This document shows, one piece after another, positions 1 through 64,000 of a DNA stretch of 64,000 nucleotides (the first letter of the stretch is position 1; each line of letters begins with the position of its first letter). The DNA comes from Aquimarina algiphila (GTDB lineage: Bacteria; Bacteroidota; Bacteroidia; Flavobacteriales; Flavobacteriaceae), in NCBI RefSeq assembly GCF_007489275.1, contig NZ_VLNR01000005.1:1-64000 (forward strand), read 5' to 3'. The notes under the pieces were generated by a model. The model did not search any database, was not told the origin of the DNA, and saw only the letters and a program-made list of their open reading frames with translations. The position numbers and the translations under genes are program-made.

Positions 1-126
1 TAGAACCGAAATTAACTCGACTCAATTTACATTGGCACAATTCGAACTGTAAAAAGTGGCACAGTTTGAACTGAAATTACTGGCACTATAGCTCCGAAAT
101 CAGTGGCACAAATCAAACCGAATTAT
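1..126. mobile_element. Terminus of an IS21-like insertion sequence (partial; element lies left of the window)
   Basis: Four direct repeats start with TGGCAC at positions 33, 57, 81 and 104, that is, at 24, 24 and 23 bp spacing. Each continues into a related block (TTCGAACTG, TTTGAACTG, GCTCCGAAAT, AAACCGAATTAT). Arrays of transposase-binding repeats at an element end are known for IS21-family elements, and those of Bacteroidota often carry GTGCCA-type units. The transposase genes are not in the window, so the family assignment is inferred from the repeat layout. The element appears to end near 122-126, where the neighbouring reading frame stops. Confidence 0.55.
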
Positions 127-518
127 CCAAATGTGAGCCTTGTAAGGAGAGTATCTTTTTTTTGAATGGATAAGTCAAGTGCTTTTCTATAACTCTGAAG
201 GATTAAAGAATCATTTTTAATAAAAGATTGATTATGAATATCTCCTTTCCTAAGGAAATTCATAATGTTGTAGGAAGAAATAGTTTCATTATTTTCATTG
301 AGAAATATAGAGTCTTTAATTCCATTTTTTCTGGCATCGATATGCCAAACTAATATTTCTTTTTCTTTAGAATTATGGGCTTTTTTGACTTGCGTATAAG
401 CTTCTTCAATTTGATTCTCCAATAAGTATTCAATAGTTTTTGCAAGAGTTTTATCATCTTGCGAAATGCATATTGTTGTAAAAAATGAAACTATTATGAA
501 TAAATGTTTTTTGTTCAA
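123..518 (-). pseudogene. Secreted protein, 3' end probably removed by IS insertion
   Basis: The 131-residue product begins with a signal peptide (positive start, hydrophobic stretch to about residue 18, then SQDD). The rest is charged and helical (for example KTIEYLLENQIEEAYTQVKK), in the style of tetratricopeptide helices. I do not recognise a family. The frame ends in LTFG followed by a TAA that coincides with the start of the repeat array of the neighbouring insertion sequence. I infer that the original gene ran on and that the element supplied the stop codon. The remaining N-terminal part could still be secreted, but the gene is probably non-functional. Confidence 0.5.
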
Positions 519-538
519 AAGTGATTTAATTATTTAGA

Positions 539-1138
539 CTAATTAGAAATGTTAATCTTGTTTTCTGAAACAGCTATAACTCTTCCGAGGCAAATAAATG
601 GAGGGAAAACTTTATCTCTGGTTTCATTATTACTGTTTATTTCCCTGGTTATTATTCTAGGATCATTATCGGATGTAATATCTATATTAAATTCATGTCC
701 AATTTCTATAGGGATACGTCTGTTAAGTATATTGTCAACTATACCACATTCATTATTTCTGTTATTAATTGTGAATTTAATATGATGAGAAGCACCATTG
801 CTTTGGTTATATTCAATATTTTTAATGTAAAACCGATCACAATCAGCTACATCCAATATTTTAAAATCTATAGATTCAATTATACTATCATTTTCCATTT
901 CAATTTTACCTACAATCCCGAAACTATTTACAATATCGAAATGAAAAGGTTGATAGTTATCTTGATCTGTACAATCAATCTTTAATGAAAGATCATATCC
1001 ATCAGGTATTCTTTGAGGTTTTTTGTTTTTAAATTTACACGATTCGCAAAGATTACTTTTTATATAAAGATTTCTTCCTAAAAGGAATGTTGAAAAAACC
1101 AGAATGATTATAATAATTTTAAGTAATGTTTTAGACAT
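539..1138 (-). CDS. Hypothetical membrane-anchored or secreted protein
   Basis: This 199-residue protein has one N-terminal hydrophobic segment (about residues 6-21), then LYIKSNLCESCKF with a CxxC pair near residues 31-34. A polar, beta-rich domain with several further cysteines follows and probably lies in the periplasm. I recognise no family. It lies about 20 bp upstream of the IS-truncated gene on the same strand, and the two may once have formed a small operon. Nothing in the sequence indicates a specific function. Confidence 0.55.
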   Translation of the reverse strand: MSKTLLKIIIIILVFSTFLLGRNLYIKSNLCESCKFKNKKPQRIPDGYDLSLKIDCTDQDNYQPFHFDIVNSFGIVGKIEMENDSIIESIDFKILDVADCDRFYIKNIEYNQSNGASHHIKFTINNRNNECGIVDNILNRRIPIEIGHEFNIDITSDNDPRIITREINSNNETRDKVFPPFICLGRVIAVSENKINISN

Positions 1139-1316
1139 AATATTTTAGTTATTTAGTTTATCCAAAACTCTTAAAAAAGAGCATATCAACATATACCCAA
1201 TACAAGGTATTTTTCTTTTGGTAATAAAAAAACCAAAAGAAACCCAGGCTATATATCAAAAATGATACTAACCAAAAGAGTTTTTATTTTGACAGAATAC
1301 TAGGGGTGTATATGGT

Positions 1317-1508
1317 TTACTTAGGTTGTAAATACGTTTTTAACATAAATAACAACAAAATAAAGATAATAAAACCAATCAAAATGAAGATACTGCCTTT
1401 GTAATATTTGCGATGTAGCTTGATATCTTTTCGATAGCTGAAGATCATTAATAGAATGAAAGCTATAACAAAGCATCCTGCAAATATCAATTGGCCTGTA
1501 CTAAACAT
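1317..1508 (-). CDS. Small two-helix inner-membrane protein
   Basis: The 63-residue protein has two hydrophobic segments (about residues 5-22 and 38-57) joined by a strongly basic loop, YRKDIKLHRKYYKGS, so the loop should face the cytoplasm. Small proteins of this layout recur in flavobacteria, but I know no function for them. It is divergent from the MazG-like gene across 54 bp, so the two probably have back-to-back promoters. Confidence 0.6.
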   Translation of the reverse strand: MFSTGQLIFAGCFVIAFILLMIFSYRKDIKLHRKYYKGSIFILIGFIIFILLLFMLKTYLQPK

Positions 1509-1562
1509 AATTTGCTATTTTTACGGCAAAGATAATAACTGAGATCAAATAAAAATCAACAT

Positions 1563-1949
1563 ATGAAAGATAAAATTAGTGCAGTACAAGAGTTTCATAC
1601 TGCGTTTAAATTGGGGTATAAAAATGAACCTATTGCAGATTTGGGAGAAGCAAAAAATACATTGCGATTTAACCTTATGAAAGAAGAGAATGAAGAGTAT
1701 TTTGAAGCAGCTCAAGATAATGACTTGGTAGAGGTAGCCGATGCGTTAGGCGATATGTTGTATATTTTATGTGGTACTATTATAGAGCATGGTATGCAAC
1801 ACAAAATAGAAGAGGTGTTTAATGAGATTCAGCGCAGTAATATGAGTAAGTTGGGAGAAAATGGACAACCAATTTATAGAGAGGATGGTAAAGTACTAAA
1901 AGGCCCAAATTATTTTAAACCGAATATTAAGGAAATTTTAGACCGATAA
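1563..1949 (+). CDS. MazG-like / all-alpha NTP pyrophosphohydrolase family protein
   Basis: This is a cytosolic, all-helical 128-residue protein. The metal-binding signature of the all-alpha NTP-PPase superfamily (MazG, HisE, dUTPase-like) is visible: EENEE at residues 41-45, then ExxD at 57-60 with a second aspartate at 64 (EVADALGD). Family members hydrolyse nucleoside triphosphates or phosphoribosyl-ATP to the monophosphate and pyrophosphate. The NMSKLG and later GKVLKGPNYFKPN segments match the phosphoribosyl-ATP pyrophosphohydrolase-like subgroup. There are no his genes nearby, so house-cleaning of aberrant nucleotides is more likely than histidine synthesis. A strong terminator follows directly. 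Confidence 0.8.
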   Translation: MKDKISAVQEFHTAFKLGYKNEPIADLGEAKNTLRFNLMKEENEEYFEAAQDNDLVEVADALGDMLYILCGTIIEHGMQHKIEEVFNEIQRSNMSKLGENGQPIYREDGKVLKGPNYFKPNIKEILDR

Positions 1950-1952
1950 ATA

Positions 1953-1992
1953 AAAAAACTCCGAAAAGAATATTCTTTTCGGAGTTTTTTTT
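1953..1992. terminator. Bidirectional intrinsic terminator
   Basis: A perfect inverted repeat (ACTCCGAAAAGAAT and its complement) is flanked by an A-run on the left and a T-run on the right. It serves the MazG-like gene on the plus strand and ilvE on the minus strand. Confidence 0.9.
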
Positions 1993-2013
1993 ATGACAAA
2001 ATATTTTGATTAT

Positions 2014-3081
2014 CTATACCTTATATCTCCATCCAAAAGTATCTTCAGAGATATTATATTGTATATCCATAAGTGCTTTTTTGAAATAGTCTGCATAAGA
2101 ATTTTCCTGTTTTTGGATTTCATAGTGTTCTCCCTGATACCCAAAAGCTTTTACAGGGCTTACAACAGCAGCAGTACCTGCTCCAAAAATTTCTTTAAGA
2201 CTTCTGTTTTTAGCGGCTTCAACAATTTCACTCACTTTTACAGGCCTTACATCCACTTTAATTCCTTCCTTTTCAGCTATAGCAATTAAACTTTTACGAG
2301 TTACTCCATCCAAAATACGATCACTGATAGGAGCTGTTAGTAAGGTGTCATTAACTCTAAAAAACACATTCATGGTTCCGGCCTCTTCCATATACTCATG
2401 TGTATTAGAATCTGTCCAGATCACTTGCTGATATCCTTGTTGCTTTGCAAGGTTTGTTGGGTAAAATTGTCCGGCATAATTACCGGCAGCTTTAGCGTAT
2501 CCAAAACCACCACTGGCAGAACGACTAAATTTCTCGGCAACCAAAACGCTTACATCTCCACTATAATAGGATTGTGCGGGTGAGCATATAATTAAAAATT
2601 TATATTCATCAGCCTCAGAAGCAGAGACACTGGCTTGAGTAGCAATGACAAACGGTCGTATATATAAGGAATTGCCAAAACCTGGCTTAATCCAATTGTT
2701 ATCTAATTTTAATAGAGCATTTAACCCATCAAAGAAATATTCTTTTGGAAATTCGGGCATTGCTAAACGTTCAGCTGATTTATTAATTCGTTTATAATTT
2801 TCATCAGGTCTGAATAAAAAAGTATCTCCCTGATCATCTTTGTAAGCTTTCATGCCTTCAAAAACAGCTTGTCCATAGTGAAAGACACGAGCAGAAGGCT
2901 CCATCGTCAAAGGCCCATAAGGGACAATCTTTGGTGTTTGCCATTCTCCATTAATATAATCACAGACAAACATGTGGTCTGTAAAAATTTTCCCGAAATT
3001 AAGGTTTTCAAAATCTACCTGTCCAATTTTGGACTCGCTTACTTCATTAATTTCTAAAGTCTGAGAAATTGTGTTTTTCAT
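2014..3081 (-). CDS. ilvE: Branched-chain amino acid aminotransferase IlvE
   Basis: This PLP-dependent fold-type IV transaminase interconverts leucine, isoleucine and valine with their 2-oxoacids, using 2-oxoglutarate/glutamate. At 355 residues it has the length of the larger, eukaryote-like BCAT class. Hallmarks are ARVFHYGQAVFEGMKAY (about residues 64-80), the RPDEN block, the PLP lysine K197 in GYAKAAGNYAG, and EEAGTMNVFF. It acts in the cytosol as the last step of branched-chain synthesis or the first step of breakdown. It is monocistronic. The roughly 100-nt leader holds two small inverted repeats. The first ATG gives the expected start. Confidence 0.96.
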   Translation of the reverse strand: MKNTISQTLEINEVSESKIGQVDFENLNFGKIFTDHMFVCDYINGEWQTPKIVPYGPLTMEPSARVFHYGQAVFEGMKAYKDDQGDTFLFRPDENYKRINKSAERLAMPEFPKEYFFDGLNALLKLDNNWIKPGFGNSLYIRPFVIATQASVSASEADEYKFLIICSPAQSYYSGDVSVLVAEKFSRSASGGFGYAKAAGNYAGQFYPTNLAKQQGYQQVIWTDSNTHEYMEEAGTMNVFFRVNDTLLTAPISDRILDGVTRKSLIAIAEKEGIKVDVRPVKVSEIVEAAKNRSLKEIFGAGTAAVVSPVKAFGYQGEHYEIQKQENSYADYFKKALMDIQYNISEDTFGWRYKV

Positions 3082-3104
3082 CCTAATTTAAATTTTAAAG
3101 ATAA

Positions 3105-3135
3105 GGATAGTAAACTATCCCTAGTTTATTAACTA
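3105..3135 (-). promoter_or_regulatory. Inverted repeats in the ilvE leader
   Basis: GGATAGT-aa-ACTATCC (3105-3120) is a 7-bp perfect dyad 24 bp upstream of the ilvE start codon. It is followed by TAGTT-tatt-AACTA (3122-3135). Both lie between the predicted promoter element and the start, so they could be an operator or an RNA hairpin. Function is inferred only. Confidence 0.3.
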
Positions 3136-3186
3136 TACTCTTTGTCTGAAAATGATGGTGATGCTAACACCTTATAAATTTCCTTA

Positions 3187-3194
3187 CAAAAATA
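3187..3194 (-). promoter_or_regulatory. Predicted -7 promoter element for ilvE
   Basis: Read on the minus strand this is TATTTTTG, which fits the Bacteroidota -7 consensus TAnnTTTG. No TTG lies at the right distance for a -33 box. Initiation here would give a leader of about 100 nt. Confidence 0.4.
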
Positions 3195-3262
3195 CCCTTT
3201 TCTGTTAAAATAAGAATTTTAAAAATGTTTAATTTTACAAAACGTCAGGATAATAAAAGATT

Positions 3263-3769
3263 ATGAAAAAAAATATACTATTTTTTGCGGTATTACTATT
3301 GTTGATGAGTTGTAATTTATCAAATAATGGTCAAAATACATTTTCTATTGCAGAGATTGATAGTAAAAATTATGAAAGTTATGGAGGGAAAGTGTCTTCA
3401 GAAAATATTCATAATAAAAAATCAATTGCAGAGAAATACAAAACACTTAAAGAAGGAGATACGGTTGCAATTGCATTTTCAAGCACGGTCAATAATGTTT
3501 GCAAAGCCAAGGGATGTTGGATGAAAGTTACCTTAGGAGATGATAAAGAAACTATGGTGAAATTTAAAGATTATGGTTTTTTTGTTCCTAAGGATATCGA
3601 AAATGATACAGTAATTGTTCAAGGTAGAGCGTATGTGAGTGAAGTATCTGTAGAAGAACAACGTCATTTTGCAAGTGATGCAGGAAAAACAGATGAAGAA
3701 ATAGCCAGTATTACCACTCCAAAAAAAACATACTCATTTATTGCTGATGGGGTTTTGATAAAAAACTAA
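3263..3769 (+). CDS. DUF4920 family lipoprotein
   Basis: The 168-residue precursor has a lipoprotein signal ending in LLLMSC, so the mature protein should be lipid-anchored from Cys17. The core carries the family hallmark VCKAKGCWM (about residues 79-87) with two cysteines, then VKFKDYGFFVPKD. This matches DUF4920, an OB-fold-like family of Bacteroidota with no established function; the CxxxxC could bind metal or form a disulfide. It overlaps mnmD by one base (TAATG), so the two are co-transcribed and translationally coupled, although one acts in the envelope and the other on tRNA. Confidence 0.8.
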   Translation: MKKNILFFAVLLLLMSCNLSNNGQNTFSIAEIDSKNYESYGGKVSSENIHNKKSIAEKYKTLKEGDTVAIAFSSTVNNVCKAKGCWMKVTLGDDKETMVKFKDYGFFVPKDIENDTVIVQGRAYVSEVSVEEQRHFASDAGKTDEEIASITTPKKTYSFIADGVLIKN

Positions 3770-4476
3770 TGCAAGATCATATACAACGTAAAATCATTAC
3801 TACGGCAGATGGGTCAAAAACGATTCATTTACCTGATTTAGACGAGCATTATCATTCTAAGCATGGAGCAGTTAATGAAGCCAAACATGTTTTTATAGAC
3901 ACTGGTTTTAAACATATTTTAGCAAAAAATTTTTTTAACCCTCTTCATATTTTAGAAATAGGCTTTGGGACTGGATTAAATGCTTTTGTGACTTTTCTAG
4001 AGGCGCAGAAAATTAACCAAAATATTGATTATGTTGGAGTAGAAGCATATCCGGTTTCAATACATGAAGCCAGATTGATGAAATATCCCGAAGCACTTTC
4101 TGAAAAGGAGAACACATCCATTTTTGATGATTTTCACGAATCACCTTGGGAACAACCATTCGAAGTTAAATCGAATTTTATATTCACAAAAAGGAAACAA
4201 TTTTTTGTGGATATAAATGATCAAAATAGTTTTGACTTGATATATTTTGATGCTTTTGGTGCAAGGGTTCAACCTGAGCTTTGGACTGTAGAAATTTTTG
4301 GAAAGATGTATAACGCACTTCGCCCAAATGGAGTTTTGGTAACCTACGCAGCTAAAGGAAGCGTGAGAAGAGCAATGCAAGAAGTTGGTTTTGAAACAGA
4401 AAGACTTCCTGGGCCTCCGGGGAAACGAGAAATGCTCAGAGCTACTAAGAAAGATAATATTGGTGATGCAAACTGA
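3769..4476 (+). CDS. mnmD: tRNA (5-methylaminomethyl-2-thiouridine)(34) methyltransferase MnmD
   Basis: This is a stand-alone version of the methyltransferase half of MnmC. It uses S-adenosylmethionine to convert nm5s2U34 to mnm5s2U34 in the wobble position of tRNAs. Visible motifs are ADGSKTIHLPDLDEHYHS near the N-terminus, the SAM-binding LEIGFGTGLN at residues 62-71, the catalytic-region DLIYFDAFGARVQPELW, and the C-terminal RLPGPPGKREMLRA block. The length (235) matches MnmD proteins that lack the FAD-oxidase domain. Flavobacteria commonly have this form next to a DUF4920 gene. Confidence 0.92.
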   Translation: MQDHIQRKIITTADGSKTIHLPDLDEHYHSKHGAVNEAKHVFIDTGFKHILAKNFFNPLHILEIGFGTGLNAFVTFLEAQKINQNIDYVGVEAYPVSIHEARLMKYPEALSEKENTSIFDDFHESPWEQPFEVKSNFIFTKRKQFFVDINDQNSFDLIYFDAFGARVQPELWTVEIFGKMYNALRPNGVLVTYAAKGSVRRAMQEVGFETERLPGPPGKREMLRATKKDNIGDAN

Positions 4477-4657
4477 AATTGTGAGGTATAAATTTTAATA
4501 AACGATTGTTAAACCTATAATAAAGGAATTGGTTTTGTTATAGGGTGATAGTACTTTGTTTTGTAGCACACAAAATAGATTAGAATCACAATTACTAAGA
4601 CGACTAGAATATTCGGTGATCATTCATTATTAAGGCTAAAAATAATAAAAAGAACAG

Positions 4658-5563
4658 ATGAAAATTTTAATTACTGGTGCTACCGGTTTAATAGGTCAGG
4701 AAATAGTAAGTGTGTGCCGTCAACAGAATATTGATGTTAATTATCTGACCACTAGTAAAAACAAATTAAGTTCTGATCCTGGTTATACAGGTTATTTTTG
4801 GGATCCTAAAAAAGGTGAGATCGATACGGATTGTTTTGTAGGTGTCGAGGTCATTATTAATCTGGTAGGAGCTACTGTAGCAAAACGATGGACTTCATCT
4901 TATAAAAAGGAAATATTGGAGAGCAGAACCAATACGGCTTCTCTTATTCTTGAATCTTTAAAGACTACAAAACATTCAGTTCGGCACATTGTTTCGGCTA
5001 GTGCAATTGGGGTATATCCAGACTCATTTCAAAATTATTATATGGAAGATGCTACAGAAAGAGACTCAGGTTTTTTAGGAGAGGTAGTAGAGAAATGGGA
5101 AAAAGCTGTCTTAGATTTTGAAACTATAAATATAGATGTTAGTTTGTTACGTATAGGATTAGTGCTGTCAGAAAAAGGAGGAGCATTTCCTAAAATTGCT
5201 AAACCAATCCAATTAGGAATGGGGTCTTTTTTCGGGAATGGTAAACAATGGCAGAGTTGGATACATGTTCATGATCTTGCTCGTATGTTTATGTTTGTTG
5301 TTCAAGAAGAATTAACAGGTGTTTTTAACGCGGTTGCTCCAAATCCCGTTTCTAATAAAAAACTTACTCGTACAATAGCAGAAAAATATAATAAAAGAAT
5401 TATTTTGCCTAATGTACCCAGGCTTACAATGAAACTAATCCTAGGAGATATGCATAGCCTTTTATTTTCAAGTCAACGGGTGTGTAGTGGTAAGATTTCA
5501 TCTTTGGGATTTGATTTTGATTATGATAACATTGTGATGGCAGTTGATGTATTAGTAGAATGA
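4658..5563 (+). CDS. TIGR01777 family NAD(P)-dependent epimerase/dehydratase-like protein
   Basis: This extended short-chain dehydrogenase has a Rossmann start MKILITGATGLIG (GxxGxxG at residues 7-13). It also has the family segments INLVGATVAKRW, SASAIGVYP and LRIGLVLSEKGGAF, and a C-terminal DUF1731-like tail (TMKLILGDMHSLLFSSQRV). At 301 residues it is full length. Homologues such as E. coli YfcH have no firmly known substrate. It is probably cytosolic and transcribed alone. A terminator shared with the convergent YceI-family gene follows. Confidence 0.88.
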   Translation: MKILITGATGLIGQEIVSVCRQQNIDVNYLTTSKNKLSSDPGYTGYFWDPKKGEIDTDCFVGVEVIINLVGATVAKRWTSSYKKEILESRTNTASLILESLKTTKHSVRHIVSASAIGVYPDSFQNYYMEDATERDSGFLGEVVEKWEKAVLDFETINIDVSLLRIGLVLSEKGGAFPKIAKPIQLGMGSFFGNGKQWQSWIHVHDLARMFMFVVQEELTGVFNAVAPNPVSNKKLTRTIAEKYNKRIILPNVPRLTMKLILGDMHSLLFSSQRVCSGKISSLGFDFDYDNIVMAVDVLVE

Positions 5564-5570
5564 AATAAAA

Positions 5571-5604
5571 AAACCGATATCACTTAATGATACCGGCTTT
5601 TAAT
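5571..5604. terminator. Bidirectional intrinsic terminator
   Basis: The stem AAACCGATATCA / TGATACCGGCTTTT has one mismatch and a 5-nt loop, with an A-run before it and T's after it. It lies between two convergent genes. Confidence 0.8.
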
Positions 5605-5628
5605 GAGTTTTTTAAGGATATTACTACA

Positions 5629-6300
5629 TTACCCTTTATTAGCTTTTACCGTAATTTTTAACTCGATATCGTCATTAATAAACTTATCACCTAAGTCTTC
5701 AAATACAGATTTTGAAGCATAATTCACACCCCAATCAGTACGGTTAATAGTAAAAACCTCTGTGTTTAGAACAACAACGTCTCCTTGTGTAGATATGTTT
5801 GCAGGAAATGAGATGTTCTTTTTAATACCTTTTATAGTAAGATTACCTTCTATATATTTTTTTCCTTCTTTATCTGCAATTCCGGTAACTTCAAAAGAGG
5901 CTTTAGGATGTTGAGCTACATTGAAAAAATGATCTTCTTTACCTTCTCCCTCGCCTTTTAGATGACCTTCTAAGCCTGCTTTTTCTTCTCCTTCAAGATC
6001 AGTTACAGTGATCGATGTCATATCAATTTCAAATGATGCACTTTCAATTTTTCCATCTTTGGTTTTAAGCTTACCGTTTGCTATGTTAATAGTTCCGTTA
6101 TGCTTTCCTGTTGGTTTAGAGCCTATCCAATCTATGGTGCTGGATGCAGAATCCACAATATAAGTAATGGCTTCAGGTGAAGCTTTTTGCACTTCTTCTG
6201 CGGTATTAGCTTCTGTTTCATTTTGTTTTTCTCCTTTACAAGAATAAGTAGAAATACCGATGATAGCGATTGCTAATACGCTGATTAATTTGATTTTCAT
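5629..6300 (-). CDS. YceI-family lipoprotein
   Basis: The precursor carries a lipoprotein signal with the cysteine at residue 21 (STYSC), followed by a short acidic linker. The rest is a YceI lipocalin-like barrel: YIVDSASSTIDWIGSKPTGKHNG at the start, then DHFFNVAQHPKASFEVTGI and VNYASKSVFEDLGDKFINDDIEL. YceI proteins bind long isoprenoid or amphiphilic ligands in the periplasm; several are stress-responsive, and the true role is unknown. Anchoring as a lipoprotein is common in Bacteroidota. Transcription is convergent with the upstream epimerase. Confidence 0.88.
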   Translation of the reverse strand: MKIKLISVLAIAIIGISTYSCKGEKQNETEANTAEEVQKASPEAITYIVDSASSTIDWIGSKPTGKHNGTINIANGKLKTKDGKIESASFEIDMTSITVTDLEGEEKAGLEGHLKGEGEGKEDHFFNVAQHPKASFEVTGIADKEGKKYIEGNLTIKGIKKNISFPANISTQGDVVVLNTEVFTINRTDWGVNYASKSVFEDLGDKFINDDIELKITVKANKG

Positions 6301-6387
6301 GAAAATTAGTTTATATGGGTTTTAAACGATTTCAAAAATATTTTTTAACAAATGAAATACTCTTAAATATATACTAAAAAAATCCTG

Positions 6388-6427
6388 TGACATTATGACA
6401 TTCAATTCAAAAATGGCAGTACTTTTG
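6388..6427 (+). promoter_or_regulatory. Predicted grpE-dnaJ promoter with TGACATT direct repeats
   Basis: TACTTTTG at 6420-6427 matches the Bacteroidota -7 element. Upstream are two adjacent copies of TGACATT (6388 and 6396, 8-bp period), placed where a -33 box or a heat-shock regulator site would lie. The role of the repeats is inferred. Confidence 0.45.
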
Positions 6428-6465
6428 CTACTTCAAATTGAAAACGTATAAAAGATACGAATTAC

Positions 6466-7008
6466 ATGAGTAAGAAAAATAAAAATACTGAAGATGTAAA
6501 GGATCAAGTAGAAGAAGTACTTGATACTCCTGTTGAAGAAACAGAGACTGAAAAAGTAGATCCTGTAACAGAACTTAAAGAAGAATTAGACAAGGAAAAA
6601 GATAAATTTTTAAGACTTTTTGCAGAATTCGAAAACTATAAAAAACGAACGTCTAAAGAACGTTTAGAGTTATTCAAGACAGCAAGTCAGGACGTGATAC
6701 AGTCTATGTTACCGGTATTGGATGATTTTGACAGAGCGTCAAAAGAAATTGAGAAGTCAGAGGATAAGAATCTTATCAAAGGAGTAGAACTTATTCATAA
6801 TAAGTTAAAAGAAACATTAAAGAGTAAAGGTTTATCAGAAGTAGAAGTAATTGCAGGTGATACTTTTAATGCAGATGATCATGAGGCTATTACTCAAATT
6901 CCAGCTCCAAGCGATGATCTTAAAGGCAAAATCGTTGATGTTATAGAAAAAGGCTATAAACTGGGAGACAAGGTTATTCGTTTTCCTAAAGTAGTAACAG
7001 GACAATAA
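6466..7008 (+). CDS. grpE: Nucleotide exchange factor GrpE
   Basis: GrpE releases ADP from DnaK and so drives the chaperone cycle. The 180-residue protein has an acidic low-complexity N-terminus, then a long helix (ELKEELDKEKDKFLRLFAEFENYKKRTSKERLELFKTA, residues about 36-75) that forms the dimer coiled coil. The beta-wing domain ends in GYKLGDKVIRFPKVVTGQ, the conserved C-terminal signature. The gap to dnaJ is 6 bp, so they form one operon; dnaK is not in the window. Confidence 0.96.
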   Translation: MSKKNKNTEDVKDQVEEVLDTPVEETETEKVDPVTELKEELDKEKDKFLRLFAEFENYKKRTSKERLELFKTASQDVIQSMLPVLDDFDRASKEIEKSEDKNLIKGVELIHNKLKETLKSKGLSEVEVIAGDTFNADDHEAITQIPAPSDDLKGKIVDVIEKGYKLGDKVIRFPKVVTGQ

Positions 7009-7014
7009 TTAGGT

Positions 7015-8127
7015 ATGAAGGAAGATTTTTACGAGATATTAGGGATAAGCAAAAATGCTACAGATGCTGAAATAAAAAAAGCATACCGTAAAAAAGCTAT
7101 TGAATATCACCCTGATAAAAATCCAGGAGATGCTACAGCAGAAGAGAAGTTCAAAAAAGCAGCTGAAGCATATGAGATTTTAAGCGATCCCGATAAGAAA
7201 GCACGTTATGATCAATATGGTCATCAGGCATTTGAAGGCGGTGGCTTTGGAGGTGGCGGAGGTATGAATATGGATGATATCTTTAGTCAATTTGGTGACA
7301 TCTTTGGTGGCGGCGGTTTTGGTGGCTTTGGCGGTTTTGGCGGAGGCGGCAGACAACGTAGAGTTAAAGGAAGTAATCTACGTATTCGTGTTAAGCTTAC
7401 TTTAGAAGAGATTGCGAATGGAGTAGACAAAAAAATCAAAGTTAAAAGAAAAATCCAGGCTCCAGGAACCACTTATAAAACTTGTGGGACTTGTAACGGA
7501 ACAGGACAGGTAACAAGAGTTACCAATACAATTCTTGGAAGAATGCAAACTTCATCTGCATGTTCTACTTGTGGAGGAGCAGGTCAAGTAATGGATTATA
7601 GGCCTTCTGATGCAGATGGTCAAGGATTAAAAGTGACAGAAGAAACCGTAAGTATTAGTATTCCTGCAGGAGTAGAGGATGGGATGCAACTTAAGGTTTC
7701 AGGAAAAGGTAATGAAGCTCCAGGTGATGGAATCGCTGGAGATCTTTTGGTAGCTATAGAAGAACAAGAACATCCAGAACTTCAACGAGAAGGGAATAAC
7801 TTACATTATGACTTGTATATTAGCTTCTCTGAAGCTGCTCTAGGAGCGTCGAGAGAAATTGATACTGTATCGGGTAAGGTACGTATTAAGATTGAAGAAG
7901 GAGTGCAAAGTGGTAAGATCTTGAGATTAAGAGGGAAAGGTATTCCTAGTCTTAATGGTTATGGAAAAGGAGACTTGCTGGTTCATGTAAATGTATGGAC
8001 ACCTAAAACATTAAATAAAGAGCAACGAGAATTTTTCGAAAAAATGTCTAAAGATGATCATTTTAGACCTAACCCTGAAAGTGGAGAGAAATCATTTTTT
8101 GAAAAAGTAAAAGATATGTTTTCGTAA
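7015..8127 (+). CDS. dnaJ: Chaperone DnaJ with a two-motif zinc-finger region
   Basis: This DnaK co-chaperone stimulates ATP hydrolysis and delivers substrates. Domains in order: J-domain with HPD at residues 32-34; a Gly/Phe-rich linker (about 75-112) that is almost pure Gly-Phe repeats; a central region; then the C-terminal substrate-binding domains. The zinc-finger region has only two CxxCxGxG motifs (157-164 and 183-190), whereas classical type I DnaJ has four. Their spacing identifies them as motifs 2 and 3; motifs 1 and 4 are replaced (TTYKT before, MDYRPSDADGQG after). I believe this is typical of flavobacterial DnaJ and not a local defect. Confidence 0.96.
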   Translation: MKEDFYEILGISKNATDAEIKKAYRKKAIEYHPDKNPGDATAEEKFKKAAEAYEILSDPDKKARYDQYGHQAFEGGGFGGGGGMNMDDIFSQFGDIFGGGGFGGFGGFGGGGRQRRVKGSNLRIRVKLTLEEIANGVDKKIKVKRKIQAPGTTYKTCGTCNGTGQVTRVTNTILGRMQTSSACSTCGGAGQVMDYRPSDADGQGLKVTEETVSISIPAGVEDGMQLKVSGKGNEAPGDGIAGDLLVAIEEQEHPELQREGNNLHYDLYISFSEAALGASREIDTVSGKVRIKIEEGVQSGKILRLRGKGIPSLNGYGKGDLLVHVNVWTPKTLNKEQREFFEKMSKDDHFRPNPESGEKSFFEKVKDMFS

Positions 8128-8175
8128 TAGAATTGAGTGATTTTAACCATTGAGAATGATTCAATTCTATTAACG

Positions 8176-8202
8176 TTTGATTAAGAAAAATTCGTATATT
8201 TG
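8176..8202 (+). promoter_or_regulatory. Predicted promoter in front of a candidate small RNA
   Basis: TTTG (8176-8179) and TATATTTG (8195-8202) resemble the flavobacterial -33 and -7 boxes. The 15-bp spacing is slightly short of the usual 17-23. No coding sequence starts just downstream; the next gene begins 210 bp later, beyond a terminator. Confidence 0.4.
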
Positions 8203-8204
8203 AG

Positions 8205-8297
8205 ACATCACTAGCGCATTTAGTGATAATTTTTCTTTTTCATAGCAATTTTTTTCCCATCCTAAATACTTGTATTCAGGGTGGGTTTTGTTTTTTG
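8205..8297 (+). ncRNA. Candidate small non-coding RNA (promoter, hairpin, terminator)
   Basis: About five bases after the predicted -7 box comes a 7-bp hairpin, ATCACTA / TAGTGAT (8207-8227), then a pyrimidine-rich linker. A long, nearly perfect terminator hairpin follows (8256-8285) with a T-rich tail. There is no start codon or reading frame of note. The transcript would be about 90 nt. The unit could instead be two successive terminators for the grpE-dnaJ operon. Flavobacterial RNA families such as Flavo-1 exist, but I cannot match this to one by eye. Confidence 0.3.
8256..8296 (+). terminator. Strong intrinsic terminator
   Basis: The stem CCCATCCT-a-AATAC / GTATT-c-AGGGTGGG has a 2-base loop, one mismatch and one G-U pair, and is followed by TTTTGTTTTTTG. 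It ends either grpE-dnaJ read-through or the candidate small RNA. Confidence 0.8.
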
Positions 8298-8411
8298 TAT
8301 AATTTGATTTTAAAAATATATACTAATTAATATTTAACATAATTAGTATAAGTTTTCAAGTTTTCGTATCATTCAGCTTCTATAATAAACTACAATAATA
8401 TTTTACGGTCT

Positions 8412-9341
8412 ATGACTAATCTTTTAGAGGTACGGCAAGCCACAAAACGATTTGGAACTTTTACAGCATTAGAGGATGTATCAATTCAAGTGCCTAAAGG
8501 AAGTATCTTTGGATTACTTGGTCCCAATGGAGCTGGTAAGACCACACTAATACGAATTATTAATCAAATTACATTACCAGACGAAGGAAGTGTATACTTA
8601 GATAATGAATTGTTGAACCCCAAACATATTAAGGATATTGGATATCTACCCGAAGAACGGGGATTGTATAAATCTATGAAAGTAGGAGAGCAGGCATTAT
8701 ACCTCGCTCAATTAAAAGGGTTAAGTAAGACAGAAGCAAAAGAGCGCCTTAAGTTTTGGTTCGATAAATTTGAAATTACTCATTGGTGGAACAAGAAAAT
8801 TCAGGAGCTCTCTAAAGGGATGGCTCAAAAAGTACAATTTATTGTAACTATATTGCATAGACCTAAACTACTGATTTTTGATGAGCCTTTTAGCGGTTTT
8901 GATCCTATAAATGCAAATGTAATCAAAGATGAGATTTTACAGTTACGTGATGAGGGAGCCACTGTGATATTTTCTACACACCGAATGGAAAGCGTAGAAG
9001 AATTATGTGATCATATTGCTTTAATTAATAAATCAAAAAAAATCCTGGAAGGAGAAGTATCAGAGATTAAAAGAACTTATAAGTCTAATACCTTCGAGGT
9101 TGGTCTTCTAACAGATGATCATGATAAAATATATAATAACTTAAAAGAGAAATTTACTGTTACACCTGCTGATTTTAAAGTGATTGATGATCAATTGAAA
9201 ATGAAAATAACTTTGGATAATAATGCATCATCGAATGACTTACTTAGATATTTGTCAGAAAGAGGGCAGGTTATGAGGTTTAATGAAGTAATACCAGGAG
9301 TTAACGAGATATTTATTAAAACAATTACAGAGAATGAGTAA
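8412..9341 (+). CDS. ABC transporter ATP-binding protein (NatA-like)
   Basis: This is the cytosolic ATPase subunit of an ABC-2 type exporter. It has Walker A GPNGAGKT (37-44), the signature region ELSKGMAQK, Walker B LLIFDEPFSGFDP and the switch histidine in FSTHRM. A C-terminal extension of about 90 residues follows the ATPase core, as in NatA and other drug or sodium exporter subunits. The stop overlaps the permease start by 8 bp, so both are made from one transcript. The substrate cannot be read from the sequence. Confidence 0.92.
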   Translation: MTNLLEVRQATKRFGTFTALEDVSIQVPKGSIFGLLGPNGAGKTTLIRIINQITLPDEGSVYLDNELLNPKHIKDIGYLPEERGLYKSMKVGEQALYLAQLKGLSKTEAKERLKFWFDKFEITHWWNKKIQELSKGMAQKVQFIVTILHRPKLLIFDEPFSGFDPINANVIKDEILQLRDEGATVIFSTHRMESVEELCDHIALINKSKKILEGEVSEIKRTYKSNTFEVGLLTDDHDKIYNNLKEKFTVTPADFKVIDDQLKMKITLDNNASSNDLLRYLSERGQVMRFNEVIPGVNEIFIKTITENE

Positions 9342-10632
9342 CCTTAAGTTAATTATTAAAAGAGAATTTATAGCTCGGGTTCGCAATAGAACATTTATAG
9401 TGATGACGTTCTTAAGTCCATTGATCTTTGTAGGTATGATTTCATTAATTGCGTGGTTAACGACCTTAAATAATGATGAGATTCATAAAGTTGCATTTTT
9501 TGATGAAACTGGTTTATTTACTTTTGATTTTAAAGATTCTGATGAAATTGATTATATAGACTATAGTAGATTGCCTTTAAACGATGCAAAGGATTCTGTG
9601 GTGATTAAACAGTTGGATGGATTGCTATATATTCCTAAAAAGAACACAAATAAAGAACTTGCAACCTCAATTCAATTTTATGCAGATGAATCTCCTAATA
9701 TCTCAATTCTTAATAAAATTGAAAAAATAATAGGAAATAAACTAACTAATCAAAATTTTACAGAAAAAGGCCTTGATTTATCCATGATAGAAAAAGCTAA
9801 AGCCAAAGTAAATATCCAAATAGAGAATTTTTCTGGAGAGAAAACCTCTAAGATGTCTAGTTATGTAAAAATGGTTTTTGGCGGAGCGGCAGGATATTTT
9901 TTGATGATGTTTATCATTATTTATGGTAATATGGTTATGCGATCCGTAATAGAGGAAAAATCTAATCGTATTATAGAAATTATTATTTCTTCGGTAAAAC
10001 CTATACAATTAATGATGGGGAAAATATTAGGAACTTCTTTTGCTGGAATTCTTCAATTTTTGGTTTGGGTAATTTTGGGAGGAGTTTTATTAACAATAGC
10101 GACATCAGTTTTTGGTATAGATCCTCAGCCTGTAGGAATGGATGAATCATTGGCTTTACAAGAAGGAAATCATGAAGAAATACAATTGTTACTTCAGGAC
10201 ATTTTGAAACTTCCATTGGGAACTCTAATATTTTCGTTTTTCATCTATTTTATAGGGGGTTACTTTTTGTACAGTTCTATTTATGCGGCGATAGGTGCTG
10301 CAGTTGATAGTGAAACAGATTCTCAGCAATTTATGTTACCTATTATATTACCATTGATGTTAGGGATTTATGTAGGTTTCTTCTCTGTAATAGAAAATCC
10401 TCATGGTACGGTATCTACTGTGTTTTCTATGATCCCTTTGACCTCTCCTATAGTGATGCTGATGCGAATTCCTTTTGGAGTACCTTGGTGGGAAGTATTG
10501 ATCTCTATCTTTTTATTAATAGGAAGTATTATCTTTATCATATGGTTAGCAGGTAAAATATATAGAGTAGGAATACTTATGTATGGAAAAAAACCAAGCT
10601 ATAAAGAACTATTTAAATGGATAAAGTATTAA
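9334..10632 (+). CDS. ABC-2 type transporter permease (NatB-like)
   Basis: This is the membrane partner of the preceding ATPase (432 residues). A first hydrophobic helix at about 20-45 is followed by a large extracytoplasmic domain. A second cluster of about five helices (about residues 175-415) follows, with the ABC-2 hallmark MRSVIEEKSNRIIEIIISSVKP between the first two. This matches the NatB/DUF3526-type exporters common in Bacteroidota; substrates range from Na+ to lipids or drugs. The next gene (MscS) begins 4 bp after it, so the operon continues. Confidence 0.9.
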   Translation: MSNLKLIIKREFIARVRNRTFIVMTFLSPLIFVGMISLIAWLTTLNNDEIHKVAFFDETGLFTFDFKDSDEIDYIDYSRLPLNDAKDSVVIKQLDGLLYIPKKNTNKELATSIQFYADESPNISILNKIEKIIGNKLTNQNFTEKGLDLSMIEKAKAKVNIQIENFSGEKTSKMSSYVKMVFGGAAGYFLMMFIIIYGNMVMRSVIEEKSNRIIEIIISSVKPIQLMMGKILGTSFAGILQFLVWVILGGVLLTIATSVFGIDPQPVGMDESLALQEGNHEEIQLLLQDILKLPLGTLIFSFFIYFIGGYFLYSSIYAAIGAAVDSETDSQQFMLPIILPLMLGIYVGFFSVIENPHGTVSTVFSMIPLTSPIVMLMRIPFGVPWWEVLISIFLLIGSIIFIIWLAGKIYRVGILMYGKKPSYKELFKWIKY

Positions 10633-10636
10633 CCCT

Positions 10637-11524
10637 ATGATTCAGGAAGAACTTACAGAACAGGTAAAGGAAGTAATTCAAGAAAATATTTGGGGAACTA
10701 TACAGGATTTTTTGAGTTATGAAATTTTTTATTTTGGAAAAGATCATTCAATTAAATTAACTGTTGGATTATTACTTTTTGTTATTTTAATAATGGTTAT
10801 CACTTCTTTTTTACTTAAAATCTTTAAAAGAGTTGTAACCAAAAAACTTCGCAGAGAGGATAAACAAAAATTCGAATCCATATTCTCATTTTCAAAATAT
10901 TTTGTTTATCTGATCGTTATCTTTTTTACTTTAGACAGTATTGGTTTTAATATTACAGCGATATTTGCCGCTTCTGCTGCTTTATTAGTAGGTGTTGGAC
11001 TTGCATTACAAACTTTTATTCAAGATATATTGTCAGGTGTTTTTATTTTCATGGACCAAACCGTACATGTAGGCGATATTATAGAGTTAGATGGTAAAGT
11101 GGGAAGAGTAGAAGAAATTAAATTGCGAACTACCAGAGCAGTGACCATTGATAATAAAGTATTGATTATTCCTAATCATAAATACTTAACATCGGTGTTG
11201 TATAATTGGACTCAAAATGGTTCAGTTACAAGAGAGTCGGTTACCATTGGTGTGGCATATGGGAGTGATACCGAATTGGTTAAGGAGTTGCTTACTAAAG
11301 CAGCCCTGTCTAATTCAAACGTGTTAAAAGAACCACCACCATTAGTTTTATTTACTGATTTTGCAGATAGCTCATTAAATTTTAAATTAATTTTTACTAT
11401 TAATGATAGTTTCCAGGGAGCAATACCAAAAAGTGAAATTCGATTTGAAATAGATCGTCTATTTAGAGAACATAATATTAATATTCCTTTCCCACAACGT
11501 GAAATCACTATTGTAAAAGAATAA
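10637..11524 (+). CDS. MscS-family mechanosensitive ion channel
   Basis: This 295-residue inner-membrane channel would open on membrane tension and release solutes during hypo-osmotic shock. It has an N-terminal amphipathic stretch, then three hydrophobic helices. The last is a Gly/Ala-rich pore helix (AASAALLVGVGLALQTFIQDILSG, split here as AASAALLVGVGL and ALQTFIQD). The soluble beta domain follows with GDIIELDGKVGRVEEIKLRTT and IPNHKYL. The length fits the small MscS class. It is tightly packed behind the ABC exporter genes. Confidence 0.92.
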   Translation: MIQEELTEQVKEVIQENIWGTIQDFLSYEIFYFGKDHSIKLTVGLLLFVILIMVITSFLLKIFKRVVTKKLRREDKQKFESIFSFSKYFVYLIVIFFTLDSIGFNITAIFAASAALLVGVGLALQTFIQDILSGVFIFMDQTVHVGDIIELDGKVGRVEEIKLRTTRAVTIDNKVLIIPNHKYLTSVLYNWTQNGSVTRESVTIGVAYGSDTELVKELLTKAALSNSNVLKEPPPLVLFTDFADSSLNFKLIFTINDSFQGAIPKSEIRFEIDRLFREHNINIPFPQREITIVKE

Positions 11525-11562
11525 AAGAATATGGAAGTGCATATAACATACAACTCCCCAAG

Positions 11563-12462
11563 ATGATAAAAAACTCCCTGCTTGTAGCATGCATACTTCT
11601 ATATGCTTTTAGTAATCTAAAAGCGCAAGACACTGACTTGGTGAGATTTGAGTATGCTTATATTCCACAAGCAGAAAGTGATAATGTATATAGCAGAGTT
11701 AGGTTTTCTTTTAATTATCCTATAAAAATGGATGATAAAGGAACTTATTTGGTCATAAGTCCACAATACAGGTATAATAGTTTAAAGATAGATGACGGAT
11801 TGGTTATAGATGATAGAGGAGATTTTAATAATTTCCAAACTTTTGGACTAGAGCTTGGTTATACGTTTAAAATGAAAAATAACTGGCGCTTTGGAACTAA
11901 GGTAGGAGTAGGGATTTCATCTAATTTTGAAGGTTCTGGATTAGAAAGTGATGATTTCAGATATACAGGATCTCTATATTTTGTAAAAAGCTATAAAAAT
12001 AAAAATGCTCCTAAGACATCACGTTTGATATTAGGCCTGCGATATGCCACACCCGCAAGTATAAATTTTCCGTTACCGATTATTAATTATTTTAAAAGAT
12101 TTCATCCTAGTTGGTCATATTCGCTGGGTACACCTAAAACAAGTATTAAGTATTTTTTTAATGAGAAGAATACTTTACAAGCGTTTATTGGTCTTGATCG
12201 ATTTTATGGTAATTTGCAAAACAACAGAGCGTTTGTAGATCAAAATGGAGAAACAAAAGTGGCAGAAAACGCTTCTATGCTAAATATTATAGGAGCATTA
12301 GGATATCAATATTATTTTACGGAACACTTATTGTTCTATGCATATGGAGGATATACATTAAGTAATGAAATTCGCTTACGGGATGGGAATCAGGAAAATG
12401 TACTGAAGATTAATGATCAAAATACATTCTATTTCCGTAGCGGAATAAAACTAAAAATATAA
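11563..12462 (+). CDS. DUF6268-like outer-membrane beta-barrel protein
   Basis: The signal peptide (about residues 1-21, ending LKAQ) leads into alternating beta-strand sequence with many aromatic girdle residues. The protein ends in an amphipathic strand, FYFRSGIKLKI, typical of outer-membrane barrels. Segments such as FGLELGYTFKMKNNW and LNIIGALGYQYYFTEHLLFYAYGGYT fit a barrel of about 12 strands; DUF6268 is my best family match. Its stop shares a base with the start of the sigma-54-type regulator (TAATG), which suggests co-regulation. Confidence 0.7.
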   Translation: MIKNSLLVACILLYAFSNLKAQDTDLVRFEYAYIPQAESDNVYSRVRFSFNYPIKMDDKGTYLVISPQYRYNSLKIDDGLVIDDRGDFNNFQTFGLELGYTFKMKNNWRFGTKVGVGISSNFEGSGLESDDFRYTGSLYFVKSYKNKNAPKTSRLILGLRYATPASINFPLPIINYFKRFHPSWSYSLGTPKTSIKYFFNEKNTLQAFIGLDRFYGNLQNNRAFVDQNGETKVAENASMLNIIGALGYQYYFTEHLLFYAYGGYTLSNEIRLRDGNQENVLKINDQNTFYFRSGIKLKI

Positions 12463-13625
12463 TGGCAAAAATATTAGTAATTGAAGACGAAGCGGCGATC
12501 CGAAGAGTTCTTGTGAAAATCTTATCTGAAGAAAGTAGTAATTATGAAGTCTTTGAAGCCGAAGATGGGCTTGTTGGGATTGAAAAAATTAAAGCAGACG
12601 AGTACGATCTTGTACTTTGTGATATTAAAATGCCTAAAATGGATGGAGTAGAGGTATTAGAAGCTATAAAAAAGATAAAACCAGAAATTCCTATTGTTAT
12701 GATCTCTGGTCATGGTGATTTGGATACCGCTGTAAATACAATGCGTTTAGGCGCTTTTGATTATATTTCTAAACCACCAGACTTAAATCGTTTACTCAAT
12801 ACAGTACGTAATGCTTTGGATCGAAAAGAATTGGTCGTAGAAAATAAGATGCTTAAAAAGAAAGTTTCTAAAAACTACGAGATGATAGGTGAATCTCAAG
12901 CTATTTCTGATATAAAAAACATTATTGATAAGGTTGCTGCAACTGATGCTAGAGTATTAATTACCGGACCTAATGGTACAGGGAAAGAGTTGGTGGCACA
13001 TTGGATTCACCAAAAAAGTGAACGCTCAAAAGGACCAATGATAGAGGTGAATTGTGCTGCAATACCTGGTGAATTAATAGAAAGTGAACTTTTTGGTCAT
13101 GTAAAAGGAGCTTTTACTTCAGCAAATAAAGATCGTGCAGGTAAATTTGAAGCAGCCAATGGGGGAACAATATTTCTTGATGAAATAGGAGATATGAGCC
13201 TTTCTGCACAAGCAAAGGTATTAAGAGCTTTACAGGAGAATAAGATACAACGAGTAGGTAATGACAAAGATATTAAAGTCGATGTTAGAGTTGTTGCCGC
13301 AACAAATAAGGATTTAAAGAAAGAAATAGCTGATAATAAATTTAGAGAAGATTTATATCACAGACTTGCTGTAATTTTGGTAAGAGTACCTGCGCTAAAT
13401 GACAGAAGGGATGATATTCCTTTATTGGTAGAATATTTTACCAAGAAAATAGCACGAGAACAAGGGGCACCTGTTAAGAATTTTTCACCTAAAGCAATTA
13501 AGCAATTACAGCAATATGATTGGACAGGTAATATAAGGGAGTTACGAAATGTAATTGAACGCCTGATTATTCTTGGAGGTAATGAGGTGAGTGAGGAAGA
13601 TGTTAAACTTTTTGCGGCAAAGTAA
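12462..13625 (+). CDS. NtrC-like response regulator (receiver + AAA+), no DNA-binding domain
   Basis: The receiver domain (1-120) has acidic pair E8/D9, phospho-acceptor D54 and K104. The sigma-54 AAA+ ATPase domain (about 138-373) has Walker A GPNGTGKE (169-176), Walker B TIFLDE (236-241) and FREDLYHRL with the arginine fingers. The sigma-54 contact loop reads GAFTSA (216-221) where most activators have GAFTGA. The protein stops at 387 just after VIERLIILGGNEVSEEDV, where NtrC would continue into a Fis-type helix-turn-helix; no such domain is encoded downstream in any frame. It probably activates sigma-54 without sequence-specific binding, or has another role. No histidine kinase is adjacent. 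Confidence 0.9.
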   Translation: MAKILVIEDEAAIRRVLVKILSEESSNYEVFEAEDGLVGIEKIKADEYDLVLCDIKMPKMDGVEVLEAIKKIKPEIPIVMISGHGDLDTAVNTMRLGAFDYISKPPDLNRLLNTVRNALDRKELVVENKMLKKKVSKNYEMIGESQAISDIKNIIDKVAATDARVLITGPNGTGKELVAHWIHQKSERSKGPMIEVNCAAIPGELIESELFGHVKGAFTSANKDRAGKFEAANGGTIFLDEIGDMSLSAQAKVLRALQENKIQRVGNDKDIKVDVRVVAATNKDLKKEIADNKFREDLYHRLAVILVRVPALNDRRDDIPLLVEYFTKKIAREQGAPVKNFSPKAIKQLQQYDWTGNIRELRNVIERLIILGGNEVSEEDVKLFAAK

Positions 13626-13676
13626 GAAGTAATTAAAAACACGATCTTGCGACCAATACTCCATATGCCCTAAGAA

Positions 13677-14198
13677 ATGAAAAGAATTCTATGTTTGGTT
13701 TTAATGTCGTATATTATAAATACGGCTAATGCTCAGTATGATCCAGGAGCAACTAATTATGGCTTTATAGCAGCAAAAAGTTTTGCACTGGATAAAGAAA
13801 TAGCTTTAGGGGCTAGAGTAGAGTATGCGTTTAATTGTTATACTACTTTTATGGGAGAGTATAATCGTACGTTTGCTATAGGTGCTGATGAAGATTATGA
13901 AGGATTTAATGAATTAGCTTTTGGAGTAAATTTAATATTGTTTAACTGGTATCCTACAACTATAACTGCTGGTATGGGGTATGTTGGTAATGATTCGAGT
14001 GTTTTTGAAGAGATCGAAGATGAAGCTTTTTTGGGATTTAGAACAGGAAACTTTAATCATGGAGCACAAATAAAAATTAGAGCATTACATCAAGCAACCA
14101 GATATGTCCATATTTTTGCAGAATTAAATGTAAAGAGTTTAGGAAGAAGATATGACACCTTCCTGATAGGCTTTAGTTATGATTTTAATGCCAAATAG
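13677..14198 (+). CDS. Conserved small envelope beta-barrel-like protein
   Basis: The signal peptide ends around ANAQ (residue 20). The mature part (about 153 residues) is made of alternating hydrophobic and polar strands and ends with FLIGFSYDFNAK, a typical outer-membrane C-terminal strand. YGFIAAKSFALDKEIALGARVEYAF and GMGYVG fit a small 8-stranded barrel. I do not recognise the family. It follows the response regulator by about 50 bp on the same strand. Confidence 0.6.
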   Translation: MKRILCLVLMSYIINTANAQYDPGATNYGFIAAKSFALDKEIALGARVEYAFNCYTTFMGEYNRTFAIGADEDYEGFNELAFGVNLILFNWYPTTITAGMGYVGNDSSVFEEIEDEAFLGFRTGNFNHGAQIKIRALHQATRYVHIFAELNVKSLGRRYDTFLIGFSYDFNAK

Positions 14199-14290
14199 TT
14201 AGGAGTTTCAATAAAAAATAGATGTTGTTAAAATCGAAATATATGAGAGTTTAACATCAAAACAATTTTCTTACCCATAGAAAACTTTAG

Positions 14291-14298
14291 TATCTTTC
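14291..14298 (+). promoter_or_regulatory. Near-consensus -7 promoter element for ppk2
   Basis: TATCTTTC differs by one base from the TAnnTTTG element and lies 22 bp before the ppk2 start codon. Confidence 0.35.
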
Positions 14299-14320
14299 GG
14301 ATAATAACACAAATCATATC

Positions 14321-15199
14321 ATGAAGAAGATAAATCACGAAGATTTTAAAGTATCCCATCCTGTAAAACTGTCTAATATTCCTACCACTTTTGATCTTAA
14401 AGAAGATGAAAAGAAAATAGAAAAAGAACTTGAAGAAGTTCGCGAAAAACTAGGGAAGCTTCAGGATACATTATACGCTCATGGTAAATATGCAGTATTG
14501 GTCTGTCTTCAAGGTATGGATACTTCTGGGAAAGATAGTTTAATTAGAGAAGTTTTTAAAGATTTTAATACCCGTGGGATAATCGTACATAGTTTTAAGG
14601 TACCTACAGCGTTAGAGTTAGGTCATGACTATTTATGGAGACATTATATTGCTTTGCCACAGCGTGGTAAATTTGGGGTCTTTAACAGGACACACTATGA
14701 AAATGTCTTGGTTACTCGAGTACATCCAGAATATATAATGGGCGAAAATATACCCCATATTAATAGCGTTGAGGATATAACTGATGCTTTCTGGGATAAG
14801 CGTTTTGAACAAATACGAAATTTTGAGAAACATATTGCAGAAAATGGTACGTTGATTTATAAATTTTACTTACACCTATCCAAAGGAGAGCAAAAGAATA
14901 GACTACTACGCAGACTCGAAAAAAAAGAGAAAAATTGGAAATTTTCATCAGGAGATCTAAAAGAGCGTAAACTTTGGGATACGTATCAAGCTTGTTATCA
15001 AGAAGCAATAAATAGAACTTCTTTATCTCATGCTCCCTGGTATGTAATTCCGGCAGATGATAAGCCTGTAGCAAGGTATATTGTCGCTAAAACATTATAT
15101 GATACTTTAAAAGAGTATGATGATATACAGGAACCAGAATTAGATGATAAAACAAAAGCAAATTTAGGACTTTATAAAAAGCAATTAGAAAACGAATAA
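14321..15199 (+). CDS. ppk2: Polyphosphate kinase 2 family protein
   Basis: PPK2 enzymes transfer phosphate between polyphosphate and nucleotides, mostly forming NTP or NDP from polyphosphate. The 292-residue protein has one PPK2 domain: Walker A GMDTSGKD (65-72), the lid segment RGIIVHSFKVPTALELGHDYLWR, PQRGKFGVFNRTHYENVLVTRVHPE, and APWYVIPADDKPVARYIVAK near the end. The single-domain size and the LWRHY/FNRTHYE motifs fit the class I/III enzymes that use polyphosphate to phosphorylate ADP, GDP or AMP; the exact nucleotide cannot be read. It is cytosolic and probably serves energy storage and stress responses. Confidence 0.9.
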   Translation: MKKINHEDFKVSHPVKLSNIPTTFDLKEDEKKIEKELEEVREKLGKLQDTLYAHGKYAVLVCLQGMDTSGKDSLIREVFKDFNTRGIIVHSFKVPTALELGHDYLWRHYIALPQRGKFGVFNRTHYENVLVTRVHPEYIMGENIPHINSVEDITDAFWDKRFEQIRNFEKHIAENGTLIYKFYLHLSKGEQKNRLLRRLEKKEKNWKFSSGDLKERKLWDTYQACYQEAINRTSLSHAPWYVIPADDKPVARYIVAKTLYDTLKEYDDIQEPELDDKTKANLGLYKKQLENE

Positions 15200-15219
15200 A
15201 AGCCTGTAAAAAACACATT

Positions 15220-16608
15220 ATGTCAAGAATTATAATCCCAATCATATTTGCAATTGTATCATTAAGTAGCTTCGCTCAAAATGATGTAAAAGAAGATTCG
15301 ATCATATTAAAAAAGATATATGATACCTCATTACTCAATGGTAAGAGTTATTCATGGTTAGATTACTTGTCTAATCAGATAGGAGGAAGACTTTCAGGTT
15401 CTGTAAATGCACAATTGGCAGTAGAATGGGGAGAAAAAGAATTAAAAACACTTGGTATTGATAAGGTATGGTTACAATCGGTTATGGTTCCCAAGTGGAC
15501 TAGAGGAGTAACTGAATTTGCATACATAGAAACAGAACCAGGAGTGACAACCAATGTGCCAATTTGTGCCTTAGGAGGATCGGTGCCTACACCGATAGGA
15601 GGAATTAAAGCTTCGATTATAGAGGTAAAAGGATTAGAAGAGCTTTCTGCATTGGGAAAAGAGCAAATTGAAGGAAAATTGGTTTTTTATAATCGCCCTA
15701 TGCAAGCAGATTTAATAGAAACATTTAGAGCATATGGAGGTTGTGTAGATCAACGATATTCTGGAGCAGCAGAGGCAGCTAAGTATGGAGCAACAGGAGT
15801 TATTGTACGTTCGATGAATCTTAGATTAGACGATTTTCCTCATACAGGTGCAATGAGTTATGGAAATCTTAAAGATGCAGATAAAATTCCAGCGGTTGCA
15901 ATTAGTACAAATGGAGCGGATCTGTTAAGTTCTATGCTTAAACTCAACCCAAAGATTAAGTTTCATATTAATATGAACTGTCGTACCTGGAAAGATGTAA
16001 AGTCATATAATGTGATTGGAGAAATTATAGGAAGTGAATTTCCGAATGAATATATGGTAGTTGGCGGACATCTTGATTCCTGGGATCTTGGTGATGGCTC
16101 TCATGATGATGGTGCAGGGGTTGTACAATCTATGGAAGTATTGCGAATATTTAAAGAAATTGGATATAAACCAAAACGATCCATTCGTGTTGTTTTATTT
16201 ATGAATGAAGAAAATGGTTTGCGTGGAGGAAAAAAATATGCAGAAGTTGCTAAAAATAAGGGAGAAAACCATGTTTTTGCTTTAGAAAGCGATGCAGGAG
16301 GGTTTACACCAAGAGGTTTTTCTTTTGATTGTGATGATGCTAATTTTAATATGATTGAAGGCTGGAAACCTCTTTTTGAACCGTACTTAGTACACTATTT
16401 CGCCAAAGGTGGAAGTGGTGCAGATATAGGGCCTCTTAAAAAAGATGGAATTGTACTTGCAGGATTACGACCTGATTCACAACGTTACTTTGATTATCAC
16501 CATGCAAAGAATGATACTTTTGATGCAGTCAATAAAAGAGAACTAGAATTAGGAGCAGCAACAATGACGAGTCTTATGTACCTTTTTGATAAATATGGGG
16601 TGAAGTAG
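15220..16608 (+). CDS. M28-family zinc metallopeptidase with PA insert (carboxypeptidase Q-like)
   Basis: This is a secreted aminopeptidase/carboxypeptidase. A signal peptide (cleavage after FAQ20) precedes a catalytic core interrupted by a protease-associated domain (about 110-255). Zinc ligands typical of M28 are visible: H284 and D286 in GGHLDSWD, D297 in SHDDGAG, the catalytic EE pair at 330-331 (MNEENGLRGG), D358 in ESDAGG, and H427/H428 in YHHAKND. The 462 residues are full length. It is followed by an S51-family peptidase gene, and together these suggest a role in peptide degradation in the periplasm. Confidence 0.92.
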   Translation: MSRIIIPIIFAIVSLSSFAQNDVKEDSIILKKIYDTSLLNGKSYSWLDYLSNQIGGRLSGSVNAQLAVEWGEKELKTLGIDKVWLQSVMVPKWTRGVTEFAYIETEPGVTTNVPICALGGSVPTPIGGIKASIIEVKGLEELSALGKEQIEGKLVFYNRPMQADLIETFRAYGGCVDQRYSGAAEAAKYGATGVIVRSMNLRLDDFPHTGAMSYGNLKDADKIPAVAISTNGADLLSSMLKLNPKIKFHINMNCRTWKDVKSYNVIGEIIGSEFPNEYMVVGGHLDSWDLGDGSHDDGAGVVQSMEVLRIFKEIGYKPKRSIRVVLFMNEENGLRGGKKYAEVAKNKGENHVFALESDAGGFTPRGFSFDCDDANFNMIEGWKPLFEPYLVHYFAKGGSGADIGPLKKDGIVLAGLRPDSQRYFDYHHAKNDTFDAVNKRELELGAATMTSLMYLFDKYGVK

Positions 16609-16649
16609 TTTATGGTCAGTTTTTATATAAAAATAAAAACACGAAAATC

Positions 16650-17408
16650 ATGAGAATATTTTTGTTAATAGTATTGTTTTTTGTCTATAATATTACAACA
16701 GGTCAGGATATTAGTTCATCTGATAAAAAACTGTTTGTTTATGGAGGGCAGGTAAATAAAGAATTTATAAAATATACTGCACAGTTAACGGGTAAAAAAA
16801 GACCTAAGGTTTGTTTTTTACCTACTGCAACAGGAGATAATGAGAGGTATATGAATTTTTGGTATCAATTGTGTTCTGATCTTGATATAGAGCCACATGT
16901 ATTAAAAGTTTGGATTAATTCTTATCGCCAAAAAAAATCCTTCGAAGAAATCTTGTCCAGCATGGATGCAATTATTGTTGGAGGAGGAAATACGTTAAAT
17001 ATGCTAGCAATATGGAAAGCTCAAAAAATAGATTTAGCATTAGAAAAAGCATATGAAAAAGGAATTGTATTAGCGGGAGGTAGTGCGGGCTCTTTATGCT
17101 GGTTTAATGGTGGAACTACAGATTCAAGACCTAAAGAATTAAGTATTGTCAAAGGATTAAGCTTTCTTAATTATAGTCATTGTCCTCATTACAATTCTGA
17201 AGAATCCAGAAGACCATTATATCATGATAATATTTTAAAAGGAATTTTGAGTGACGGTTATGCTTGTGATGATAAGTCGGGAATTCTTTTTGTTAATGGA
17301 AAAGCAAAAAGTGCATTGTCCATTGATAACGAAAGTAATTCATATTATGTGTATAGAAAGGAAGGAAAGATTGTAGAGGAAAAAATTGATTCAGAAATTA
17401 TAAAATGA
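16650..17408 (+). CDS. S51-family peptidase E-like / cyanophycinase-like protein, secreted
   Basis: The protein has the class I glutamine-amidotransferase-like fold used by dipeptidase E (cleaves Asp-X dipeptides) and cyanophycinase. The nucleophile elbow GGSAGS (143-148) supplies S145. GGGNT (111-115) contributes to the oxyanion region, and HCPHY (176-180) carries candidate catalytic histidines. Unlike cytosolic PepE, it begins with a signal peptide (about residues 1-18, then GQDISSS). The 4-bp ATGA overlap with the next gene marks an operon. Confidence 0.85.
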   Translation: MRIFLLIVLFFVYNITTGQDISSSDKKLFVYGGQVNKEFIKYTAQLTGKKRPKVCFLPTATGDNERYMNFWYQLCSDLDIEPHVLKVWINSYRQKKSFEEILSSMDAIIVGGGNTLNMLAIWKAQKIDLALEKAYEKGIVLAGGSAGSLCWFNGGTTDSRPKELSIVKGLSFLNYSHCPHYNSEESRRPLYHDNILKGILSDGYACDDKSGILFVNGKAKSALSIDNESNSYYVYRKEGKIVEEKIDSEIIK

Positions 17409-17959
17409 AGGACCATTTATATTTAAGGATAGCTGTATTATTCCTAATCATCATATGTAGCAATTGCACCTCAGAAACAGAAAAACAAGTTGATAAAACA
17501 AATAAATTACTAGATAATGGTATGCGTTTGGTGGTTAAAAAAACCAATGAAACAACTAAGGAGATAGGAATTTTTTCAAAACATAATTATAGAACAACGC
17601 ATAGCTATACTTATAAATTTACTGTAGATGGAGGTGATGTAAATTGGGATGGAGGAAGTGGTGAGCCTAAACATATACTTTTTTGCGAGAATTCAGTTTA
17701 TGTTCATTATCTAAAAGAAAAATATATTTCAGTTCAAAGAGATACTACAAGTACCGAAATCAATAATAATGGCTATAATATGGTAGAAGAAGTTTTTGAA
17801 TTGTATATTGATAATCGCTATTTTTTTAAGCTTTTTGGAGATGATTATTGGGTAGAAATTACCCCTGAGTCATATGCGAATAAAAAAACATCATGTGATG
17901 AATACAATATCCCAAATGATAATGAACTGTCATTGGTTCAACTAGGAAAAGATGGCTAG
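17405..17959 (+). CDS. Hypothetical lipoprotein
   Basis: The N-terminus is a hydrophobic segment followed by ICSNCTSE, so Cys21 (or the nearby first Cys) is a plausible lipidation site. The remaining 160 residues are polar and beta-rich, with two notable Gly/Asp-Trp stretches (GGDVNWDGGSGEP). I recognise no domain. Translational coupling to the S51 peptidase gene suggests a related role, perhaps in the same envelope peptide-handling pathway; this is inference. Confidence 0.55.
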   Translation: MKDHLYLRIAVLFLIIICSNCTSETEKQVDKTNKLLDNGMRLVVKKTNETTKEIGIFSKHNYRTTHSYTYKFTVDGGDVNWDGGSGEPKHILFCENSVYVHYLKEKYISVQRDTTSTEINNNGYNMVEEVFELYIDNRYFFKLFGDDYWVEITPESYANKKTSCDEYNIPNDNELSLVQLGKDG

Positions 17960-17964
17960 TTTTG

Positions 17965-18330
17965 TCAACAATCAAAACTTCCATTACATAATATCATCTT
18001 ATAAGCCATAGTCAATCCATAGATAAACGCGTCCAAAATTGGTATGCTAGCAAAAAGTATAGATAGAAAATGTTTCTTACTAGCAAATAATACCCATGAA
18101 GGTATAAGACTACCAAATACTATAAAAGGAAAGAAAATTAGGCTTGCAACTGAAATAGATTGTATGATACTATCATGAGTAAGAGGAGCACTAAACATAA
18201 AAAATGCTGCCAGGATAAATGGTATCGTTGGTAATATAAGTATGATAGAAACAATACTTACAATGATAAGATAAACCCTAATCCTATTTCTCTTTTTGAT
18301 TTCTTTTTCATTATTAATAATTTCAGACAT
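17965..18330 (-). CDS. Hypothetical integral membrane protein
   Basis: A basic N-terminus (KEIKKRNRIR) is followed by about four hydrophobic helices (residues 19-43, 58-78, 83-100 and 100-118) in 121 residues. It ends in NGSFDC. No family is recognised. It is convergent with the lipoprotein gene, only 5 bp apart, and no terminator is visible between them. Confidence 0.55.
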   Translation of the reverse strand: MSEIINNEKEIKKRNRIRVYLIIVSIVSIILILPTIPFILAAFFMFSAPLTHDSIIQSISVASLIFFPFIVFGSLIPSWVLFASKKHFLSILFASIPILDAFIYGLTMAYKMILCNGSFDC

Positions 18331-18402
18331 ATTTTCTTTTATGACTTATTTTAAATAACGTTAAATATACAATAAGAATATTTTAATTTATATCAGTTCT
18401 AA

Positions 18403-18410
18403 TACCTTTG
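18403..18410 (+). promoter_or_regulatory. -7 promoter element for the MATE transporter gene
   Basis: TACCTTTG is a perfect TAnnTTTG match. A TTG codon that would extend the reading frame lies inside this element, so translation must start at the later ATG (18429). Confidence 0.5.
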
Positions 18411-18428
18411 CGAGTTCAAAATCAAAGA

Positions 18429-19799
18429 ATGCTACAACAATACACCAAAGAGTTTCGATACAACCTTAAACTTGCAGCACCAGTAATGTTGGGAATGCTA
18501 GGGCATACTTTTGTGGGATTGATCGATAATATTATGGTGGGACAGTTGGGAACCGCAGAATTAGCTGCAGTATCTTTGGGAAATAGTTTTATGTTTATAG
18601 CGATGTCCCTGGGTATTGGTTTTTCTACGGCAATTACACCCTTAGTTGCAGAAGCAGATGGGGAGAATAATTTTAAAACAGGTAAGTCAGCGTTTAAACA
18701 TGGGTTATTTTTATGCACAACTTTAGGAATAGCTTTGTTTCTATTGATTTTGGTAGCAAAACCATTGATGTATTTCATGAAACAACCCATAGAAGTGGTT
18801 GAATTAGCAATACCATATCTGGATTTGGTTGCTTTTTCTTTGATTCCATTAGTAAGTTTTCAAGCACTAAAACAATTCTCAGATGGATTATCTATGACAA
18901 GTTATCCAATGTATGCTACACTCATTGCAAATGTGGTTAATATTGTTTTAAATTATCTATTGATCTTTGGTAAGTTTGGTTTTCCTCAAATGGGAATAGT
19001 TGGAGCGGCTGTAGGGACTTTGGTTTCAAGATTAGTAATGGTTATTTTTTTGTGGATACTGCTTAGAGGTAAAGAAAAATCAAAAGCTTATGTTACACAA
19101 ATTAAATTCTTTGTTTTAGAAAGTAAAATGCTCAATAAAATAATAGCATTAGGGTTTCCTTCTGCTTTACAGATGTTTTTTGAAGTTGCAATTTTTACCG
19201 CTGCCATATTGTTATCAGGAATTTTGGGCAAAAATCCGCAAGCGGCAAATCAAATTGCGTTGAATTTATCTTCAATGACATTTATGGTCGCTATGGGGCT
19301 TAGTGTGGCAGCAATGGTACGTGTTGGTAATCAAAAAGGATTACAGCAGTTTGCAGAGTTGAGAAGAATTGCCATATCAATTTTTTTGTTGTCTTTTCTT
19401 ATAGCAACCGTTTTTGCATTGATTTTTATCATCTTTAATCAAATGTTACCTAAAATTTATTTAGATGTAAAAGATGTAAAAAATCTTACGGATAATACAG
19501 AGGTGATCACTATTGCGGCTAAATTGTTACTTATAGCAGCATTATTTCAAATTTCGGACGCTATACAGGTTACTGTATTAGGAGCTTTACGTGGACTTCA
19601 GGATGTTAAAATACCGACATTTATTACATTTATTGCGTATTGGGTAGTAGGATTTCCTATTAGTTATTATTTAGGATTGTATACTGAATATAAAAGCTCA
19701 GGGATTTGGATTGGATTATTGGCGGGACTTACTGCTTCTGCCGTTTTATTGTATGTTAGATTCAATGTTTTAACCAAGAAATTAATTCAAAACAAATAG
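18429..19799 (+). CDS. MATE-family multidrug/toxin efflux transporter
   Basis: This inner-membrane antiporter exports cationic compounds at the expense of Na+ or H+. Twelve hydrophobic segments are apparent over 456 residues. Family signatures include LAAPVMLGMLGHTFVGLIDNIMVGQLG in helix 1 (split as LAAPVMLGML and GLIDNIMVGQLG), GIVGAAVGTLVSRL, and ALGFPSALQMFFEVAIF at the start of the second half. The start was chosen at the ATG encoding MLQQYTKEFRY because the upstream TTG overlaps the promoter. It stands alone, and the drug specificity is unknown. Confidence 0.92.
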   Translation: MLQQYTKEFRYNLKLAAPVMLGMLGHTFVGLIDNIMVGQLGTAELAAVSLGNSFMFIAMSLGIGFSTAITPLVAEADGENNFKTGKSAFKHGLFLCTTLGIALFLLILVAKPLMYFMKQPIEVVELAIPYLDLVAFSLIPLVSFQALKQFSDGLSMTSYPMYATLIANVVNIVLNYLLIFGKFGFPQMGIVGAAVGTLVSRLVMVIFLWILLRGKEKSKAYVTQIKFFVLESKMLNKIIALGFPSALQMFFEVAIFTAAILLSGILGKNPQAANQIALNLSSMTFMVAMGLSVAAMVRVGNQKGLQQFAELRRIAISIFLLSFLIATVFALIFIIFNQMLPKIYLDVKDVKNLTDNTEVITIAAKLLLIAALFQISDAIQVTVLGALRGLQDVKIPTFITFIAYWVVGFPISYYLGLYTEYKSSGIWIGLLAGLTASAVLLYVRFNVLTKKLIQNK

Positions 19800-19961
19800 T
19801 ATTTCCAAGCGCTATTCAGGTTTTTTTTTATCCTGAAAACCATGTAAAAAAGGCTTCTCTTTTTAAATAAAATAAAAGTTGAATACCTTTTTTACACTTC
19901 TTGCGTTTATTTGGTATTAACTAATAATTAACTATCTTTCCAAAAAATACAGAATACAAAA

Positions 19962-21047
19962 ATGAGAGTCCCAAATTCTAAATTTTGTCTGCTGCTTATC
20001 GTTTTCGCTTTAATGGTAAGTCAGAGTGGTACGAGTCAAAACTTTACTCATAGTAAAAATCAGAATCTTATTCCTAATCCAAGTTTCGAAGAAACCAATG
20101 CAGCCGTTAAAAGGTTAGACATGGAAATGCAGAATTTTGGGATTATGAAGGATTGGAAACCAGCTATTAATACTCCCGATGCTTATCATCCAGATTTAGA
20201 GTTGATTAGATTTATTCATAAATCTCCTAATTTCTTAAAACAGTTTGGAGCACAGGAACCAAGAACTGGAGAAGGAAAAGTAGGAATGTATATTGCTGGA
20301 GGGACATATAAAGAAGGGGTAACAGCTAAACTGAAACGGCCCCTTTCAGCAGGGAAATACTACTATTTTCATATGTATGTTTCTTTGGGAGAAGGGATTT
20401 CAAATTCATGTACTTCATCTATAGGAACATATTTTAGTGCCAGAAGTCCTAAAATAACAGGAACATCAAAATTACCACTACATATAGAGTCCTCAAAAAT
20501 GGTATGTGATACCAAGGAATGGGTTAAAGTATGTGGAGTATATAGAGCAAAAGGAACAGAAAAGTACCTTTCGTTAGGATATTTCTCTGATGGGCCAAAA
20601 GGAAAATCTGTAAAAGGAGGTGGGTTTGATACAGCTTATTATTTTATCGATGATGTTCTATTAATGGAAATGAGAGATACTAAGAACCTCTCTTCTAGTC
20701 AGGTTTGTGATATGGCTTTGGATTTTTCTCCTGTAGAATTTTTAATTGGAGAGAGTGAAGCATATACAGAGATTAAAAAAGCATTAGATTCATATATCCA
20801 ATATGTGAAGATATTTAAAGTAACCTCTGTTAAAATTAGTGGTCATGCAGATGATGCGGGAACAGCTTTTGAAAATGAAATCATGTCTGCAATGAGAGCC
20901 ATTAATGTTAAACAATACTTTGTTGAACAAGGGATTGACGAATCTATTATAGAAGTAATTGCAGCTGGAAATACTGAACCTGTTGTTACCAAGGGATCTA
21001 ACCTCGATCCAGAATCGAATAATAGAGTAGAAATTAAGATCGAATAG
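19962..21047 (+). CDS. OmpA-family C-terminal domain protein, secreted
   Basis: Signal peptide (about 1-26, GTSQNF), then a 220-residue N-terminal region beginning LIPNPSFEE, typical of a carbohydrate-binding-like jelly roll seen in flavobacterial OmpA proteins. The C-terminal OmpA-like domain (about 250-361) binds peptidoglycan; VKISGHADDAGTAFENEIMSAMRAINVKQYFVEQGI and ESNNRVEIKIE carry the conserved Asp/Arg positions. The classical loop reads GHADDAGT. It probably links an outer-membrane or periplasmic module to the cell wall. Confidence 0.85.
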   Translation: MRVPNSKFCLLLIVFALMVSQSGTSQNFTHSKNQNLIPNPSFEETNAAVKRLDMEMQNFGIMKDWKPAINTPDAYHPDLELIRFIHKSPNFLKQFGAQEPRTGEGKVGMYIAGGTYKEGVTAKLKRPLSAGKYYYFHMYVSLGEGISNSCTSSIGTYFSARSPKITGTSKLPLHIESSKMVCDTKEWVKVCGVYRAKGTEKYLSLGYFSDGPKGKSVKGGGFDTAYYFIDDVLLMEMRDTKNLSSSQVCDMALDFSPVEFLIGESEAYTEIKKALDSYIQYVKIFKVTSVKISGHADDAGTAFENEIMSAMRAINVKQYFVEQGIDESIIEVIAAGNTEPVVTKGSNLDPESNNRVEIKIE

Positions 21048-21083
21048 TTAAAGAATTATTTTCTGATGTATCTGAAAAGATAG

Positions 21084-21091
21084 TACCTTTG
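21084..21091 (+). promoter_or_regulatory. -7 promoter element for the 75-residue acidic protein gene
   Basis: TACCTTTG matches TAnnTTTG exactly and lies 25 bp before the ATG at 21116. The GTG at 21107 would leave too short a leader. Confidence 0.45.
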
Positions 21092-21115
21092 GCTTTATAA
21101 TTTTATGTGTTGATT

Positions 21116-21343
21116 ATGGGCTTTCCGAAATTCTTATTAGGAGATAATACAGATTATCCAGATGCTATTTTTGTGATTCATACCGAGTTCCCCAGATTTA
21201 TTATTAATCTTGCAGATGACGAAGTAGAATGGTTAGAAGAGTTTGATAAAAATGATGAGAAAGATTTACAGGAAGAAGCAGAGAACCTTTTTCAAGCAGC
21301 TAATGATTTCTATGATCGTGAGATAGAGCGATATGATGAATAA
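21116..21343 (+). CDS. Small acidic cytosolic protein
   Basis: This 75-residue protein starts MGFPKFLLGDNTDYPDA and ends in an acidic helix (LQEEAENLFQAANDFYDREIERYDE). It has no membrane segment or signal. I recognise the general style of a conserved flavobacterial small protein but no function. The ATG was preferred over an upstream in-frame GTG because of the promoter position. It is 18 bp from the PAP2 phosphatase gene, so the two are likely co-transcribed. Confidence 0.65.
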   Translation: MGFPKFLLGDNTDYPDAIFVIHTEFPRFIINLADDEVEWLEEFDKNDEKDLQEEAENLFQAANDFYDREIERYDE

Positions 21344-21361
21344 TAATACAATATCTTAAGA

Positions 21362-21934
21362 ATGGAAGAGCTTATACAATTAGATAAAGATCTTTTTTTA
21401 TATCTCAATAATTTAGGAACTCCTGCATGGGATGGATTTTGGTTATTTATGACTGAAAAGTTTTATCAAATCCCCTTGTATTTAGTATTGCTATTCTTTT
21501 TTTATAAGTATTTTGGTATTAGAGGAACAATTATCACTTTAATTGTTGTAGCCGCTTTGATTACCGCTACAGATCAATTATCAAATTTGTTTAAAAATGT
21601 ATTATTTATGCGTCCAAGACCATGTAGGGCAGATGGAGTTGCAGAGTTAGCACGCTTTATTGCAGAAAGATGTGGAAGACATGGTTATTTTTCTGGTCAT
21701 GCAGCCAGCTCTATGGCATTAGCATTTTTTACAGGTTTAACCTTGCAGAAACATTTAAAATACATTTTTCCTTTTATGGTAGTATGGTCTATCATTGTAG
21801 CGTATAGTAGGATTTATGTAGGAGTTCATTATCCTGGAGATATAATCACGGGTATGGCAATTGGTATCGTATTAGGAGTAGGAGCTTATAAACTCCAAGG
21901 ACTTCTTATTAAGAAATATGGTGAAACTTCGTAA
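21362..21934 (+). CDS. PAP2-family membrane phosphatase
   Basis: This inner-membrane phosphatase probably acts on a lipid pyrophosphate or phosphatidate. Five to six hydrophobic helices flank the three PAP2 motifs: K78...RPRP (84-87), SGH at 111-113 (YFSGHAASS), and SR at 149-150 with H156 and D160 (YSRIYVGVHYPGD). Catalysis goes through the motif-3 histidine. In Bacteroidota such proteins recycle undecaprenyl pyrophosphate or trim lipid A. The substrate cannot be assigned from sequence alone. It lies downstream of a small acidic protein gene. Confidence 0.9.
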   Translation: MEELIQLDKDLFLYLNNLGTPAWDGFWLFMTEKFYQIPLYLVLLFFFYKYFGIRGTIITLIVVAALITATDQLSNLFKNVLFMRPRPCRADGVAELARFIAERCGRHGYFSGHAASSMALAFFTGLTLQKHLKYIFPFMVVWSIIVAYSRIYVGVHYPGDIITGMAIGIVLGVGAYKLQGLLIKKYGETS

Positions 21935-22022
21935 AATTTAATTGACTTTCTCTTTTGTACTAAAAACAGATATACTTGTTATTTTCACTGAAAACAGGGT
22001 GCTATTTATTAAACATTTCATA

Positions 22023-22030
22023 TACTTTTG
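22023..22030 (+). promoter_or_regulatory. -7 promoter element for a small secreted protein gene
   Basis: TACTTTTG matches TAnnTTTG. The upstream GTG at 22035 would leave almost no leader, so the ATG at 22062 is the better start. Confidence 0.4.
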
Positions 22031-22061
22031 ATAGGTGTCAATTTATTATAACGTAAATCAT

Positions 22062-22406
22062 ATGATTAGAAAAATAAGCATAATGATTGTGTTCATTTTT
22101 ATAGGTCATTTTCAAAGAGAATGTTATAGTCAAACGATAAGAACTAATAGCATTGTTGATATTGAAGAGGTTATAAAACAGAAGGAAAATGATAAAAGAC
22201 AACAGGCAATGCTAATCAATTTTGAAAAAAGATATAAAATAGATGATCGTATTTTAGTTGAAGAATTTCAAAACTATTATGAGCTAATAGTGAGTCATTT
22301 AGATAAAAATGGGTATACAGGTGGAGCAGAAGGATATACACTGGATAAAAAAACAGGAAAAATAAAAATGGTGTGGCATGAACACCCTATGAAATTGCCA
22401 GAATGA
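22062..22406 (+). CDS. Hypothetical small secreted protein
   Basis: The N-terminus MIRKISIMIVFIFIGHF is a signal sequence ending near CYSQT. The 90-residue mature part is charged and mostly helical, and ends GYTLDKKTGKIKMVWHEHPM. I recognise no family. It is transcribed alone and is convergent with the PBP1A gene, 72 bp away. Confidence 0.5.
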   Translation: MIRKISIMIVFIFIGHFQRECYSQTIRTNSIVDIEEVIKQKENDKRQQAMLINFEKRYKIDDRILVEEFQNYYELIVSHLDKNGYTGGAEGYTLDKKTGKIKMVWHEHPMKLPE

Positions 22407-22478
22407 ATATTTTTCTAGTTAAGATTTTTTAATAATACCTAAGAATTTTACAAGAAGCAATTGGCTATATACTACTAC

Positions 22479-24722
22479 TTATGCTTTTCTAAATTTTTTC
22501 TTTTTCTTCTTTTTACCAAAAAGACGCTTAAGAAAGTTGTCTCTCTTCTCGGGTTTACAATCAATATCTTTTAATACTTCTTCAGAGATCTCCTCAAATT
22601 TACTTTTGGTTATAGGGTCAAAAATAGGGTCTTGATTCATTTTTTGATATAGCTTAGCAAAAATGGGCAATGCAGTATTAGCTCCCTGACCTAGTGCTGT
22701 TGTTTTAAATCCTATATTATAATTATCGTTTCCAACCCAAGTAATGGATACCAAGTTGGGAGTAATTGCAACAAACCATCCATCTTTATTATCTTGGGTA
22801 GTTCCTGTTTTACCGGCAATTGCATTTTCTAATTTGTAAGATGTTCTTAGTCTGGTGGCAGTACCTTCATCTATAGTAGATTTCATCATTTCCAAAAGTA
22901 CTTGTCTTGTATACTCATTATAAGCCGGTATTTCTGATACTTCAGGTTCAAATGAGGCTATTAGGTTGCCATTTTTATCTTCAACTCTGGAGATATAGTA
23001 GGGTTTTACACTCTTTCCTTGATTTACATAACTTGCGTACGCTCCAGATAATTCTTTTAATTTAATACCATCTGTACCTAGAGCCATTGCAGGGTCTTCA
23101 GAAAGTGAAGCTGTAATTCCTAATTTTTTTACTTGTTCTACTACTTTAGGGATTCCCACTTCATTAAGTACTTTGACAGCTATAGTATTCACAGAGGTGC
23201 TTAGGGCTTTTTCTAACGTAAAATTGAGATAGGGGTCTTCCTCTTCTGAAGCATTTTTTGGAGTCCAGTTCTTAAGATTAGTATATGTAATTTCTTTTGC
23301 AGAAAAATAAGTACAAGGTTTCATTCCATTTTCAATTGCGGCTGTGTATACAAAGGGTTTAAATGTAGAACCTACTTGTCTTTCACTTTGTGAAACATGA
23401 TCATACTTAAAATAACGATAATCTATTCCGCCAAGATAAGTTCTAACCGCACCTGTTTTTGGGTCAATAGCGATCATTCCAGTATTAAGAAATTTAAGAT
23501 AGTGTTGTAGGCTATCTACAGAAGATATTTTTTTGGTAATGTTCCCATTCCATTCAAATAATTCAATGTCTTTTTTTATTGATAGAGAATCTGTAATTTG
23601 TTTCTCTGTGAGCCCTTGTTCTTTGTATGTCTTATAAATTTTGAGATTTTTAATCGCATTTTCTGCAAGCTTCTTATTGTTTTTCCATGGAGCCGAGCTT
23701 CCATATGATTTTTCATAATTACTTTGTAATATTTGCATATGTTCTTTCATCGCATCCTCTGCCAAAGATTGCATTTTATAATCCATAGTAGTGTAAACAA
23801 TTAGTCCATCATTGTAAATGTCATAAATACTACTGTCTGGTTTCTTATGTTTTTCAAGAATTTTTGCTAATTCTTTTTTTACTTCTTCCCTAAAATAAGG
23901 AGCTAATCCAAGGTCATGATTAAAATGTTGGTAATCGATTTTAATAGGTTGACTCATAGTCTGATTAGATCGATTCGAACTGATATAGTTGTATTTGGTC
24001 ATCTGTTGTAAAACAACATCTCTTCTTAATTGACTTCTCTCAGGAAAAAGTCTTGGATTATAACTATGATTTGCTTTTAAACTTCCTATGAGAGTAGCAG
24101 ATTCTGATAAAGTTAATTGATGGGTTGGTTTATTAAAGAATTTTTGAGATGCACTCTCGATACCATATGTGTTATCTGGAAATGGTACAGTGTTGAAATA
24201 TAATGTAATGATTTCCTGTTTAGAATAGATTTCTTCTATTCTTTTTGCAACAAATGATTCTTTTAGTTTATTAATTACAGTACTAAATATTGTATACTTT
24301 TTTCTGCCAAATAGATTTTTAGCTAACTGAAGAGTAATCGTACTTCCTCCCCCTGATGATTTGTCTTGTAATAAAATGGTTTTAAAAAAAACGCGTAACA
24401 AACTTTTGTTATCTACACCATCATGTTCATAGAATCTAGCATCTTCTGTTGCTACAAGAGCATCAATAAGATGTTGAGGTAGCTCCTCATATGTAATAGG
24501 TTGTCTGTCATAGATATAGTATTTACCAATCAAATGACCATCTTTATCTAATACCTGAGTGGCTTCAGCTTGTTTTAAAGAACTTAATTCTTCTTTATTT
24601 GGTAATTTCCCCCAAAAACCAAAATAAATACTGGCATAAAAGCAGACGCATATTAAAATAAGTCCGCCAATTGTGAACAGAAGCCATTTGGTCCATCTTT
24701 TTTGTACTATCTTTTTTATCAT
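22479..24722 (-). CDS. Penicillin-binding protein 1A (bifunctional transglycosylase/transpeptidase)
   Basis: This class A PBP polymerises and crosslinks peptidoglycan in the periplasm. The 747-residue protein has an N-terminal anchor helix (12-32), a GT51 glycosyltransferase domain with the catalytic ATEDARFYEHDGVD (E93) and GGGSTITLQLAKNLF, and a transpeptidase domain with SxxK at 452-455 (GSTFKPF), SxN at 510-512 and KTG at 638-640. A basic tail (LFGKKKKKKKFRKA) ends the protein. The start is the ATG giving MIKKIVQKRW; an upstream TTG falls in a TAATTTTG promoter element. Confidence 0.95.
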   Translation of the reverse strand: MIKKIVQKRWTKWLLFTIGGLILICVCFYASIYFGFWGKLPNKEELSSLKQAEATQVLDKDGHLIGKYYIYDRQPITYEELPQHLIDALVATEDARFYEHDGVDNKSLLRVFFKTILLQDKSSGGGSTITLQLAKNLFGRKKYTIFSTVINKLKESFVAKRIEEIYSKQEIITLYFNTVPFPDNTYGIESASQKFFNKPTHQLTLSESATLIGSLKANHSYNPRLFPERSQLRRDVVLQQMTKYNYISSNRSNQTMSQPIKIDYQHFNHDLGLAPYFREEVKKELAKILEKHKKPDSSIYDIYNDGLIVYTTMDYKMQSLAEDAMKEHMQILQSNYEKSYGSSAPWKNNKKLAENAIKNLKIYKTYKEQGLTEKQITDSLSIKKDIELFEWNGNITKKISSVDSLQHYLKFLNTGMIAIDPKTGAVRTYLGGIDYRYFKYDHVSQSERQVGSTFKPFVYTAAIENGMKPCTYFSAKEITYTNLKNWTPKNASEEEDPYLNFTLEKALSTSVNTIAVKVLNEVGIPKVVEQVKKLGITASLSEDPAMALGTDGIKLKELSGAYASYVNQGKSVKPYYISRVEDKNGNLIASFEPEVSEIPAYNEYTRQVLLEMMKSTIDEGTATRLRTSYKLENAIAGKTGTTQDNKDGWFVAITPNLVSITWVGNDNYNIGFKTTALGQGANTALPIFAKLYQKMNQDPIFDPITKSKFEEISEEVLKDIDCKPEKRDNFLKRLFGKKKKKKKFRKA

Positions 24723-25158
24723 ACCCCAATCTTGACAATAATAACGTTTGAAACACAAAATTATTAAGTAACATTATATAGTATATGAATTTTCTTAAAC
24801 TCAGGCTTCACAAAATATTTTACTCAATGTATTTGTATTTATGATTTGGAATATTCTAAATTATAAATGTAAATAGATCAGAAAATTTACAATGGTCTCT
24901 TTTCTAGTATGTTGTTTTGATTTATAACAAGAAAAAAGAGAAATATTTTTTGTTTTTTTAAAGCTGTTTTTTTGGAAAGTTTCATTTTTTTTAAGTAGAC
25001 TTGTAGTACTATATTACTCAGTGAAATACTTATTTAATTATTTGAGAATTACTTGAGGTATGTAAAAAGTTTATTCCTCAAGATTTGTGATTTATACTAA
25101 TACATGCGTGCATGTTATTTGTTATTGTATACGTATTAACCTAAACCTACTACAGATC
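24723..25158. other. Intergenic region upstream of PBP1A
   Basis: A TAATTTTG -7 element on the minus strand (24756-24763) serves the PBP1A gene. The rest is very AT-rich. A small perfect dyad, ACATGC-gt-GCATGT (25102-25115), lies 44 bp before the next gene. I see no further gene. Confidence 0.4.
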
Positions 25159-25437
25159 ATGAAAAGAGTAATTGTTGACTACAAGAAATTAAATAAAAAC
25201 ATTTTAAATCTTTTAGTAGAGAAATTTCCAGATGGATATAATGATGACGATATTATCTCATTTAGAAATCAGCATAATGAAGCTATTGAAGCTGTTGAAG
25301 TAAAAACAAATGATACAATTTATTTGGTTAAAATTAGTAAGAGGCTAGCTGATTCTATGCAGAGTTTTGATGGCCCAGGTGTTGATATTCCTTCGGCAGT
25401 AAATGATGAACAGGTAGGAGAGTTAGATATCGAATAG
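25159..25437 (+). CDS. Conserved small cytosolic flavobacterial protein
   Basis: The 92-residue soluble protein begins MKRVIVDYKKLNKNILNLLVEKFPDGYNDDDI and contains AIEAVEVKTNDTIYLVKISKRLAD, then a short acidic tail. Proteins of this exact style are common in flavobacteria and lack a known function. The upstream frame contains no ATG before this one, so the start is secure. It is transcribed alone. Confidence 0.7.
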   Translation: MKRVIVDYKKLNKNILNLLVEKFPDGYNDDDIISFRNQHNEAIEAVEVKTNDTIYLVKISKRLADSMQSFDGPGVDIPSAVNDEQVGELDIE

Positions 25438-25927
25438 TAATATGATTATAATTTAATTTTATTCATATTCTTTACCATTCGACTTTTTTAGGTATACCTT
25501 TCATAATTGAACTTAAAATATTTTTTAAGAACTTCATCAAAGATAAACCTATCCCTGCATTTTTTTCTGTTATGCTTTTGGAGATTAATTCTTCAAAGGT
25601 AGAGAAGTATGGAGTAATATTGTATACCAAAATCTAATGAAAGATAGTGTCAATACATCATATTAACCCTTCCTGAAGTTAATTATCTTAAATACATAAA
25701 ACGCATATTTTTTTACTTAGTGAATAGGCGCTAGTGCTTTATTATATCTTTTTGTTAAGAAAATGTTATAGAAAACTTAATTTTTTTTACTTAATTTACA
25801 ATCTTTCATTGCATTATATGTGATTAAAAATAAAATAATACTTAAGTAAAAGATTAGTTTAACAAATATAACCTGTCAAAAATTAAGGTGAGGGGAAGCC
25901 TGTTTGGAGGTTGTGTAATAAAAGTGA
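25438..25927. other. Intergenic region with a possible minus-strand mini-ORF
   Basis: This 490-bp stretch is AT-rich. On the minus strand, 25472-25630 could encode 52 residues from a TTG start (LVYNITPYFSTFEEL... ending KGIPKKVEW). The composition looks protein-like but the start is weak. I found no terminator, tRNA or repeat here. Confidence 0.3.
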
Positions 25928-27199
25928 ATGAAGCATAAGGGATATTATTTGCTTATTTTTTTTATTGGGATAAAGGTACATAGTCAAATATCTAATAGTA
26001 CAGATAAGAGGCCATTCTTTGTAGTGCCAGAAATTTTAATAGGAAAAACAGGAGAAGCTAATACTGGTTTTCCAGAAACCAAATTACAAAAATCGTTTTT
26101 TGTGAGTTTTGGAAGACGTAGTAGAATGATTGATCAACAATGGGCAATCTTATTAGGTTATCCAAAAACGGGAGTTTCACTTGGTGTAACCGATTTTGGG
26201 AATACTGAAAAATTAGGAATGGCGTATACAGTAATGCCATTTATTGAAGTTGGAATATTTCGAAAATATTCTAGTAGATGGAATTTAAATATAGGTATGG
26301 GGAGTTCCTATATAGATAAGCAATTTCATCCAGATACCAATCCTTTTAATCAAGCCGTTACCACAAAAATTAATTGGGCTTTTAGATCATTTGTTTATTA
26401 TGATATATTTAAAAAAGAGGCACTAAATTGGCGCTTGGGCTTTGGGTATACTCATTATTCTAATGGCCATACAAGATTGCCAAATCAAGGACTTAATTCA
26501 TTTCTAGTTAGTTTATCTTCTAATATAGGAAAAGAAGACAAAACTTCTGATAAAGATCGAATCATTCAAAAAGAGAAAAGAATTCGTTCTTCAGAAACTT
26601 ATTTTTCTGGAAGGATAGGGATTGGTCAAAATGTACTTTCTCGTATTTATAATGACAAAAAAGAAGTATATTCAATAGCGTTGTCTGCTGGTAAAATTAT
26701 AAACAGAACTTTTAAGTTTGGCGCTGGGTTTTATTATCGATTTTATGAACAATATTATGATCATATAAATGAAAATGGACCGCTAATAAGCGAGCAAGTA
26801 CCTAATTTTAGAGATAACCCTTACCGATATGCAACAAATTTAGGTTTTTTTGCAAGTACAGAGTTTTTAATGGGGCATGTGGGAGTAGAAATAGACCTTG
26901 GTATAAATATTTATAAACCTTTTTATAAAATTGACTGGCAACTTAGTCAAGGATATTTCTTTAAAGGAGAATATACCAGACTTGGAGAATTAGACTCATA
27001 TTACCAGATAAAACGAACTATATCGTCAAAGCTAGAGATAAAATACTATTTGTTTAATACTAACAAGTCTCCTAAGAATAATATCTATATCGGGGCTAGT
27101 ATTAATGCTAACCTAGGACAAGCTGATTTTTCTGATCTTAGTTTAGGGTATGTATATCGATTTAATTTTAAAGAAAGAAAACACACACGTTCTAATTAA
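25928..27199 (+). CDS. PagL-like acyloxyacyl hydrolase / lipid A 3-O-deacylase family outer-membrane protein
   Basis: A signal peptide (about 1-20, VHSQ) is followed by a beta-barrel-like region. The catalytic-site motif of the PagL-like family is visible as YTHYSNGHTRLPNQGLN, with H176 and S178. PagL removes the 3-O acyl chain of lipid A at the outer membrane. At 423 residues this protein is much longer than PagL (about 170); the extra C-terminal half (about 210-423) looks like a second strand-rich region ending LSLGYVYRFNFKERKH. The barrel location and hydrolase activity are inferred from family. Confidence 0.75.
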   Translation: MKHKGYYLLIFFIGIKVHSQISNSTDKRPFFVVPEILIGKTGEANTGFPETKLQKSFFVSFGRRSRMIDQQWAILLGYPKTGVSLGVTDFGNTEKLGMAYTVMPFIEVGIFRKYSSRWNLNIGMGSSYIDKQFHPDTNPFNQAVTTKINWAFRSFVYYDIFKKEALNWRLGFGYTHYSNGHTRLPNQGLNSFLVSLSSNIGKEDKTSDKDRIIQKEKRIRSSETYFSGRIGIGQNVLSRIYNDKKEVYSIALSAGKIINRTFKFGAGFYYRFYEQYYDHINENGPLISEQVPNFRDNPYRYATNLGFFASTEFLMGHVGVEIDLGINIYKPFYKIDWQLSQGYFFKGEYTRLGELDSYYQIKRTISSKLEIKYYLFNTNKSPKNNIYIGASINANLGQADFSDLSLGYVYRFNFKERKHTRSN

Positions 27200-27204
27200 G
27201 CTGC

Positions 27205-28281
27205 TTACTTTTCTTTACTCAATTCTAATAAATAATGTGCAGCAGCAAAAGGAGTAATTTTGTTTTGTTGGACCCCTTGGATTTGTGAATTTAATTCATC
27301 TTTGATTTTTGGGTTATTATAAAATGAACTTTTTAGTTGTTCTTCTATAGTTTGCAGAAGCCAAAATTTATTTTGCTGAATTCTATTTTCTTCAAAAAAG
27401 CCATTTTTAGAAGTGACCTCTTGGTATTTCAGAATCAATTCCCAAATATCTTCAATGCCAGAACCTTCTAAAGCACTACACGTTAATACTTCTGGAGACC
27501 ATGTACTTTGTGCAAGTGGGTATAAATGTAATGCTTTTCTAAATTGATTTTTGGCTTTTCTAGCTCTTAATAGGTTGTCTCCATCTGCTTTATTAATGAC
27601 CAGAGCATCTGCCATCTCGATGATACCTCTTTTAATACCTTGTAATTCATCTCCTGCTCCTGCTAATTTTAGCAATAAAAAGAAATCCACCATACTATGT
27701 ACTGCTGTTTCACTTTGTCCTACGCCTACAGTTTCAATAATAATAACATCATATCCAGCGGCTTCACAAAGAATAATAGATTCTCTGGTTTTTTGAGCAA
27801 CTCCGCCAAGGGATTTTCCTGATGGAGAAGGACGAATAAAGGCTTCTGAAGAACGTACGAGTGATTCCATTCTGGTCTTATCTCCAAGAATACTTCCATG
27901 AGATATGGTACTACTAGGATCTACAGCCAAAACTGCTACTTTCTTTCCCTTTTGAATTAATAGATTACCCAAGGCTTCTATAAAAGTACTTTTTCCCACC
28001 CCAGGAACTCCTGTAATTCCTATTCGTATAGAATTGTTTGCATAAGGAAGACACATTTCAACAAGTTGTTGAGCCTTTTTAGAATGCTTTTGCTTCGTAC
28101 TTTCAATTAGAGTAATACCTTTGCTTAAAGCCGCGGTGTCTTTATTAATAATTTCGTCAAATATAACTTTTACAGAAACCTCTTTTTGTTGTAGTCTTTT
28201 AAATCTATCAATGGCATATCCTGTAGTACTAGAAGGTACTTTGGGAGATTGACTTTTATGTTTGGTTTGATCTTTAGACAC
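27205..28281 (-). CDS. meaB: MeaB-type GTPase (methylmalonyl-CoA mutase chaperone)
   Basis: This G3E-family GTPase loads and protects adenosylcobalamin-dependent methylmalonyl-CoA mutase. The P-loop GVPGVGKST spans 91-99, followed by VAVLAVDPSSTISHGSILGDKTRM, ETVGVGQSE, and NKADGDN as the guanine-specificity motif. Length (358) and the basic N-terminus fit the ArgK/MeaB subgroup. A cobalamin adenosyltransferase gene lies at 43.5 kb, consistent with a functioning B12-dependent mutase in this organism; the mutase itself is not in the window. Confidence 0.93.
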   Translation of the reverse strand: MSKDQTKHKSQSPKVPSSTTGYAIDRFKRLQQKEVSVKVIFDEIINKDTAALSKGITLIESTKQKHSKKAQQLVEMCLPYANNSIRIGITGVPGVGKSTFIEALGNLLIQKGKKVAVLAVDPSSTISHGSILGDKTRMESLVRSSEAFIRPSPSGKSLGGVAQKTRESIILCEAAGYDVIIIETVGVGQSETAVHSMVDFFLLLKLAGAGDELQGIKRGIIEMADALVINKADGDNLLRARKAKNQFRKALHLYPLAQSTWSPEVLTCSALEGSGIEDIWELILKYQEVTSKNGFFEENRIQQNKFWLLQTIEEQLKSSFYNNPKIKDELNSQIQGVQQNKITPFAAAHYLLELSKEK

Positions 28282-28369
28282 AAGATAGCTTTATAGCAAA
28301 GTTATAAATTCCTTATTTGGAAACCTGAAAATTAATAGGATTGTGTTATCAAATTAAATAATTAACCTT

Positions 28370-28924
28370 TTACACTTTAATGGGAACCGCTACTGCGGTT
28401 CTATCCCATGCCAGGTAGAGTATGGTAAATTCATTTGCATTTTCAAAATAAATAGAAAACTGTTCTATGATATTTAATAAAGGTTGTGTAGGAACTTCTA
28501 CAATAAGTGCATCAAACGCTGGATCTCTTTTTGAAGCACCATCCATGTTTACCCCCCATCCATACTCTTGACTGTTAAAAATTACTTTCCAGGATTTTTG
28601 ATTTGGAATAGTCCATAAAGTATAAGTTCCAGCTTTAAGGGTGGTGCCGTCTACAAAAATGTCTTTATCTGTAGTAAAGGTCGTTGCTTCATTGGCCCCT
28701 GTTCTCCATACTTGATTATAAGGAACCAATTTTCCAAATATTTCTCTATCTTTTTTATATGGGCGATTATAAAATACTGTAAAAGTTGCATCTTTTGCTG
28801 TATGGGTAACGATTTCTTCTGGACTATGTTTTTTAGTATTTTGCTTCATAAAATACATTCCTGCAAATCCAATGATTACAAGTCCAAATAAAATAAAAAC
28901 TATTCTTTTTAAAAGTTTTGGCAT
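28370..28924 (-). CDS. DUF2911 domain-containing membrane-anchored protein
   Basis: One N-terminal hydrophobic helix (about residues 6-25) anchors a periplasmic domain of about 155 residues. Conserved DUF2911 elements are visible: VFYNRPYKKDREIFGKLVPYNQVWRTGANEATTF, VDGTTLKAGTYTLWTIPN and WGVNMDGASKRDP. The family is widespread in Bacteroidota with no established function. It lies upstream of meaB on the same strand but about 90 bp away, so co-transcription is uncertain. Confidence 0.85.
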   Translation of the reverse strand: MPKLLKRIVFILFGLVIIGFAGMYFMKQNTKKHSPEEIVTHTAKDATFTVFYNRPYKKDREIFGKLVPYNQVWRTGANEATTFTTDKDIFVDGTTLKAGTYTLWTIPNQKSWKVIFNSQEYGWGVNMDGASKRDPAFDALIVEVPTQPLLNIIEQFSIYFENANEFTILYLAWDRTAVAVPIKV

Positions 28925-29002
28925 AATAATGTTATTTAATTTTTAAATATAGCCCTTTTACAGTTTAGAACTATGTTTATAAATTCATAAAAAAAGACCA
29001 AC

Positions 29003-29227
29003 TTAAAATGATCTGGTTAATCTGGTAATGTTCATTGCATTTACAGCGCAAGTATTTCTGACAGTGGTTAGAACATTAAGCATGTTTTCATTTGGATGTT
29101 TGCGCTCAATAAAAGCATCAATATGATGTATTAGTGTTTGAGAGCAGTTAAGGTTTTTTTCTAAAAGATTAAATAGATCTTCAACATCATCATCATTATG
29201 TTCTACATTCTTTTTTAAATTATACAT
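29003..29227 (-). CDS. Hypothetical small helical protein
   Basis: The 74-residue protein is soluble and probably all-helical, with a run of acidic residues near the start (EHNDDDVEDL) and histidines and cysteines in the middle (NCSQTLIHHID). I recognise no domain. It is divergent from the ECF sigma factor gene; the 235 bp between them holds a clear promoter for the sigma factor. Confidence 0.5.
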   Translation of the reverse strand: MYNLKKNVEHNDDDVEDLFNLLEKNLNCSQTLIHHIDAFIERKHPNENMLNVLTTVRNTCAVNAMNITRLTRSF

Positions 29228-29339
29228 GATTTTGTGTGGTTAATAATTAATAAAAGTGTGTATGATAGTCAGTTATAGCCTAAAAACTTACTTATACAAT
29301 AGTTAATTTTTTATTAATTATTTGATATTCAGTGCTTTG

Positions 29340-29371
29340 TTGTGAATGTATGTTTTTTATGTATAATTTTG
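29340..29371 (+). promoter_or_regulatory. Promoter for the ECF sigma factor gene (29463)
   Basis: TTG (29340-29342) and TAATTTTG (29364-29371) are 21 bp apart, which fits the flavobacterial TTG-N17-23-TAnnTTTG consensus for the housekeeping sigma factor. The leader would be about 85 nt. Confidence 0.5.
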
Positions 29372-29462
29372 CAACACAGTATATGTATATATCGTCTCTA
29401 TATATGAATACGATTTAAAACTGTTTTTTAAATAATAATCACTAACCTAAAGTAAATTAAGT

Positions 29463-30008
29463 TTGTTACAAAGCGAGCTAATAGAACAATGTAGAACTAA
29501 CGATCGTAGAGCGCAAATGAAACTCTATAATAAATACTGTGATGGTATGTATTATGTAGCATTGCGATTTCTTAAAGATCCGTTTGAGGCAGAGGAAGCT
29601 ATGCAAGAATCTTTTATTAAGGCATTTACTAGACTTCATCAATTTACTGGTGATGTAACCTTTGGAGCTTGGCTTAAGCGTATTGTTATTAATAAAAGCA
29701 TTGATATGCTTAAAGCTAAGAAAATGAATATGGTTGCAATTAATGAGCAGGTTATGACTACAGTAGAAGAACAGAATGATTGGTCAGTATCCGATTCTGT
29801 AACTGTAGATGAAGTAAAAAAAGCGATTGAGAAATTACCAGAAAAGTATAGATATGCGGTCATGCTGTTTTTGATAGAAGGATATGATCATAATGAAATA
29901 AGTGAAGTATTAGACATTACCCCTGTTTCATCAAGAACATTAGTACATAGAGGAAAAAAACAGCTACAGGAACAATTAAAACATTTGAAAGATGGCACAA
30001 GATATTAG
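29463..30008 (+). CDS. ECF-type RNA polymerase sigma factor
   Basis: The 181-residue protein has sigma region 2 (MKLYNKYCDGMYYVALRFLKDPFEAEEAMQESFIKAFTRLHQF) and region 4 (IEKLPEKYRYAVMLFLIEGYDHNEISEVLDI...SSRTLVHRGKKQLQ). It directs RNA polymerase to an unknown set of promoters. The start codon is TTG: no in-frame ATG precedes it, and the later ATG would cut into region 2 (LIEQCRTNDRRAQ). Its 3' end overlaps the next gene by 17 bp, as the second ECF pair does. Close homologues are of the RpoE/SigW type. Confidence 0.92.
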   Translation: MLQSELIEQCRTNDRRAQMKLYNKYCDGMYYVALRFLKDPFEAEEAMQESFIKAFTRLHQFTGDVTFGAWLKRIVINKSIDMLKAKKMNMVAINEQVMTTVEEQNDWSVSDSVTVDEVKKAIEKLPEKYRYAVMLFLIEGYDHNEISEVLDITPVSSRTLVHRGKKQLQEQLKHLKDGTRY

Positions 30009-30606
30009 AGAGCTATTAAAACAAGATAGACAGATTCCTTCAGAAAAAATAAAACAAGGACATGAATTCAGGTTTATGTCTAGATTAGAAAAAGAACTTC
30101 CTCAGAAAAAAACACGAAGTTTAAATTATAAATGGCTTAAGATAGCAGCCAGCATAGTTGTGATTCTTTCTATTTCGGTATTAACTTTTAATCAGCTAGG
30201 GGGAGAAAGCTCAGAAGGAATAGAAGTAGTTGATGTAAATGATTCTAATGTTGTAAATGCTACTGTGAATTTGAATAAACAATCTTCTACACTTGCAGAA
30301 ATATCTCCAGAATATCAAGAAGTAGAAAATAGCATATTGACGAGTATAAAATTTCAATTATCACAGATCACGATTGATGATACAAATAGAGAATTAGTAG
30401 AAAGTTTTATGGCTCGATTGGATAATCTTGATAAAGAATATCAAAAACTAAATAGAGAATTAATAGAGGTGGGGCCAAATGTACAAAGCGTAGAGGCTAT
30501 GATGGAAAACCTAACTATAAGATTATCATTATTAAATAGACTAAAAGACAAACTAAAAGAATTAGAGAGCATTGAAAATGAAAATTACAATGAGATACAA
30601 GCTTAA
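29992..30606 (+). CDS. Putative anti-sigma partner: single-pass membrane protein with coiled coil
   Basis: This 204-residue protein has a cytosolic N-terminus of about 47 residues, one transmembrane helix (about 48-66, KIAASIVVILSISVLTFNQL) and a helical periplasmic part with coiled-coil potential (ELVESFMARLDNLDKEYQKLNREL). The 17-bp overlap with the sigma factor gene and the single-pass topology suggest that it controls the sigma factor. It has no recognisable zinc anti-sigma motif (HxxxCxxC). That role is inference from context. Confidence 0.7.
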   Translation: MAQDIRELLKQDRQIPSEKIKQGHEFRFMSRLEKELPQKKTRSLNYKWLKIAASIVVILSISVLTFNQLGGESSEGIEVVDVNDSNVVNATVNLNKQSSTLAEISPEYQEVENSILTSIKFQLSQITIDDTNRELVESFMARLDNLDKEYQKLNRELIEVGPNVQSVEAMMENLTIRLSLLNRLKDKLKELESIENENYNEIQA

Positions 30607-31960
30607 TTGTGTTACTGTACTTGGGGTATTGTGCTGTGTAGGATTATTAGCTCAGGATAAACAAGATAAGTTAAATAAAAAATTTACCGTAGATGATGAT
30701 GTAGTTGTAAATTTAAATACAAGTCATACTAATATTGTTTTTGAAACCTGGAATAAAAATTCAATAGCAGTAGAAGCGTATTTAGAAGGTAGCGGATCTA
30801 ACGAAAATAGTCAACGTATACTTGATAGTTGGCAAATAAATGTAAGAGGAAATAATCGTGAAGTAACTATTAGTTCTGCCGCTGGTAATTTATGGAGTGG
30901 AAATGTTACAGCTTCTAGTATTCGAATGAGCAAAAACTTACAGGAATTAAGAATGTTGGGCCCGGTAATTACTGATATGTTGAGCCCTCTTATGGAGAAC
31001 ATTGAAAAAAATCCTATGCCAAGTGCTCTTTCTGATCATCAAGCTAATGTTAACTACAGTAATGGTAAGGTTAATAAGAATGATGAAAAATATATTCAAC
31101 AATGGGAGAGCCAAATACGAGAAAAACTTAGCGATGATGTAAGTAAGGAAAACCAAAAATGGGCTCAGTTTGATAATACATCAAAAGGAGTGACTGGTCA
31201 AAAAGAAATTCGTGTAGAAACTTGGGGAGAACAATACGGTAGACAGATGGATGCTTGGTCTACTCAATTTTCAAAAGATGTTGAAAATCAACAAAAAGGA
31301 ACTGCTAATATTACAGTATATCAATATAGTGCCAGAAAAATAAATACAAAGAACACCAGTAAAATTATAAAAATACGTATGCCCAAAGGAGCTAAGTTAA
31401 GACTTAATATCCGTCATGGGGACGTACAGTTAGCAGAAAAATCTAATGATATTAGAGCATCTCTATCGCATACAAAGCTTTCTGCTAATGTAATTGATGG
31501 TAAACAGACGTTTATTAAAGCTTCTTACTCCCCGGTATTTGTAAGAGAATGGAATAACGGTCGACTTGTGGTAAATTATGTGAAGAATTGTAGAATTCAA
31601 AATGCTAAGAATTTATTGGTCAATGCAGATTCTAGTAACATTTATATTCAGGAGCTTAGCGAAAATGGTGCCATCTCAGGAAGTTTTGGTGTGATTACCA
31701 TTGCTAAGTTAGGAGAATCTTTCTCTACTTTGGATTTGGCAGTTCAAAACAGTGATTTTAAGTTAAACTTGCCAGATACAGCATTTAACTTATCATATAC
31801 TGGAGCACAAAGTATAATTTCTTTACCCAAAACGTTAGAAATAAATACTAGAAAGAATTTTGGAAACGTTTTTATTAATGGGTTTAAAAAAACACGTAGT
31901 ACAGACAAAATGATCACTATTAATGCAAAATATAGTGAAGTTGTATTAAATAATAAATAG
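30578..31960 (+). CDS. Secreted DUF4097-like repeat protein
   Basis: The signal peptide ends near LLAQDKQD. The mature protein begins with VVVNLNTSHTNIVFETWNKNSIAVEAYLEG and ends in repeated short strands (VIDGKQTFIKASYSPVFVREW, LLVNADSSNIYIQELSENGAISGSFG), typical of the beta-helical DUF4097 family of surface adhesin-like proteins. It overlaps the anti-sigma-like gene, so sigma factor, membrane partner and this secreted protein form one operon. I chose the ATG at the start of MKITMRYKL; a second at MRYKL is possible. Confidence 0.7.
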   Translation: MKITMRYKLNCVTVLGVLCCVGLLAQDKQDKLNKKFTVDDDVVVNLNTSHTNIVFETWNKNSIAVEAYLEGSGSNENSQRILDSWQINVRGNNREVTISSAAGNLWSGNVTASSIRMSKNLQELRMLGPVITDMLSPLMENIEKNPMPSALSDHQANVNYSNGKVNKNDEKYIQQWESQIREKLSDDVSKENQKWAQFDNTSKGVTGQKEIRVETWGEQYGRQMDAWSTQFSKDVENQQKGTANITVYQYSARKINTKNTSKIIKIRMPKGAKLRLNIRHGDVQLAEKSNDIRASLSHTKLSANVIDGKQTFIKASYSPVFVREWNNGRLVVNYVKNCRIQNAKNLLVNADSSNIYIQELSENGAISGSFGVITIAKLGESFSTLDLAVQNSDFKLNLPDTAFNLSYTGAQSIISLPKTLEINTRKNFGNVFINGFKKTRSTDKMITINAKYSEVVLNNK

Positions 31961-31997
31961 TTTTTCGTAGTAAGTAATGTAGTGTTAATTATAAGAA

Positions 31998-32034
31998 AGC
32001 TCTATCGGTTTTTTAAACTGATAGGGCTTTTTTA
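31998..32034 (+). terminator. Intrinsic terminator of the ECF operon
   Basis: The stem AGC-t-CTATC...GATAG-g-GCT (with GTTT/AAAC inside) is followed by TTTTTT. Confidence 0.8.
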
Positions 32035-32486
32035 GTCATTATATGTAGTAAATGTTTCCCTGCAATTAAAAAGATATGATAACCTTTTACAAGCGGTAAA
32101 ACAAAAAATATTTACTACAGTTGATTGATTAATGGTATTGTATTTACACTCAGATAATATTAAATCTAAAGTATCAAATTGCATTTTTTGTACTTAATTA
32201 TACAGAATAAAACGTAAGAATGATAGGTAGATGTTTCTTTTAATCTAGTGAATAATGCTTTTTATCTGGTTTTTTTAGTATTCGATAAGTGTAATCTATT
32301 AAAAATCAATGAATTAACATTAAATAAAGGAAAATTTAACATTTTTTGTGTCTTTTGTCGAAAAACAAAAACGTTTGATCTAAAAGTCTGATTTTTAATT
32401 TGTTTAACAATAATTATGTAATATCATTGTATGGTAAAACCGTAATAAATTAATATTAAACCTTATTACGAATAAAGAATACAAAG
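32035..32486. other. Non-coding AT-rich region
   Basis: About 450 bp between the terminator and the next gene. It probably holds the promoter of the downstream secreted protein. I see no gene, repeat or RNA signature. Confidence 0.5.
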
Positions 32487-33125
32487 ATGAAATTGATAGC
32501 ATATATTTTTAGTTTATTTTTATTCTTAAACAGTTATGCAAATGACATGGATCAATCTTTAGAAGTAGAGATGGATGGTCTAGTAGTGATGGTTGTAGAT
32601 TTTCAAGAGGGAGATAAAATTAAGTTATTTGAAGTAGAGACTGGAGACCATGTTTTATCAAAAACACATGGAGAGATAGATCTTAGTCAATTACCAATGG
32701 GATCTTATTTGTTAGAAAATAATGAAGGTAGATCAGTAGTTATCGAGCGTTTAGAAGAAGAAATTAGTATTGAAGGAGTTATTGAGCATAGTGAAACTGA
32801 TTTTGTATTAGAAAATGATAGTGAAAGAACTTTTGTTCCTGCAGATATTAATGTAGAACAAGAATTTATCCATTACTATGAAAACGCAGAAACAAATCTT
32901 CTTGCTGTAGAAAGAGAAGGAGATATAGTTAAAGTGATAGATTTTGAAGACGGAGATAAAATTAAGTTATTTGAAGTGAAAAATACAGTTCATGTTTTAT
33001 CTAAAACAACAAATTATGTTGATTTAAGTCAATTGCCTGCAGGTGTATATGTTTTAGAAAATGATAGAGGAGATTCTGTAGTATTAGAGAAGTTTGTTGA
33101 CGAAGATCAAGTGGCAGATATGTAA
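32487..33125 (+). CDS. Secreted protein of two tandem sorting-domain-like beta repeats
   Basis: The signal peptide (about 1-19) is followed by two homologous units, residues 31-88 and 144-203. They share DGDKIKLFEV (or EGDKIKLFEV), HVLSKT, DLSQLP and SVV.E, joined by an acidic linker. The pattern of a strand (KIKLFEV), then SKT...DLSQLPxGxYxLEN, resembles the T9SS type A sorting domain (IQVYNILG...IDVSNLPSGVYLL). A 26-nt stretch is identical between the two units, which points to a recent duplication. The protein is almost only these domains, so it is unlike ordinary T9SS cargo. Function is unknown. Confidence 0.7.
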   Translation: MKLIAYIFSLFLFLNSYANDMDQSLEVEMDGLVVMVVDFQEGDKIKLFEVETGDHVLSKTHGEIDLSQLPMGSYLLENNEGRSVVIERLEEEISIEGVIEHSETDFVLENDSERTFVPADINVEQEFIHYYENAETNLLAVEREGDIVKVIDFEDGDKIKLFEVKNTVHVLSKTTNYVDLSQLPAGVYVLENDRGDSVVLEKFVDEDQVADM

Positions 33126-33149
33126 TAATAAATTGATAGATATAAAAAA

Positions 33150-33179
33150 AAGCCTTTCATAATTTGAAAGGTTTTTTTG
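33150..33179 (+). terminator. Intrinsic terminator
   Basis: The stem CCTTTCA / TGAAAGG with a 5-nt loop is followed by seven T's. It closes the secreted repeat-protein gene. Confidence 0.8.
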
Positions 33180-33420
33180 TGTATTAATATATTTTGATCA
33201 ATTAGGCATTCTTATTTTTAGAACAGTGTTATATCATCGGTTTACGTTTTATTTAAAATAAATGGTGAACGATAAAATAATGTATATGAATAAGGATAGA
33301 GGGTCTATGAAAGAAAGAAGTTATATGATGCTTTACATTAGGTTTATCATGTCTTTATTTTGCGTAAGATATACAAAGACAAAGATGTATAAAGATATAT
33401 GAAGAATAAAAAATAGGTAA
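33180..33420. other. Non-coding region between two terminators
   Basis: No convincing gene. A 38-codon frame at 33286-33402 has no promoter and weak composition. Confidence 0.4.
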
Positions 33421-33462
33421 AAAAACTATGCCTGTACATCATTGTACAGGCATAGTTTTTTT
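33421..33462 (-). terminator. Intrinsic terminator (bidirectional)
   Basis: A perfect 14-bp stem ACTATGCCTGTACA / TGTACAGGCATAGT with a 4-nt loop has A's on one side and T's on the other. It lies just downstream of the DUF6249-like gene on the minus strand. Confidence 0.9.
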
Positions 33463-33480
33463 ACAAAAACAAAGGCTTGT

Positions 33481-33831
33481 TTATTTGTCTAAGTTTTTAG
33501 TCATGTTAAAGCCAGTAAATAATCCTACTCCAGCCATTAAAAAGATTGTTCCTGGATATGCTATATCTTCATCAACACCGATAGATAAATGTAAAATTCC
33601 AGCTATAAAAATCCCAATCCCAATTCCCATTAATAATAAGGATAGGTTTAAGATAAAAACTTTCCATATAGGGGTAACTCTTTTCTCTTTGCTACTATAA
33701 AAGATAGAAGCATCTGCCCCCTTTTCTATAAGTGCCATGCGTTCTTTATTTCTAGCTGCAATAAATAAATAGAATATTCCAAAAATAGATCCAAATATGG
33801 ATAATGGTATTAGTGCTTCGATAAAACTCAT
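33481..33831 (-). CDS. DUF6249-like membrane protein
   Basis: The 116-residue protein has three hydrophobic segments (about 4-24, 54-77 and 93-110). The cytosolic loop KERMALIEKGADASIFYSSKEKRVTP is typical of DUF6249 proteins of Bacteroidota, which often accompany sigma-factor genes. It is divergent from the second ECF sigma gene across 150 bp. Function is unknown. Confidence 0.75.
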   Translation of the reverse strand: MSFIEALIPLSIFGSIFGIFYLFIAARNKERMALIEKGADASIFYSSKEKRVTPIWKVFILNLSLLLMGIGIGIFIAGILHLSIGVDEDIAYPGTIFLMAGVGLFTGFNMTKNLDK

Positions 33832-33981
33832 AATTTTTGATTTAAATGATTATACTGTTCGTTTTCTAATTAAGACGAAGTATGATTCAAAGCGGTTACA
33901 AAAAAAAGATAAAAAATATATTTTGTACTTTTTATTAAAATTTATGTAACCTATACTTATACGCTATCGTCTTATGAAGAA

Positions 33982-34569
33982 ATGAACCATCAATCAGATC
34001 AATATTATATCAATCAAGTTCTCGAAGGGCAGGTGAATGCTTTTTCTGTTTTGATAGAACGTTATCAGAACTTAGTGTACACTGTAGTATATCGTATGAT
34101 CAAAAATAAAGAAGAAGCAGAAGAAGTGGCGCAGGATTCTTTTATAAAAGCATTTAAATCTCTAGATAATTATAGAGGAGATGCGAAATTTTCTACTTGG
34201 TTGTATACTATAGCATACAGAAAGAGTTTGGATGCTTTGAAGAAAAGTAAGCGTATGATAACCTCAGAACTTATCGAAGAAATTAATGAGGGTGAAATAG
34301 AATTGGTAAATGATGCATTAAATTATTTACAAGCCAAAGAACGAAAAAAGATAATTTCAAATAGTATAATGAAGCTTGCTAAAGATGAAGCTGCTATCAT
34401 AACATGGTATTACTTTGACGAAAAAAGTGTAAAGGAGATTGTTGAAATGACGGATCTAACGGCAGATAATGTGAAAATAAAACTCTATCGTGGTAGAAAA
34501 AAACTATATTCGATATTGAAATATCACATTTCTCCAGAAATTAGTAGTAAAAATGGAAGAGCAATATAA
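33982..34569 (+). CDS. Second ECF-type RNA polymerase sigma factor
   Basis: This protein has region 2 (YQNLVYTVVYRMIKNKEEAEEVAQDSFIKAFKSLDNYRGDAKFSTWLYTIAYRKSLDALKK) and region 4 (IMKLAKDEAAIITWYYFDEKSVKEIVEMTDLTADNVKIKLYRGRKKLYSIL) over 195 residues. It is a distinct group from the sigma factor at 29.5 kb. The stop overlaps the next gene by 17 bp, the same overlap as in the other pair. The promoter was not identified. Confidence 0.93.
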   Translation: MNHQSDQYYINQVLEGQVNAFSVLIERYQNLVYTVVYRMIKNKEEAEEVAQDSFIKAFKSLDNYRGDAKFSTWLYTIAYRKSLDALKKSKRMITSELIEEINEGEIELVNDALNYLQAKERKKIISNSIMKLAKDEAAIITWYYFDEKSVKEIVEMTDLTADNVKIKLYRGRKKLYSILKYHISPEISSKNGRAI

Positions 34570-34942
34570 AAATGATATCCAACATTTGGTTAAAGAGGCA
34601 GGATTAGAATCTCCTTCTGCAAATTTTATGAATAATATAATGAAGGAAATAGAAGTTTCTTCTCAAAAATCATTGAATTACACTCCCTTAATATCAAAAA
34701 AAACATGGTTGATAGTTGCTTTGGTGATTGTGTCAATACTAGGGATTTTATTGCTTTTGTCTGATAATGAAGTATCTATTTTGCATACCATTGACTTTTC
34801 TTTTTTAAAGGTTATAGATCTGGATAATCCATTTTCAGACTTTACACTTCATAAGACAACCCTCTATGGTATATTATTTCTCGCACTTTTATTTTTTGTA
34901 CAAATACCAATACTAAAGAGAAGAATAGATAGTAGTTTTTAG
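34553..34942 (+). CDS. Putative anti-sigma membrane protein
   Basis: This is a 129-residue protein with two hydrophobic helices (about 52-70 and 104-120). A 45-residue cytosolic N-terminus (EEQYKNDIQHLVKEAGLESPSANFMNNIMKEIE) could bind the sigma factor. The LExPSxxFxxxVMxxI pattern is typical of flavobacterial proteins encoded directly after ECF genes. It has no zinc anti-sigma motif. The role is inferred from the overlap and topology. Confidence 0.7.
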   Translation: MEEQYKNDIQHLVKEAGLESPSANFMNNIMKEIEVSSQKSLNYTPLISKKTWLIVALVIVSILGILLLLSDNEVSILHTIDFSFLKVIDLDNPFSDFTLHKTTLYGILFLALLFFVQIPILKRRIDSSF

Positions 34943-35033
34943 AGGTGATTAGTATATCTCCCGGGAAATATTTTTTAAACTGCAACACATTTTCTATTTT
35001 ACAGATCTATTAATTAGGGATCATATCATCTAA

Positions 35034-36362
35034 ATGGAAAGAAGAATTTGTGTTATAGGAGCAGGTCCTAGCGGAATAACAGCGTTAAAAAATATAAAAG
35101 ATAAGGAGCTTAATGTCATCTGTTTCGACAGAAATAATGAAGTAGGAGGTAATTGGATCTATTCAGAAGAAGAAAGCCATTCTAGTGTTTTTGAAACTAC
35201 CCATATAATAAGTTCTAAAACATTATCACAATATGAAGATTTTACTTTTGACGATTTTGATGAAACAGTAGCCGATTATCCTTCTCATGACGAGTTAAGA
35301 CGTTATTTTCAAGCCTATGCCAGACATTTTGAGCTATACCCTTATATTCAATTTGAGACTTCGGTACAACATTGTAAACGTATACATAAAAATGAATGGC
35401 ATATTACTATAACACATAAGGGAAAACAGTATACAGAGATTTTTACAGATTTAGTGATTTGCAATGGTCATCATTCTGTACCTAGAGTACCAAAATATTC
35501 GGGTATGTTTACAGGTCAGTTTATACATTCTCATCATTATAAAAAAGCTTCGCCTTTTGCAGATAAAAGAGTTTTGGTAATCGGTGGTGGTAACTCTGCT
35601 TGTGATGTGGCAGTAGAAACTAGTAGGGTAAGTAAAAAAACAAGTATTAGCTGGAGGAGAGGCTATCGTATTATCCCTAAATTTTTCTTTGGACTACCCT
35701 CTGATATTGTAGGAGCTCGTTCATCATGGATGCCTGTAAAAATTAGAAGCTGGCTTAATGACAAATTGTTAAACTTGATGTTAGGTAAAAATAAGCTATA
35801 TGGATTACCAGAAGTGAAAACAAAATTTGGAGAAACACACCCAACAATAAATGATGAATTATTATATAAAATTCGTCATGGTAAAGTACATCCTAAGAAA
35901 GATATTGAGCGACTAAATGAGAAGATGGTTTATTTTAAAGATGGCACAAGTGAAGAGTTTGATGTAATCATAGCTTGCACAGGATATATTTTGAAACATA
36001 CATTTTTTGATAGATCGTTTATTGATTATAGTAGCGGACCAGTGCCTTTGTATTTAAAAATGTTTCATCAAGAATATCATGATCTGTTTTTTATTGGGAT
36101 GTTTCAACCTTTAGGGTGTATTTGGCCGGGAGCAGAATTACAGAGTAAGATTTTAGCAAATTATTTAGTGGGAGAATGGGAAATGCCTTCTACTATTGAA
36201 AAACTGTGCCAACGTGAAGTGACTCATCCACATTATAAGCAAATTAATACGCCTAGACATACTATAACAGTGGATTATCATTTGTTTAAGAAAGAACTGC
36301 TAAAACAATTACCCAAAAAATGGAAGTCGAAAATACCAAAAACTATTTCACAAAGTACTTAG
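35034..36362 (+). CDS. Flavin-containing monooxygenase-like protein
   Basis: This enzyme would use FAD and NADPH to oxygenate a nucleophilic N or S atom. It has the FAD dinucleotide fold GAGPSG (9-14), the FMO signature FxGxxxHxxxY at 159-169 (FTGQFIHSHHY), a second Rossmann for NADPH VLVIGGGNSACDVA (180-193), and ACTGY near the C-terminus. At 442 residues it is full length. It is separated by only 3 bp from the M23 gene, so they are probably co-transcribed. The substrate is unknown; trimethylamine is one option among many. Confidence 0.88.
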   Translation: MERRICVIGAGPSGITALKNIKDKELNVICFDRNNEVGGNWIYSEEESHSSVFETTHIISSKTLSQYEDFTFDDFDETVADYPSHDELRRYFQAYARHFELYPYIQFETSVQHCKRIHKNEWHITITHKGKQYTEIFTDLVICNGHHSVPRVPKYSGMFTGQFIHSHHYKKASPFADKRVLVIGGGNSACDVAVETSRVSKKTSISWRRGYRIIPKFFFGLPSDIVGARSSWMPVKIRSWLNDKLLNLMLGKNKLYGLPEVKTKFGETHPTINDELLYKIRHGKVHPKKDIERLNEKMVYFKDGTSEEFDVIIACTGYILKHTFFDRSFIDYSSGPVPLYLKMFHQEYHDLFFIGMFQPLGCIWPGAELQSKILANYLVGEWEMPSTIEKLCQREVTHPHYKQINTPRHTITVDYHLFKKELLKQLPKKWKSKIPKTISQST

Positions 36363-36365
36363 ATA

Positions 36366-37052
36366 ATGAATGATAATTTTAAAAAAAAGATAAAAAATAT
36401 CTCACATGATTTTATTTCTGTGGTAGATTCAGAATTCGTTAAAGAAGATTATGTTGCGATTGATCTTTCTGCGACCAATCCAGACTTAGATACTATAAAT
36501 GTATCCTCTTCAAGAGCATTTGAGGTGTATATAAAGGAATATATAGCTCAAAACAAAGCAAAGGTAGCTTATGGTGGTTATAATGAAGTAAGGGGGATTT
36601 ATAGCAGGAGTTCTCATTTTAATCAGCATAATCCAGAAACAGAACGTAATATTCATTTGGGGATAGATATTTGGTGTGATGCAGAAACCAAAATACTCGC
36701 CCCTCTTGATGGTAAAATTCATAGCTTCAAAAACAATAATAATTTTGGAGATTACGGGCCAACCATTATTCTAGAACATGCATTAGATGATGTTGTGTTT
36801 TATAGCTTGTATGGGCATTTAAGTTTAGGGTCACTTTCAGGAATTACTGTTGGAGACCCTGTAAAAGCGGGACAAACTATAGCTGCTTTGGGAACTGCAT
36901 CAGTAAATGGAGATTATGCTCCTCATTTGCATTTTCAGGTTATTAAAGATATGCAAGGAAATATTGGAGATTACCCTGGAGTTTCTAATAAAAAAGACCT
37001 GGAGTTTTATTTGCAAAATTGCCCAGACCCTAATCTTTTGTTGAAAATATAG
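36366..37052 (+). CDS. M23-family metallopeptidase domain protein lacking a signal peptide
   Basis: The LytM fold is clear: HLGID (H97, D101), YGHL (H151) and the catalytic HLHFQ (H187, H189). Such enzymes cut peptidoglycan crosslinks. The N-terminus, however, is soluble and charged (MNDNFKKKIKNISHDF) with no signal peptide or membrane helix, and about 90 residues of unrecognised sequence precede the fold. Similar signal-less M23 units occur fused to kinase and class III aminotransferase domains in Bacteroidota, so a cytosolic, non-peptidoglycan role is possible. Confidence 0.82.
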   Translation: MNDNFKKKIKNISHDFISVVDSEFVKEDYVAIDLSATNPDLDTINVSSSRAFEVYIKEYIAQNKAKVAYGGYNEVRGIYSRSSHFNQHNPETERNIHLGIDIWCDAETKILAPLDGKIHSFKNNNNFGDYGPTIILEHALDDVVFYSLYGHLSLGSLSGITVGDPVKAGQTIAALGTASVNGDYAPHLHFQVIKDMQGNIGDYPGVSNKKDLEFYLQNCPDPNLLLKI

Positions 37053-37098
37053 TTGTTTAATACTATGTACCCCACTAAAAAAAATATTCTATAAAAAT

Positions 37099-37133
37099 AA
37101 AGGTGCTCATTTAATGAACACCTTTGTCTTTTT
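37099..37133 (+). terminator. Intrinsic terminator
   Basis: The stem AAAGGTG / CACCTTT, extended by TCAT/ATGA, is followed by GTCTTTTT. It ends the FMO-M23 operon and could also serve the convergent lipoprotein gene. Confidence 0.75.
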
Positions 37134-37153
37134 AGTATTAGAGCTATACAAAA

Positions 37154-39082
37154 TTAATCTAGTATAACACTATCTATCGGAATAGTTAGCGTTTTTCTTG
37201 GCCCTTGATTATTAGTAATATCAAGATCTAACTGTTGTAAGAAAAAATCTTGACTATTAAAAAGCCTAACTTCCACAATGCTAATAGTCACTTTACCATC
37301 TGCAGGCATTTGAAACTTTATTGCTTCAGCGTAAGCATCTACATATTTTGTTCCATCAGGATTTTCTGAAACATTTATCTGTACTATGTCTGTTGGATTA
37401 GATTGATTTAGTAATTCTGTGCCAGAACTATCTTTCACAGAATATTGTATAGTCATTTCTGTGAATTGAGCACTAGATTGTGGATCCACATCTAAATATG
37501 CAAATAATTGCATAACTACTTCAGAATTTGCAGGAGCAGTATATAAACCTGTATTTTGATTAAGTGTTATAGGGTCTGCGATAACATTAAAACCTCTAGT
37601 TTCCGAGATTGAATTATCTTCTACCGAGGTAATAATAACACTTGTGTTCCCTGGGGTGATGGCCTTGGCAAACCCTCTTGATATTTCTAAAATACTTGGA
37701 TTAGTTGACGTGAATATAAGTTCTTGATTTGTGGCATCTACTGGTAGTATTTTTGGATAAAGATTCTGTTGTTGCCCAACAAATAATGAGCGTGGATTAT
37801 CATAGTAAAAAATAAAACCGGTAATTGGGATAGGGTCTTTTACCACACGTAACATTACAGAATCGGTCAAATCAGGATTGCTGGCAGATGTTGCTGTAAT
37901 GGCTACGGTTCCTAATGCCACACCAGCTACATTACCATCATTGTCTACAGTCGCAATGCTCGGATCGCTCGATGTAAATACAAAATCTCTTATATCATCT
38001 GGTTTTACATTAAAGTCATTGATTTGAATTTTTTGTACGCCACCAATTAAAATAGAAGATCTTCTTGGTTGTGTAGAGATAAATCGATCACCATTTGGTA
38101 TTCTTTCAGTTACTGTTATTTCTATTGATTGGGTTATTTGGGGATTGTCTACCGAGGAGGCAGTAATTGTAATTACTCCTATTTTTGGTTTAGTGTGTAC
38201 ATAACCAGATTCATCTACTGTGGCGATTGATTCATCACTACTTGTCCAGTTAAGATCTACAGCATTTGCATCTATAGGAGAAAATATAGGGATTAATTGT
38301 AACCAATCGCTTGCTGGGTAGCTTATTGATGCTCCTCTAAAAAATGCGAAACCAGTTAAAGGGATTTCATCTGAGCTGGGTAATGTTGTGAATTCAAAAT
38401 CTAAAGCAACTGATTTTTGATTCGTACTTATTGCTAACAATATTCCTTTGTACAATGTTTTGGGTTCTAAATTTTCAAAAATGTACGTGTTATTTGTAAG
38501 ACTATTGGCAATTAAATCTCCTTCTAGATATATGTTATAAGTGATTTGAGATCCATCACTTATAGTAGCTGTATCCCAATTAAGCGTTGCACCATTATTG
38601 ATGATACTATTTACTGTAATATTCGAAATTTCTGGTGTTGGAGCACTAGGATCTGCAAATTGTTTCGTTTTAACAATAAAAGAGATAGGATCTAATTCAA
38701 TACTTTCTTTAGCATTTTTATGATTGGTCTTACTATTTAATAATGAAGTTTTACTATCTACAGTTTTTGGTACAATACGACCAGAATATTCTGTATTCGC
38801 TTCTAATTTAGTTAAAGTGTAATCTGTATCTTCGTTACTGTCCTTAATTTTGGTATCCCCCAAATAAATGTCATATACTACCTCTTCGTTATTTGGTCCG
38901 GAAACCGCTGACCATTTTAGATTAACCAAATTAAATGAAATATCATTATCCTCGAATTGAATGTCTGAGTTTTCAGAATTTTCATTGTCGGGGTTTATAG
39001 GATCAGCTTCATCTTCACTACAACCTATCCCTAATAGAACTATCGATAAGAAAAGTATCGATTTTGTTATATATTTTTTCAT
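37154..39082 (-). CDS. Lipoprotein with fibronectin type III and bacterial Ig-like domains
   Basis: The lipoprotein signal ends LLGIGCSEDE, so the mature surface protein is lipid-anchored. Two FnIII-like domains (about 30-230; NLKWSAVSGPNNEEVVYDIYLG and ATLNWDTATISDGSQITYNIYLEG) are followed by three BIg2-like domains with the hallmark TSSD.SIATVD..G.V (about 235-500). A C-terminal domain of about 110 residues may be a carbohydrate-binding module. Probably a surface adhesin or glycan-binding protein. I chose the ATG at MKKYITKS because the 22 residues before it in the frame are polar. Confidence 0.82.
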   Translation of the reverse strand: MKKYITKSILFLSIVLLGIGCSEDEADPINPDNENSENSDIQFEDNDISFNLVNLKWSAVSGPNNEEVVYDIYLGDTKIKDSNEDTDYTLTKLEANTEYSGRIVPKTVDSKTSLLNSKTNHKNAKESIELDPISFIVKTKQFADPSAPTPEISNITVNSIINNGATLNWDTATISDGSQITYNIYLEGDLIANSLTNNTYIFENLEPKTLYKGILLAISTNQKSVALDFEFTTLPSSDEIPLTGFAFFRGASISYPASDWLQLIPIFSPIDANAVDLNWTSSDESIATVDESGYVHTKPKIGVITITASSVDNPQITQSIEITVTERIPNGDRFISTQPRRSSILIGGVQKIQINDFNVKPDDIRDFVFTSSDPSIATVDNDGNVAGVALGTVAITATSASNPDLTDSVMLRVVKDPIPITGFIFYYDNPRSLFVGQQQNLYPKILPVDATNQELIFTSTNPSILEISRGFAKAITPGNTSVIITSVEDNSISETRGFNVIADPITLNQNTGLYTAPANSEVVMQLFAYLDVDPQSSAQFTEMTIQYSVKDSSGTELLNQSNPTDIVQINVSENPDGTKYVDAYAEAIKFQMPADGKVTISIVEVRLFNSQDFFLQQLDLDITNNQGPRKTLTIPIDSVILD

Positions 39083-39329
39083 AGCAAATGAATAGTGATT
39101 TACATTAGTATTGTGACTCTGCATATTTGATTGTTTCTTAGACATCATAATATTAGAATGTTTGTTTAGAATTTTAATTATTTTTTGTTTTCCCCAAAAC
39201 CATCTTCTTTAGTAGAAGGTGTATTATACACGTTTAATTTTAAAAGGCAACGCTTCCTTTATTTTTTACAAAAAAAGTAAATGTAGAGAAAGATGGTACG
39301 TATTAACAAAGTAAGATTAGTGATATTTA
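39083..39329. other. Intergenic region upstream of the Ig-like lipoprotein
   Basis: AT-rich and without a recognisable gene. It should hold the promoter of the lipoprotein gene on the minus strand, but I found no clear TAnnTTTG there. Confidence 0.35.
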
Positions 39330-39337
39330 TAAATTTG
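39330..39337 (+). promoter_or_regulatory. -7 element in front of a 27-codon ORF
   Basis: TAAATTTG matches TAnnTTTG and lies 9 bp before an ATG. Confidence 0.4.
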
Positions 39338-39346
39338 GACTAGTTT

Positions 39347-39430
39347 ATGAGGTGTTTGCTGAAGAGTAAGTTGTTGTTTTTGATTGGTTTATGGGTTTTT
39401 GGATATAGAAATACACATCAATCAATATAG
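39347..39430 (+). CDS. Candidate 27-residue membrane peptide with own promoter and terminator
   Basis: The frame encodes MRCLLKSKLLFLIGLWVFGY followed by RNTHQSI: a short basic start and a hydrophobic helix, like small membrane peptides or type I toxin peptides. A -7 element precedes it by 9 bp, and a clean terminator follows 21 bp after the stop, so a transcript of about 135 nt is plausible. A non-coding RNA is the alternative. Confidence 0.3.
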   Translation: MRCLLKSKLLFLIGLWVFGYRNTHQSI

Positions 39431-39450
39431 TTTAAGTAAAAAACAAAAAA

Positions 39451-39475
39451 CCTGAAGAATTAACTTCAGGTTTTT
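39451..39475. terminator. Bidirectional intrinsic terminator of secA
   Basis: The stem CCTGAAG / CTTCAGG with a 6-nt loop is flanked by A's and T's. It ends secA on the minus strand and the small plus-strand unit. Confidence 0.8.
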
Positions 39476-39501
39476 AAATAATGTATAGAGTTTATACAGT
39501 T

Positions 39502-42500
39502 TTATTCGTTAACCAAAACCCATTCTCCTTTTTCGATTAATGGGATAGCTTGTTTGTATTTTACGGTTTTGTTCTCTCCACTCATTACATGTTTGATAGT
39601 AACTCTGTCGTTACGTCCGATTTTTGGTTGTTCACGTACAATAGTCTCAGTAACTTGTGGTTGGCCTTGAGTTTGCCCTGCAGCTCTATTTTGAGCGGCA
39701 CGCTCATCCATATTAGGTATTTCTTCTTTAGAAGTTTCCAGGTTTTCTCTTTTTCGTACTTGACGAGCTTCAGAGATGTCTTGTGAGTCGCCAGTTGGTA
39801 ATTCACCCTTAAATAAAAATGAAATAACATCTTTATTAACTTCTTCAATCATTACTTTAAACAATTCAAAAGCTTCAAATTTGTAAATTAGTAATGGATC
39901 TTTCTGTTCATGAACTGCTAATTGTACACTCTGTTTTAATTCATCCATTTTACGAAGATGAGTTTTCCAGGCATCATCAATAATAGCAAGTGTAATATTT
40001 TTTTCGAAATCAGTAATTAATTGTTTTCCTTCAGTTTCACATGCTTTCTTTAAGTTTGTGATTACTTCAAGACTTTTTACTCCATCTGTAAAAGGAACTC
40101 TGATTGGAATTTTATCAACATCTGGATTGCTTTTCGATAAGTTTTCATATACTTGTTTAAGTACAGGGTAAGCTGTATCAGCGTTACGTTTCATTTTATC
40201 CTGATAATGCTGATATGCTACTTTATATACTTCTCCGGCGATCTTCTGCGCATCCATTTTTTCAAATTCTTGTTCAGAAATCGGACTACTCATAGAAAAG
40301 TATCGAATCAATTCAAATTCAAAATTTTTAAAATCTTGTGCTCCTTTGTTTCCTTCTGTGATTACTTCTACAGTATCATAGATCATATTGGCGATATCCA
40401 CACGAAGACGTTCCCCAAAAAGTGCATGATAACGACGTTTGTACACCACTTCACGTTGAGCATTCATTACATCGTCATATTCTAGAAGTCGTTTACGTAC
40501 TCCAAAATTATTCTCTTCAACTTTTTTCTGGGCTCTTTCAATAGATTTAGAGATCATAGAGTGTTGAATTACTTCTCCCTCTTTTAATCCCATTCTATCC
40601 ATCATTTTTGCAATTCGTTCAGAACCAAATAAACGCATTAAGTTATCTTCTAAGGACACATAGAACTGTGAACTTCCTGGATCTCCTTGACGACCAGCAC
40701 GACCACGTAATTGTCTATCTACACGACGAGAATCATGACGTTCTGTTCCTACAATTGCAAGACCTCCCGCAGCTTTGACTTCGTCTGATAATTTGATATC
40801 GGTACCACGTCCTGCCATATTGGTTGCAATAGTTACAACTCCTGGATTACCAGCTTCAGCTACAATATCAGCTTCTTTTTTATGAAGTTTTGCGTTTAAG
40901 ACATTATGTGGGACTTTACGAATAGTAAGCATTCGACCTAATAATTCAGAAATCTCTACAGAAGTTGTACCAATTAATACAGGTCTTCCTGCACGAGATA
41001 ACTCTGTAACTTGTTCTATAACAGCATTATATTTTTCGCGTTTGGTTTTGTATACCAAATCTTCCATGTCTTTTCTGGCAATAGGTCTGTTGGTTGGTAT
41101 TTCTACAACATCTAATTTATAGATTTCCCAAAGTTCTCCAGCTTCAGTTACTGCAGTACCAGTCATCCCAGATAACTTACCGTACATTCTGAAGTAATTT
41201 TGAAGAGTTACCGTTGCAAAAGTTTGAGTTGCGTCTTCAATTTTTACGTTTTCTTTTGCTTCAATTGCCTGATGTAACCCATCACTATATCGACGTCCAT
41301 CCATGATACGACCTGTCTGTTCGTCAACAATTTTTACCTTATTGTCCATAACCACATATTCAACATCTTTTTCAAATAAAGAATATGCTTTTAATAATTG
41401 GCGAAGGGTATGAATACGTTCACTCTTTACACTATAGTCTCTAAAAAGATCTTCTTTCTTTTCTGCTTCGTCTTCTTTGGATAATCCTTCACCTTCGATT
41501 TTGGCGATTTCCATTCCAATCTGTGGTAAAACAAAGAAATCAGGATTTTCTTTACCAGAAAGATAATCTACTCCTTTATCAGTAAGATCTATTTGGTTGT
41601 TTTTTTCTTCAATTACATAATATAAATCGGCATCAATCTTGTGCATTTCACGATTGTTGTCCTGCATATAGAAGTTTTCTGTTTTTTGAAGTAGTTGTTT
41701 AACTCCTTCTTCACTTAAAAACTTAATCAATGCTTTGTTTTTAGGAATTCCTCGATATACCTGTAGTAATTTAAATCCACCTTCTTTAGCGTCTCCTTCT
41801 TTTATTAGCTTTTTGGCTTCTGCAAGGACTGTAGTAAGGTACTTTTGTTGTACAGAAACAACATCTGCAATTTTTGGTTTTAACTCATCAAATTCATGAA
41901 CATCTCCTTTTGGAATAGCTCCAGATATAATAAGAGGTGTACGTGCGTCATCAATTAATACAGAATCTACCTCATCAATAATAGCATAATTATGAGGGCG
42001 TTGTACTAAATCCTCTGGTGCATGAGACATATTATCTCTTAAATAATCAAAGCCAAATTCATTGTTGGTACCGTATGTGATATCAGCATTATAAGCAGCT
42101 CTACGCTCTGCAGAGTTAGGTCTATGGTTATCAATACAATCTACCGTAAGTCCGTGAAATTGAAAAATAGGTGCCATCCATTCGCTATCACGACGGGCAA
42201 GATAATCATTTACAGTAACCAGGTGAACCCCATTACCAGATAGTGCATTAAGATATACAGGAAGCGTTGCTACCAGAGTTTTTCCTTCCCCTGTTTGCAT
42301 TTCTGCTACTTTTCCTTCATGCAACGTGACTCCTCCTACAAGTTGTACATCGTAGTGTACCATATCCCATTTTACTTCTTTACCTGCAGCATCCCAGCTT
42401 GTAGACCAAATTGCTTTTTCGCCGTCAAGGGTGATATGGTCTCTGGTTCCAGAGAGTTCACGATCGTATGCAGATGCAGTAACTTCTATTGATGTATTCT

Positions 42501-42873
42501 CAGCAAAACGTTTTGCAGTTTCTTTTACAACGGCAAAAGCTTCGGGAAGGATATCGTTTAAAGCTTTTTCTGTAGCTTTGTATGCATCTTCTTTTAAGAC
42601 ATCAATTTCACCATAAATATCTTCTTTTCTATCAATATCTTCTGTGTCATCAGCTTCTTTGATAAGTACTTCAATCTTTTCATTGATTTTTTCACGAGCT
42701 TCATTAATGCTATTTTTGAATTCAATAGTTTTAGCACGTAATTCATCATGAGAAAGGCTAGATAATGCCTTTTCTGCTTGTTTTATAAGTTCAACCTTTG
42801 GTTGAATCTCTTTAATGTCTTTTTTGGATTTATCTCCAACAAATACTTTTAATACAGAATCTAAAATTCCCAT
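39502..42873 (-). CDS. secA: Preprotein translocase ATPase SecA
   Basis: SecA drives post-translational export of proteins through SecYEG. At 1123 residues it is much longer than E. coli SecA (901); the extra length includes insertions in the N-terminal 170 residues that push the Walker A TGEGKT to 194-199. DEVDSVLIDDART and MAGRGTDIKL mark the ATPase and crosslinking domains. The C-terminus lacks the cysteine zinc-binding motif used by SecB: it keeps GRND but continues RVTIKHVMSGENKTVKYKQ to the end. This tail is typical of flavobacteria. Confidence 0.96.
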   Translation of the reverse strand: MGILDSVLKVFVGDKSKKDIKEIQPKVELIKQAEKALSSLSHDELRAKTIEFKNSINEAREKINEKIEVLIKEADDTEDIDRKEDIYGEIDVLKEDAYKATEKALNDILPEAFAVVKETAKRFAENTSIEVTASAYDRELSGTRDHITLDGEKAIWSTSWDAAGKEVKWDMVHYDVQLVGGVTLHEGKVAEMQTGEGKTLVATLPVYLNALSGNGVHLVTVNDYLARRDSEWMAPIFQFHGLTVDCIDNHRPNSAERRAAYNADITYGTNNEFGFDYLRDNMSHAPEDLVQRPHNYAIIDEVDSVLIDDARTPLIISGAIPKGDVHEFDELKPKIADVVSVQQKYLTTVLAEAKKLIKEGDAKEGGFKLLQVYRGIPKNKALIKFLSEEGVKQLLQKTENFYMQDNNREMHKIDADLYYVIEEKNNQIDLTDKGVDYLSGKENPDFFVLPQIGMEIAKIEGEGLSKEDEAEKKEDLFRDYSVKSERIHTLRQLLKAYSLFEKDVEYVVMDNKVKIVDEQTGRIMDGRRYSDGLHQAIEAKENVKIEDATQTFATVTLQNYFRMYGKLSGMTGTAVTEAGELWEIYKLDVVEIPTNRPIARKDMEDLVYKTKREKYNAVIEQVTELSRAGRPVLIGTTSVEISELLGRMLTIRKVPHNVLNAKLHKKEADIVAEAGNPGVVTIATNMAGRGTDIKLSDEVKAAGGLAIVGTERHDSRRVDRQLRGRAGRQGDPGSSQFYVSLEDNLMRLFGSERIAKMMDRMGLKEGEVIQHSMISKSIERAQKKVEENNFGVRKRLLEYDDVMNAQREVVYKRRYHALFGERLRVDIANMIYDTVEVITEGNKGAQDFKNFEFELIRYFSMSSPISEQEFEKMDAQKIAGEVYKVAYQHYQDKMKRNADTAYPVLKQVYENLSKSNPDVDKIPIRVPFTDGVKSLEVITNLKKACETEGKQLITDFEKNITLAIIDDAWKTHLRKMDELKQSVQLAVHEQKDPLLIYKFEAFELFKVMIEEVNKDVISFLFKGELPTGDSQDISEARQVRKRENLETSKEEIPNMDERAAQNRAAGQTQGQPQVTETIVREQPKIGRNDRVTIKHVMSGENKTVKYKQAIPLIEKGEWVLVNE

Positions 42874-42908
42874 AATATATGGTTGTGTTGTTTATTGAGA
42901 TTTTAATT

Positions 42909-42983
42909 TCAAAATGAAACTAATTGGTTTAACCTACTAAATGAGGTAACGTCAAGTCTGATTCCAATCATTTTGGAATACAT
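42909..42983 (-). other. Short leader ORF upstream of secA
   Basis: A 24-codon frame starts with ATG and ends 35 nt before the secA start, on the same strand. Its peptide begins MYSKMIGIRLDV; no arrest motif is recognised. It may be chance. Confidence 0.2.
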
Positions 42984-43062
42984 GCTTATCTCAAGACCTA
43001 AAAAGGTCTGATTATACAATACTTTTAAGCAGTAAATAACCACAAAAGCGGCGTAATTTACG

Positions 43063-43090
43063 CAAAAAAAAAGCCTCTTGCGAGACTTTT
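43063..43090 (-). terminator. Intrinsic terminator of the DUF2795 gene
   Basis: The stem AAGTCTC / GAGGCTT (minus strand) has one mismatch and a GCAA loop and is followed by a run of T's. Confidence 0.75.
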
Positions 43091-43107
43091 AATACTATTT
43101 CATTTAT

Positions 43108-43329
43108 TTAATATTCATCCTCATTCCAAAGATAATCTTCATCGGTAGGATAATCAGGCCATATTTCCTCTATAGAGTCATATGAATCTCCTTCATCTTC
43201 AATTGCTTGCAGGTTTTCTACAACCTCTAAAGGTGCTCCAGTACGAATTGCGTAATCTATCAACTCGTCTTTTGTAGCTGGCCAAGGTGCATCACTTAAA
43301 TATGATGCTAATTCTAAAGTCCAATACAT
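43108..43329 (-). CDS. DUF2795 domain small protein
   Basis: The 73-residue soluble protein begins MYWTLELASYLSDAPWPATKDELIDYAIRTGAPLEVVENLQAI, the conserved DUF2795 fold also seen as a wHTH-like module, and ends in a very acidic tail (SIEEIWPDYPTDEDYLWNEDEY). It is common in flavobacteria near cobalamin adenosyltransferase and secA. Its function is unknown. Confidence 0.85.
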   Translation of the reverse strand: MYWTLELASYLSDAPWPATKDELIDYAIRTGAPLEVVENLQAIEDEGDSYDSIEEIWPDYPTDEDYLWNEDEY

Positions 43330-43465
43330 ATGCTTACTGGTTTAATTTTTTGCAAAAATAATTTTTTAGTTTAAAAAGTCAAGTAAAAAATTAATTATTT
43401 AAACAATAATTATAAGAACGTGATTTTTTAGGGTTTCCTATAAGAAACTTTTTAACAGTAGAATT

Positions 43466-44041
43466 TTAAGATTTTTTTGCGGGAATCCATTTTATTTCTT
43501 CTGCTCTTAAATCGTGGGACAACTTTCGTGCCAGTACAAAAAGGTAGTCAGATAGTCGGTTTAGGTATTGTAATGTAGCTTCTTCAAAAGGTGATATTTC
43601 ATATAATGCTGTCGCTAAACGCTCAGCTCTTCTGCATACACAACGAGCAATGTGACAGAATGACACAGTTTGATGGCCTCCAGGTAATACAAAATGTGTC
43701 ATTGGTGGCAAAGATTCATTCATACGATCAATTTCATTTTCCAGAAGTTCTATGTCTTCTATAGAAATAGTAGGTATATTAAGTCTTTTCTGACCACTTT
43801 TAAGAATAGCTTTTTCTGGATCAGTTGCTAAAACAGCTCCTACAGCAAAAAGTTTATCTTGTATTTTAATTAATACTTGTTTACTGAGTTCATCGATTTT
43901 TTGATCTCTGATAAGACCTATATGTGAATTTAGTTCATCAACAGTGCCATAACTATCTATACGAATATGATGTTTGGGAACTCTGGTTCCTCCAAATAGA
44001 GCAGTAGTTCCTTTATCACCTGTTTTTGTATATATCTTCAT
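43466..44041 (-). CDS. PduO-type cob(I)alamin adenosyltransferase
   Basis: This enzyme transfers the 5'-deoxyadenosyl group of ATP to cob(I)alamin, giving the coenzyme form used by methylmalonyl-CoA mutase. Hallmarks: the ATP-binding N-terminus KIYTKTGDKGTTALFGG, RIDSYGTVDELNSHIG, FVLPGGHQTVSFCHIARCVCRRAER and YLNRLSDYLFVLARKL. The trimeric five-helix fold needs about 190 residues, and 191 are present. Together with meaB at 27 kb it supports B12-dependent propionate or branched-chain carbon metabolism. It is preceded by a 55-residue membrane ORF on the same strand. Confidence 0.93.
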   Translation of the reverse strand: MKIYTKTGDKGTTALFGGTRVPKHHIRIDSYGTVDELNSHIGLIRDQKIDELSKQVLIKIQDKLFAVGAVLATDPEKAILKSGQKRLNIPTISIEDIELLENEIDRMNESLPPMTHFVLPGGHQTVSFCHIARCVCRRAERLATALYEISPFEEATLQYLNRLSDYLFVLARKLSHDLRAEEIKWIPAKKS

Positions 44042-44059
44042 TTGAATTATATTTTAATA

Positions 44060-44227
44060 CTATTTATTTTTCTTTTTCTTTAAATAATTCTTTCTAAAAT
44101 TACGCTTATCACGATCATACAGCTTGCTTTTGTTTCGTTTTGTATTCCATGAAATGATAATAAATAAGACAGCGATGATAATAACCACTAAGATGAGTTG
44201 TGTTTCTTCAGAAAGAGCATCTAACAT
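44060..44227 (-). CDS. Small single-pass membrane protein (55 residues)
   Basis: The frame starts with ATG (MLDALSEETQ) and contains a hydrophobic helix, LILVVIIIAVLFIIISW (about 11-27). It ends in a very basic tail (NTKRNKSKLYDRDKRNFRKN...). The stop lies 18 bp before the cobalamin adenosyltransferase start on the same strand, so it is probably co-transcribed with it. The acidic N-terminus outside, basic tail inside topology is typical of real small membrane proteins. I do not recognise a family. Confidence 0.65.
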   Translation of the reverse strand: MLDALSEETQLILVVIIIAVLFIIISWNTKRNKSKLYDRDKRNFRKNYLKKKKNK

Positions 44228-44320
44228 TATTCCTACTTTTTAGGTAAAAGTAGCAAAAAACGTTTCAACCGCATAGTAAGAATACTATAGTATTTATAAA
44301 GCGATCTTCATTAAAAATGT

Positions 44321-44328
44321 TAAATTTG
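44321..44328 (+). promoter_or_regulatory. -7 promoter element for recR
   Basis: TAAATTTG is an exact TAnnTTTG match ending 7 bp before the recR ATG, which suggests a leaderless or near-leaderless transcript. Confidence 0.45.
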
Positions 44329-44335
44329 TTGTGCT

Positions 44336-44956
44336 ATGGAATTTTCTTCAAAATTATTAGAAAACGCAGTTTATGAAATGTCGCAATTACCCGGTATAGG
44401 AAAACGTACGGCATTGAGGTTGGTATTACATTTGCTGAGACAACCTGAAACTCAAACAGAACATTTGGTAAAAGCTCTGGGGGCATTACGTCAAGATATT
44501 AAATTTTGTAAAACATGTCATAGTATCAGTGATACAGACACTTGTGATATTTGTAGTAATCCCAATCGAATTCGTGAGATTATTTGTGTCGTAGAGGATA
44601 TACGTGATGTTATGGCTATTGAGAGTACAGGTCAATATAGAGGATTGTATCATGTTTTAGGAGGAAAAATAAGTCCACTAGATGGTATTGGGCCGCTTGA
44701 TCTTAATATCACTTCTCTAATCGAAAAAGTTAAATCAGGAATGGTAAGTGAATTAATATTTGCATTAAGTGCTACTATGGAAGGAGATACTACCAATTTT
44801 TATATGTATAAGCAATTAGAAGGAATAGATATAAAAACTTCTACTATTGCAAGAGGAATTGGAGTTAATGATGAATTAGAATATGCAGATGAGGTTACCT
44901 TAGGACGAAGTATTTTGAATCGAATTCCTTTTGAAAATGCATTAAAAAGTTCATAA
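44336..44956 (+). CDS. recR: Recombination mediator RecR
   Basis: RecR acts with RecO and RecF to load RecA at gaps in damaged DNA. It has an N-terminal helix-hairpin-helix ([12 protein letters not shown]), a C4 zinc finger with C58, C61, C70 and C73 (FCKTCH...DTCDIC), and a Toprim domain ([14 protein letters not shown]...[20 protein letters not shown]). The length of 206 is typical. The start codon is immediately downstream of the promoter. The gene precedes a glycosyltransferase by only 25 bp. Confidence 0.95.
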
Positions 44957-44981
44957 TTCTTTTAAATAAAAAGCTAATACC

Positions 44982-46109
44982 CTGAAGTTATCTGTTGTCA
45001 TTATTAACTATAACGTACGTTATTTCTTAGAACTTTGCTTGCAAAGCGTTAAAGAGGCGATACAGGCTATGGATGCTGAAATTATAGTTGTAGACAATAA
45101 TTCGGTGGATGATAGTTGTGAGATGCTCAAAAATCGGTTTCCAGAGGTAATTCTTATTGAAAATACAGATAATGTAGGATTTGCTAAAGCTAATAATCAG
45201 GGTGTGGCAAAGGCAAAAGGAGAATATGTGTGCATCCTTAATCCTGACACGGTAGTAGGAGTAGATGTTTTTGATACATTGATAAGTGTTGCAGATCGTT
45301 TGCCAAATGTAGGCTTCTTAGGTCCTAGATTAATAGATGGTACAGGTAATTTTCTGCCGGAAAGTAAGCGCAATATCCCTTCACCATTAACTTCTTTTCG
45401 AAGACTTTTTAAAATTAGATTAGGAAACGTAAAAAGCTATTATGCAGATCATGTTTTAGAAGAGGAAATAGGAGATGTAGATATTCTTGTAGGAGCTTTT
45501 CTCTTGGTGAAAAAGAAAAATTATCTTACAATAGAAGGTTTTGATGAAGATTACTTTATGTATGGAGAAGATATTGATATCTCATATAAAATAAAAAAGA
45601 AGGGATTACAGAATTATTACGTAGGTGAAATCACAGCAATTCATTACAAAGGAGAAAGCACGGATCGTAATGCAGTATATATACAAAGATTTTATGGAGC
45701 AATGCGAATATTCTATAAAAAACACTTTAGGAGTAATTGGTTTTTGGATAAATTGGTTTCTATTGCAATACGTTTGGTTTCGGTTATACAATCATTCCGT
45801 AATTATGATAAAGAAAAAAGAATAATCGATCACTATTATTTGGTTTCTGATAATCATAATGTATGGGAAAGATTATGTGATAAAGTGAATCAAAGAATAG
45901 AAAAAGTGTCAATAGAATCCATAGTAAATTTGGGAGATAAAAATATCGAGATTATCTTTGATAACAATTTTATCTCTTTTACAGAGATTATTCGAGCAAT
46001 ACAAAACCTTAAAACAAGTAATTGTACATTTAAAATTAGACCTGCAAATTGTGATTATATTATAGGAAGTAATTTCAGCGATGGAAAAGGAGAGGTTTTA
46101 GTATTTTAA
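44982..46109 (+). CDS. GT2-family glycosyltransferase, probable CTG start
   Basis: Cytosolic enzyme that uses an NDP-sugar to extend a glycan or glycolipid. Homologous flavobacterial enzymes begin MKLSVVIxNYNVRYFLELCL. The same sequence is encoded here directly after a CTG codon, KLSVVIINYNVRYFLELCLQ, with an in-frame stop five codons upstream and no ATG or GTG available. A start at the later TTG (45039) would delete the first beta strand and nucleotide-binding loop. ILNPDTVVGVD and YGEDIDISYKIKKKG mark the catalytic core. I therefore call CTG; an AUU start is also possible. Confidence 0.85.
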   Translation: MKLSVVIINYNVRYFLELCLQSVKEAIQAMDAEIIVVDNNSVDDSCEMLKNRFPEVILIENTDNVGFAKANNQGVAKAKGEYVCILNPDTVVGVDVFDTLISVADRLPNVGFLGPRLIDGTGNFLPESKRNIPSPLTSFRRLFKIRLGNVKSYYADHVLEEEIGDVDILVGAFLLVKKKNYLTIEGFDEDYFMYGEDIDISYKIKKKGLQNYYVGEITAIHYKGESTDRNAVYIQRFYGAMRIFYKKHFRSNWFLDKLVSIAIRLVSVIQSFRNYDKEKRIIDHYYLVSDNHNVWERLCDKVNQRIEKVSIESIVNLGDKNIEIIFDNNFISFTEIIRAIQNLKTSNCTFKIRPANCDYIIGSNFSDGKGEVLVF

Positions 46110-46199
46110 ATAAATTTTAATAGATAAAAAATAATTTTTAAGTCGAATTTTAAGTAAATTCGCAAAAAATATAACTTATAAACACTTTTAATTAAGGAT

Positions 46200-47543
46200 A
46201 TGGCAAAATTTGAGCTTAAACTTCCGAAGATGGGTGAAAGCGTTGCAGAAGCAACAATAACAACTTGGTTAAAAGAAGTTGGAGATACAATAGAATTGGA
46301 TGATGCAGTTGTTGAGATTGCTACAGACAAAGTAGATAGTGAAGTGCCTAGTGAGGTAGAAGGTGTGCTTGTTGAAAAGCTTTTTGAAGTAGATGATGTA
46401 GTACAGGTAGGTCAAGCTATAGCTATAATCGAGATAGAGGGTGAGGGTGCACCAGATTCAAGTCCAGAGGAAGTCAAAGTTGAAGTCGAACAAACTCCTA
46501 AAGAAGCTGTAGTCTTAGAAGCAGAAATGGCGGGGACTACAGAAACAATATCAATAGGTGTAACAGATTTTTCGACTAGTGATAAATTTTATTCACCCCT
46601 GGTAAAAAATATAGCTTCTACTGAAGGAGTTTCTTTACCAGAATTAGAATCAATTCTTGGAACAGGTAAGGATGGCCGAGTGACCAAAAACGATATTCTG
46701 CAATTTGTAGAAAATCGTAAAAATGTAAAAACAGAAATTAAAACTTCTGTTCAGCCTACAACGCCTGTGGTTAAAGAAGCTCAAAAACCTGCTAAACCTG
46801 TAGCTGTAAAAGCTGCACCAATAGTAGCATCTGGAGAGGATGAGATTATAGAAATGACCAGGATGGGTAAACTCATTGCGCATCATATGGTTGAGTCTGT
46901 TCAGACTTCGGCTCATGTTCAATCGTTTATTGAAGCCGATGTAACTAATATTTGGAATTGGAGAAAGAAAGTTAAAGCAGATTTTATAAAAAGAGAAGGA
47001 GAGAATCTTACATTTACTCCAATCTTTATGGAGGCTGTTGCTAAAGCTATCAAGGATTTTCCGATGATAAATATTTCAGTATCTGGTGATACAATTATTA
47101 AAAAGAAAAATATAAACTTAGGTATGGCAGCTGCCTTACCTGATGGTAATTTGATCGTTCCTGTTATAAAAAATGCAGATCAATTAAATCTCGTTGGAAT
47201 GACCAAAGCGGTTAATGATCTAGCTGGTCGCGCACGTAATAATGCATTAAAACCAGATGATATCCAAGGAGGAACATATACTGTTACTAATGTAGGTACT
47301 TTTGGAAGTATTATGGGGACACCGATCATAAATCAACCACAGGTTGCTATTTTGGCGCTAGGGGCTATTAGAAAAGTTCCAGCAGTAATTGAGACTCCTG
47401 AGGGTGATTTTATAGGTATACGATATAAAATGTTCTTATCACACTCTTACGATCATAGAGTTGTAAACGGTGCATTAGGTGGACAATTTGTACAACGTGT
47501 GAAAGACTATTTAGAAGTTTTTGATGTTAATAGAGAATTTTAA
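46200..47543 (+). CDS. 2-oxoacid dehydrogenase E2 (dihydrolipoyl acyltransferase)
   Basis: This is the core subunit of a pyruvate, 2-oxoglutarate or branched-chain dehydrogenase complex; it transfers the acyl group from the lipoyl arm to CoA. It has an N-terminal lipoyl domain with K44 (EIATDKVDSEVPS), a linker rich in Glu, Pro and Ala, an E3-binding domain (FYSPLVKNIASTEGVSLPELESILGTGKDGRVTKNDI) and a catalytic domain ending HSYDHRVVNGALGG. The active-site HxxxDG motif has Asn (H419, N423) where most have Asp. No E1 or E3 gene is adjacent. A branched-chain type is my best guess. Confidence 0.93.
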   Translation: MAKFELKLPKMGESVAEATITTWLKEVGDTIELDDAVVEIATDKVDSEVPSEVEGVLVEKLFEVDDVVQVGQAIAIIEIEGEGAPDSSPEEVKVEVEQTPKEAVVLEAEMAGTTETISIGVTDFSTSDKFYSPLVKNIASTEGVSLPELESILGTGKDGRVTKNDILQFVENRKNVKTEIKTSVQPTTPVVKEAQKPAKPVAVKAAPIVASGEDEIIEMTRMGKLIAHHMVESVQTSAHVQSFIEADVTNIWNWRKKVKADFIKREGENLTFTPIFMEAVAKAIKDFPMINISVSGDTIIKKKNINLGMAAALPDGNLIVPVIKNADQLNLVGMTKAVNDLAGRARNNALKPDDIQGGTYTVTNVGTFGSIMGTPIINQPQVAILALGAIRKVPAVIETPEGDFIGIRYKMFLSHSYDHRVVNGALGGQFVQRVKDYLEVFDVNREF

Positions 47544-47886
47544 AATTGTATCTATTTTTCTTTCATTGCTGAACAAGAAATATTAATAACAATAACATAT
47601 CAAAAAAACCACGACTATATAAGTTGTGGTTTTTTCTTTAGTAGAATTAAAGTGTGTTACTTTTTTCTAACCAGTAGTGTTTTATTATGTAGTAATAAAA
47701 TCTAATGAATAGATATATTAAAGCTCTTTTTCTTAAATAAAACCATGATGTAAGAATCGGTAAACTTGAATTTATCAAATTTCAGATACTTGATCTAGGT
47801 GATTTGTTATATGATTTAAGTCGTATGTGACCATATTATTGTTTTTTAGGTTTTAGTTTTATGTATTAAAGAATAAATACATTAGA
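47544..47886. other. Intergenic region with terminator
   Basis: Holds the terminator at 47607. The rest is AT-rich, without a gene or clear promoter. Confidence 0.4.
47607..47636 (+). terminator. Intrinsic terminator of the E2 gene
   Basis: The stem AACCACGAC / GTTGTGGTT (one G-U pair) with a 7-nt loop is followed by TTTTT. Confidence 0.8.
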
Positions 47887-49515
47887 ATGAAACAATTCAT
47901 AAACATACTTTTTTTGTTGATTCTTGTTACACAATCTATCGCACAACATCAGGAGCAACCTTTTAAGTCTAATCAAAAGCATAAAATAAAGCAATGGGAA
48001 ATTTTAGATATTTTACTAACTGCAAATACTATAAAAAATCCATTTAAAGATTCTAGTACTGTTATATTTACCAATAGTTCGGGAAACAAATTGGTGTTAC
48101 CATTGATATATAATGGAAATACTAATAACAAAAGTGAGTGGTTAATTAGATTTTCTAGTGCAATAATTGGTACTTGGACCTTCATAACCCAAAGTGAGCA
48201 TTCTTCACTGGATAAGAAAGAAGGAACAGTAACCATTTTACCGAACAAAGATCATAAAGGAGGTGTTCGATTATCCAAGGAAGATACTCGTAATTTTTAT
48301 TATGAATCGGGAGAAAAATATACCCCAATAGCATTTGAATGTGATTGGTTGTATGCTTTGGATTATCATAATGAGAAGAAGCTATCGAAGACAAACCATT
48401 TGCTTAATCTAATTAAAAAGAACGGTTTCAATCAAATTGTAATGAATGTATTTTCATATGATGTTAGCTGGAAGAAAGATGAAAAATTAGCTGCACATCC
48501 TCAACACGAATTTGGCGGACCAGAAAACATATTTCCCTTTTTAGGAACTAATGATACTCCGAATTTTAGTAGTTTGAATGTAGATTTTTTTAAAAAATAT
48601 GATAGAACCTTGTTGGCCATGCATGAGCGACAATTATTTGCGCATATCATGATTTATGTATGGAATAAATTAGTAAAATGGCCAGATATGCAATCTGATG
48701 CGGACAATTTGTATTATGATTATGTAATTAAGCGTTATCAGGCTTTTCCTAATGTGTTATGGGATGTGTCCAAAGAAGCTTTGTACTATGGTAGAGCGGA
48801 CGAAGCATATATTTCTGAACGTATCCAACGAATTCGCAAGCAGGATTCTTATAAACGTTTAATAACAGTACATGATTATGGGTTTTGTAAAAAACATGGA
48901 GATGAGGTAGATTATATATCCTCACAAGACTGGAGCCACAATATATATAACAAAACATTGGAAGCATATACCACATTTAAGAATAAGCCAATTTTTAATA
49001 TAGAACATGGTGGGTATGAGACGTCTGATTATACTGTTTTTACAGGAGATTATACAAATGCAGAAGTGTGTTTGCGTAGGAATTATATGTGCTTATTCGC
49101 AGGAGCAGGAACAACCTACTATTGGCAAGGAACTTCCTGGAATGTTGTTGTGTATAACCCTTTTCAACAACCTGAAGATTCATATAAACCAAAATTTGAT
49201 TATTTTCAATATTTAAGTTCATTTTGGAAGCAATTTGCAGATGAAGATTTGAAACCAGCTCCCTGGATGAATAGTAGTGGTTATGCCCTAGCAAATAAAA
49301 AAGGGCTTCAGTTACATTATGTGCCTAAAGAGAACTTTCAAATTAAATTGGGGTGGGTTTTAAAACCTGAAAAAGATAAAACAAAAACATATTATTGGTT
49401 TAATACCTTAACAGGAGAAACAACAACGCCTAAACCTGCAAAAGGACAAGGTTACATTAACCCCTGGCGTTATGAGGCAGATGCTATTTTGGTTTCTAAA
49501 ATTACAGAAAAATAG
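47887..49515 (+). CDS. Secreted DUF5060 / DUF4038 glycoside hydrolase-like protein
   Basis: A signal peptide (about 1-19, QSIAQ) leads to an N-terminal DUF5060 beta domain (residues about 30-125, IKQWEILDILLTANTIKNPF ... GTWTFITQSEHSS). The C-terminal DUF4038-like TIM barrel follows: FIAFECDWLYALDYHN-type opening (IAFECDWLYAL), VLWDVSKEALYYG and IFNIEHGGYE with candidate acid/base residues. DUF4038 members include enzymes acting on apiose or other plant and algal polysaccharides. It is full length and alone. The substrate is unknown. Confidence 0.85.
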   Translation: MKQFINILFLLILVTQSIAQHQEQPFKSNQKHKIKQWEILDILLTANTIKNPFKDSSTVIFTNSSGNKLVLPLIYNGNTNNKSEWLIRFSSAIIGTWTFITQSEHSSLDKKEGTVTILPNKDHKGGVRLSKEDTRNFYYESGEKYTPIAFECDWLYALDYHNEKKLSKTNHLLNLIKKNGFNQIVMNVFSYDVSWKKDEKLAAHPQHEFGGPENIFPFLGTNDTPNFSSLNVDFFKKYDRTLLAMHERQLFAHIMIYVWNKLVKWPDMQSDADNLYYDYVIKRYQAFPNVLWDVSKEALYYGRADEAYISERIQRIRKQDSYKRLITVHDYGFCKKHGDEVDYISSQDWSHNIYNKTLEAYTTFKNKPIFNIEHGGYETSDYTVFTGDYTNAEVCLRRNYMCLFAGAGTTYYWQGTSWNVVVYNPFQQPEDSYKPKFDYFQYLSSFWKQFADEDLKPAPWMNSSGYALANKKGLQLHYVPKENFQIKLGWVLKPEKDKTKTYYWFNTLTGETTTPKPAKGQGYINPWRYEADAILVSKITEK

Positions 49516-49612
49516 GTAAATGTATAATACATAAATGATACATATAGTAGTGTAGTGATCATTGTATTTTTTAGAAGTTGAGGTAGATCTTTTATTAAGT
49601 TGTGCGAAGGAT

Positions 49613-49654
49613 AATAAGTAAGGCTATGACAATATTGTCATAGCCTTACTTATT
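49613..49654. repeat. 42-bp perfect palindrome
   Basis: Centred between 49633 and 49634, this has two 21-bp arms (AATAAGTAAGGCTATGACAAT and its complement, given in two parts) with no loop and no mismatch. It is probably a bidirectional terminator for the glycosidase gene, but the tail has few T's. Confidence 0.75.
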
Positions 49655-49702
49655 TATAAATAGAGAAGTTTTTATTGATGTTAATTGCAAAATAAATACT
49701 AA

Positions 49703-49752
49703 TTCAAACTATTAAATTAGTTCAAACTAAAAATTTAGTTTATATTAGCTAA
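49703..49752 (+). promoter_or_regulatory. Candidate BlaI-type operator
   Basis: TTCAAACTA occurs twice (49703 and 49721), and AAACTAAAAATTTAGTTT (49724-49741) is a near-perfect dyad, followed by TTAGCTAA. All lie 18-67 bp upstream of the BlaI-like start codon, where autoregulation is typical for this family. Confidence 0.5.
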
Positions 49753-49769
49753 ACAAAATTCTTATCTAT

Positions 49770-50138
49770 ATGAAACAACTTACTAAAGCAGAAGAAGATA
49801 TTATGAAAATTCTTTGGGATATAAATGAAGGAGGAGTAGTATCTATTTTAGAACAATTACCAGAGCCTAAACCAGCTTATAATACAGTTTCTACTATTGT
49901 TAGAATCTTAGAAGATAAAGGGTTTGTAAACTACAGAAAAGAAGGGCGTATTCATATTTATTTCCCTCTTATAAAAAAAACAGATTACAGTAATCAAAGT
50001 ATCAATAAGCTAATAGATGGATATTTTCAGGGCTCTTTTAAAAGTATGGTTTCCTTTTTTATAAAGAAAAATGATATAAGTATTGCAGAAATGGAAGCTG
50101 CAATGAAAGAAATTAATAAAGATGAAAAGAAAAAATGA
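49770..50138 (+). CDS. BlaI/MecI/CopY-family transcriptional repressor
   Basis: The 122-residue protein has the BlaI winged helix (LTKAEEDIMKILWDINEGGVVSILEQLPEPKPAYNTVSTIVRILEDKGFVNYRKEGRIHIYFPLI). Members dimerise at palindromes and are inactivated by proteolysis that a membrane M56 partner triggers. It overlaps that partner by 4 bp (ATGA). In Bacteroidota such pairs are usually not tied to beta-lactamase and may sense envelope stress. The operator candidates are directly upstream. Confidence 0.92.
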   Translation: MKQLTKAEEDIMKILWDINEGGVVSILEQLPEPKPAYNTVSTIVRILEDKGFVNYRKEGRIHIYFPLIKKTDYSNQSINKLIDGYFQGSFKSMVSFFIKKNDISIAEMEAAMKEINKDEKKK

Positions 50139-51568
50139 TACATTATATACTACAAATACTAGTTGTTCAATTACTTTTCTTATTAATATATGATCTGTTC
50201 CTTAAAAAAGAAACTTTTTTTAATTGGAACCGAGTTTATCTTTTGATGACATCACTACTAAGTTTTATTCTACCGCTTATTAAAATAGATGTAATAAAGG
50301 AGAATATACCAGAACAATATATGATTCAACTGCCTGCAGTATTAATTGGTAATGTCTCGGAAGAAATAGAAGGTTCAGAAGTTATAATAAAATCATCAGA
50401 TTCTTTTTTTAATTTTCTTACTATAGCACGTTTTAGCGAATACCTATGGTATACAGGAATGGTAATTAGTCTACTTCTTTTTTGCTATAAACTCTACAGG
50501 ATATTAAAATTAAAACAGACAGGAATTAAAACCAGAGTAGAAAATTTTAACTTGATTTCATTACCAAATACAAACACAGCTTTTTCATTTTTTAATACCA
50601 TTTTTTTGGGAGAAAAACTATCTGAAGTCAAAAAGACAAATATTCTATTGCATGAGAAAATCCATATTAAAGAGTATCATACATTGGATTTACTCTTCTT
50701 TGAAATATTGAGGATCATTTGCTGGTTTAATCCGCTAGTATATGTATATCAAAACCGGATTGCAGTGCTTCAGGAATATATTGCTGATTCCAAAGCAATT
50801 TCTGAAACAGATAAAAAAGAGTATTATCAAGATCTGTTATCGCAGATCTTTCAGACCGATAAAATTTCATTCATCAATACATTTTTTAATCATTCATTAA
50901 TCAAAAATCGAATAGTTATGTTACAAAAATCAAAATCAAAGAAAATTTTTCAATTAAAGTATTTATTACTAGTTCCTGTTATGTTGTTAATGTTATTATA
51001 CACTTCGTGTGCTCAAGATACTAGTGCTCAGTCAAAAGTAATGTCTGAAAATGTTGATAGTCCTTTGATAGAAAAAATTCAGGCTGTAAGACACCAAATA
51101 GAAAAACAAGGAAATGTATCCCCAGAAGAAGAAAAAGCATTAAAAGTATTAGCTCTATTAGTTACTGATGATGGTTTTTCTAATCCTCATTATGAGGATG
51201 TATATGGTATGGCAGATATCCCTTTTGGAGTAATAGAAAAAGTGCCAGTTTTTCCGGGTTGCGAAAACCTTTCGCAGGAAGAGACAAAAAAATGCTTTAG
51301 CCAGAAAATCTCACAGTATATAGTAAAGCAATTTAATACAAAACTTGCAAAGGAAAATGGACTTACAGGGTATCAGGAAATTGGTGCTCGGTTTTCTATT
51401 GGTAATGACGGAAAAGTAAAAGATATTAAGGTGAAAAATAAAAGTAAAATACTAAGAGAAGAAGCACTTAGAGTTCTAGAAGGATTACCAGTAATGATTC
51501 CTGGAGAGCAGGAAGGTAAAAAAGTAAGTGTTATGTATAAATTACCTATTAAATTGAAATTTAAATAA
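50135..51568 (+). CDS. M56 (BlaR1-like) membrane metallopeptidase with TonB-like C-terminal domain
   Basis: A sensor-protease partner of BlaI. Four hydrophobic helices in the first 300 residues surround the zinc motif HEKIH at 173-177. A later hydrophobic segment (YLLLVPVMLLMLLYTSC) crosses the membrane. The C-terminal part (about 370-477) is a TonB C-terminal-like domain (VPVFPGCENLSQEETKKCF..., GARFSIGNDGKVKDIKV, LEGLPVMIPGEQEGKKVSV), common in Bacteroidota M56 proteins. It has no penicillin-binding sensor domain. Confidence 0.9.
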   Translation: MIHYILQILVVQLLFLLIYDLFLKKETFFNWNRVYLLMTSLLSFILPLIKIDVIKENIPEQYMIQLPAVLIGNVSEEIEGSEVIIKSSDSFFNFLTIARFSEYLWYTGMVISLLLFCYKLYRILKLKQTGIKTRVENFNLISLPNTNTAFSFFNTIFLGEKLSEVKKTNILLHEKIHIKEYHTLDLLFFEILRIICWFNPLVYVYQNRIAVLQEYIADSKAISETDKKEYYQDLLSQIFQTDKISFINTFFNHSLIKNRIVMLQKSKSKKIFQLKYLLLVPVMLLMLLYTSCAQDTSAQSKVMSENVDSPLIEKIQAVRHQIEKQGNVSPEEEKALKVLALLVTDDGFSNPHYEDVYGMADIPFGVIEKVPVFPGCENLSQEETKKCFSQKISQYIVKQFNTKLAKENGLTGYQEIGARFSIGNDGKVKDIKVKNKSKILREEALRVLEGLPVMIPGEQEGKKVSVMYKLPIKLKFK

Positions 51569-51588
51569 GGGTATCGTGAGTATTTACT

Positions 51589-51628
51589 AAAACTAAAGCC
51601 GAAATATTTTATTTCGACTTTAGTTTTT
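51589..51628. terminator. Bidirectional terminator
   Basis: The stem AAAACTAAAG / CTTTAGTTTT, extended by CGAAAT/ATTTCG with one mismatch and followed by TTTTT, lies between convergent genes. Confidence 0.85.
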
Positions 51629-52001
51629 AGAGCTGAGTACTATCTTTCTTTTTTAAATTTTTAATACGTTCTGCTTCTATATTGTCGAGCTTCTCATTTA
51701 CAATCAGGTTATAAGTATAATGTGATTCTACATCTGTTAATGGAATAAGAATCAACATTTGTACTTTTGTTTTTGCCGGGATACTTTTTATAATAGGGCG
51801 TTGTGCACTTCTACGATATCCAGTCGGGTTCACTTTTAAGAATATGCTTTTATTCTCATTAGTATCATTTTGTACATAGAGAATTGTTCTTTTTTTCTGG
51901 ATGTCTTCAATTAATCGAACTGATTTTTCCTGGCCAAAACTTATAAAACTAAATAAGAATATAAAGAGAAATGCTATTCTATTGTTTCTTAAGGATGTCA
52001 T
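51627..52001 (-). CDS. Hypothetical secreted protein
   Basis: A signal peptide (about 1-24, FGQEK) is followed by a 100-residue beta-rich domain (RTILYVQNDTNENKSIFLKVNPTGYRRS, KVQMLILIPLTDVESHYTYNLIVNE) reminiscent of Ig-like or chaperone-like folds. I recognise no family. It lies upstream-adjacent to nothing in the same operon: the neighbouring metal transporter genes end 25 bp before its start on the same strand. Confidence 0.55.
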   Translation of the reverse strand: MTSLRNNRIAFLFIFLFSFISFGQEKSVRLIEDIQKKRTILYVQNDTNENKSIFLKVNPTGYRRSAQRPIIKSIPAKTKVQMLILIPLTDVESHYTYNLIVNEKLDNIEAERIKNLKKKDSTQL

Positions 52002-52026
52002 TGTTTTTCTTTTAAAGATAAGAGAT

Positions 52027-53187
52027 TTAACCTCTAAATAAGAAAAACCGATCTTTCATATTTTCAATTTCAGAATTTTTATTTGTAAGAATATAGTCGA
52101 TAGCTTCAGTAGTAAAATTTTTACCCTTATTTGTTAAGGAGACAATGTCATTATCTATAGTAATCATGTTATTTTTTAGAGCTAGATCCAAAACAGATTT
52201 GGATTGTACTTTCTGCCAATTAATATGTTCGTTTAAGTGTTTAACATGACGTTCTTCTTCTTCTTTATGATTTCCTAAGTGAAGAAGAAATGTAAGTAGT
52301 GAAACCTCTATTCTTTGTTGTTTCTGTCTATACAGTACAGAGAATAAACCTTTATCAGGTGCAAATAGATACACAAATAGAAAAACCAATCCTAAAACCG
52401 TAGTCATCGACCCAGAGATAGAGGTGTCTAAGGCATGGGCCATCCAATATCCTCCAATGGCACTACTAACCCCAAAAAGTACAGAGAGTAAGAGCATTTT
52501 TTTGAGATCATTTGTTAGTAAATAAGCAGTAGCTGCTGGAGCGATCATTAGTGCGATCACCAAAATAGCACCAACAGCATCGAATGCACCAACTGTGGTG
52601 ATCGAAGATATTGTCATTAATCCATAGTGCATTACAATAGGGGAGAGCCCCAATGCAGAAGCGAGACCAGCATCAAATGTACTGACTTTTAATTCTTTGA
52701 AAAAAGCAAAAAGCAAGCCTAATGTGATCAATAAAATACTACCGATAATCCATAAGGACTTGGGGCCTACATCGGCTCCTTCCAAAATTAATCGATCAAA
52801 AGGAGCAAAAGCTAATTCTCCTAATAATACGGCATCGATATCAAGGTGGACGTCGTTTGCATTTTGGGCAATAAGTATAATCCCTATACTGAACAAAGCA
52901 GGGAAAACCAGCCCAATTGCAGTGTCTTCTTTTACCAATCCTGTTTTCTGAATAAATTCTACTAATATTACTGTAATCACTCCACTTGCGGCAGCAAGAA
53001 TAATTAATAATGGAGAAGATAAATCGTGAGTAATAAAAAAACCAATCACAATACCAGGTAAAATAGAATGGCTTATGGCATCAGTGATTAACGCCATTTT
53101 TCTTAACACAAGAAATGTACCGGGGATAGCACATGCAATAGCCACAAGGCTAGCAATTAATTGTATTTCTATCTGCGCGCTACTCAT
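52027..53187 (-). CDS. Metal ABC transporter permease with C-terminal winged-helix-like domain (second permease)
   Basis: This is the TroD/ZnuB-like membrane subunit. About eight helices (1-285) carry the family sites DAISHSILPGIVIGF and GAFDAVGAILVIALMIAPAATAYLLT. The C-terminal 95 residues (about 292-386) are soluble and read as a winged helix: LLTFLLHLGNHKEEEE..., SVLDLALKNNMITIDNDIVSLTNKGKNFT. Ordinary permeases end after the helices. A comparable permease-regulator fusion is Chlamydia YtgC-R, where a DtxR-like domain is released. It overlaps the first permease by 8 bp. Confidence 0.88.
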   Translation of the reverse strand: MSSAQIEIQLIASLVAIACAIPGTFLVLRKMALITDAISHSILPGIVIGFFITHDLSSPLLIILAAASGVITVILVEFIQKTGLVKEDTAIGLVFPALFSIGIILIAQNANDVHLDIDAVLLGELAFAPFDRLILEGADVGPKSLWIIGSILLITLGLLFAFFKELKVSTFDAGLASALGLSPIVMHYGLMTISSITTVGAFDAVGAILVIALMIAPAATAYLLTNDLKKMLLLSVLFGVSSAIGGYWMAHALDTSISGSMTTVLGLVFLFVYLFAPDKGLFSVLYRQKQQRIEVSLLTFLLHLGNHKEEEERHVKHLNEHINWQKVQSKSVLDLALKNNMITIDNDIVSLTNKGKNFTTEAIDYILTNKNSEIENMKDRFFLFRG

Positions 53188-54310
53188 TTTCTTCGGTAAT
53201 TAATTGATCATATAGATTTGAAGCGGTGTTATATCCAGATTCAGTCATAGACCACATGTTTCCACTAATCTTTACGTAATCTTTGTCTTCCAGTTTTTGA
53301 AGAGATTTTCTGGTAAATCCTTGAAAATTATTCAAGATTTTGATCGCATGTGGGTGTGCAATATCTTCATGGGTCTTTGCGATATTATACATAAAAGATA
53401 AGGTTTTATGTAATTGAAGATCATTTCTGTTTTTGCGGAAACGTATTTCTCTGAATAATAATCCTCGCCCAGGTGAAAATATAAACGAAACTAATACAAA
53501 TACCCCCGCAACTAATACGATTACGGGTCCGGTAGATAGATTATTATGGCTGGCACTAATTGCGGTTCCCAGTACTCCAGAAAATGCACCAAATATAGCT
53601 GCCAAAATAACCATTACAGATAAATTGTTTGTCCATTGTCTAGCTGCGGCAGCTGGAGCTAAAAGCATGGCGCTCATTAATACAACGCCTACAGTTTGTA
53701 AACCTAGAACAATGGCTATCACAATAAAAGTAGTAATAAGAATATCCAAAAACTTAGTGTTAAAACCTAGTGTTTTTGTGTAATCAGCATCAAACAATAG
53801 TAATTTAAGTTCTTTCCAGAATAATAATAAAATGACTAAACTAATTGCTGTAACAATTACCATTAACCATACATCGCTTTCTAGAAGTGTTGCTGCCTGA
53901 CCAAAAAGGTAACTCTCTAGACCTGCTTGATTGGCATTTGGCATTTTTTGGATATATGTGAGCAATAACATACCAAATCCAAAAAATAATGATAAGATTA
54001 GGCCTAAAGCAGTATCAGATTTAAGATGTGTCTTACTTGTTATTCCTCTAATCCAAAAAGTTCCTATGAGACCACTAATTAATGCTCCAAGTAAGAATAT
54101 TGAACTATTTTTAGTACCCATAATTAAAAAAGCAATAGCAATACCAGGTAAGGCAGCATGAGAAATAGCATCACCCAATAAACTTTGTTTTCTTAATACG
54201 GCAAAACTACCTAACATTCCGCAGATTGCACCAAGCACAGCCGTACCTAACGTTATTGTTCGTAACGTATAATCTGTAAAAACAAGTTCGATATATTGTT
54301 GTATATCCAT
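53180..54310 (-). CDS. Metal ABC transporter permease with C-terminal winged-helix-like domain (first permease)
   Basis: This TroC-like subunit has a membrane part (1-283) with GDAISHAALPGIAIAFLIMG, DTALGLILSLFFGFGMLL, and LQTVGVVLMSAMLLAPAAAARQW. The tail (about 296-372) reads LHKTLSFMYNIAKTHEDIAHPHAIKILNNFQGFTRKSLQKLEDKDYVKISGNMWSMTESG, a helix-helix-helix-wing arrangement as in DtxR or ArsR-type regulators. The start lies 30 bp after the frameshifted four-helix-bundle gene. Confidence 0.88.
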   Translation of the reverse strand: MDIQQYIELVFTDYTLRTITLGTAVLGAICGMLGSFAVLRKQSLLGDAISHAALPGIAIAFLIMGTKNSSIFLLGALISGLIGTFWIRGITSKTHLKSDTALGLILSLFFGFGMLLLTYIQKMPNANQAGLESYLFGQAATLLESDVWLMVIVTAISLVILLLFWKELKLLLFDADYTKTLGFNTKFLDILITTFIVIAIVLGLQTVGVVLMSAMLLAPAAAARQWTNNLSVMVILAAIFGAFSGVLGTAISASHNNLSTGPVIVLVAGVFVLVSFIFSPGRGLLFREIRFRKNRNDLQLHKTLSFMYNIAKTHEDIAHPHAIKILNNFQGFTRKSLQKLEDKDYVKISGNMWSMTESGYNTASNLYDQLITEENE

Positions 54311-54339
54311 AGAGTTATTTAGTCATTAGAGGGTAGGAA

Positions 54340-54716
54340 TTAGTTCTTATTTTTGTTTTTAAGATGTTTTTGTAAACTAGTAATCATTTTTGATAATTCT
54401 GCTAGCCTTAGTCTAGTCGTCTTATTTTCGTTTTCGGATATATATATCTTCTTCTATTTGCAATTGTAGAACAGACTACACATTCCCGTACTGAATCTAT
54501 TGCTATCTGTAAATACCTATTAAATTGAGCATCCGTATTTCCTGAGCCTTCAGCAATATTTAAAGCTACAGAATTTGCCGCACGGATATATTGAGATGAT
54601 AGTCCATAAGTTTCAACACTTGGAAATTTTTCACAAGTATTATAAACCAAGTCAACAAAGTTAAGTGCTTTTTGGTATACTATTAAATCTTCAAAATTGA
54701 ATTTTACTTCTTCCAT
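54340..54716 (-). pseudogene. Four-helix-bundle (S23/23S rRNA intervening-sequence-type) protein, frameshifted
   Basis: The N-terminal 88 residues match the family well (FEDLIVYQKALNFVDLVYNTCEKFPSVETYGLSSQYIRAANSVALNIAEGSGN...ECVVCSTIANRR). At a (AT)5 run (54438-54447) the frame is lost and ends early at RRYIYPKTKIRRLD. In the alternative frame, which needs two bases fewer, translation continues as ISENENKTTRLRLAELSKMI to a stop at 54340-54342, giving the usual length of about 124. The family is mobile in character and of unknown function. It interrupts the metal transporter operon between ATPase and permease genes. Confidence 0.75.
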
Positions 54717-54748
54717 AAACTACCCTCTATTTGCTAAAAACTATTCAT

Positions 54749-55486
54749 CTACCCTTGAACACTAACTTTGTAGTTAATTCCGTATGTCTTGGTTAAGTTA
54801 TCATCATTAAAAATATCTTTCACTGGCCCGGTAGCAATTTTCTTTACATTAAGAAAAGTAACCCAATCAAAATATTCTGGTACAGTTTGAAGGTCGTGAT
54901 GCACAACAATAACCGTTTTTCCTGCTTTTCTAAGTTCTTTTAGAATATTGATAATAGCTTTTTCGGTTGTGGCATCCACACCTTGAAAAGGTTCATCCAT
55001 AAAATAAATCGATGCATTTTGAACTAAAGCTCTTGCTAGGAAGATACGCTGTTGCTGCCCTCCAGAAAGTTGACTGATCTGTCTGTTTTTAAAAGAAAGC
55101 ATTCCTACTTTTTCTAACGCTTCCAAAGCAGCTTTTTTTTCTTTTTGTCCAGGTCTCTTAATCCAGCCAAGACTACCATAAGTCCCCATCATAACCACAT
55201 CCAGAGCAGTGGTAGGAAAATCCCAATCGACACTTCCTTTTTGCGGTACATAGGCAACTAGAGATCGTTGTTTTTTATAAGATTTCCCATAGATTTGAAT
55301 GCTTCCCGCAATTGGTTTAATGATATCTAAAATCGATTTGATCAAGGTAGATTTACCTGCTCCGTTTGGCCCTACAATTGCCATTAATACTCCTTCAGGT
55401 ATTGCTAGGTCAATATCCCATAATACAGGTTTGTAATTATAAGCTACGGTGAGGTCATCTATTTGAACTGCAATTTTATTTTCCAT
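54749..55486 (-). CDS. Metal ABC transporter ATP-binding protein (TroB/ZnuC-like)
   Basis: It powers metal uptake through the two permeases. Walker A GPNGAGKS (39-46), signature [17 protein letters not shown], Walker [14 protein letters not shown], and the switch VVHHDLQT. The length of 245 is standard. Its gene overlaps the lipoprotein gene by one base, so they are co-expressed. It is separated by 32 bp from the frameshifted four-helix-bundle gene, which lies between it and the permeases. Confidence 0.93.
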
Positions 55487-56400
55487 TATTGTAGTGCATT
55501 TACAATAGTATTTACGTTATATTCAAACATACCAATATATGTTCCTTCTTTGGTTTCTAGATTACCAAGAGCATCCGAGAATAATGTACCTCCTATGCTT
55601 ACTTCATGATCCTTTGATTTTACAGCCGCTTGCAGAGCTTCAATAGTTCGTTTGGGAACAGAAGTTTCTACAAAAATAGCTTTCACCTCTTTCTCAATAA
55701 TAAAACTAGCTAATTTCTGAACATCCTGCACTCCAGCTTCTGTGGCAGTAGATAAGCCTTGAAGTCCAACAACATTAAAATCATAGGCTTTTCCGAAGTA
55801 GCTAAAAGCATCATGTGCGGTTACCAAAATTCTTTTTTCTTTTGGGAGAGTAGCTATTTTCTTCTTTAACCTGGCTTCAAGTGTATCTAATTCTAATAAA
55901 TATGCATTTCCATTAGTTTCAAAGACTTTTGCATGTTTTGGATCGATTTCTTTAAGTTTATTAATAACAAATGTGGTAATGATTTTCCAGTTTTCGACGC
56001 TAAACCATATATGTGGATCGTAGTTTGATGCAAAATAATCAGAGCCGATTAATGTATTTTTATCCAGACTTTCTCCAATAGCTATGGTCTTATTATTCTG
56101 ATGTTGCATTTTTTCAAAGACCTCTACTAGTTTACCTTCCAAATGTAAACCATTATAAAAAATTACATCGGCATTAACTAATTTACTAACATCACCTTCA
56201 CTTGCTTTATATAAGTGAGGGTCAACACCACTACCCATTAAACCATTAACCTCTATTAAGTCTCCTCCGATATTTTTAACCAGATCTGTAATCATAGAAG
56301 TAGTAGTAACTACTTTAAGTTTTTGATTCTCATCTTTCACTTCTTTTTTACATGAAAATGAGAGTGAACAAATGACTAGTATCGAGATTATTTTATTCAT
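55486..56400 (-). CDS. Zinc/manganese-type ABC transporter substrate-binding lipoprotein (TroA-like)
   Basis: A lipoprotein (lipobox LSFSC, C17) of the cluster A-I family. Metal ligands line up as H62 (DPHLY), H130 (DPHIW), H196 ([15 protein letters not shown]) and D276 (LFSDALG). A His at the third site, where PsaA-type Mn-binding proteins have Glu, is as in TroA and zinc-binding members. The His-rich loop of ZnuA is absent, so Zn, Mn or Fe(II) is possible. It is divergent from the DtxR-type regulator at 56.7 kb, with 246 bp between. Confidence 0.9.
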
Positions 56401-56524
56401 TTTATTTTTTTGTTCTTTTTCAGTTTTACCTAATTACTCTCAATTCGAATACATCTTCTCAGTATCTTCATAAAAATCGGTAGTCATTTTAAAATCGAAA
56501 GTTGATTATTCTATCATACTTGTT

Positions 56525-56568
56525 TTAGTGTTTCTGGTAGTGCTTTCCCTTTGAGAAAATAACACTAA
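56525..56568. promoter_or_regulatory. Distant inverted repeat in the divergent transporter/regulator region
   Basis: TTAGTGTT (56525-56532) and AACACTAA (56561-56568) are perfect 8-bp complements, 28 bp apart. ACTAAG is also repeated 10 bp apart (56564 and 56574). The half-sites resemble the TTAGT/ACTAA operator found nearby. Whether they work is unknown. Confidence 0.3.
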
Positions 56569-56662
56569 GCACAACTAAGAGTTAATAAAGGAAGTAAGAT
56601 GATTCTATATAATTGCATTAGGTTTAGTAATTTTGCTATATTATTTTGACAAAACTAAAAAA

Positions 56663-56678
56663 GTTAGTTATGACTAAC
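56663..56678 (+). promoter_or_regulatory. Candidate DtxR/MntR operator over the regulator's start codon
   Basis: GTTAGT-tatg-ACTAAC is a perfect dyad of 16 bp that includes the ATG at 56670. A nearly identical 16-bp palindrome lies in the TonB-receptor promoter (61775-61790). I infer autoregulation by the encoded metal-dependent regulator. Confidence 0.6.
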
Positions 56679-57356
56679 AAATTAAATTTGAATAATTTAA
56701 CAAAAAGTGAAGAAGATTATTTAAAGGCTCTTTTTCAATTACTTATTGAAGATAGTTCTGTAAAGGTGGGAAATAATCAATTGGCAGATTATCTTAAAGT
56801 TTCACCAGCTTCTACGAATAATATGATTAAGAAGTTGAAAGCTAAAAACTATGTAGTAAGTGAAAAATATGGTAAGCTGGATTTAACAGAAGAAGGAAAG
56901 TCTATTGCTGTACGATTGATTCGTAAACATAGACTATGGGAAACTTTTTTATGTAATTACCTTAATTTCACATGGGATGAAGTACATGAAGTTGCGGAGC
57001 AATTAGAACATATTAAATCCAAAAAGTTGATCAACGAACTGGATCGCTTTATGGATTTTCCTGAAAAAGATCCACATGGAGAGATGATTCCAAATGCAGA
57101 TGGAGAATATTCAATTTTACCTAAAATTACACTTTCTTCACTCTCTGATGGGGATGTTTGTCAATTAGTGGCAGTGGATGATGGATCTGTTAATTTTTTA
57201 AAATATGTATCTGAAATTGGACTGGCATTAAGCAGTGAAATTAAAGTTCTCGAAGTTCGTGAATTTGATAAGTCTATTCGCATACAGTTTGATAATACTA
57301 TAGAAACCGTAACTAGAAAGTTTGCTGATAATGTATTCGTTAAGAAGGTTGTATAG
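56670..57356 (+). CDS. DtxR/MntR-family metal-dependent transcriptional regulator
   Basis: Represses metal uptake genes when its metal is plentiful. The N-terminal winged helix (residues 10-80, LTKSEEDYLKAL..., LADYLKVSPASTNNMIKKL) is followed by the dimer domain with ligands H87, E110, E113 and H114 (HRLWE, EQLEH). A C-terminal SH3-like domain (about 150-228) follows, as in DtxR. The residue at MntR position D8 is Asp (D16 in EEDYL), where iron-type DtxR has Met; the MntR E11 position is Lys. Metal choice is therefore open. The start ATG was chosen over an upstream TTG that lies in the promoter. Confidence 0.93.
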   Translation: MTNKLNLNNLTKSEEDYLKALFQLLIEDSSVKVGNNQLADYLKVSPASTNNMIKKLKAKNYVVSEKYGKLDLTEEGKSIAVRLIRKHRLWETFLCNYLNFTWDEVHEVAEQLEHIKSKKLINELDRFMDFPEKDPHGEMIPNADGEYSILPKITLSSLSDGDVCQLVAVDDGSVNFLKYVSEIGLALSSEIKVLEVREFDKSIRIQFDNTIETVTRKFADNVFVKKVV

Positions 57357-57437
57357 TTTTTATAAATGTTAAAATAGAGTTAGGCTATAAGATAGTTAAA
57401 GAATAGCAGTTATCTTTGAGTATCACACAATCAATTT

Positions 57438-58217
57438 ATGGAGCTTAATTTAAAAAGACCGATATGTTTTTTTGATCTTGAAACGACCGGTATAAATATT
57501 TCTAAAGATCGAATTGTAGAAATTTCTATTCTAAAAGTATTTCCTAACGGTACTCAGGAGAGTAAAACCTGGCTGGTTAATCCTGAAATGCCAATACCTC
57601 CAGAGACTACTGCTGTGCATGGTATTGATGATGAGAAAATAGCTAATGAGCCTACTTTTAAACAATTAGCAAGTAAAGTTAGTGAAATGATTAAAGGTTG
57701 CGATTTGGGAGGGTTTAATTCTAATCGATTTGATATTCCGTTATTGGCAGAAGAATTGTTAAGAGCAGGTCTTGATTTTGATATGAAAAATGCAGTTGCG
57801 ATTGATGTCCAGACTATTTATCATAAAATGGAAAAAAGAACACTTTCTGCAGCTTATAAATTCTATTGTGATAAGGATCTTACAGATGCACATTCTGCTG
57901 AAGCAGATACAATGGCAACCTATGAGGTATTAAAAGCTCAATTGGATAAATATCCTGAATTAGAAAATGATGCAAAGTTTTTAGCCGAATTTAGTTCTAG
58001 AAAACAATTTGCAGATTTCGCTGGTTTTATTGCATATGATGATGATAAGAAAGAGGTCTTTTCTTTCGGAAAGCATAAAGGGAAGCTTGTTGAACAAGTT
58101 ATGGACGAAGAACCTGGGTATTTTGGATGGATTCAGAATGCTGACTTCCCTTTGTATACAAAAAAGGTTCTTACAGCAGTGAGACTTCGTAAACTAAATA
58201 ACAGCTTGAAATTATAA
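57438..58217 (+). CDS. DnaQ-like 3'-5' exonuclease with DUF3820 C-terminus
   Basis: A DEDDh-type exonuclease domain (1-180) shows D13/E15 in FFDLETTG, GGFNSNRFDIPLL and HSAEADTMATY. It resembles the proofreading subunit of DNA polymerase III. The C-terminal 60 residues (VFSFGKHKGKLVEQVMDEEPGYFGWIQNADFP) match DUF3820. This is the standard flavobacterial form. It is followed 28 bp later by a FAH-family gene, in the ancestral order also seen in related genomes. Confidence 0.9.
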   Translation: MELNLKRPICFFDLETTGINISKDRIVEISILKVFPNGTQESKTWLVNPEMPIPPETTAVHGIDDEKIANEPTFKQLASKVSEMIKGCDLGGFNSNRFDIPLLAEELLRAGLDFDMKNAVAIDVQTIYHKMEKRTLSAAYKFYCDKDLTDAHSAEADTMATYEVLKAQLDKYPELENDAKFLAEFSSRKQFADFAGFIAYDDDKKEVFSFGKHKGKLVEQVMDEEPGYFGWIQNADFPLYTKKVLTAVRLRKLNNSLKL

Positions 58218-58245
58218 TCATTTTTCCTATCATTTTTATTGAATT

Positions 58246-58857
58246 ATGAAGCTTATTTGTATCGGTCGTAATTATACAGATCATATAGAAGAATTGGATA
58301 ATGAGAAACCTAAAGACCCAGTGGTTTTTATAAAACCAGACACTTCAATTTTACTAAAAAAACAACCTTTTTTTATTCCTGATTTCTCTAATGATATACA
58401 TCATGAGTTGGAAGTATTGGTAAAAATTAATAGAGTTGGTAAACATATTGATAGAAAATTTGCGCATAAATATTATGAGGAAATAGGATTAGGCATTGAT
58501 TTTACTGCCAGAGATCTTCAGACAAAACTTAAAGAAAAAGGCTTGCCCTGGGAAAAAGCTAAAGCTTTTGATGGTGCTGCTGTTGTAGGAAAGTGGGTTT
58601 CTAAAGATAATTTTAAAGATGTAGATGATATCGATTTTCATTTGGAAAAAAATGGGGATACCGTCCAGAAAGGAAATACAATGTTTATGCTCTGGAAGAT
58701 CAATGAATTGATAGAATATGTTTCAAAATACTTTACTTTAAAGATAGGGGATGTCATATTTACAGGTACTCCAGCAGGTGTTGGGTCGGTAAAACCAGAT
58801 GATGTTTTGACTGGTTATATAGGTGATGATCAGTTTTTTTCGATAAAAGTAAAATAG
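58246..58857 (+). CDS. Fumarylacetoacetate hydrolase (FAH)-family protein
   Basis: The short YcgM-type FAH fold (203 residues) with metal ligands E54 and E56 (HHELEVL) and D85 (IDFTARD), then FTGTPAGVGSVKPDDVLTGY near the end. These enzymes hydrolyse or decarboxylate 2-oxo or acylpyruvate compounds in the cytosol. A decayed duplicate of its last 35 codons stands at 62.1 kb. Convergent with the thioredoxin-like gene, 43 bp away. Confidence 0.92.
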   Translation: MKLICIGRNYTDHIEELDNEKPKDPVVFIKPDTSILLKKQPFFIPDFSNDIHHELEVLVKINRVGKHIDRKFAHKYYEEIGLGIDFTARDLQTKLKEKGLPWEKAKAFDGAAVVGKWVSKDNFKDVDDIDFHLEKNGDTVQKGNTMFMLWKINELIEYVSKYFTLKIGDVIFTGTPAGVGSVKPDDVLTGYIGDDQFFSIKVK

Positions 58858-58900
58858 AAAATTATAAGCTTAAGTAAAGTGAACAACTTTAATTTTTTAC

Positions 58901-59377
58901 TTATAATACCTGTAAAAGTCGTTTAGGACTCATATATGTAAAAAATCTTTTATCTACTTTAAAGGTTTCGTCCATAATAATAGTTGCGGGTAGAGAAAGG
59001 GGACGATTTTTTCTGGAAGCTAATAATATAGGAATGTCATGTATGGGACTTCTTGAAGTCAAATGATTTTCATTGGTAAAAATACTTCCTCCAAAAACGA
59101 TAGTATCCTTGGTTTCGACATTCATTTTTACTACATAATATTCTTCGGATAATTTTTTCACAATATCAGGTTTGGTAAAAACTACCCGATCCATCTTTTT
59201 ACAATATACGCACCAGTCAGCATAGAAACTGATAAGAACCTTTTTAGGTTTGATTTTTAAAGAATCTTCCAGTTGTTCAAAAGATATCCATTGAACTTTT
59301 TCTCTATTTTGAGCGTAGCCTGTCAAAGAAGATAAAATGACTAGAAAGATGGAGAGTGTAATTAATTTAGATTTCAT
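58901..59377 (-). CDS. Thioredoxin-fold protein, secreted
   Basis: Signal peptide (about 1-22, GYAQN) followed by a thioredoxin fold with CxxC at 56-59 (FYADWCVYCKKM) and VPKKVLISF. PATIIMDE (cis-Pro loop region) is the second hallmark. It would act in the periplasm on disulfides. It is 2 bp from the TonB receptor gene, so it is in the same operon and probably in its regulon. Proteins of this type may maintain cysteine pairs such as the receptor's plug CxxC. Confidence 0.88.
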   Translation of the reverse strand: MKSKLITLSIFLVILSSLTGYAQNREKVQWISFEQLEDSLKIKPKKVLISFYADWCVYCKKMDRVVFTKPDIVKKLSEEYYVVKMNVETKDTIVFGGSIFTNENHLTSRSPIHDIPILLASRKNRPLSLPATIIMDETFKVDKRFFTYMSPKRLLQVL

Positions 59378-59379
59378 AT

Positions 59380-61743
59380 TTAGTGAAGTTTACCAAATTT
59401 AATCCCTATAAAAAAGGTTCTTGGAGCTCCAGGACCATAAATATAATCAGAATCTCGTAAAGGACCTATATCAAAATCATCCTGGTAGTTGTCGAAGATA
59501 TTTTTTATTCCTCCACTAAAAGTCATTTGAAAATTTTCTGAAATATCGGTATGATATTCAAGTTTTATATTCACATCAAAAAAAGAATCACTATCGACAA
59601 GGTCTAAAAAGCCAGATGGGCTTACTACTCGAGGAATTGTCATAGAACCTGTATACGTCCCAGTAAGGTCCATGTTAAAATGTTCTCCAGGTATCCATGA
59701 TGTATTAAAGTATCCATAAGAATTAGGGTTTCTAACAAATTCATCAACACTTACATCAGTTTCATTTGGTATCGTTCCATCAGTTTCAAAAAGTATTTGT
59801 GCTTCATCATATTCTGCCTTTTGTATCGTTCCTCCAATCTGAAATTGCCATTCTTTAGAAGGGGAGATCCCTATTTCTAAATTAGTTCCAAAAACATTGG
59901 CTCCAGACCCATTTCTAACTTCTTCTAAAATAGACCCATTTTCTAACACTGCACCAGTACTCACAAGTGTAAAAGGATCTTGTAAATCGGTATAAAAACC
60001 TTCAATCAAAATATCAGTTTGTACTTTGTTGAAGTTCTTACTATAGTTAAAAGAGGTGGTGTAGGCATTAGAGTACTCAGTATTTAAATCTTCTGATAGG
60101 ATTACAAACTGAGGTTCACCGCCGACTGATGAAACGTGTAAATCTTCATTGAATGCTTGTGGTGTTCTAAATCCTCTGGCATATCCTCCTCTAAATTTTA
60201 AAGCCTCTGTTATATTATAAGAAAGGGTAAGACGCGGGCTTAATACTGTTTGTTCTATCGAAACCTCTCTAGATATACCACCAATGTTATAATCTCCTTT
60301 AACATTAACATGGTCCAATCTTGTTCCTACAAGTGCTGTTAGATTGTCATTAGGTTTCCATTCATATTGTGCATAAGATCCAATGGTATTTACATTTTGA
60401 TCAATTAACCTATCGTATCCTGGAATAATATCTTCGGTATCACTTAGGTTATATTCTACGCCCACAGTAATAATATCTTCGTTTTTAAAATTATAAGTGT
60501 ATTGTGCTCCGGATACTAAAGCTAAATCTTTTGTGGTACCATAAGAATTAAGCGCAAGAATACTATCCTGTTGAGTTCTTGAACCTCCTAAACCACCATA
60601 AAAACTTCCTCTTTCTGTGTATTGCCCCGAAGTATATACTGAAAAATTGCTGTTGAGATTTTTGTTTTGTAGATCATATGTTATTCCGCCTAAAAAAGTA
60701 TCATGATCTAATTGTTCAGTAATATCTGTAAAGTGAGGGGCTAAGTCAAGTCGATCTCCACCTCTTCGAAATTCTTTTAAGGTGGTTAAGTCTAAAGAAA
60801 TTTTACTACGTTCATTTGGTTTAAGGTATGTTTTAATGCCAAATGTAGTGTTTGATAATGTAGTTAATTCAGAAAATCCATCATCATTTGCATCAAACTC
60901 TTCGCGATCTCGCTTTAGTCCAAAAAGTGTTATTCCGCTCATAAGGTCATCACTCACTAAAGAAGAGTTAAAGTTAATTAGGCGATCAGGTACATCGCCG
61001 TCTATCAAGCCAAAATAACTACCAATTTCCCATGTATTAAGTACAGGGTCTTTGGTGATAATGTTAATAGTTCCTGCAATAGCGTTAGAACCATAAAGAG
61101 CAGAACCACCACTTCTTACTACTTCTATGCGTTCGACAATATTAGTAGGAATTTGTTCTAAACCATATACATTATTTAGTGCGCTAAAAACAGCCCTGCT
61201 GTTGACCAAAACTTGAGTATAACTTCCATCCAACCCATTTAATCGCACTTGAGTAAAACCACAGTTTTGACAATTATTTTCTACTCTAACCCCAGGAGAG
61301 TAATTAAGCCCATCTGATAATGAGATAGATTGTGTGGCATTAAGTAATTGTGGATTTAGAACATTAACTACTACAGGAGCTTTTTTTCTATTCACTCGAT
61401 TCCTGGTTGCGCTTATCACAATTTGATCCAGATTAAGTCTATCTTCTTCAAGTTCGATTTTTTTTATTGTAGACTCACCAGGTATAATAGCAACTTCTTC
61501 TTTTGAAGTCTGAAACCCTAATAAACTTACCTTTACAGTGAAATTACCAGCAGGAATGTTTTTTACTTCATAAAAACCTTCTCCATTGGACGAGGATGAT
61601 GTTCTAAAAGACGTATTGAATACTTCTATAGTTGCAAATGGTAATTGTTTGTTATTTGATGTAATAGAACCTTTTAAACTTCCAGTCTGAGATATAACAA
61701 AAGTTGATTGTAATAAAATAAAGAATACTAAATAACGCTTCAT
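59380..61743 (-). CDS. TonB-dependent outer-membrane receptor with CxxC in the plug
   Basis: A 787-residue receptor: signal peptide (about 1-19), carboxypeptidase-regulatory-like domain (20-100), plug (about 110-240) and a 22-strand barrel ending FIGIKFGKLH. The plug carries NNCQNCGFTQVRLNG with C158 and C161, and GGSALYGSNAIAGTINIITKD. The cysteines may bind metal or form a disulfide. A DtxR-like operator in its promoter links it to metal control. The ligand is unknown; metal-siderophore or free metal is inferred. Confidence 0.92.
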   Translation of the reverse strand: MKRYLVFFILLQSTFVISQTGSLKGSITSNNKQLPFATIEVFNTSFRTSSSSNGEGFYEVKNIPAGNFTVKVSLLGFQTSKEEVAIIPGESTIKKIELEEDRLNLDQIVISATRNRVNRKKAPVVVNVLNPQLLNATQSISLSDGLNYSPGVRVENNCQNCGFTQVRLNGLDGSYTQVLVNSRAVFSALNNVYGLEQIPTNIVERIEVVRSGGSALYGSNAIAGTINIITKDPVLNTWEIGSYFGLIDGDVPDRLINFNSSLVSDDLMSGITLFGLKRDREEFDANDDGFSELTTLSNTTFGIKTYLKPNERSKISLDLTTLKEFRRGGDRLDLAPHFTDITEQLDHDTFLGGITYDLQNKNLNSNFSVYTSGQYTERGSFYGGLGGSRTQQDSILALNSYGTTKDLALVSGAQYTYNFKNEDIITVGVEYNLSDTEDIIPGYDRLIDQNVNTIGSYAQYEWKPNDNLTALVGTRLDHVNVKGDYNIGGISREVSIEQTVLSPRLTLSYNITEALKFRGGYARGFRTPQAFNEDLHVSSVGGEPQFVILSEDLNTEYSNAYTTSFNYSKNFNKVQTDILIEGFYTDLQDPFTLVSTGAVLENGSILEEVRNGSGANVFGTNLEIGISPSKEWQFQIGGTIQKAEYDEAQILFETDGTIPNETDVSVDEFVRNPNSYGYFNTSWIPGEHFNMDLTGTYTGSMTIPRVVSPSGFLDLVDSDSFFDVNIKLEYHTDISENFQMTFSGGIKNIFDNYQDDFDIGPLRDSDYIYGPGAPRTFFIGIKFGKLH

Positions 61744-61763
61744 GATAAAAAATTAGTCTTGGC

Positions 61764-61771
61764 AAATTTAT
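61764..61771 (-). promoter_or_regulatory. -7 element of the TonB receptor promoter
   Basis: Read on the minus strand this is TAAATTTG, 20 bp upstream of the ATG. The operator overlaps the space where the -33 element would lie. Confidence 0.5.
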
Positions 61772-61774
61772 AAA

Positions 61775-61790
61775 GTTAGTTTCAACTAAC
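61775..61790 (-). promoter_or_regulatory. Candidate DtxR/MntR operator in the TonB receptor promoter
   Basis: GTTAGTT-tc-AACTAAC is a perfect palindrome (7-bp arms) directly upstream of the -7 element. It matches the dyad over the regulator's start codon (56663-56678) at all but 3 of 16 positions, and both are flanked by AAA...AAAT. A bound repressor here would block transcription. Confidence 0.65.
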
Positions 61791-62094
61791 AAATATTTTA
61801 ACTATTTTTATATTCATAAATTTCAGTATCCTAAAAACAGTATTAAAAATGCTATACCATGTTATATTGAGACCTGTTTTTTTTATGTGTAATTATTGAG
61901 TTTTATCTTATGAAAGGTTCGTAAAAATACTAATGATTATAAGGTGTAGTAATGATCAATCCCTACTTTGAAGTGAAAACAGCTAATGTTTTTTGTTTTA
62001 TAATAGAAAATATGTGAATATTTCTATGTTTATAGGCTTAATTTTGAATGAATTATCGAGGGAGTAGTAAGAATATCCTTATAAATGTTTTAGA
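61791..62094. other. Non-coding region between the TonB receptor promoter and the FAH relic
   Basis: AT-rich, without a recognisable gene. It holds a TAATTTTG -7 element at 62039-62046, described separately. Confidence 0.45.
62039..62046 (+). promoter_or_regulatory. -7 element that may serve the HPt-cinA operon
   Basis: TAATTTTG, about 167 bp before the HPt start. Without it the HPt and cinA genes would have no promoter after their separation from the FAH gene. Confidence 0.35.
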
Positions 62095-62212
62095 TTAAAG
62101 ACTGGAGGTATTATATTTACGGTACATCAGCTGGGATTGAACCTATAAAAACGGATATTATTTTAGCTGGATATACAAACAACCAACAATTTTTTCAATA
62201 AAAGTTATATAA
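62095..62212 (+). pseudogene. Decayed 3' fragment of a FAH-family gene
   Basis: Translated across two one-base frameshifts, this stretch reads LKTGGIIF, then GTSAGIEPIKTDIILAGY TNNQQFF and SIKVI-stop. It aligns with LKIGDVIFTGTPAGVGSVKP... and FFSIKVK-stop of the FAH gene at 58.2-58.9 kb. The nucleotide sequence is also similar (for example ATATTTAC-GGTAC against ATATTTACAGGTAC). The stop codon abuts the HPt ATG. It looks like a relic of the original FAH-HPt junction, or of a second FAH copy. Confidence 0.75.
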
Positions 62213-62551
62213 ATGAGCAAAGGATATAGTTTAAAAAATGTAGATGAATTATCAGGAGGTGATAATGAATTTATAGCTGTATTAGTACAGACATTTTTAG
62301 AAGAAATACCACCTGATCTCGATAGTATGGTTCAGGCAGTAAATTCTGATAATCCACAAATGGCATACCAATATGCTCATAAAATGAAACCTAACCTTCA
62401 GTTATTTGATATTGATCTTTTGGCTCAAATTAAACAAATTGAGGCATGGTCAAAAACAAATAAAGCAAAGGAAGAGATACTACCAATTTTAGAGCATATT
62501 GTTACTACAGTAAATGGTGCTATAGAGAATCTTAAAGCTGATTTTAGTTAA
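62213..62551 (+). CDS. HPt (histidine phosphotransfer) domain protein
   Basis: A stand-alone HPt domain of 112 residues: four-helix bundle with the phospho-acceptor H56 in YAHKMKPNLQLF. Such proteins relay phosphate from hybrid sensor kinases to response regulators. No kinase or regulator gene is adjacent; the nearest REC protein is the NtrC-like gene at 12.5 kb. It overlaps nothing and lies 3 bp before cinA, so they form an operon. Confidence 0.85.
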   Translation: MSKGYSLKNVDELSGGDNEFIAVLVQTFLEEIPPDLDSMVQAVNSDNPQMAYQYAHKMKPNLQLFDIDLLAQIKQIEAWSKTNKAKEEILPILEHIVTTVNGAIENLKADFS

Positions 62552-62554
62552 TAT

Positions 62555-63823
62555 ATGTTTGCAGAAATTATTACTATAGGTGATGAAATTCTGATAGGTC
62601 AGATCATTGATTCTAATTCTGCGTTTATGGGAAAAGAATTGAATAAGATAGGTGTTGATGTACATCAGATCACATCGATTAGAGATGATCGACAACATAT
62701 TCTTGATGCTCTTGATGAGGCAAGTAAGAGAGCAGATATAGTGTTGCTAACAGGAGGTCTTGGACCGACTAAAGATGATATTACTAAACATACTATTTGC
62801 GAATATTTTGATGATACTTTGGTGCAGAATGATCAGGTGTTGGCTCATATAGAAAAGTTATTTGCAAAATATATCTCAACTCCAATTTCCGAGGTAAATA
62901 AGCAACAAGCTCTTGTTCCTAAAACTTCAACGGTCTTGATGAATCTTTTTGGGACAGCACCGGGAATGTGGTTAGAAAAAGAGAATAAAGTATTCATATC
63001 AATGCCTGGAGTACCATATGAAATGAAAGGTTTAATGAAGAATGAAGTACTGCCAAGACTACAAAAGAGATTTGACAGACCATACATTATACATAAAACT
63101 ATACTTACATACGGTTTAGGAGAAAGTTCTATTGCAGAAAAAATTGAAGATTGGGAGAATGATTTACCCTCTTTTATTAAGTTAGCCTATTTACCTAATT
63201 TAGGTAATGTAAGACTTCGGCTTTCAGCTAGAGGAAATGATAAAAACCTTCTAGAAGATACAATAGAAAGCAAAGTACTGGCTTTACATGATATTATAGG
63301 TGATATTATTGTTGGCTATGAAGAAGATGAAACTATCGAAGTAAGAATAGGGAAGCTATTGGTTAAACAAAATAAAACACTTTCATTAGCAGAGAGTTGT
63401 ACAGGTGGTAAAATAGCGCAATTATTTACAAGCAGAGGAGGAGCATCAGCTTATTTTCAAGGGGCAGTAGTTACTTATGCTACTCAATCCAAAGTTGATA
63501 TATTAGGAGTGGATGAAGAAATTATAAAAAAATTCACGGTAACTAGTGCTGAAGTTGCAGAAGCAATGGCTTTATGTGTAAAAGAAAAGTTTAAATCAGA
63601 TTATGCAATTGCAACTACAGGTAATGCAGGTCCAGAAAAAGGAGATGGAGATGTAGAAGTGGGTACAGTTTTTATTGCAATAGCGAGTCCAAATGGTGTT
63701 TTTTCAGAAAAATTTGTATTCAGTAATCTTAGGGATCGAACCATTGGAAAAGCTGTTAATAAATCATTTGAGCTTCTTCTGCGCGAATTGAGGTTAAATA
63801 AAGATTTAATCGCGAATGATTAA
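62555..63823 (+). CDS. cinA: CinA-family protein (nicotinamide mononucleotide amidase / ADP-ribose pyrophosphatase)
   Basis: A cytosolic 422-residue protein with an N-terminal MoCF-biosynthesis-like domain ([40 protein letters not shown]) that acts as a CoA/ADP-ribose pyrophosphatase. A C-terminal PncC domain ([40 protein letters not shown]) deamidates NMN to nicotinate mononucleotide. It takes part in NAD recycling. The gene end overlaps the convergent next gene by 18 bp. Confidence 0.94.
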
Positions 63824-64000
63824 TTGTTCTACCCATGCGATAGCATCGTCTAAAGTGTGAAAAATTTGAGTGGGTTTGTTTAAAAAAACTTGCTCTAATT
63901 CTGCAACCTCTTTATTGAGAAGATCATATGTTACTACTGCAAAGCCCAATAAATTAGGAAATAAATCAGTAGATTTATAATGAGCTGTAGGTTCAAAAGA
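63806..64000 (-). CDS. Conserved hypothetical protein, C-terminal fragment (runs off the window)
   Basis: The minus strand is open from the window edge to a TAA that overlaps the end of cinA. It encodes 64 residues, ...[21 protein letters not shown]...[19 protein letters not shown]. The final [11 protein letters not shown] is typical of STAS- or SpoIIAA-like proteins. The start is outside the window. The identification is tentative. Confidence 0.6.

Follow-up and report, generated by a model that had tools for sequence, protein, structure and literature searches.

Why should the decayed 3' end of a FAH-family hydrolase gene stand directly before the genes for an HPt-like protein and CinA in Aquimarina algiphila, separated from the live FAH gene by a receptor block (Table 1)? 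The locus belongs to the window analysed here, that is, a stretch of 64,000 nucleotides (assembly GCF_007489275.1, contig NZ_VLNR01000005.1, positions 1-64,000, forward strand). Homology to FAH codons about 156-203 was found at 62070-62211, and the local DNA alignment between FAH and the TonB-HPt intergenic stretch reached a score of 54, compared with 39 for the best of 1000 dinucleotide shuffles. A preliminary description had recognised this decayed end, its two single-base frameshifts (two single-base deletions in the alignment with FAH) and its stop codon abutting the HPt gene (TAA at 62210-62212, ATG at 62213), and all of this is borne out; its homology claim also stands, but the relic is longer than the last ~35 codons given there. 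When the window's own genome was searched for FAH, the only match at E<=1e-3 was the gene at 58246, and thus no other FAH gene in this genome is a better source of the relic.

The locus is present in 50 Aquimarina genomes. In 38 of them, HPt follows FAH immediately, the last FAH codon (stop codon included) lying 2-13 nt 5' of the HPt ATG, whereas 12, hereafter called carriers, have the thioredoxin-TonB block between the two genes. No HPt match was obtained in G063 and G069. The 38 uninterrupted loci support the proposal of the preliminary description that FAH, HPt and cinA ancestrally stood in this order until a 3.2-kb metal-uptake block came between them; relatives without the block indeed have FAH followed by HPt, and the block is not a feature of all relatives. 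All carriers (12/12) have the relic in the same position, and in the genus comparison it was found only together with the block. On a tree of rpoB and gyrA (49 genomes), the distribution of carriers corresponds to eight changes. Three ORFs of at least 60 aa lie between 58857 and 62213, namely those of the thioredoxin and the receptor and, within the receptor gene, a 78-aa antisense ORF; no integrase or transposase was found among the identified genes (the first two). No strong terminal inverted repeat was found at the block ends, the nearest pair (58875-58899 with 61746-61770) being 72% complementary over 25 nt, like other chance pairs. With no recombinase seen and no clear terminal repeats, the idea of the block as a mobile element was set aside.

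Table 1. Features of the locus, in window coordinates
Feature	Position	Strand	Basis
Metal ABC transporter permease	53180..54310	-	ORF, name recognised from sequence; orthologues beside znuA in relatives
Metal ABC transporter ATPase	54749..55486	-	ORF, name recognised from sequence; orthologues in relatives
ZnuA/MntC-like substrate-binding protein (znuA)	55486..56400	-	Pfam PF01297
Palindrome AGTTAG-N6-CTAACA over mntR ATG (56670), presumed MntR operator	56662..56679	+	
MntR-like DtxR-family regulator with FeoA domain	56670..57356	+	Pfam
Exonuclease gene (Exo), conserved flank	57438..58217	+	Pfam RNase_T
Live FAH-family hydrolase gene	58246..58857	+	ORF, PF01557
FAH codons 157-173, strong synonymous-site conservation in non-carriers	58714..58764	+	
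Thioredoxin-fold protein (WCVYC), pTFP-like	58901..59377	-	PF13899 + PF13098
CQNC-type TonB-dependent receptor (TonB-A)	59380..61743	-	Pfam Plug + barrel
Palindrome, second exact copy, 30 bp before receptor ATG	61774..61791	-	
Relic of the FAH 3' end, interpreted as the displaced native end	62070..62212	+	
W1, conserved relic element (FAH codons 161-173)	62083..62120	+	
W2, second, weaker conserved stretch (FAH codons 193-stop), just 5' of HPt start	62178..62212	+	
HPt-like protein	62213..62551	+	PF01627 at 22.6 bits, cut-off 24.6
cinA	62555..63823	+	TIGR00200 above its cut-off

It would be natural to derive the relic from the present FAH 3' end by duplication, as the preliminary description did. 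However, the best-scoring match of the relic was the FAH end of a non-carrier species in 12/12 carriers, and the carrier's own live end ranked only 24th-48th of up to 51. Copying from the present gene is thus rejected, and the relic is better understood as a displaced native end. The live FAH ends of 10/12 carriers form one separate clade (SH-aLRT 97) and, on this sequence evidence, are read as incoming; on the tree of the FAH 5' thirds, carriers need nine changes. It should be noted that few branches of the FAH sub-trees have support. For the window's own genome, informative sites (32:5) show a live FAH of native type all the way to the stop codon, so that here the native end may have been duplicated. 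Furthermore, the relics of G012, G022, G064 and G068 have derived features in common, and hence not all relics arose anew in their hosts.

The relic has not decayed evenly. Synonymous identity over FAH codons 157-173 is 0.85 in 31 non-carriers, compared with 0.53 in the 12 carriers and 0.54 in seven outgroup rows, while over codons 1-140 it is 0.56-0.58 in all three groups alike; after close relatives had been thinned to 21 and 9 rows, 0/1000 label permutations reach the difference at codons 157-173. Identity at codon positions 1/2/3 is 0.88/0.88/0.83 over relic codons 161-173, 0.52/0.57/0.54 in the middle part of the relic and 0.94/0.97/0.58 in the live ends of carriers. In other words, relics keep most of the codon 157-173 stretch without codon periodicity, and live ends have lost its synonymous conservation. 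The "datable rearrangement scar" of the preliminary description allows a relative age only, and "scar" is too weak a word for a relic in which one stretch (W1) is conserved in 12/12 cases. The pattern is not uniform: third positions of the relics match at 0.65-0.82 across the broader span of codons 157-173, where three of the 12 (G000, G026 and G067) fall below their own live end, and the live ends of G000 (13/16) and G026 (12/15) lie inside the non-carrier range. In G000, the relic element (0.82) is little over the middle part (0.75). The contrast at W2 shrinks as relatives are thinned, to 0.72 vs. 0.69 at the strictest level.

Synonymous conservation in non-carriers, its loss in live ends and its retention in relics point to a cis element inside FAH, which, judging from its sequence, is probably the HPt-cinA promoter. 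Apparently, the relic is the original FAH end in a new position, retained for the control signal of the next gene. In Bacteroidota, transcripts from sigma-A promoters start 4-5 nt downstream of the -7 box. The pattern TAT[A/C]TTTAC, which was picked after inspection of the alignment, occurs in 31/31 non-carrier ends, 12/12 relics and 0/12 carrier live ends; in the window, TATATTTA at 62112-62119 within W1 resembles a -7 box without the usual final G. Compared with the Bacteroidota sigma-A consensus TAHHTTTG (PMC6847099), TAT[A/C]TTTA matches at 7/8 positions in every relic (12/12) and non-carrier end (31/31), the missing one being the final G; the G at -5 is nearly invariant in F. johnsoniae promoters and absent from the Aquimarina box (PMC6847099). 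The promoter scan gives this 7/8 match only, without specificity. A loose promoter model gave one of three live ends, that of G026, a score equal to those of non-carriers, and it rated other sites in several relics equally high or higher.

The history of the block was traced through recombination and tree tests. FAH crossovers were located at nt 289-312 in G014 and at nt 463-498 in G018 (permutation p 2e-4 in each), the latter shifting to 541-549 with other reference carriers; no significant breakpoint was obtained in the FAH genes of G012, G022, G064 and G068. For the TonB alignment, the species tree is rejected (AU p 1.3e-4), whereas the CinA, ZnuA and Exo alignments accept it and reject the TonB tree. 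Two FAH crossovers at different places, together with the conflict between TonB and species trees, argue for repeated acquisition of the block by recombination. Vertical descent of the block is rejected on the same grounds, with some relic history still shared. Nor do all flank trees agree with the species tree: those of CinA (p 0.012) and Exo (p 0.005) are both rejected by the species alignment.

As for the block itself, all 12 carriers have the motif NNCQNCGF in TonB-A, whose Pfam plug spans residues 119-224, WCxYC in the thioredoxin-fold protein and an mntR-type palindrome before TonB-A. Among 80 named relatives with a plug CxxC, a WCxxC ORF adjoins the receptor in 66; the remaining 14 are without such an ORF, and the two are thus not always paired. 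The palindrome, presumed to be an MntR operator, is found at the same place at mntR in 43/43 genomes with this gene in view (in one with a mismatch) and encloses the mntR ATG in 41/43; NCBIfam MntR models match the regulator, but below their cut-offs. The exact palindrome is rare, with four sites in the whole genome vs. two for a reversed control, and with two mismatches the window holds seven against eight expected, which is uninformative. Where a TonB-A block lies at another genomic site, the palindrome is intact in one of the four cases.

TonB-A also appears to alternate with a gene in the znuA-mntR slot. When the slot was scored as filled by an ORF of at least 100 aa on the znuA strand, in the 43 genomes with znuA-mntR in view (seven without it in the fetched stretch were left out) and with the best 19 receptor candidates per genome, it was empty in 17/17 genomes with TonB-A, including the window's own, and filled in 25/26 without. 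The one exception, G032, has a receptor over the threshold at 37% identity (at least 62% in the other 17 genomes) and was counted as without TonB-A; otherwise, the table would read 18/18 and 25/25. The metal carried by the block may be manganese.

Taken as a whole, the locus is, in our judgement, likely to be best explained by a dual-purpose FAH end that was split by a repeatedly acquired receptor block. In the main Aquimarina clade, the FAH 3' end would encode the protein C-terminus and hold a cis element for HPt-cinA, most likely promoter and leader. The block (CQNC TonB receptor and thioredoxin, with its own MntR-type palindrome) would have been repeatedly taken up here by homologous recombination, with the left crossover in FAH in the two clearest cases and the right one presumably in the FAH end or HPt. 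This would leave a full-length FAH (with an end of another type in most carriers), the block and the displaced native end 5' of HPt. The two jobs would then part, the live end staying under protein constraint and the relic keeping the DNA element while losing its reading frame. At the outer membrane, the block would come to serve the nearby ABC importer, and the older slot gene would be lost. As for how the block first arrived, a circle with an FAH end, integrated by a single crossover, would produce the observed arrangement. The sequences themselves show the insertion, the origin of the relic, mosaic FAH genes in two carriers, the division of constraint between live end and relic, the palindrome common to mntR and receptor, and the exclusivity of TonB-A and slot gene; from these we infer promoter function, MntR binding, manganese transport and the first integration event.

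A single ancient insertion, inherited vertically, with non-carriers regaining an empty site by allele replacement or FAH-relic recombination, would explain why most relics, G000 being different, begin near one FAH position and have a similar AGAATAATCAAT-like junction, and why four of them look related. However, it conflicts with the TonB tree test and the differing breakpoints of G014 and G018; moreover, excision through a decayed relic would break the FAH end, whereas 31/31 main-clade non-carriers have the box and a normal stop. We therefore consider it improbable. An old tandem FAH pair with a decayed second copy, the alternative raised in the preliminary description, would likewise leave a 3' relic 5' of HPt, but two FAH copies beside one HPt were seen in 0/26 non-carriers of the genus searched, the relic was not seen apart from the block, and it starts at about codon 156 with strict gap costs (looser costs extend it with many gaps in some carriers, taken as chance). 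This origin gains no support and is highly improbable.

Regarding function, the conserved stretch might act in the mRNA, as a leader structure or a translation or decay signal, with no promoter. Such a role would fit the conservation of W2 next to the HPt start, the imperfect -7 match and the importance of A residues 5' of the start codon in F. johnsoniae (PMC6847099). Nevertheless, it is somewhat unlikely: the strongest stretch, at 93-130 nt before HPt, is itself promoter-sized, and in 58700-62700 no Rfam match exceeded a cut-off, the sole one being far below it and away from the relic, so that a known structured RNA at the relic is rejected. The exclusivity of TonB-A and the slot gene could also reflect hitchhiking of one linked haplotype, without functional replacement, since block site and slot lie within 6 kb. 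This seems quite improbable, as five genomes with TonB-A elsewhere still have an empty slot (best 19 candidates per genome). In G014, the crossover lies inside FAH and mntR and znuA are native (0.896-0.907 and 0.839-0.853 identity to G006/G029), and the slot gene was thus lost separately. In the sole exception, G032, the slot barrel is decayed and a further TonB lies at the edge of the cluster.

Under the preferred reading of a split FAH end, the locus would be an experiment of nature that allows coding constraint to be told apart from regulatory constraint on the same bases, and it warns that a "pseudogene relic" beside an insertion can be a retained control element. Internal promoters inside upstream coding sequences are a known type, and here too a regulatory element would overlap the 3' coding end of a gene; in Aquimarina, however, a natural rearrangement would have put both functions into two copies. 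In subfunctionalisation after duplication, two functions of one sequence are likewise divided between copies, but in Aquimarina a gene end is paired with a non-coding relic, recombination supplied the second copy, and the functions would be protein coding and cis-regulation. No account of a promoter split from a coding end appeared in listings of the open-licence PMC literature. The chances seem about even that dual-purpose DNA was split by recurrent lateral arrival of the block, with the paired ends as homology arms moving it between species; with such arms and neither neighbour harmed, the same site could be used again and again.

The preferred reading also predicts that the CQNC receptor, a CSIC receptor and a PF13557 barrel are interchangeable outer-membrane partners of one MntR-linked importer. 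The family name of PF13557 refers to phenol degradation. The CQNC-TBDR/pTFP module of Stenotrophomonas maltophilia, which is induced under Mn and Fe limitation, resembles the Aquimarina block in having CQNC in the receptor plug, an adjacent thioredoxin-fold protein with CxxC, and an MntR-type palindrome before the receptor with mntR close by (PMC13217887). Unlike that module, the Aquimarina block occurs in Bacteroidota, has CVYC instead of CAPC, lies between unrelated genes and alternates with other outer-membrane genes. TonB-dependent manganese uptake, as inferred here for Aquimarina, would resemble that by MnoT of Burkholderia thailandensis (as cited in PMC13217887).

Across the genus Aquimarina, the HPt locus was obtained in 50 of 52 genomes (33 of 33 in the first set and 17 of 19 in the second). 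In 38 of these 50 (39 rows, as G031 has two loci), FAH ends close to HPt, its final codon 2-13 nt upstream with the stop counted, and in 12, the carriers (G000, G009, G012, G014, G018, G022, G026, G056, G061, G064, G067, and G068), a thioredoxin-TonB block separates the two genes. On the rpoB+gyrA tree of 49 genomes, carrier state requires 8 changes (shuffled labels: mean 10.8, down to 8 in 11/500). FAH-HPt-cinA is therefore the ancestral order, as the preliminary description had proposed, and its expectation that FAH is directly followed by HPt in relatives lacking the block held in the 38 genomes. Among the best 80 named receptor relatives, FAH and HPt stand alongside in one, A. litoralis, the sole Aquimarina among them.

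Features of the locus (window coordinates)
Feature	Position	Strand	Remark
ORF, 102 aa	54408-54716		between ABC ATPase and permease genes
znuA	55486..56400	-	
MntR-type palindrome	56662-56679		spans mntR start codon
mntR	56670..57356	+	
Live FAH	58246..58857	+	
Thioredoxin-fold gene		-	between FAH and HPt; ORFs, Pfam
TonB receptor (TonB-A)	59380..61743	-	between FAH and HPt; ORFs, Pfam
FAH relic	62070-62212		
HPt	62213..62551		
cinA	62555..63823		

The decayed FAH 3' end with two frameshifts that had been described next to HPt proved real, although it exceeds the approx. 35 codons first assigned to it: in a DNA alignment, 62070-62211 pairs with FAH codons ~156-203, two single bases being deleted from the relic (score 54 vs. 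39 for the best of 1000 shuffles), and the HPt ATG directly follows the relic TAA. A FAH search of the same genome returned one match only. The relic occupies the identical place in all 12 carriers, at varying stages of decay.

Insertion of the block into FAH-HPt-cinA stands in outline. The duplication of the FAH 3' end proposed with it is not supported: the top-scoring match of the relic is a non-carrier FAH end in 12/12 carriers; the carrier's own live end ranks only 24th-48th of up to 51. In 10 carriers, this match belongs to the carrier's own half of the tree; in G009 and G056, it belongs to the neighbouring G062/G065 pair. The relic therefore appears to be mainly the displaced native gene end. 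In 10 of the 12 carriers, the live FAH ends group in a single clade (SH-aLRT 97; G000 and G064 fall outside), while the FAH 5' thirds of carriers need 9 changes. The clearest case is G014, in which the first 150 FAH alignment columns are 96.5% identical to its sister non-carrier G006, and columns 300-450 are 75% identical to G006 vs. 84-86% to carriers G026 and G056; its HPt is again 88-90% identical to G006 and G029, and the relic shares 82-83% identity with the G006/G029 ends, 85% with that of G057, and 70% with its own live end. Its FAH crossover lies at nt 289-312 (informative sites 21:2 vs. 4:28; permutation p 2e-4). In G018, it lies at nt 463-498 (35:6 vs. 2:14; p 2e-4 for this comparison, the breakpoint shifting to 541-549 with other reference carriers). 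For G012, G022, G064, and G068, even the best breakpoint fell short of significance. Live FAH of the window's genome is native-like up to the stop (32:5 informative sites), so that a duplication of the native end is conceivable there.

The TonB alignment rejects the species, CinA, ZnuA, and Exo trees, and the alignments of all four reject the TonB tree. The CinA, ZnuA, and Exo alignments accept the species tree; the species alignment rejects the CinA (p 0.012) and Exo (p 0.005) trees. Given these conflicts and the FAH crossovers, the block has been transferred from species to species on more than one occasion. Features are shared among the relics of G012, G022, G064, and G068, so part of a relic came along in some transfers.

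Among the 31 main-clade non-carriers, synonymous identity in FAH, taken over 20 codons at a time, peaks at 0.83 (from codon 153), vs. at most 0.735, at the mntR start, in six neighbour genes. At codons 157-173, non-carriers reach a synonymous identity of 0.85, compared with 0.53 for the 12 carriers and 0.54 for 7 outgroup rows; at codons 1-140, all three groups lie at 0.56-0.58. After thinning of close relatives (21 and 9 rows), 0/1000 label permutations reached the difference at codons 157-173. Agreement of the relics with the non-carrier consensus is 0.87 over codons 161-173 vs. 0.54 over the middle part (higher in 12/12, p 4.9e-4). Relics show little codon periodicity there (0.88/0.88/0.83), and the live ends of carriers are strongly periodic (0.94/0.97/0.58). 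The string TAT[A/C]TTTAC, chosen once the alignment had been seen, occurs in 31/31 non-carrier ends, 12/12 relics, and 0/12 carrier live ends, the window's included. Synonymous conservation, retention in the relic, and distribution of the string thus argue for a DNA-level function of this stretch in non-carriers, passed to the relic in carriers, and the relic was probably retained, at least partly, for such a control function. In seven early-branching genomes (G005, G007, G021, G031, G058, G059, and G072), FAH adjoins HPt and codons 157-173 lack synonymous conservation, which suggests an origin of the element inside the main clade. Both recombination at gene ends and overlapping signals have precedents of their own; in open-licence PMC literature, no account of such a coding-end/control-element split was found.

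The element's position 93-130 nt upstream of HPt, its size, and its TAT[A/C]TTTA box tentatively suggest an HPt-cinA promoter; this box matches 7/8 of the TAHHTTTG -7 consensus quoted from PMC6847099, lacking the final G. The G026 live end fits a loose promoter model equally well. Over the wider stretch of codons 157-173, relic third positions match at 0.65-0.82, below the own live end in 3/12 carriers (G000, G026, and G067), and the G000 and G026 live ends fall within the non-carrier range. The G000 relic scores 0.82 in the element, barely above its middle part (0.75), and the stretch adjoining the HPt start differs less once close relatives are thinned.

A second pattern concerns the slot between znuA and mntR, tabulated in the 43 genomes with this pair in view. 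TonB-A is present in 17, all with an empty slot, and absent in 26, of which 25 have a slot gene (15 PF13557 barrels, nine receptors whose plug has CSIC, and, in G016, a distant receptor lacking cysteines; Fisher p 4.3e-11, and 0.008 in a sign test on 8 independent pairs). In five of the 17, TonB-A lies at another genomic site, and znuA and mntR of G014 are native, so linkage alone is not enough to explain this exclusivity. G032, the exception, combines a decayed PF13557 barrel in the slot (E 1.5e-4) with a receptor at the cluster edge (locus L040, bases 1-987) that is 37% identical to TonB-A and counted as not TonB-A; this genome perhaps shows a swap caught midway. CSIC stands where TonB-A has CQNC, and the CSIC receptors (G001, G002, G004, G019, G020, G027, G030, G066, and G073) are accompanied by an adjoining thioredoxin-like gene; no such partner was found beside the G016 receptor. 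From these sequence patterns, TonB-A and the slot genes may stand in for one another as outer-membrane partners of a single importer, its metal probably being manganese. The 102-aa ORF may resemble the four-helix bundle proteins known from 23S rRNA insertions.

All 43 genomes with mntR in view have the palindrome AGTTAG-N6-CTAACA at the mntR start (mismatched in one genome; covering the ATG in 41/43), and the 12 carriers all have it upstream of the receptor as well. It is intact in one of four TonB-A blocks located elsewhere in three other genomes, and two of four exact sites in the window's genome are at this locus. All 12 carriers have the CQNC plug motif and WCxYC in the thioredoxin partner. 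Among the best 80 of at least 572 receptor relatives (loci L186-L265), 66 CQNC receptors adjoin a thioredoxin-like ORF, and 42 fetched stretches include an MntR relative. CQNC and the thioredoxin motif are marks of an MntR-regulated receptor/thioredoxin pair of S. maltophilia (2026, PMC13217887); the distribution of this pair is termed restricted in that paper. Judging from the loci compared, CQNC receptors with a thioredoxin-like neighbour are common in Bacteroidota.
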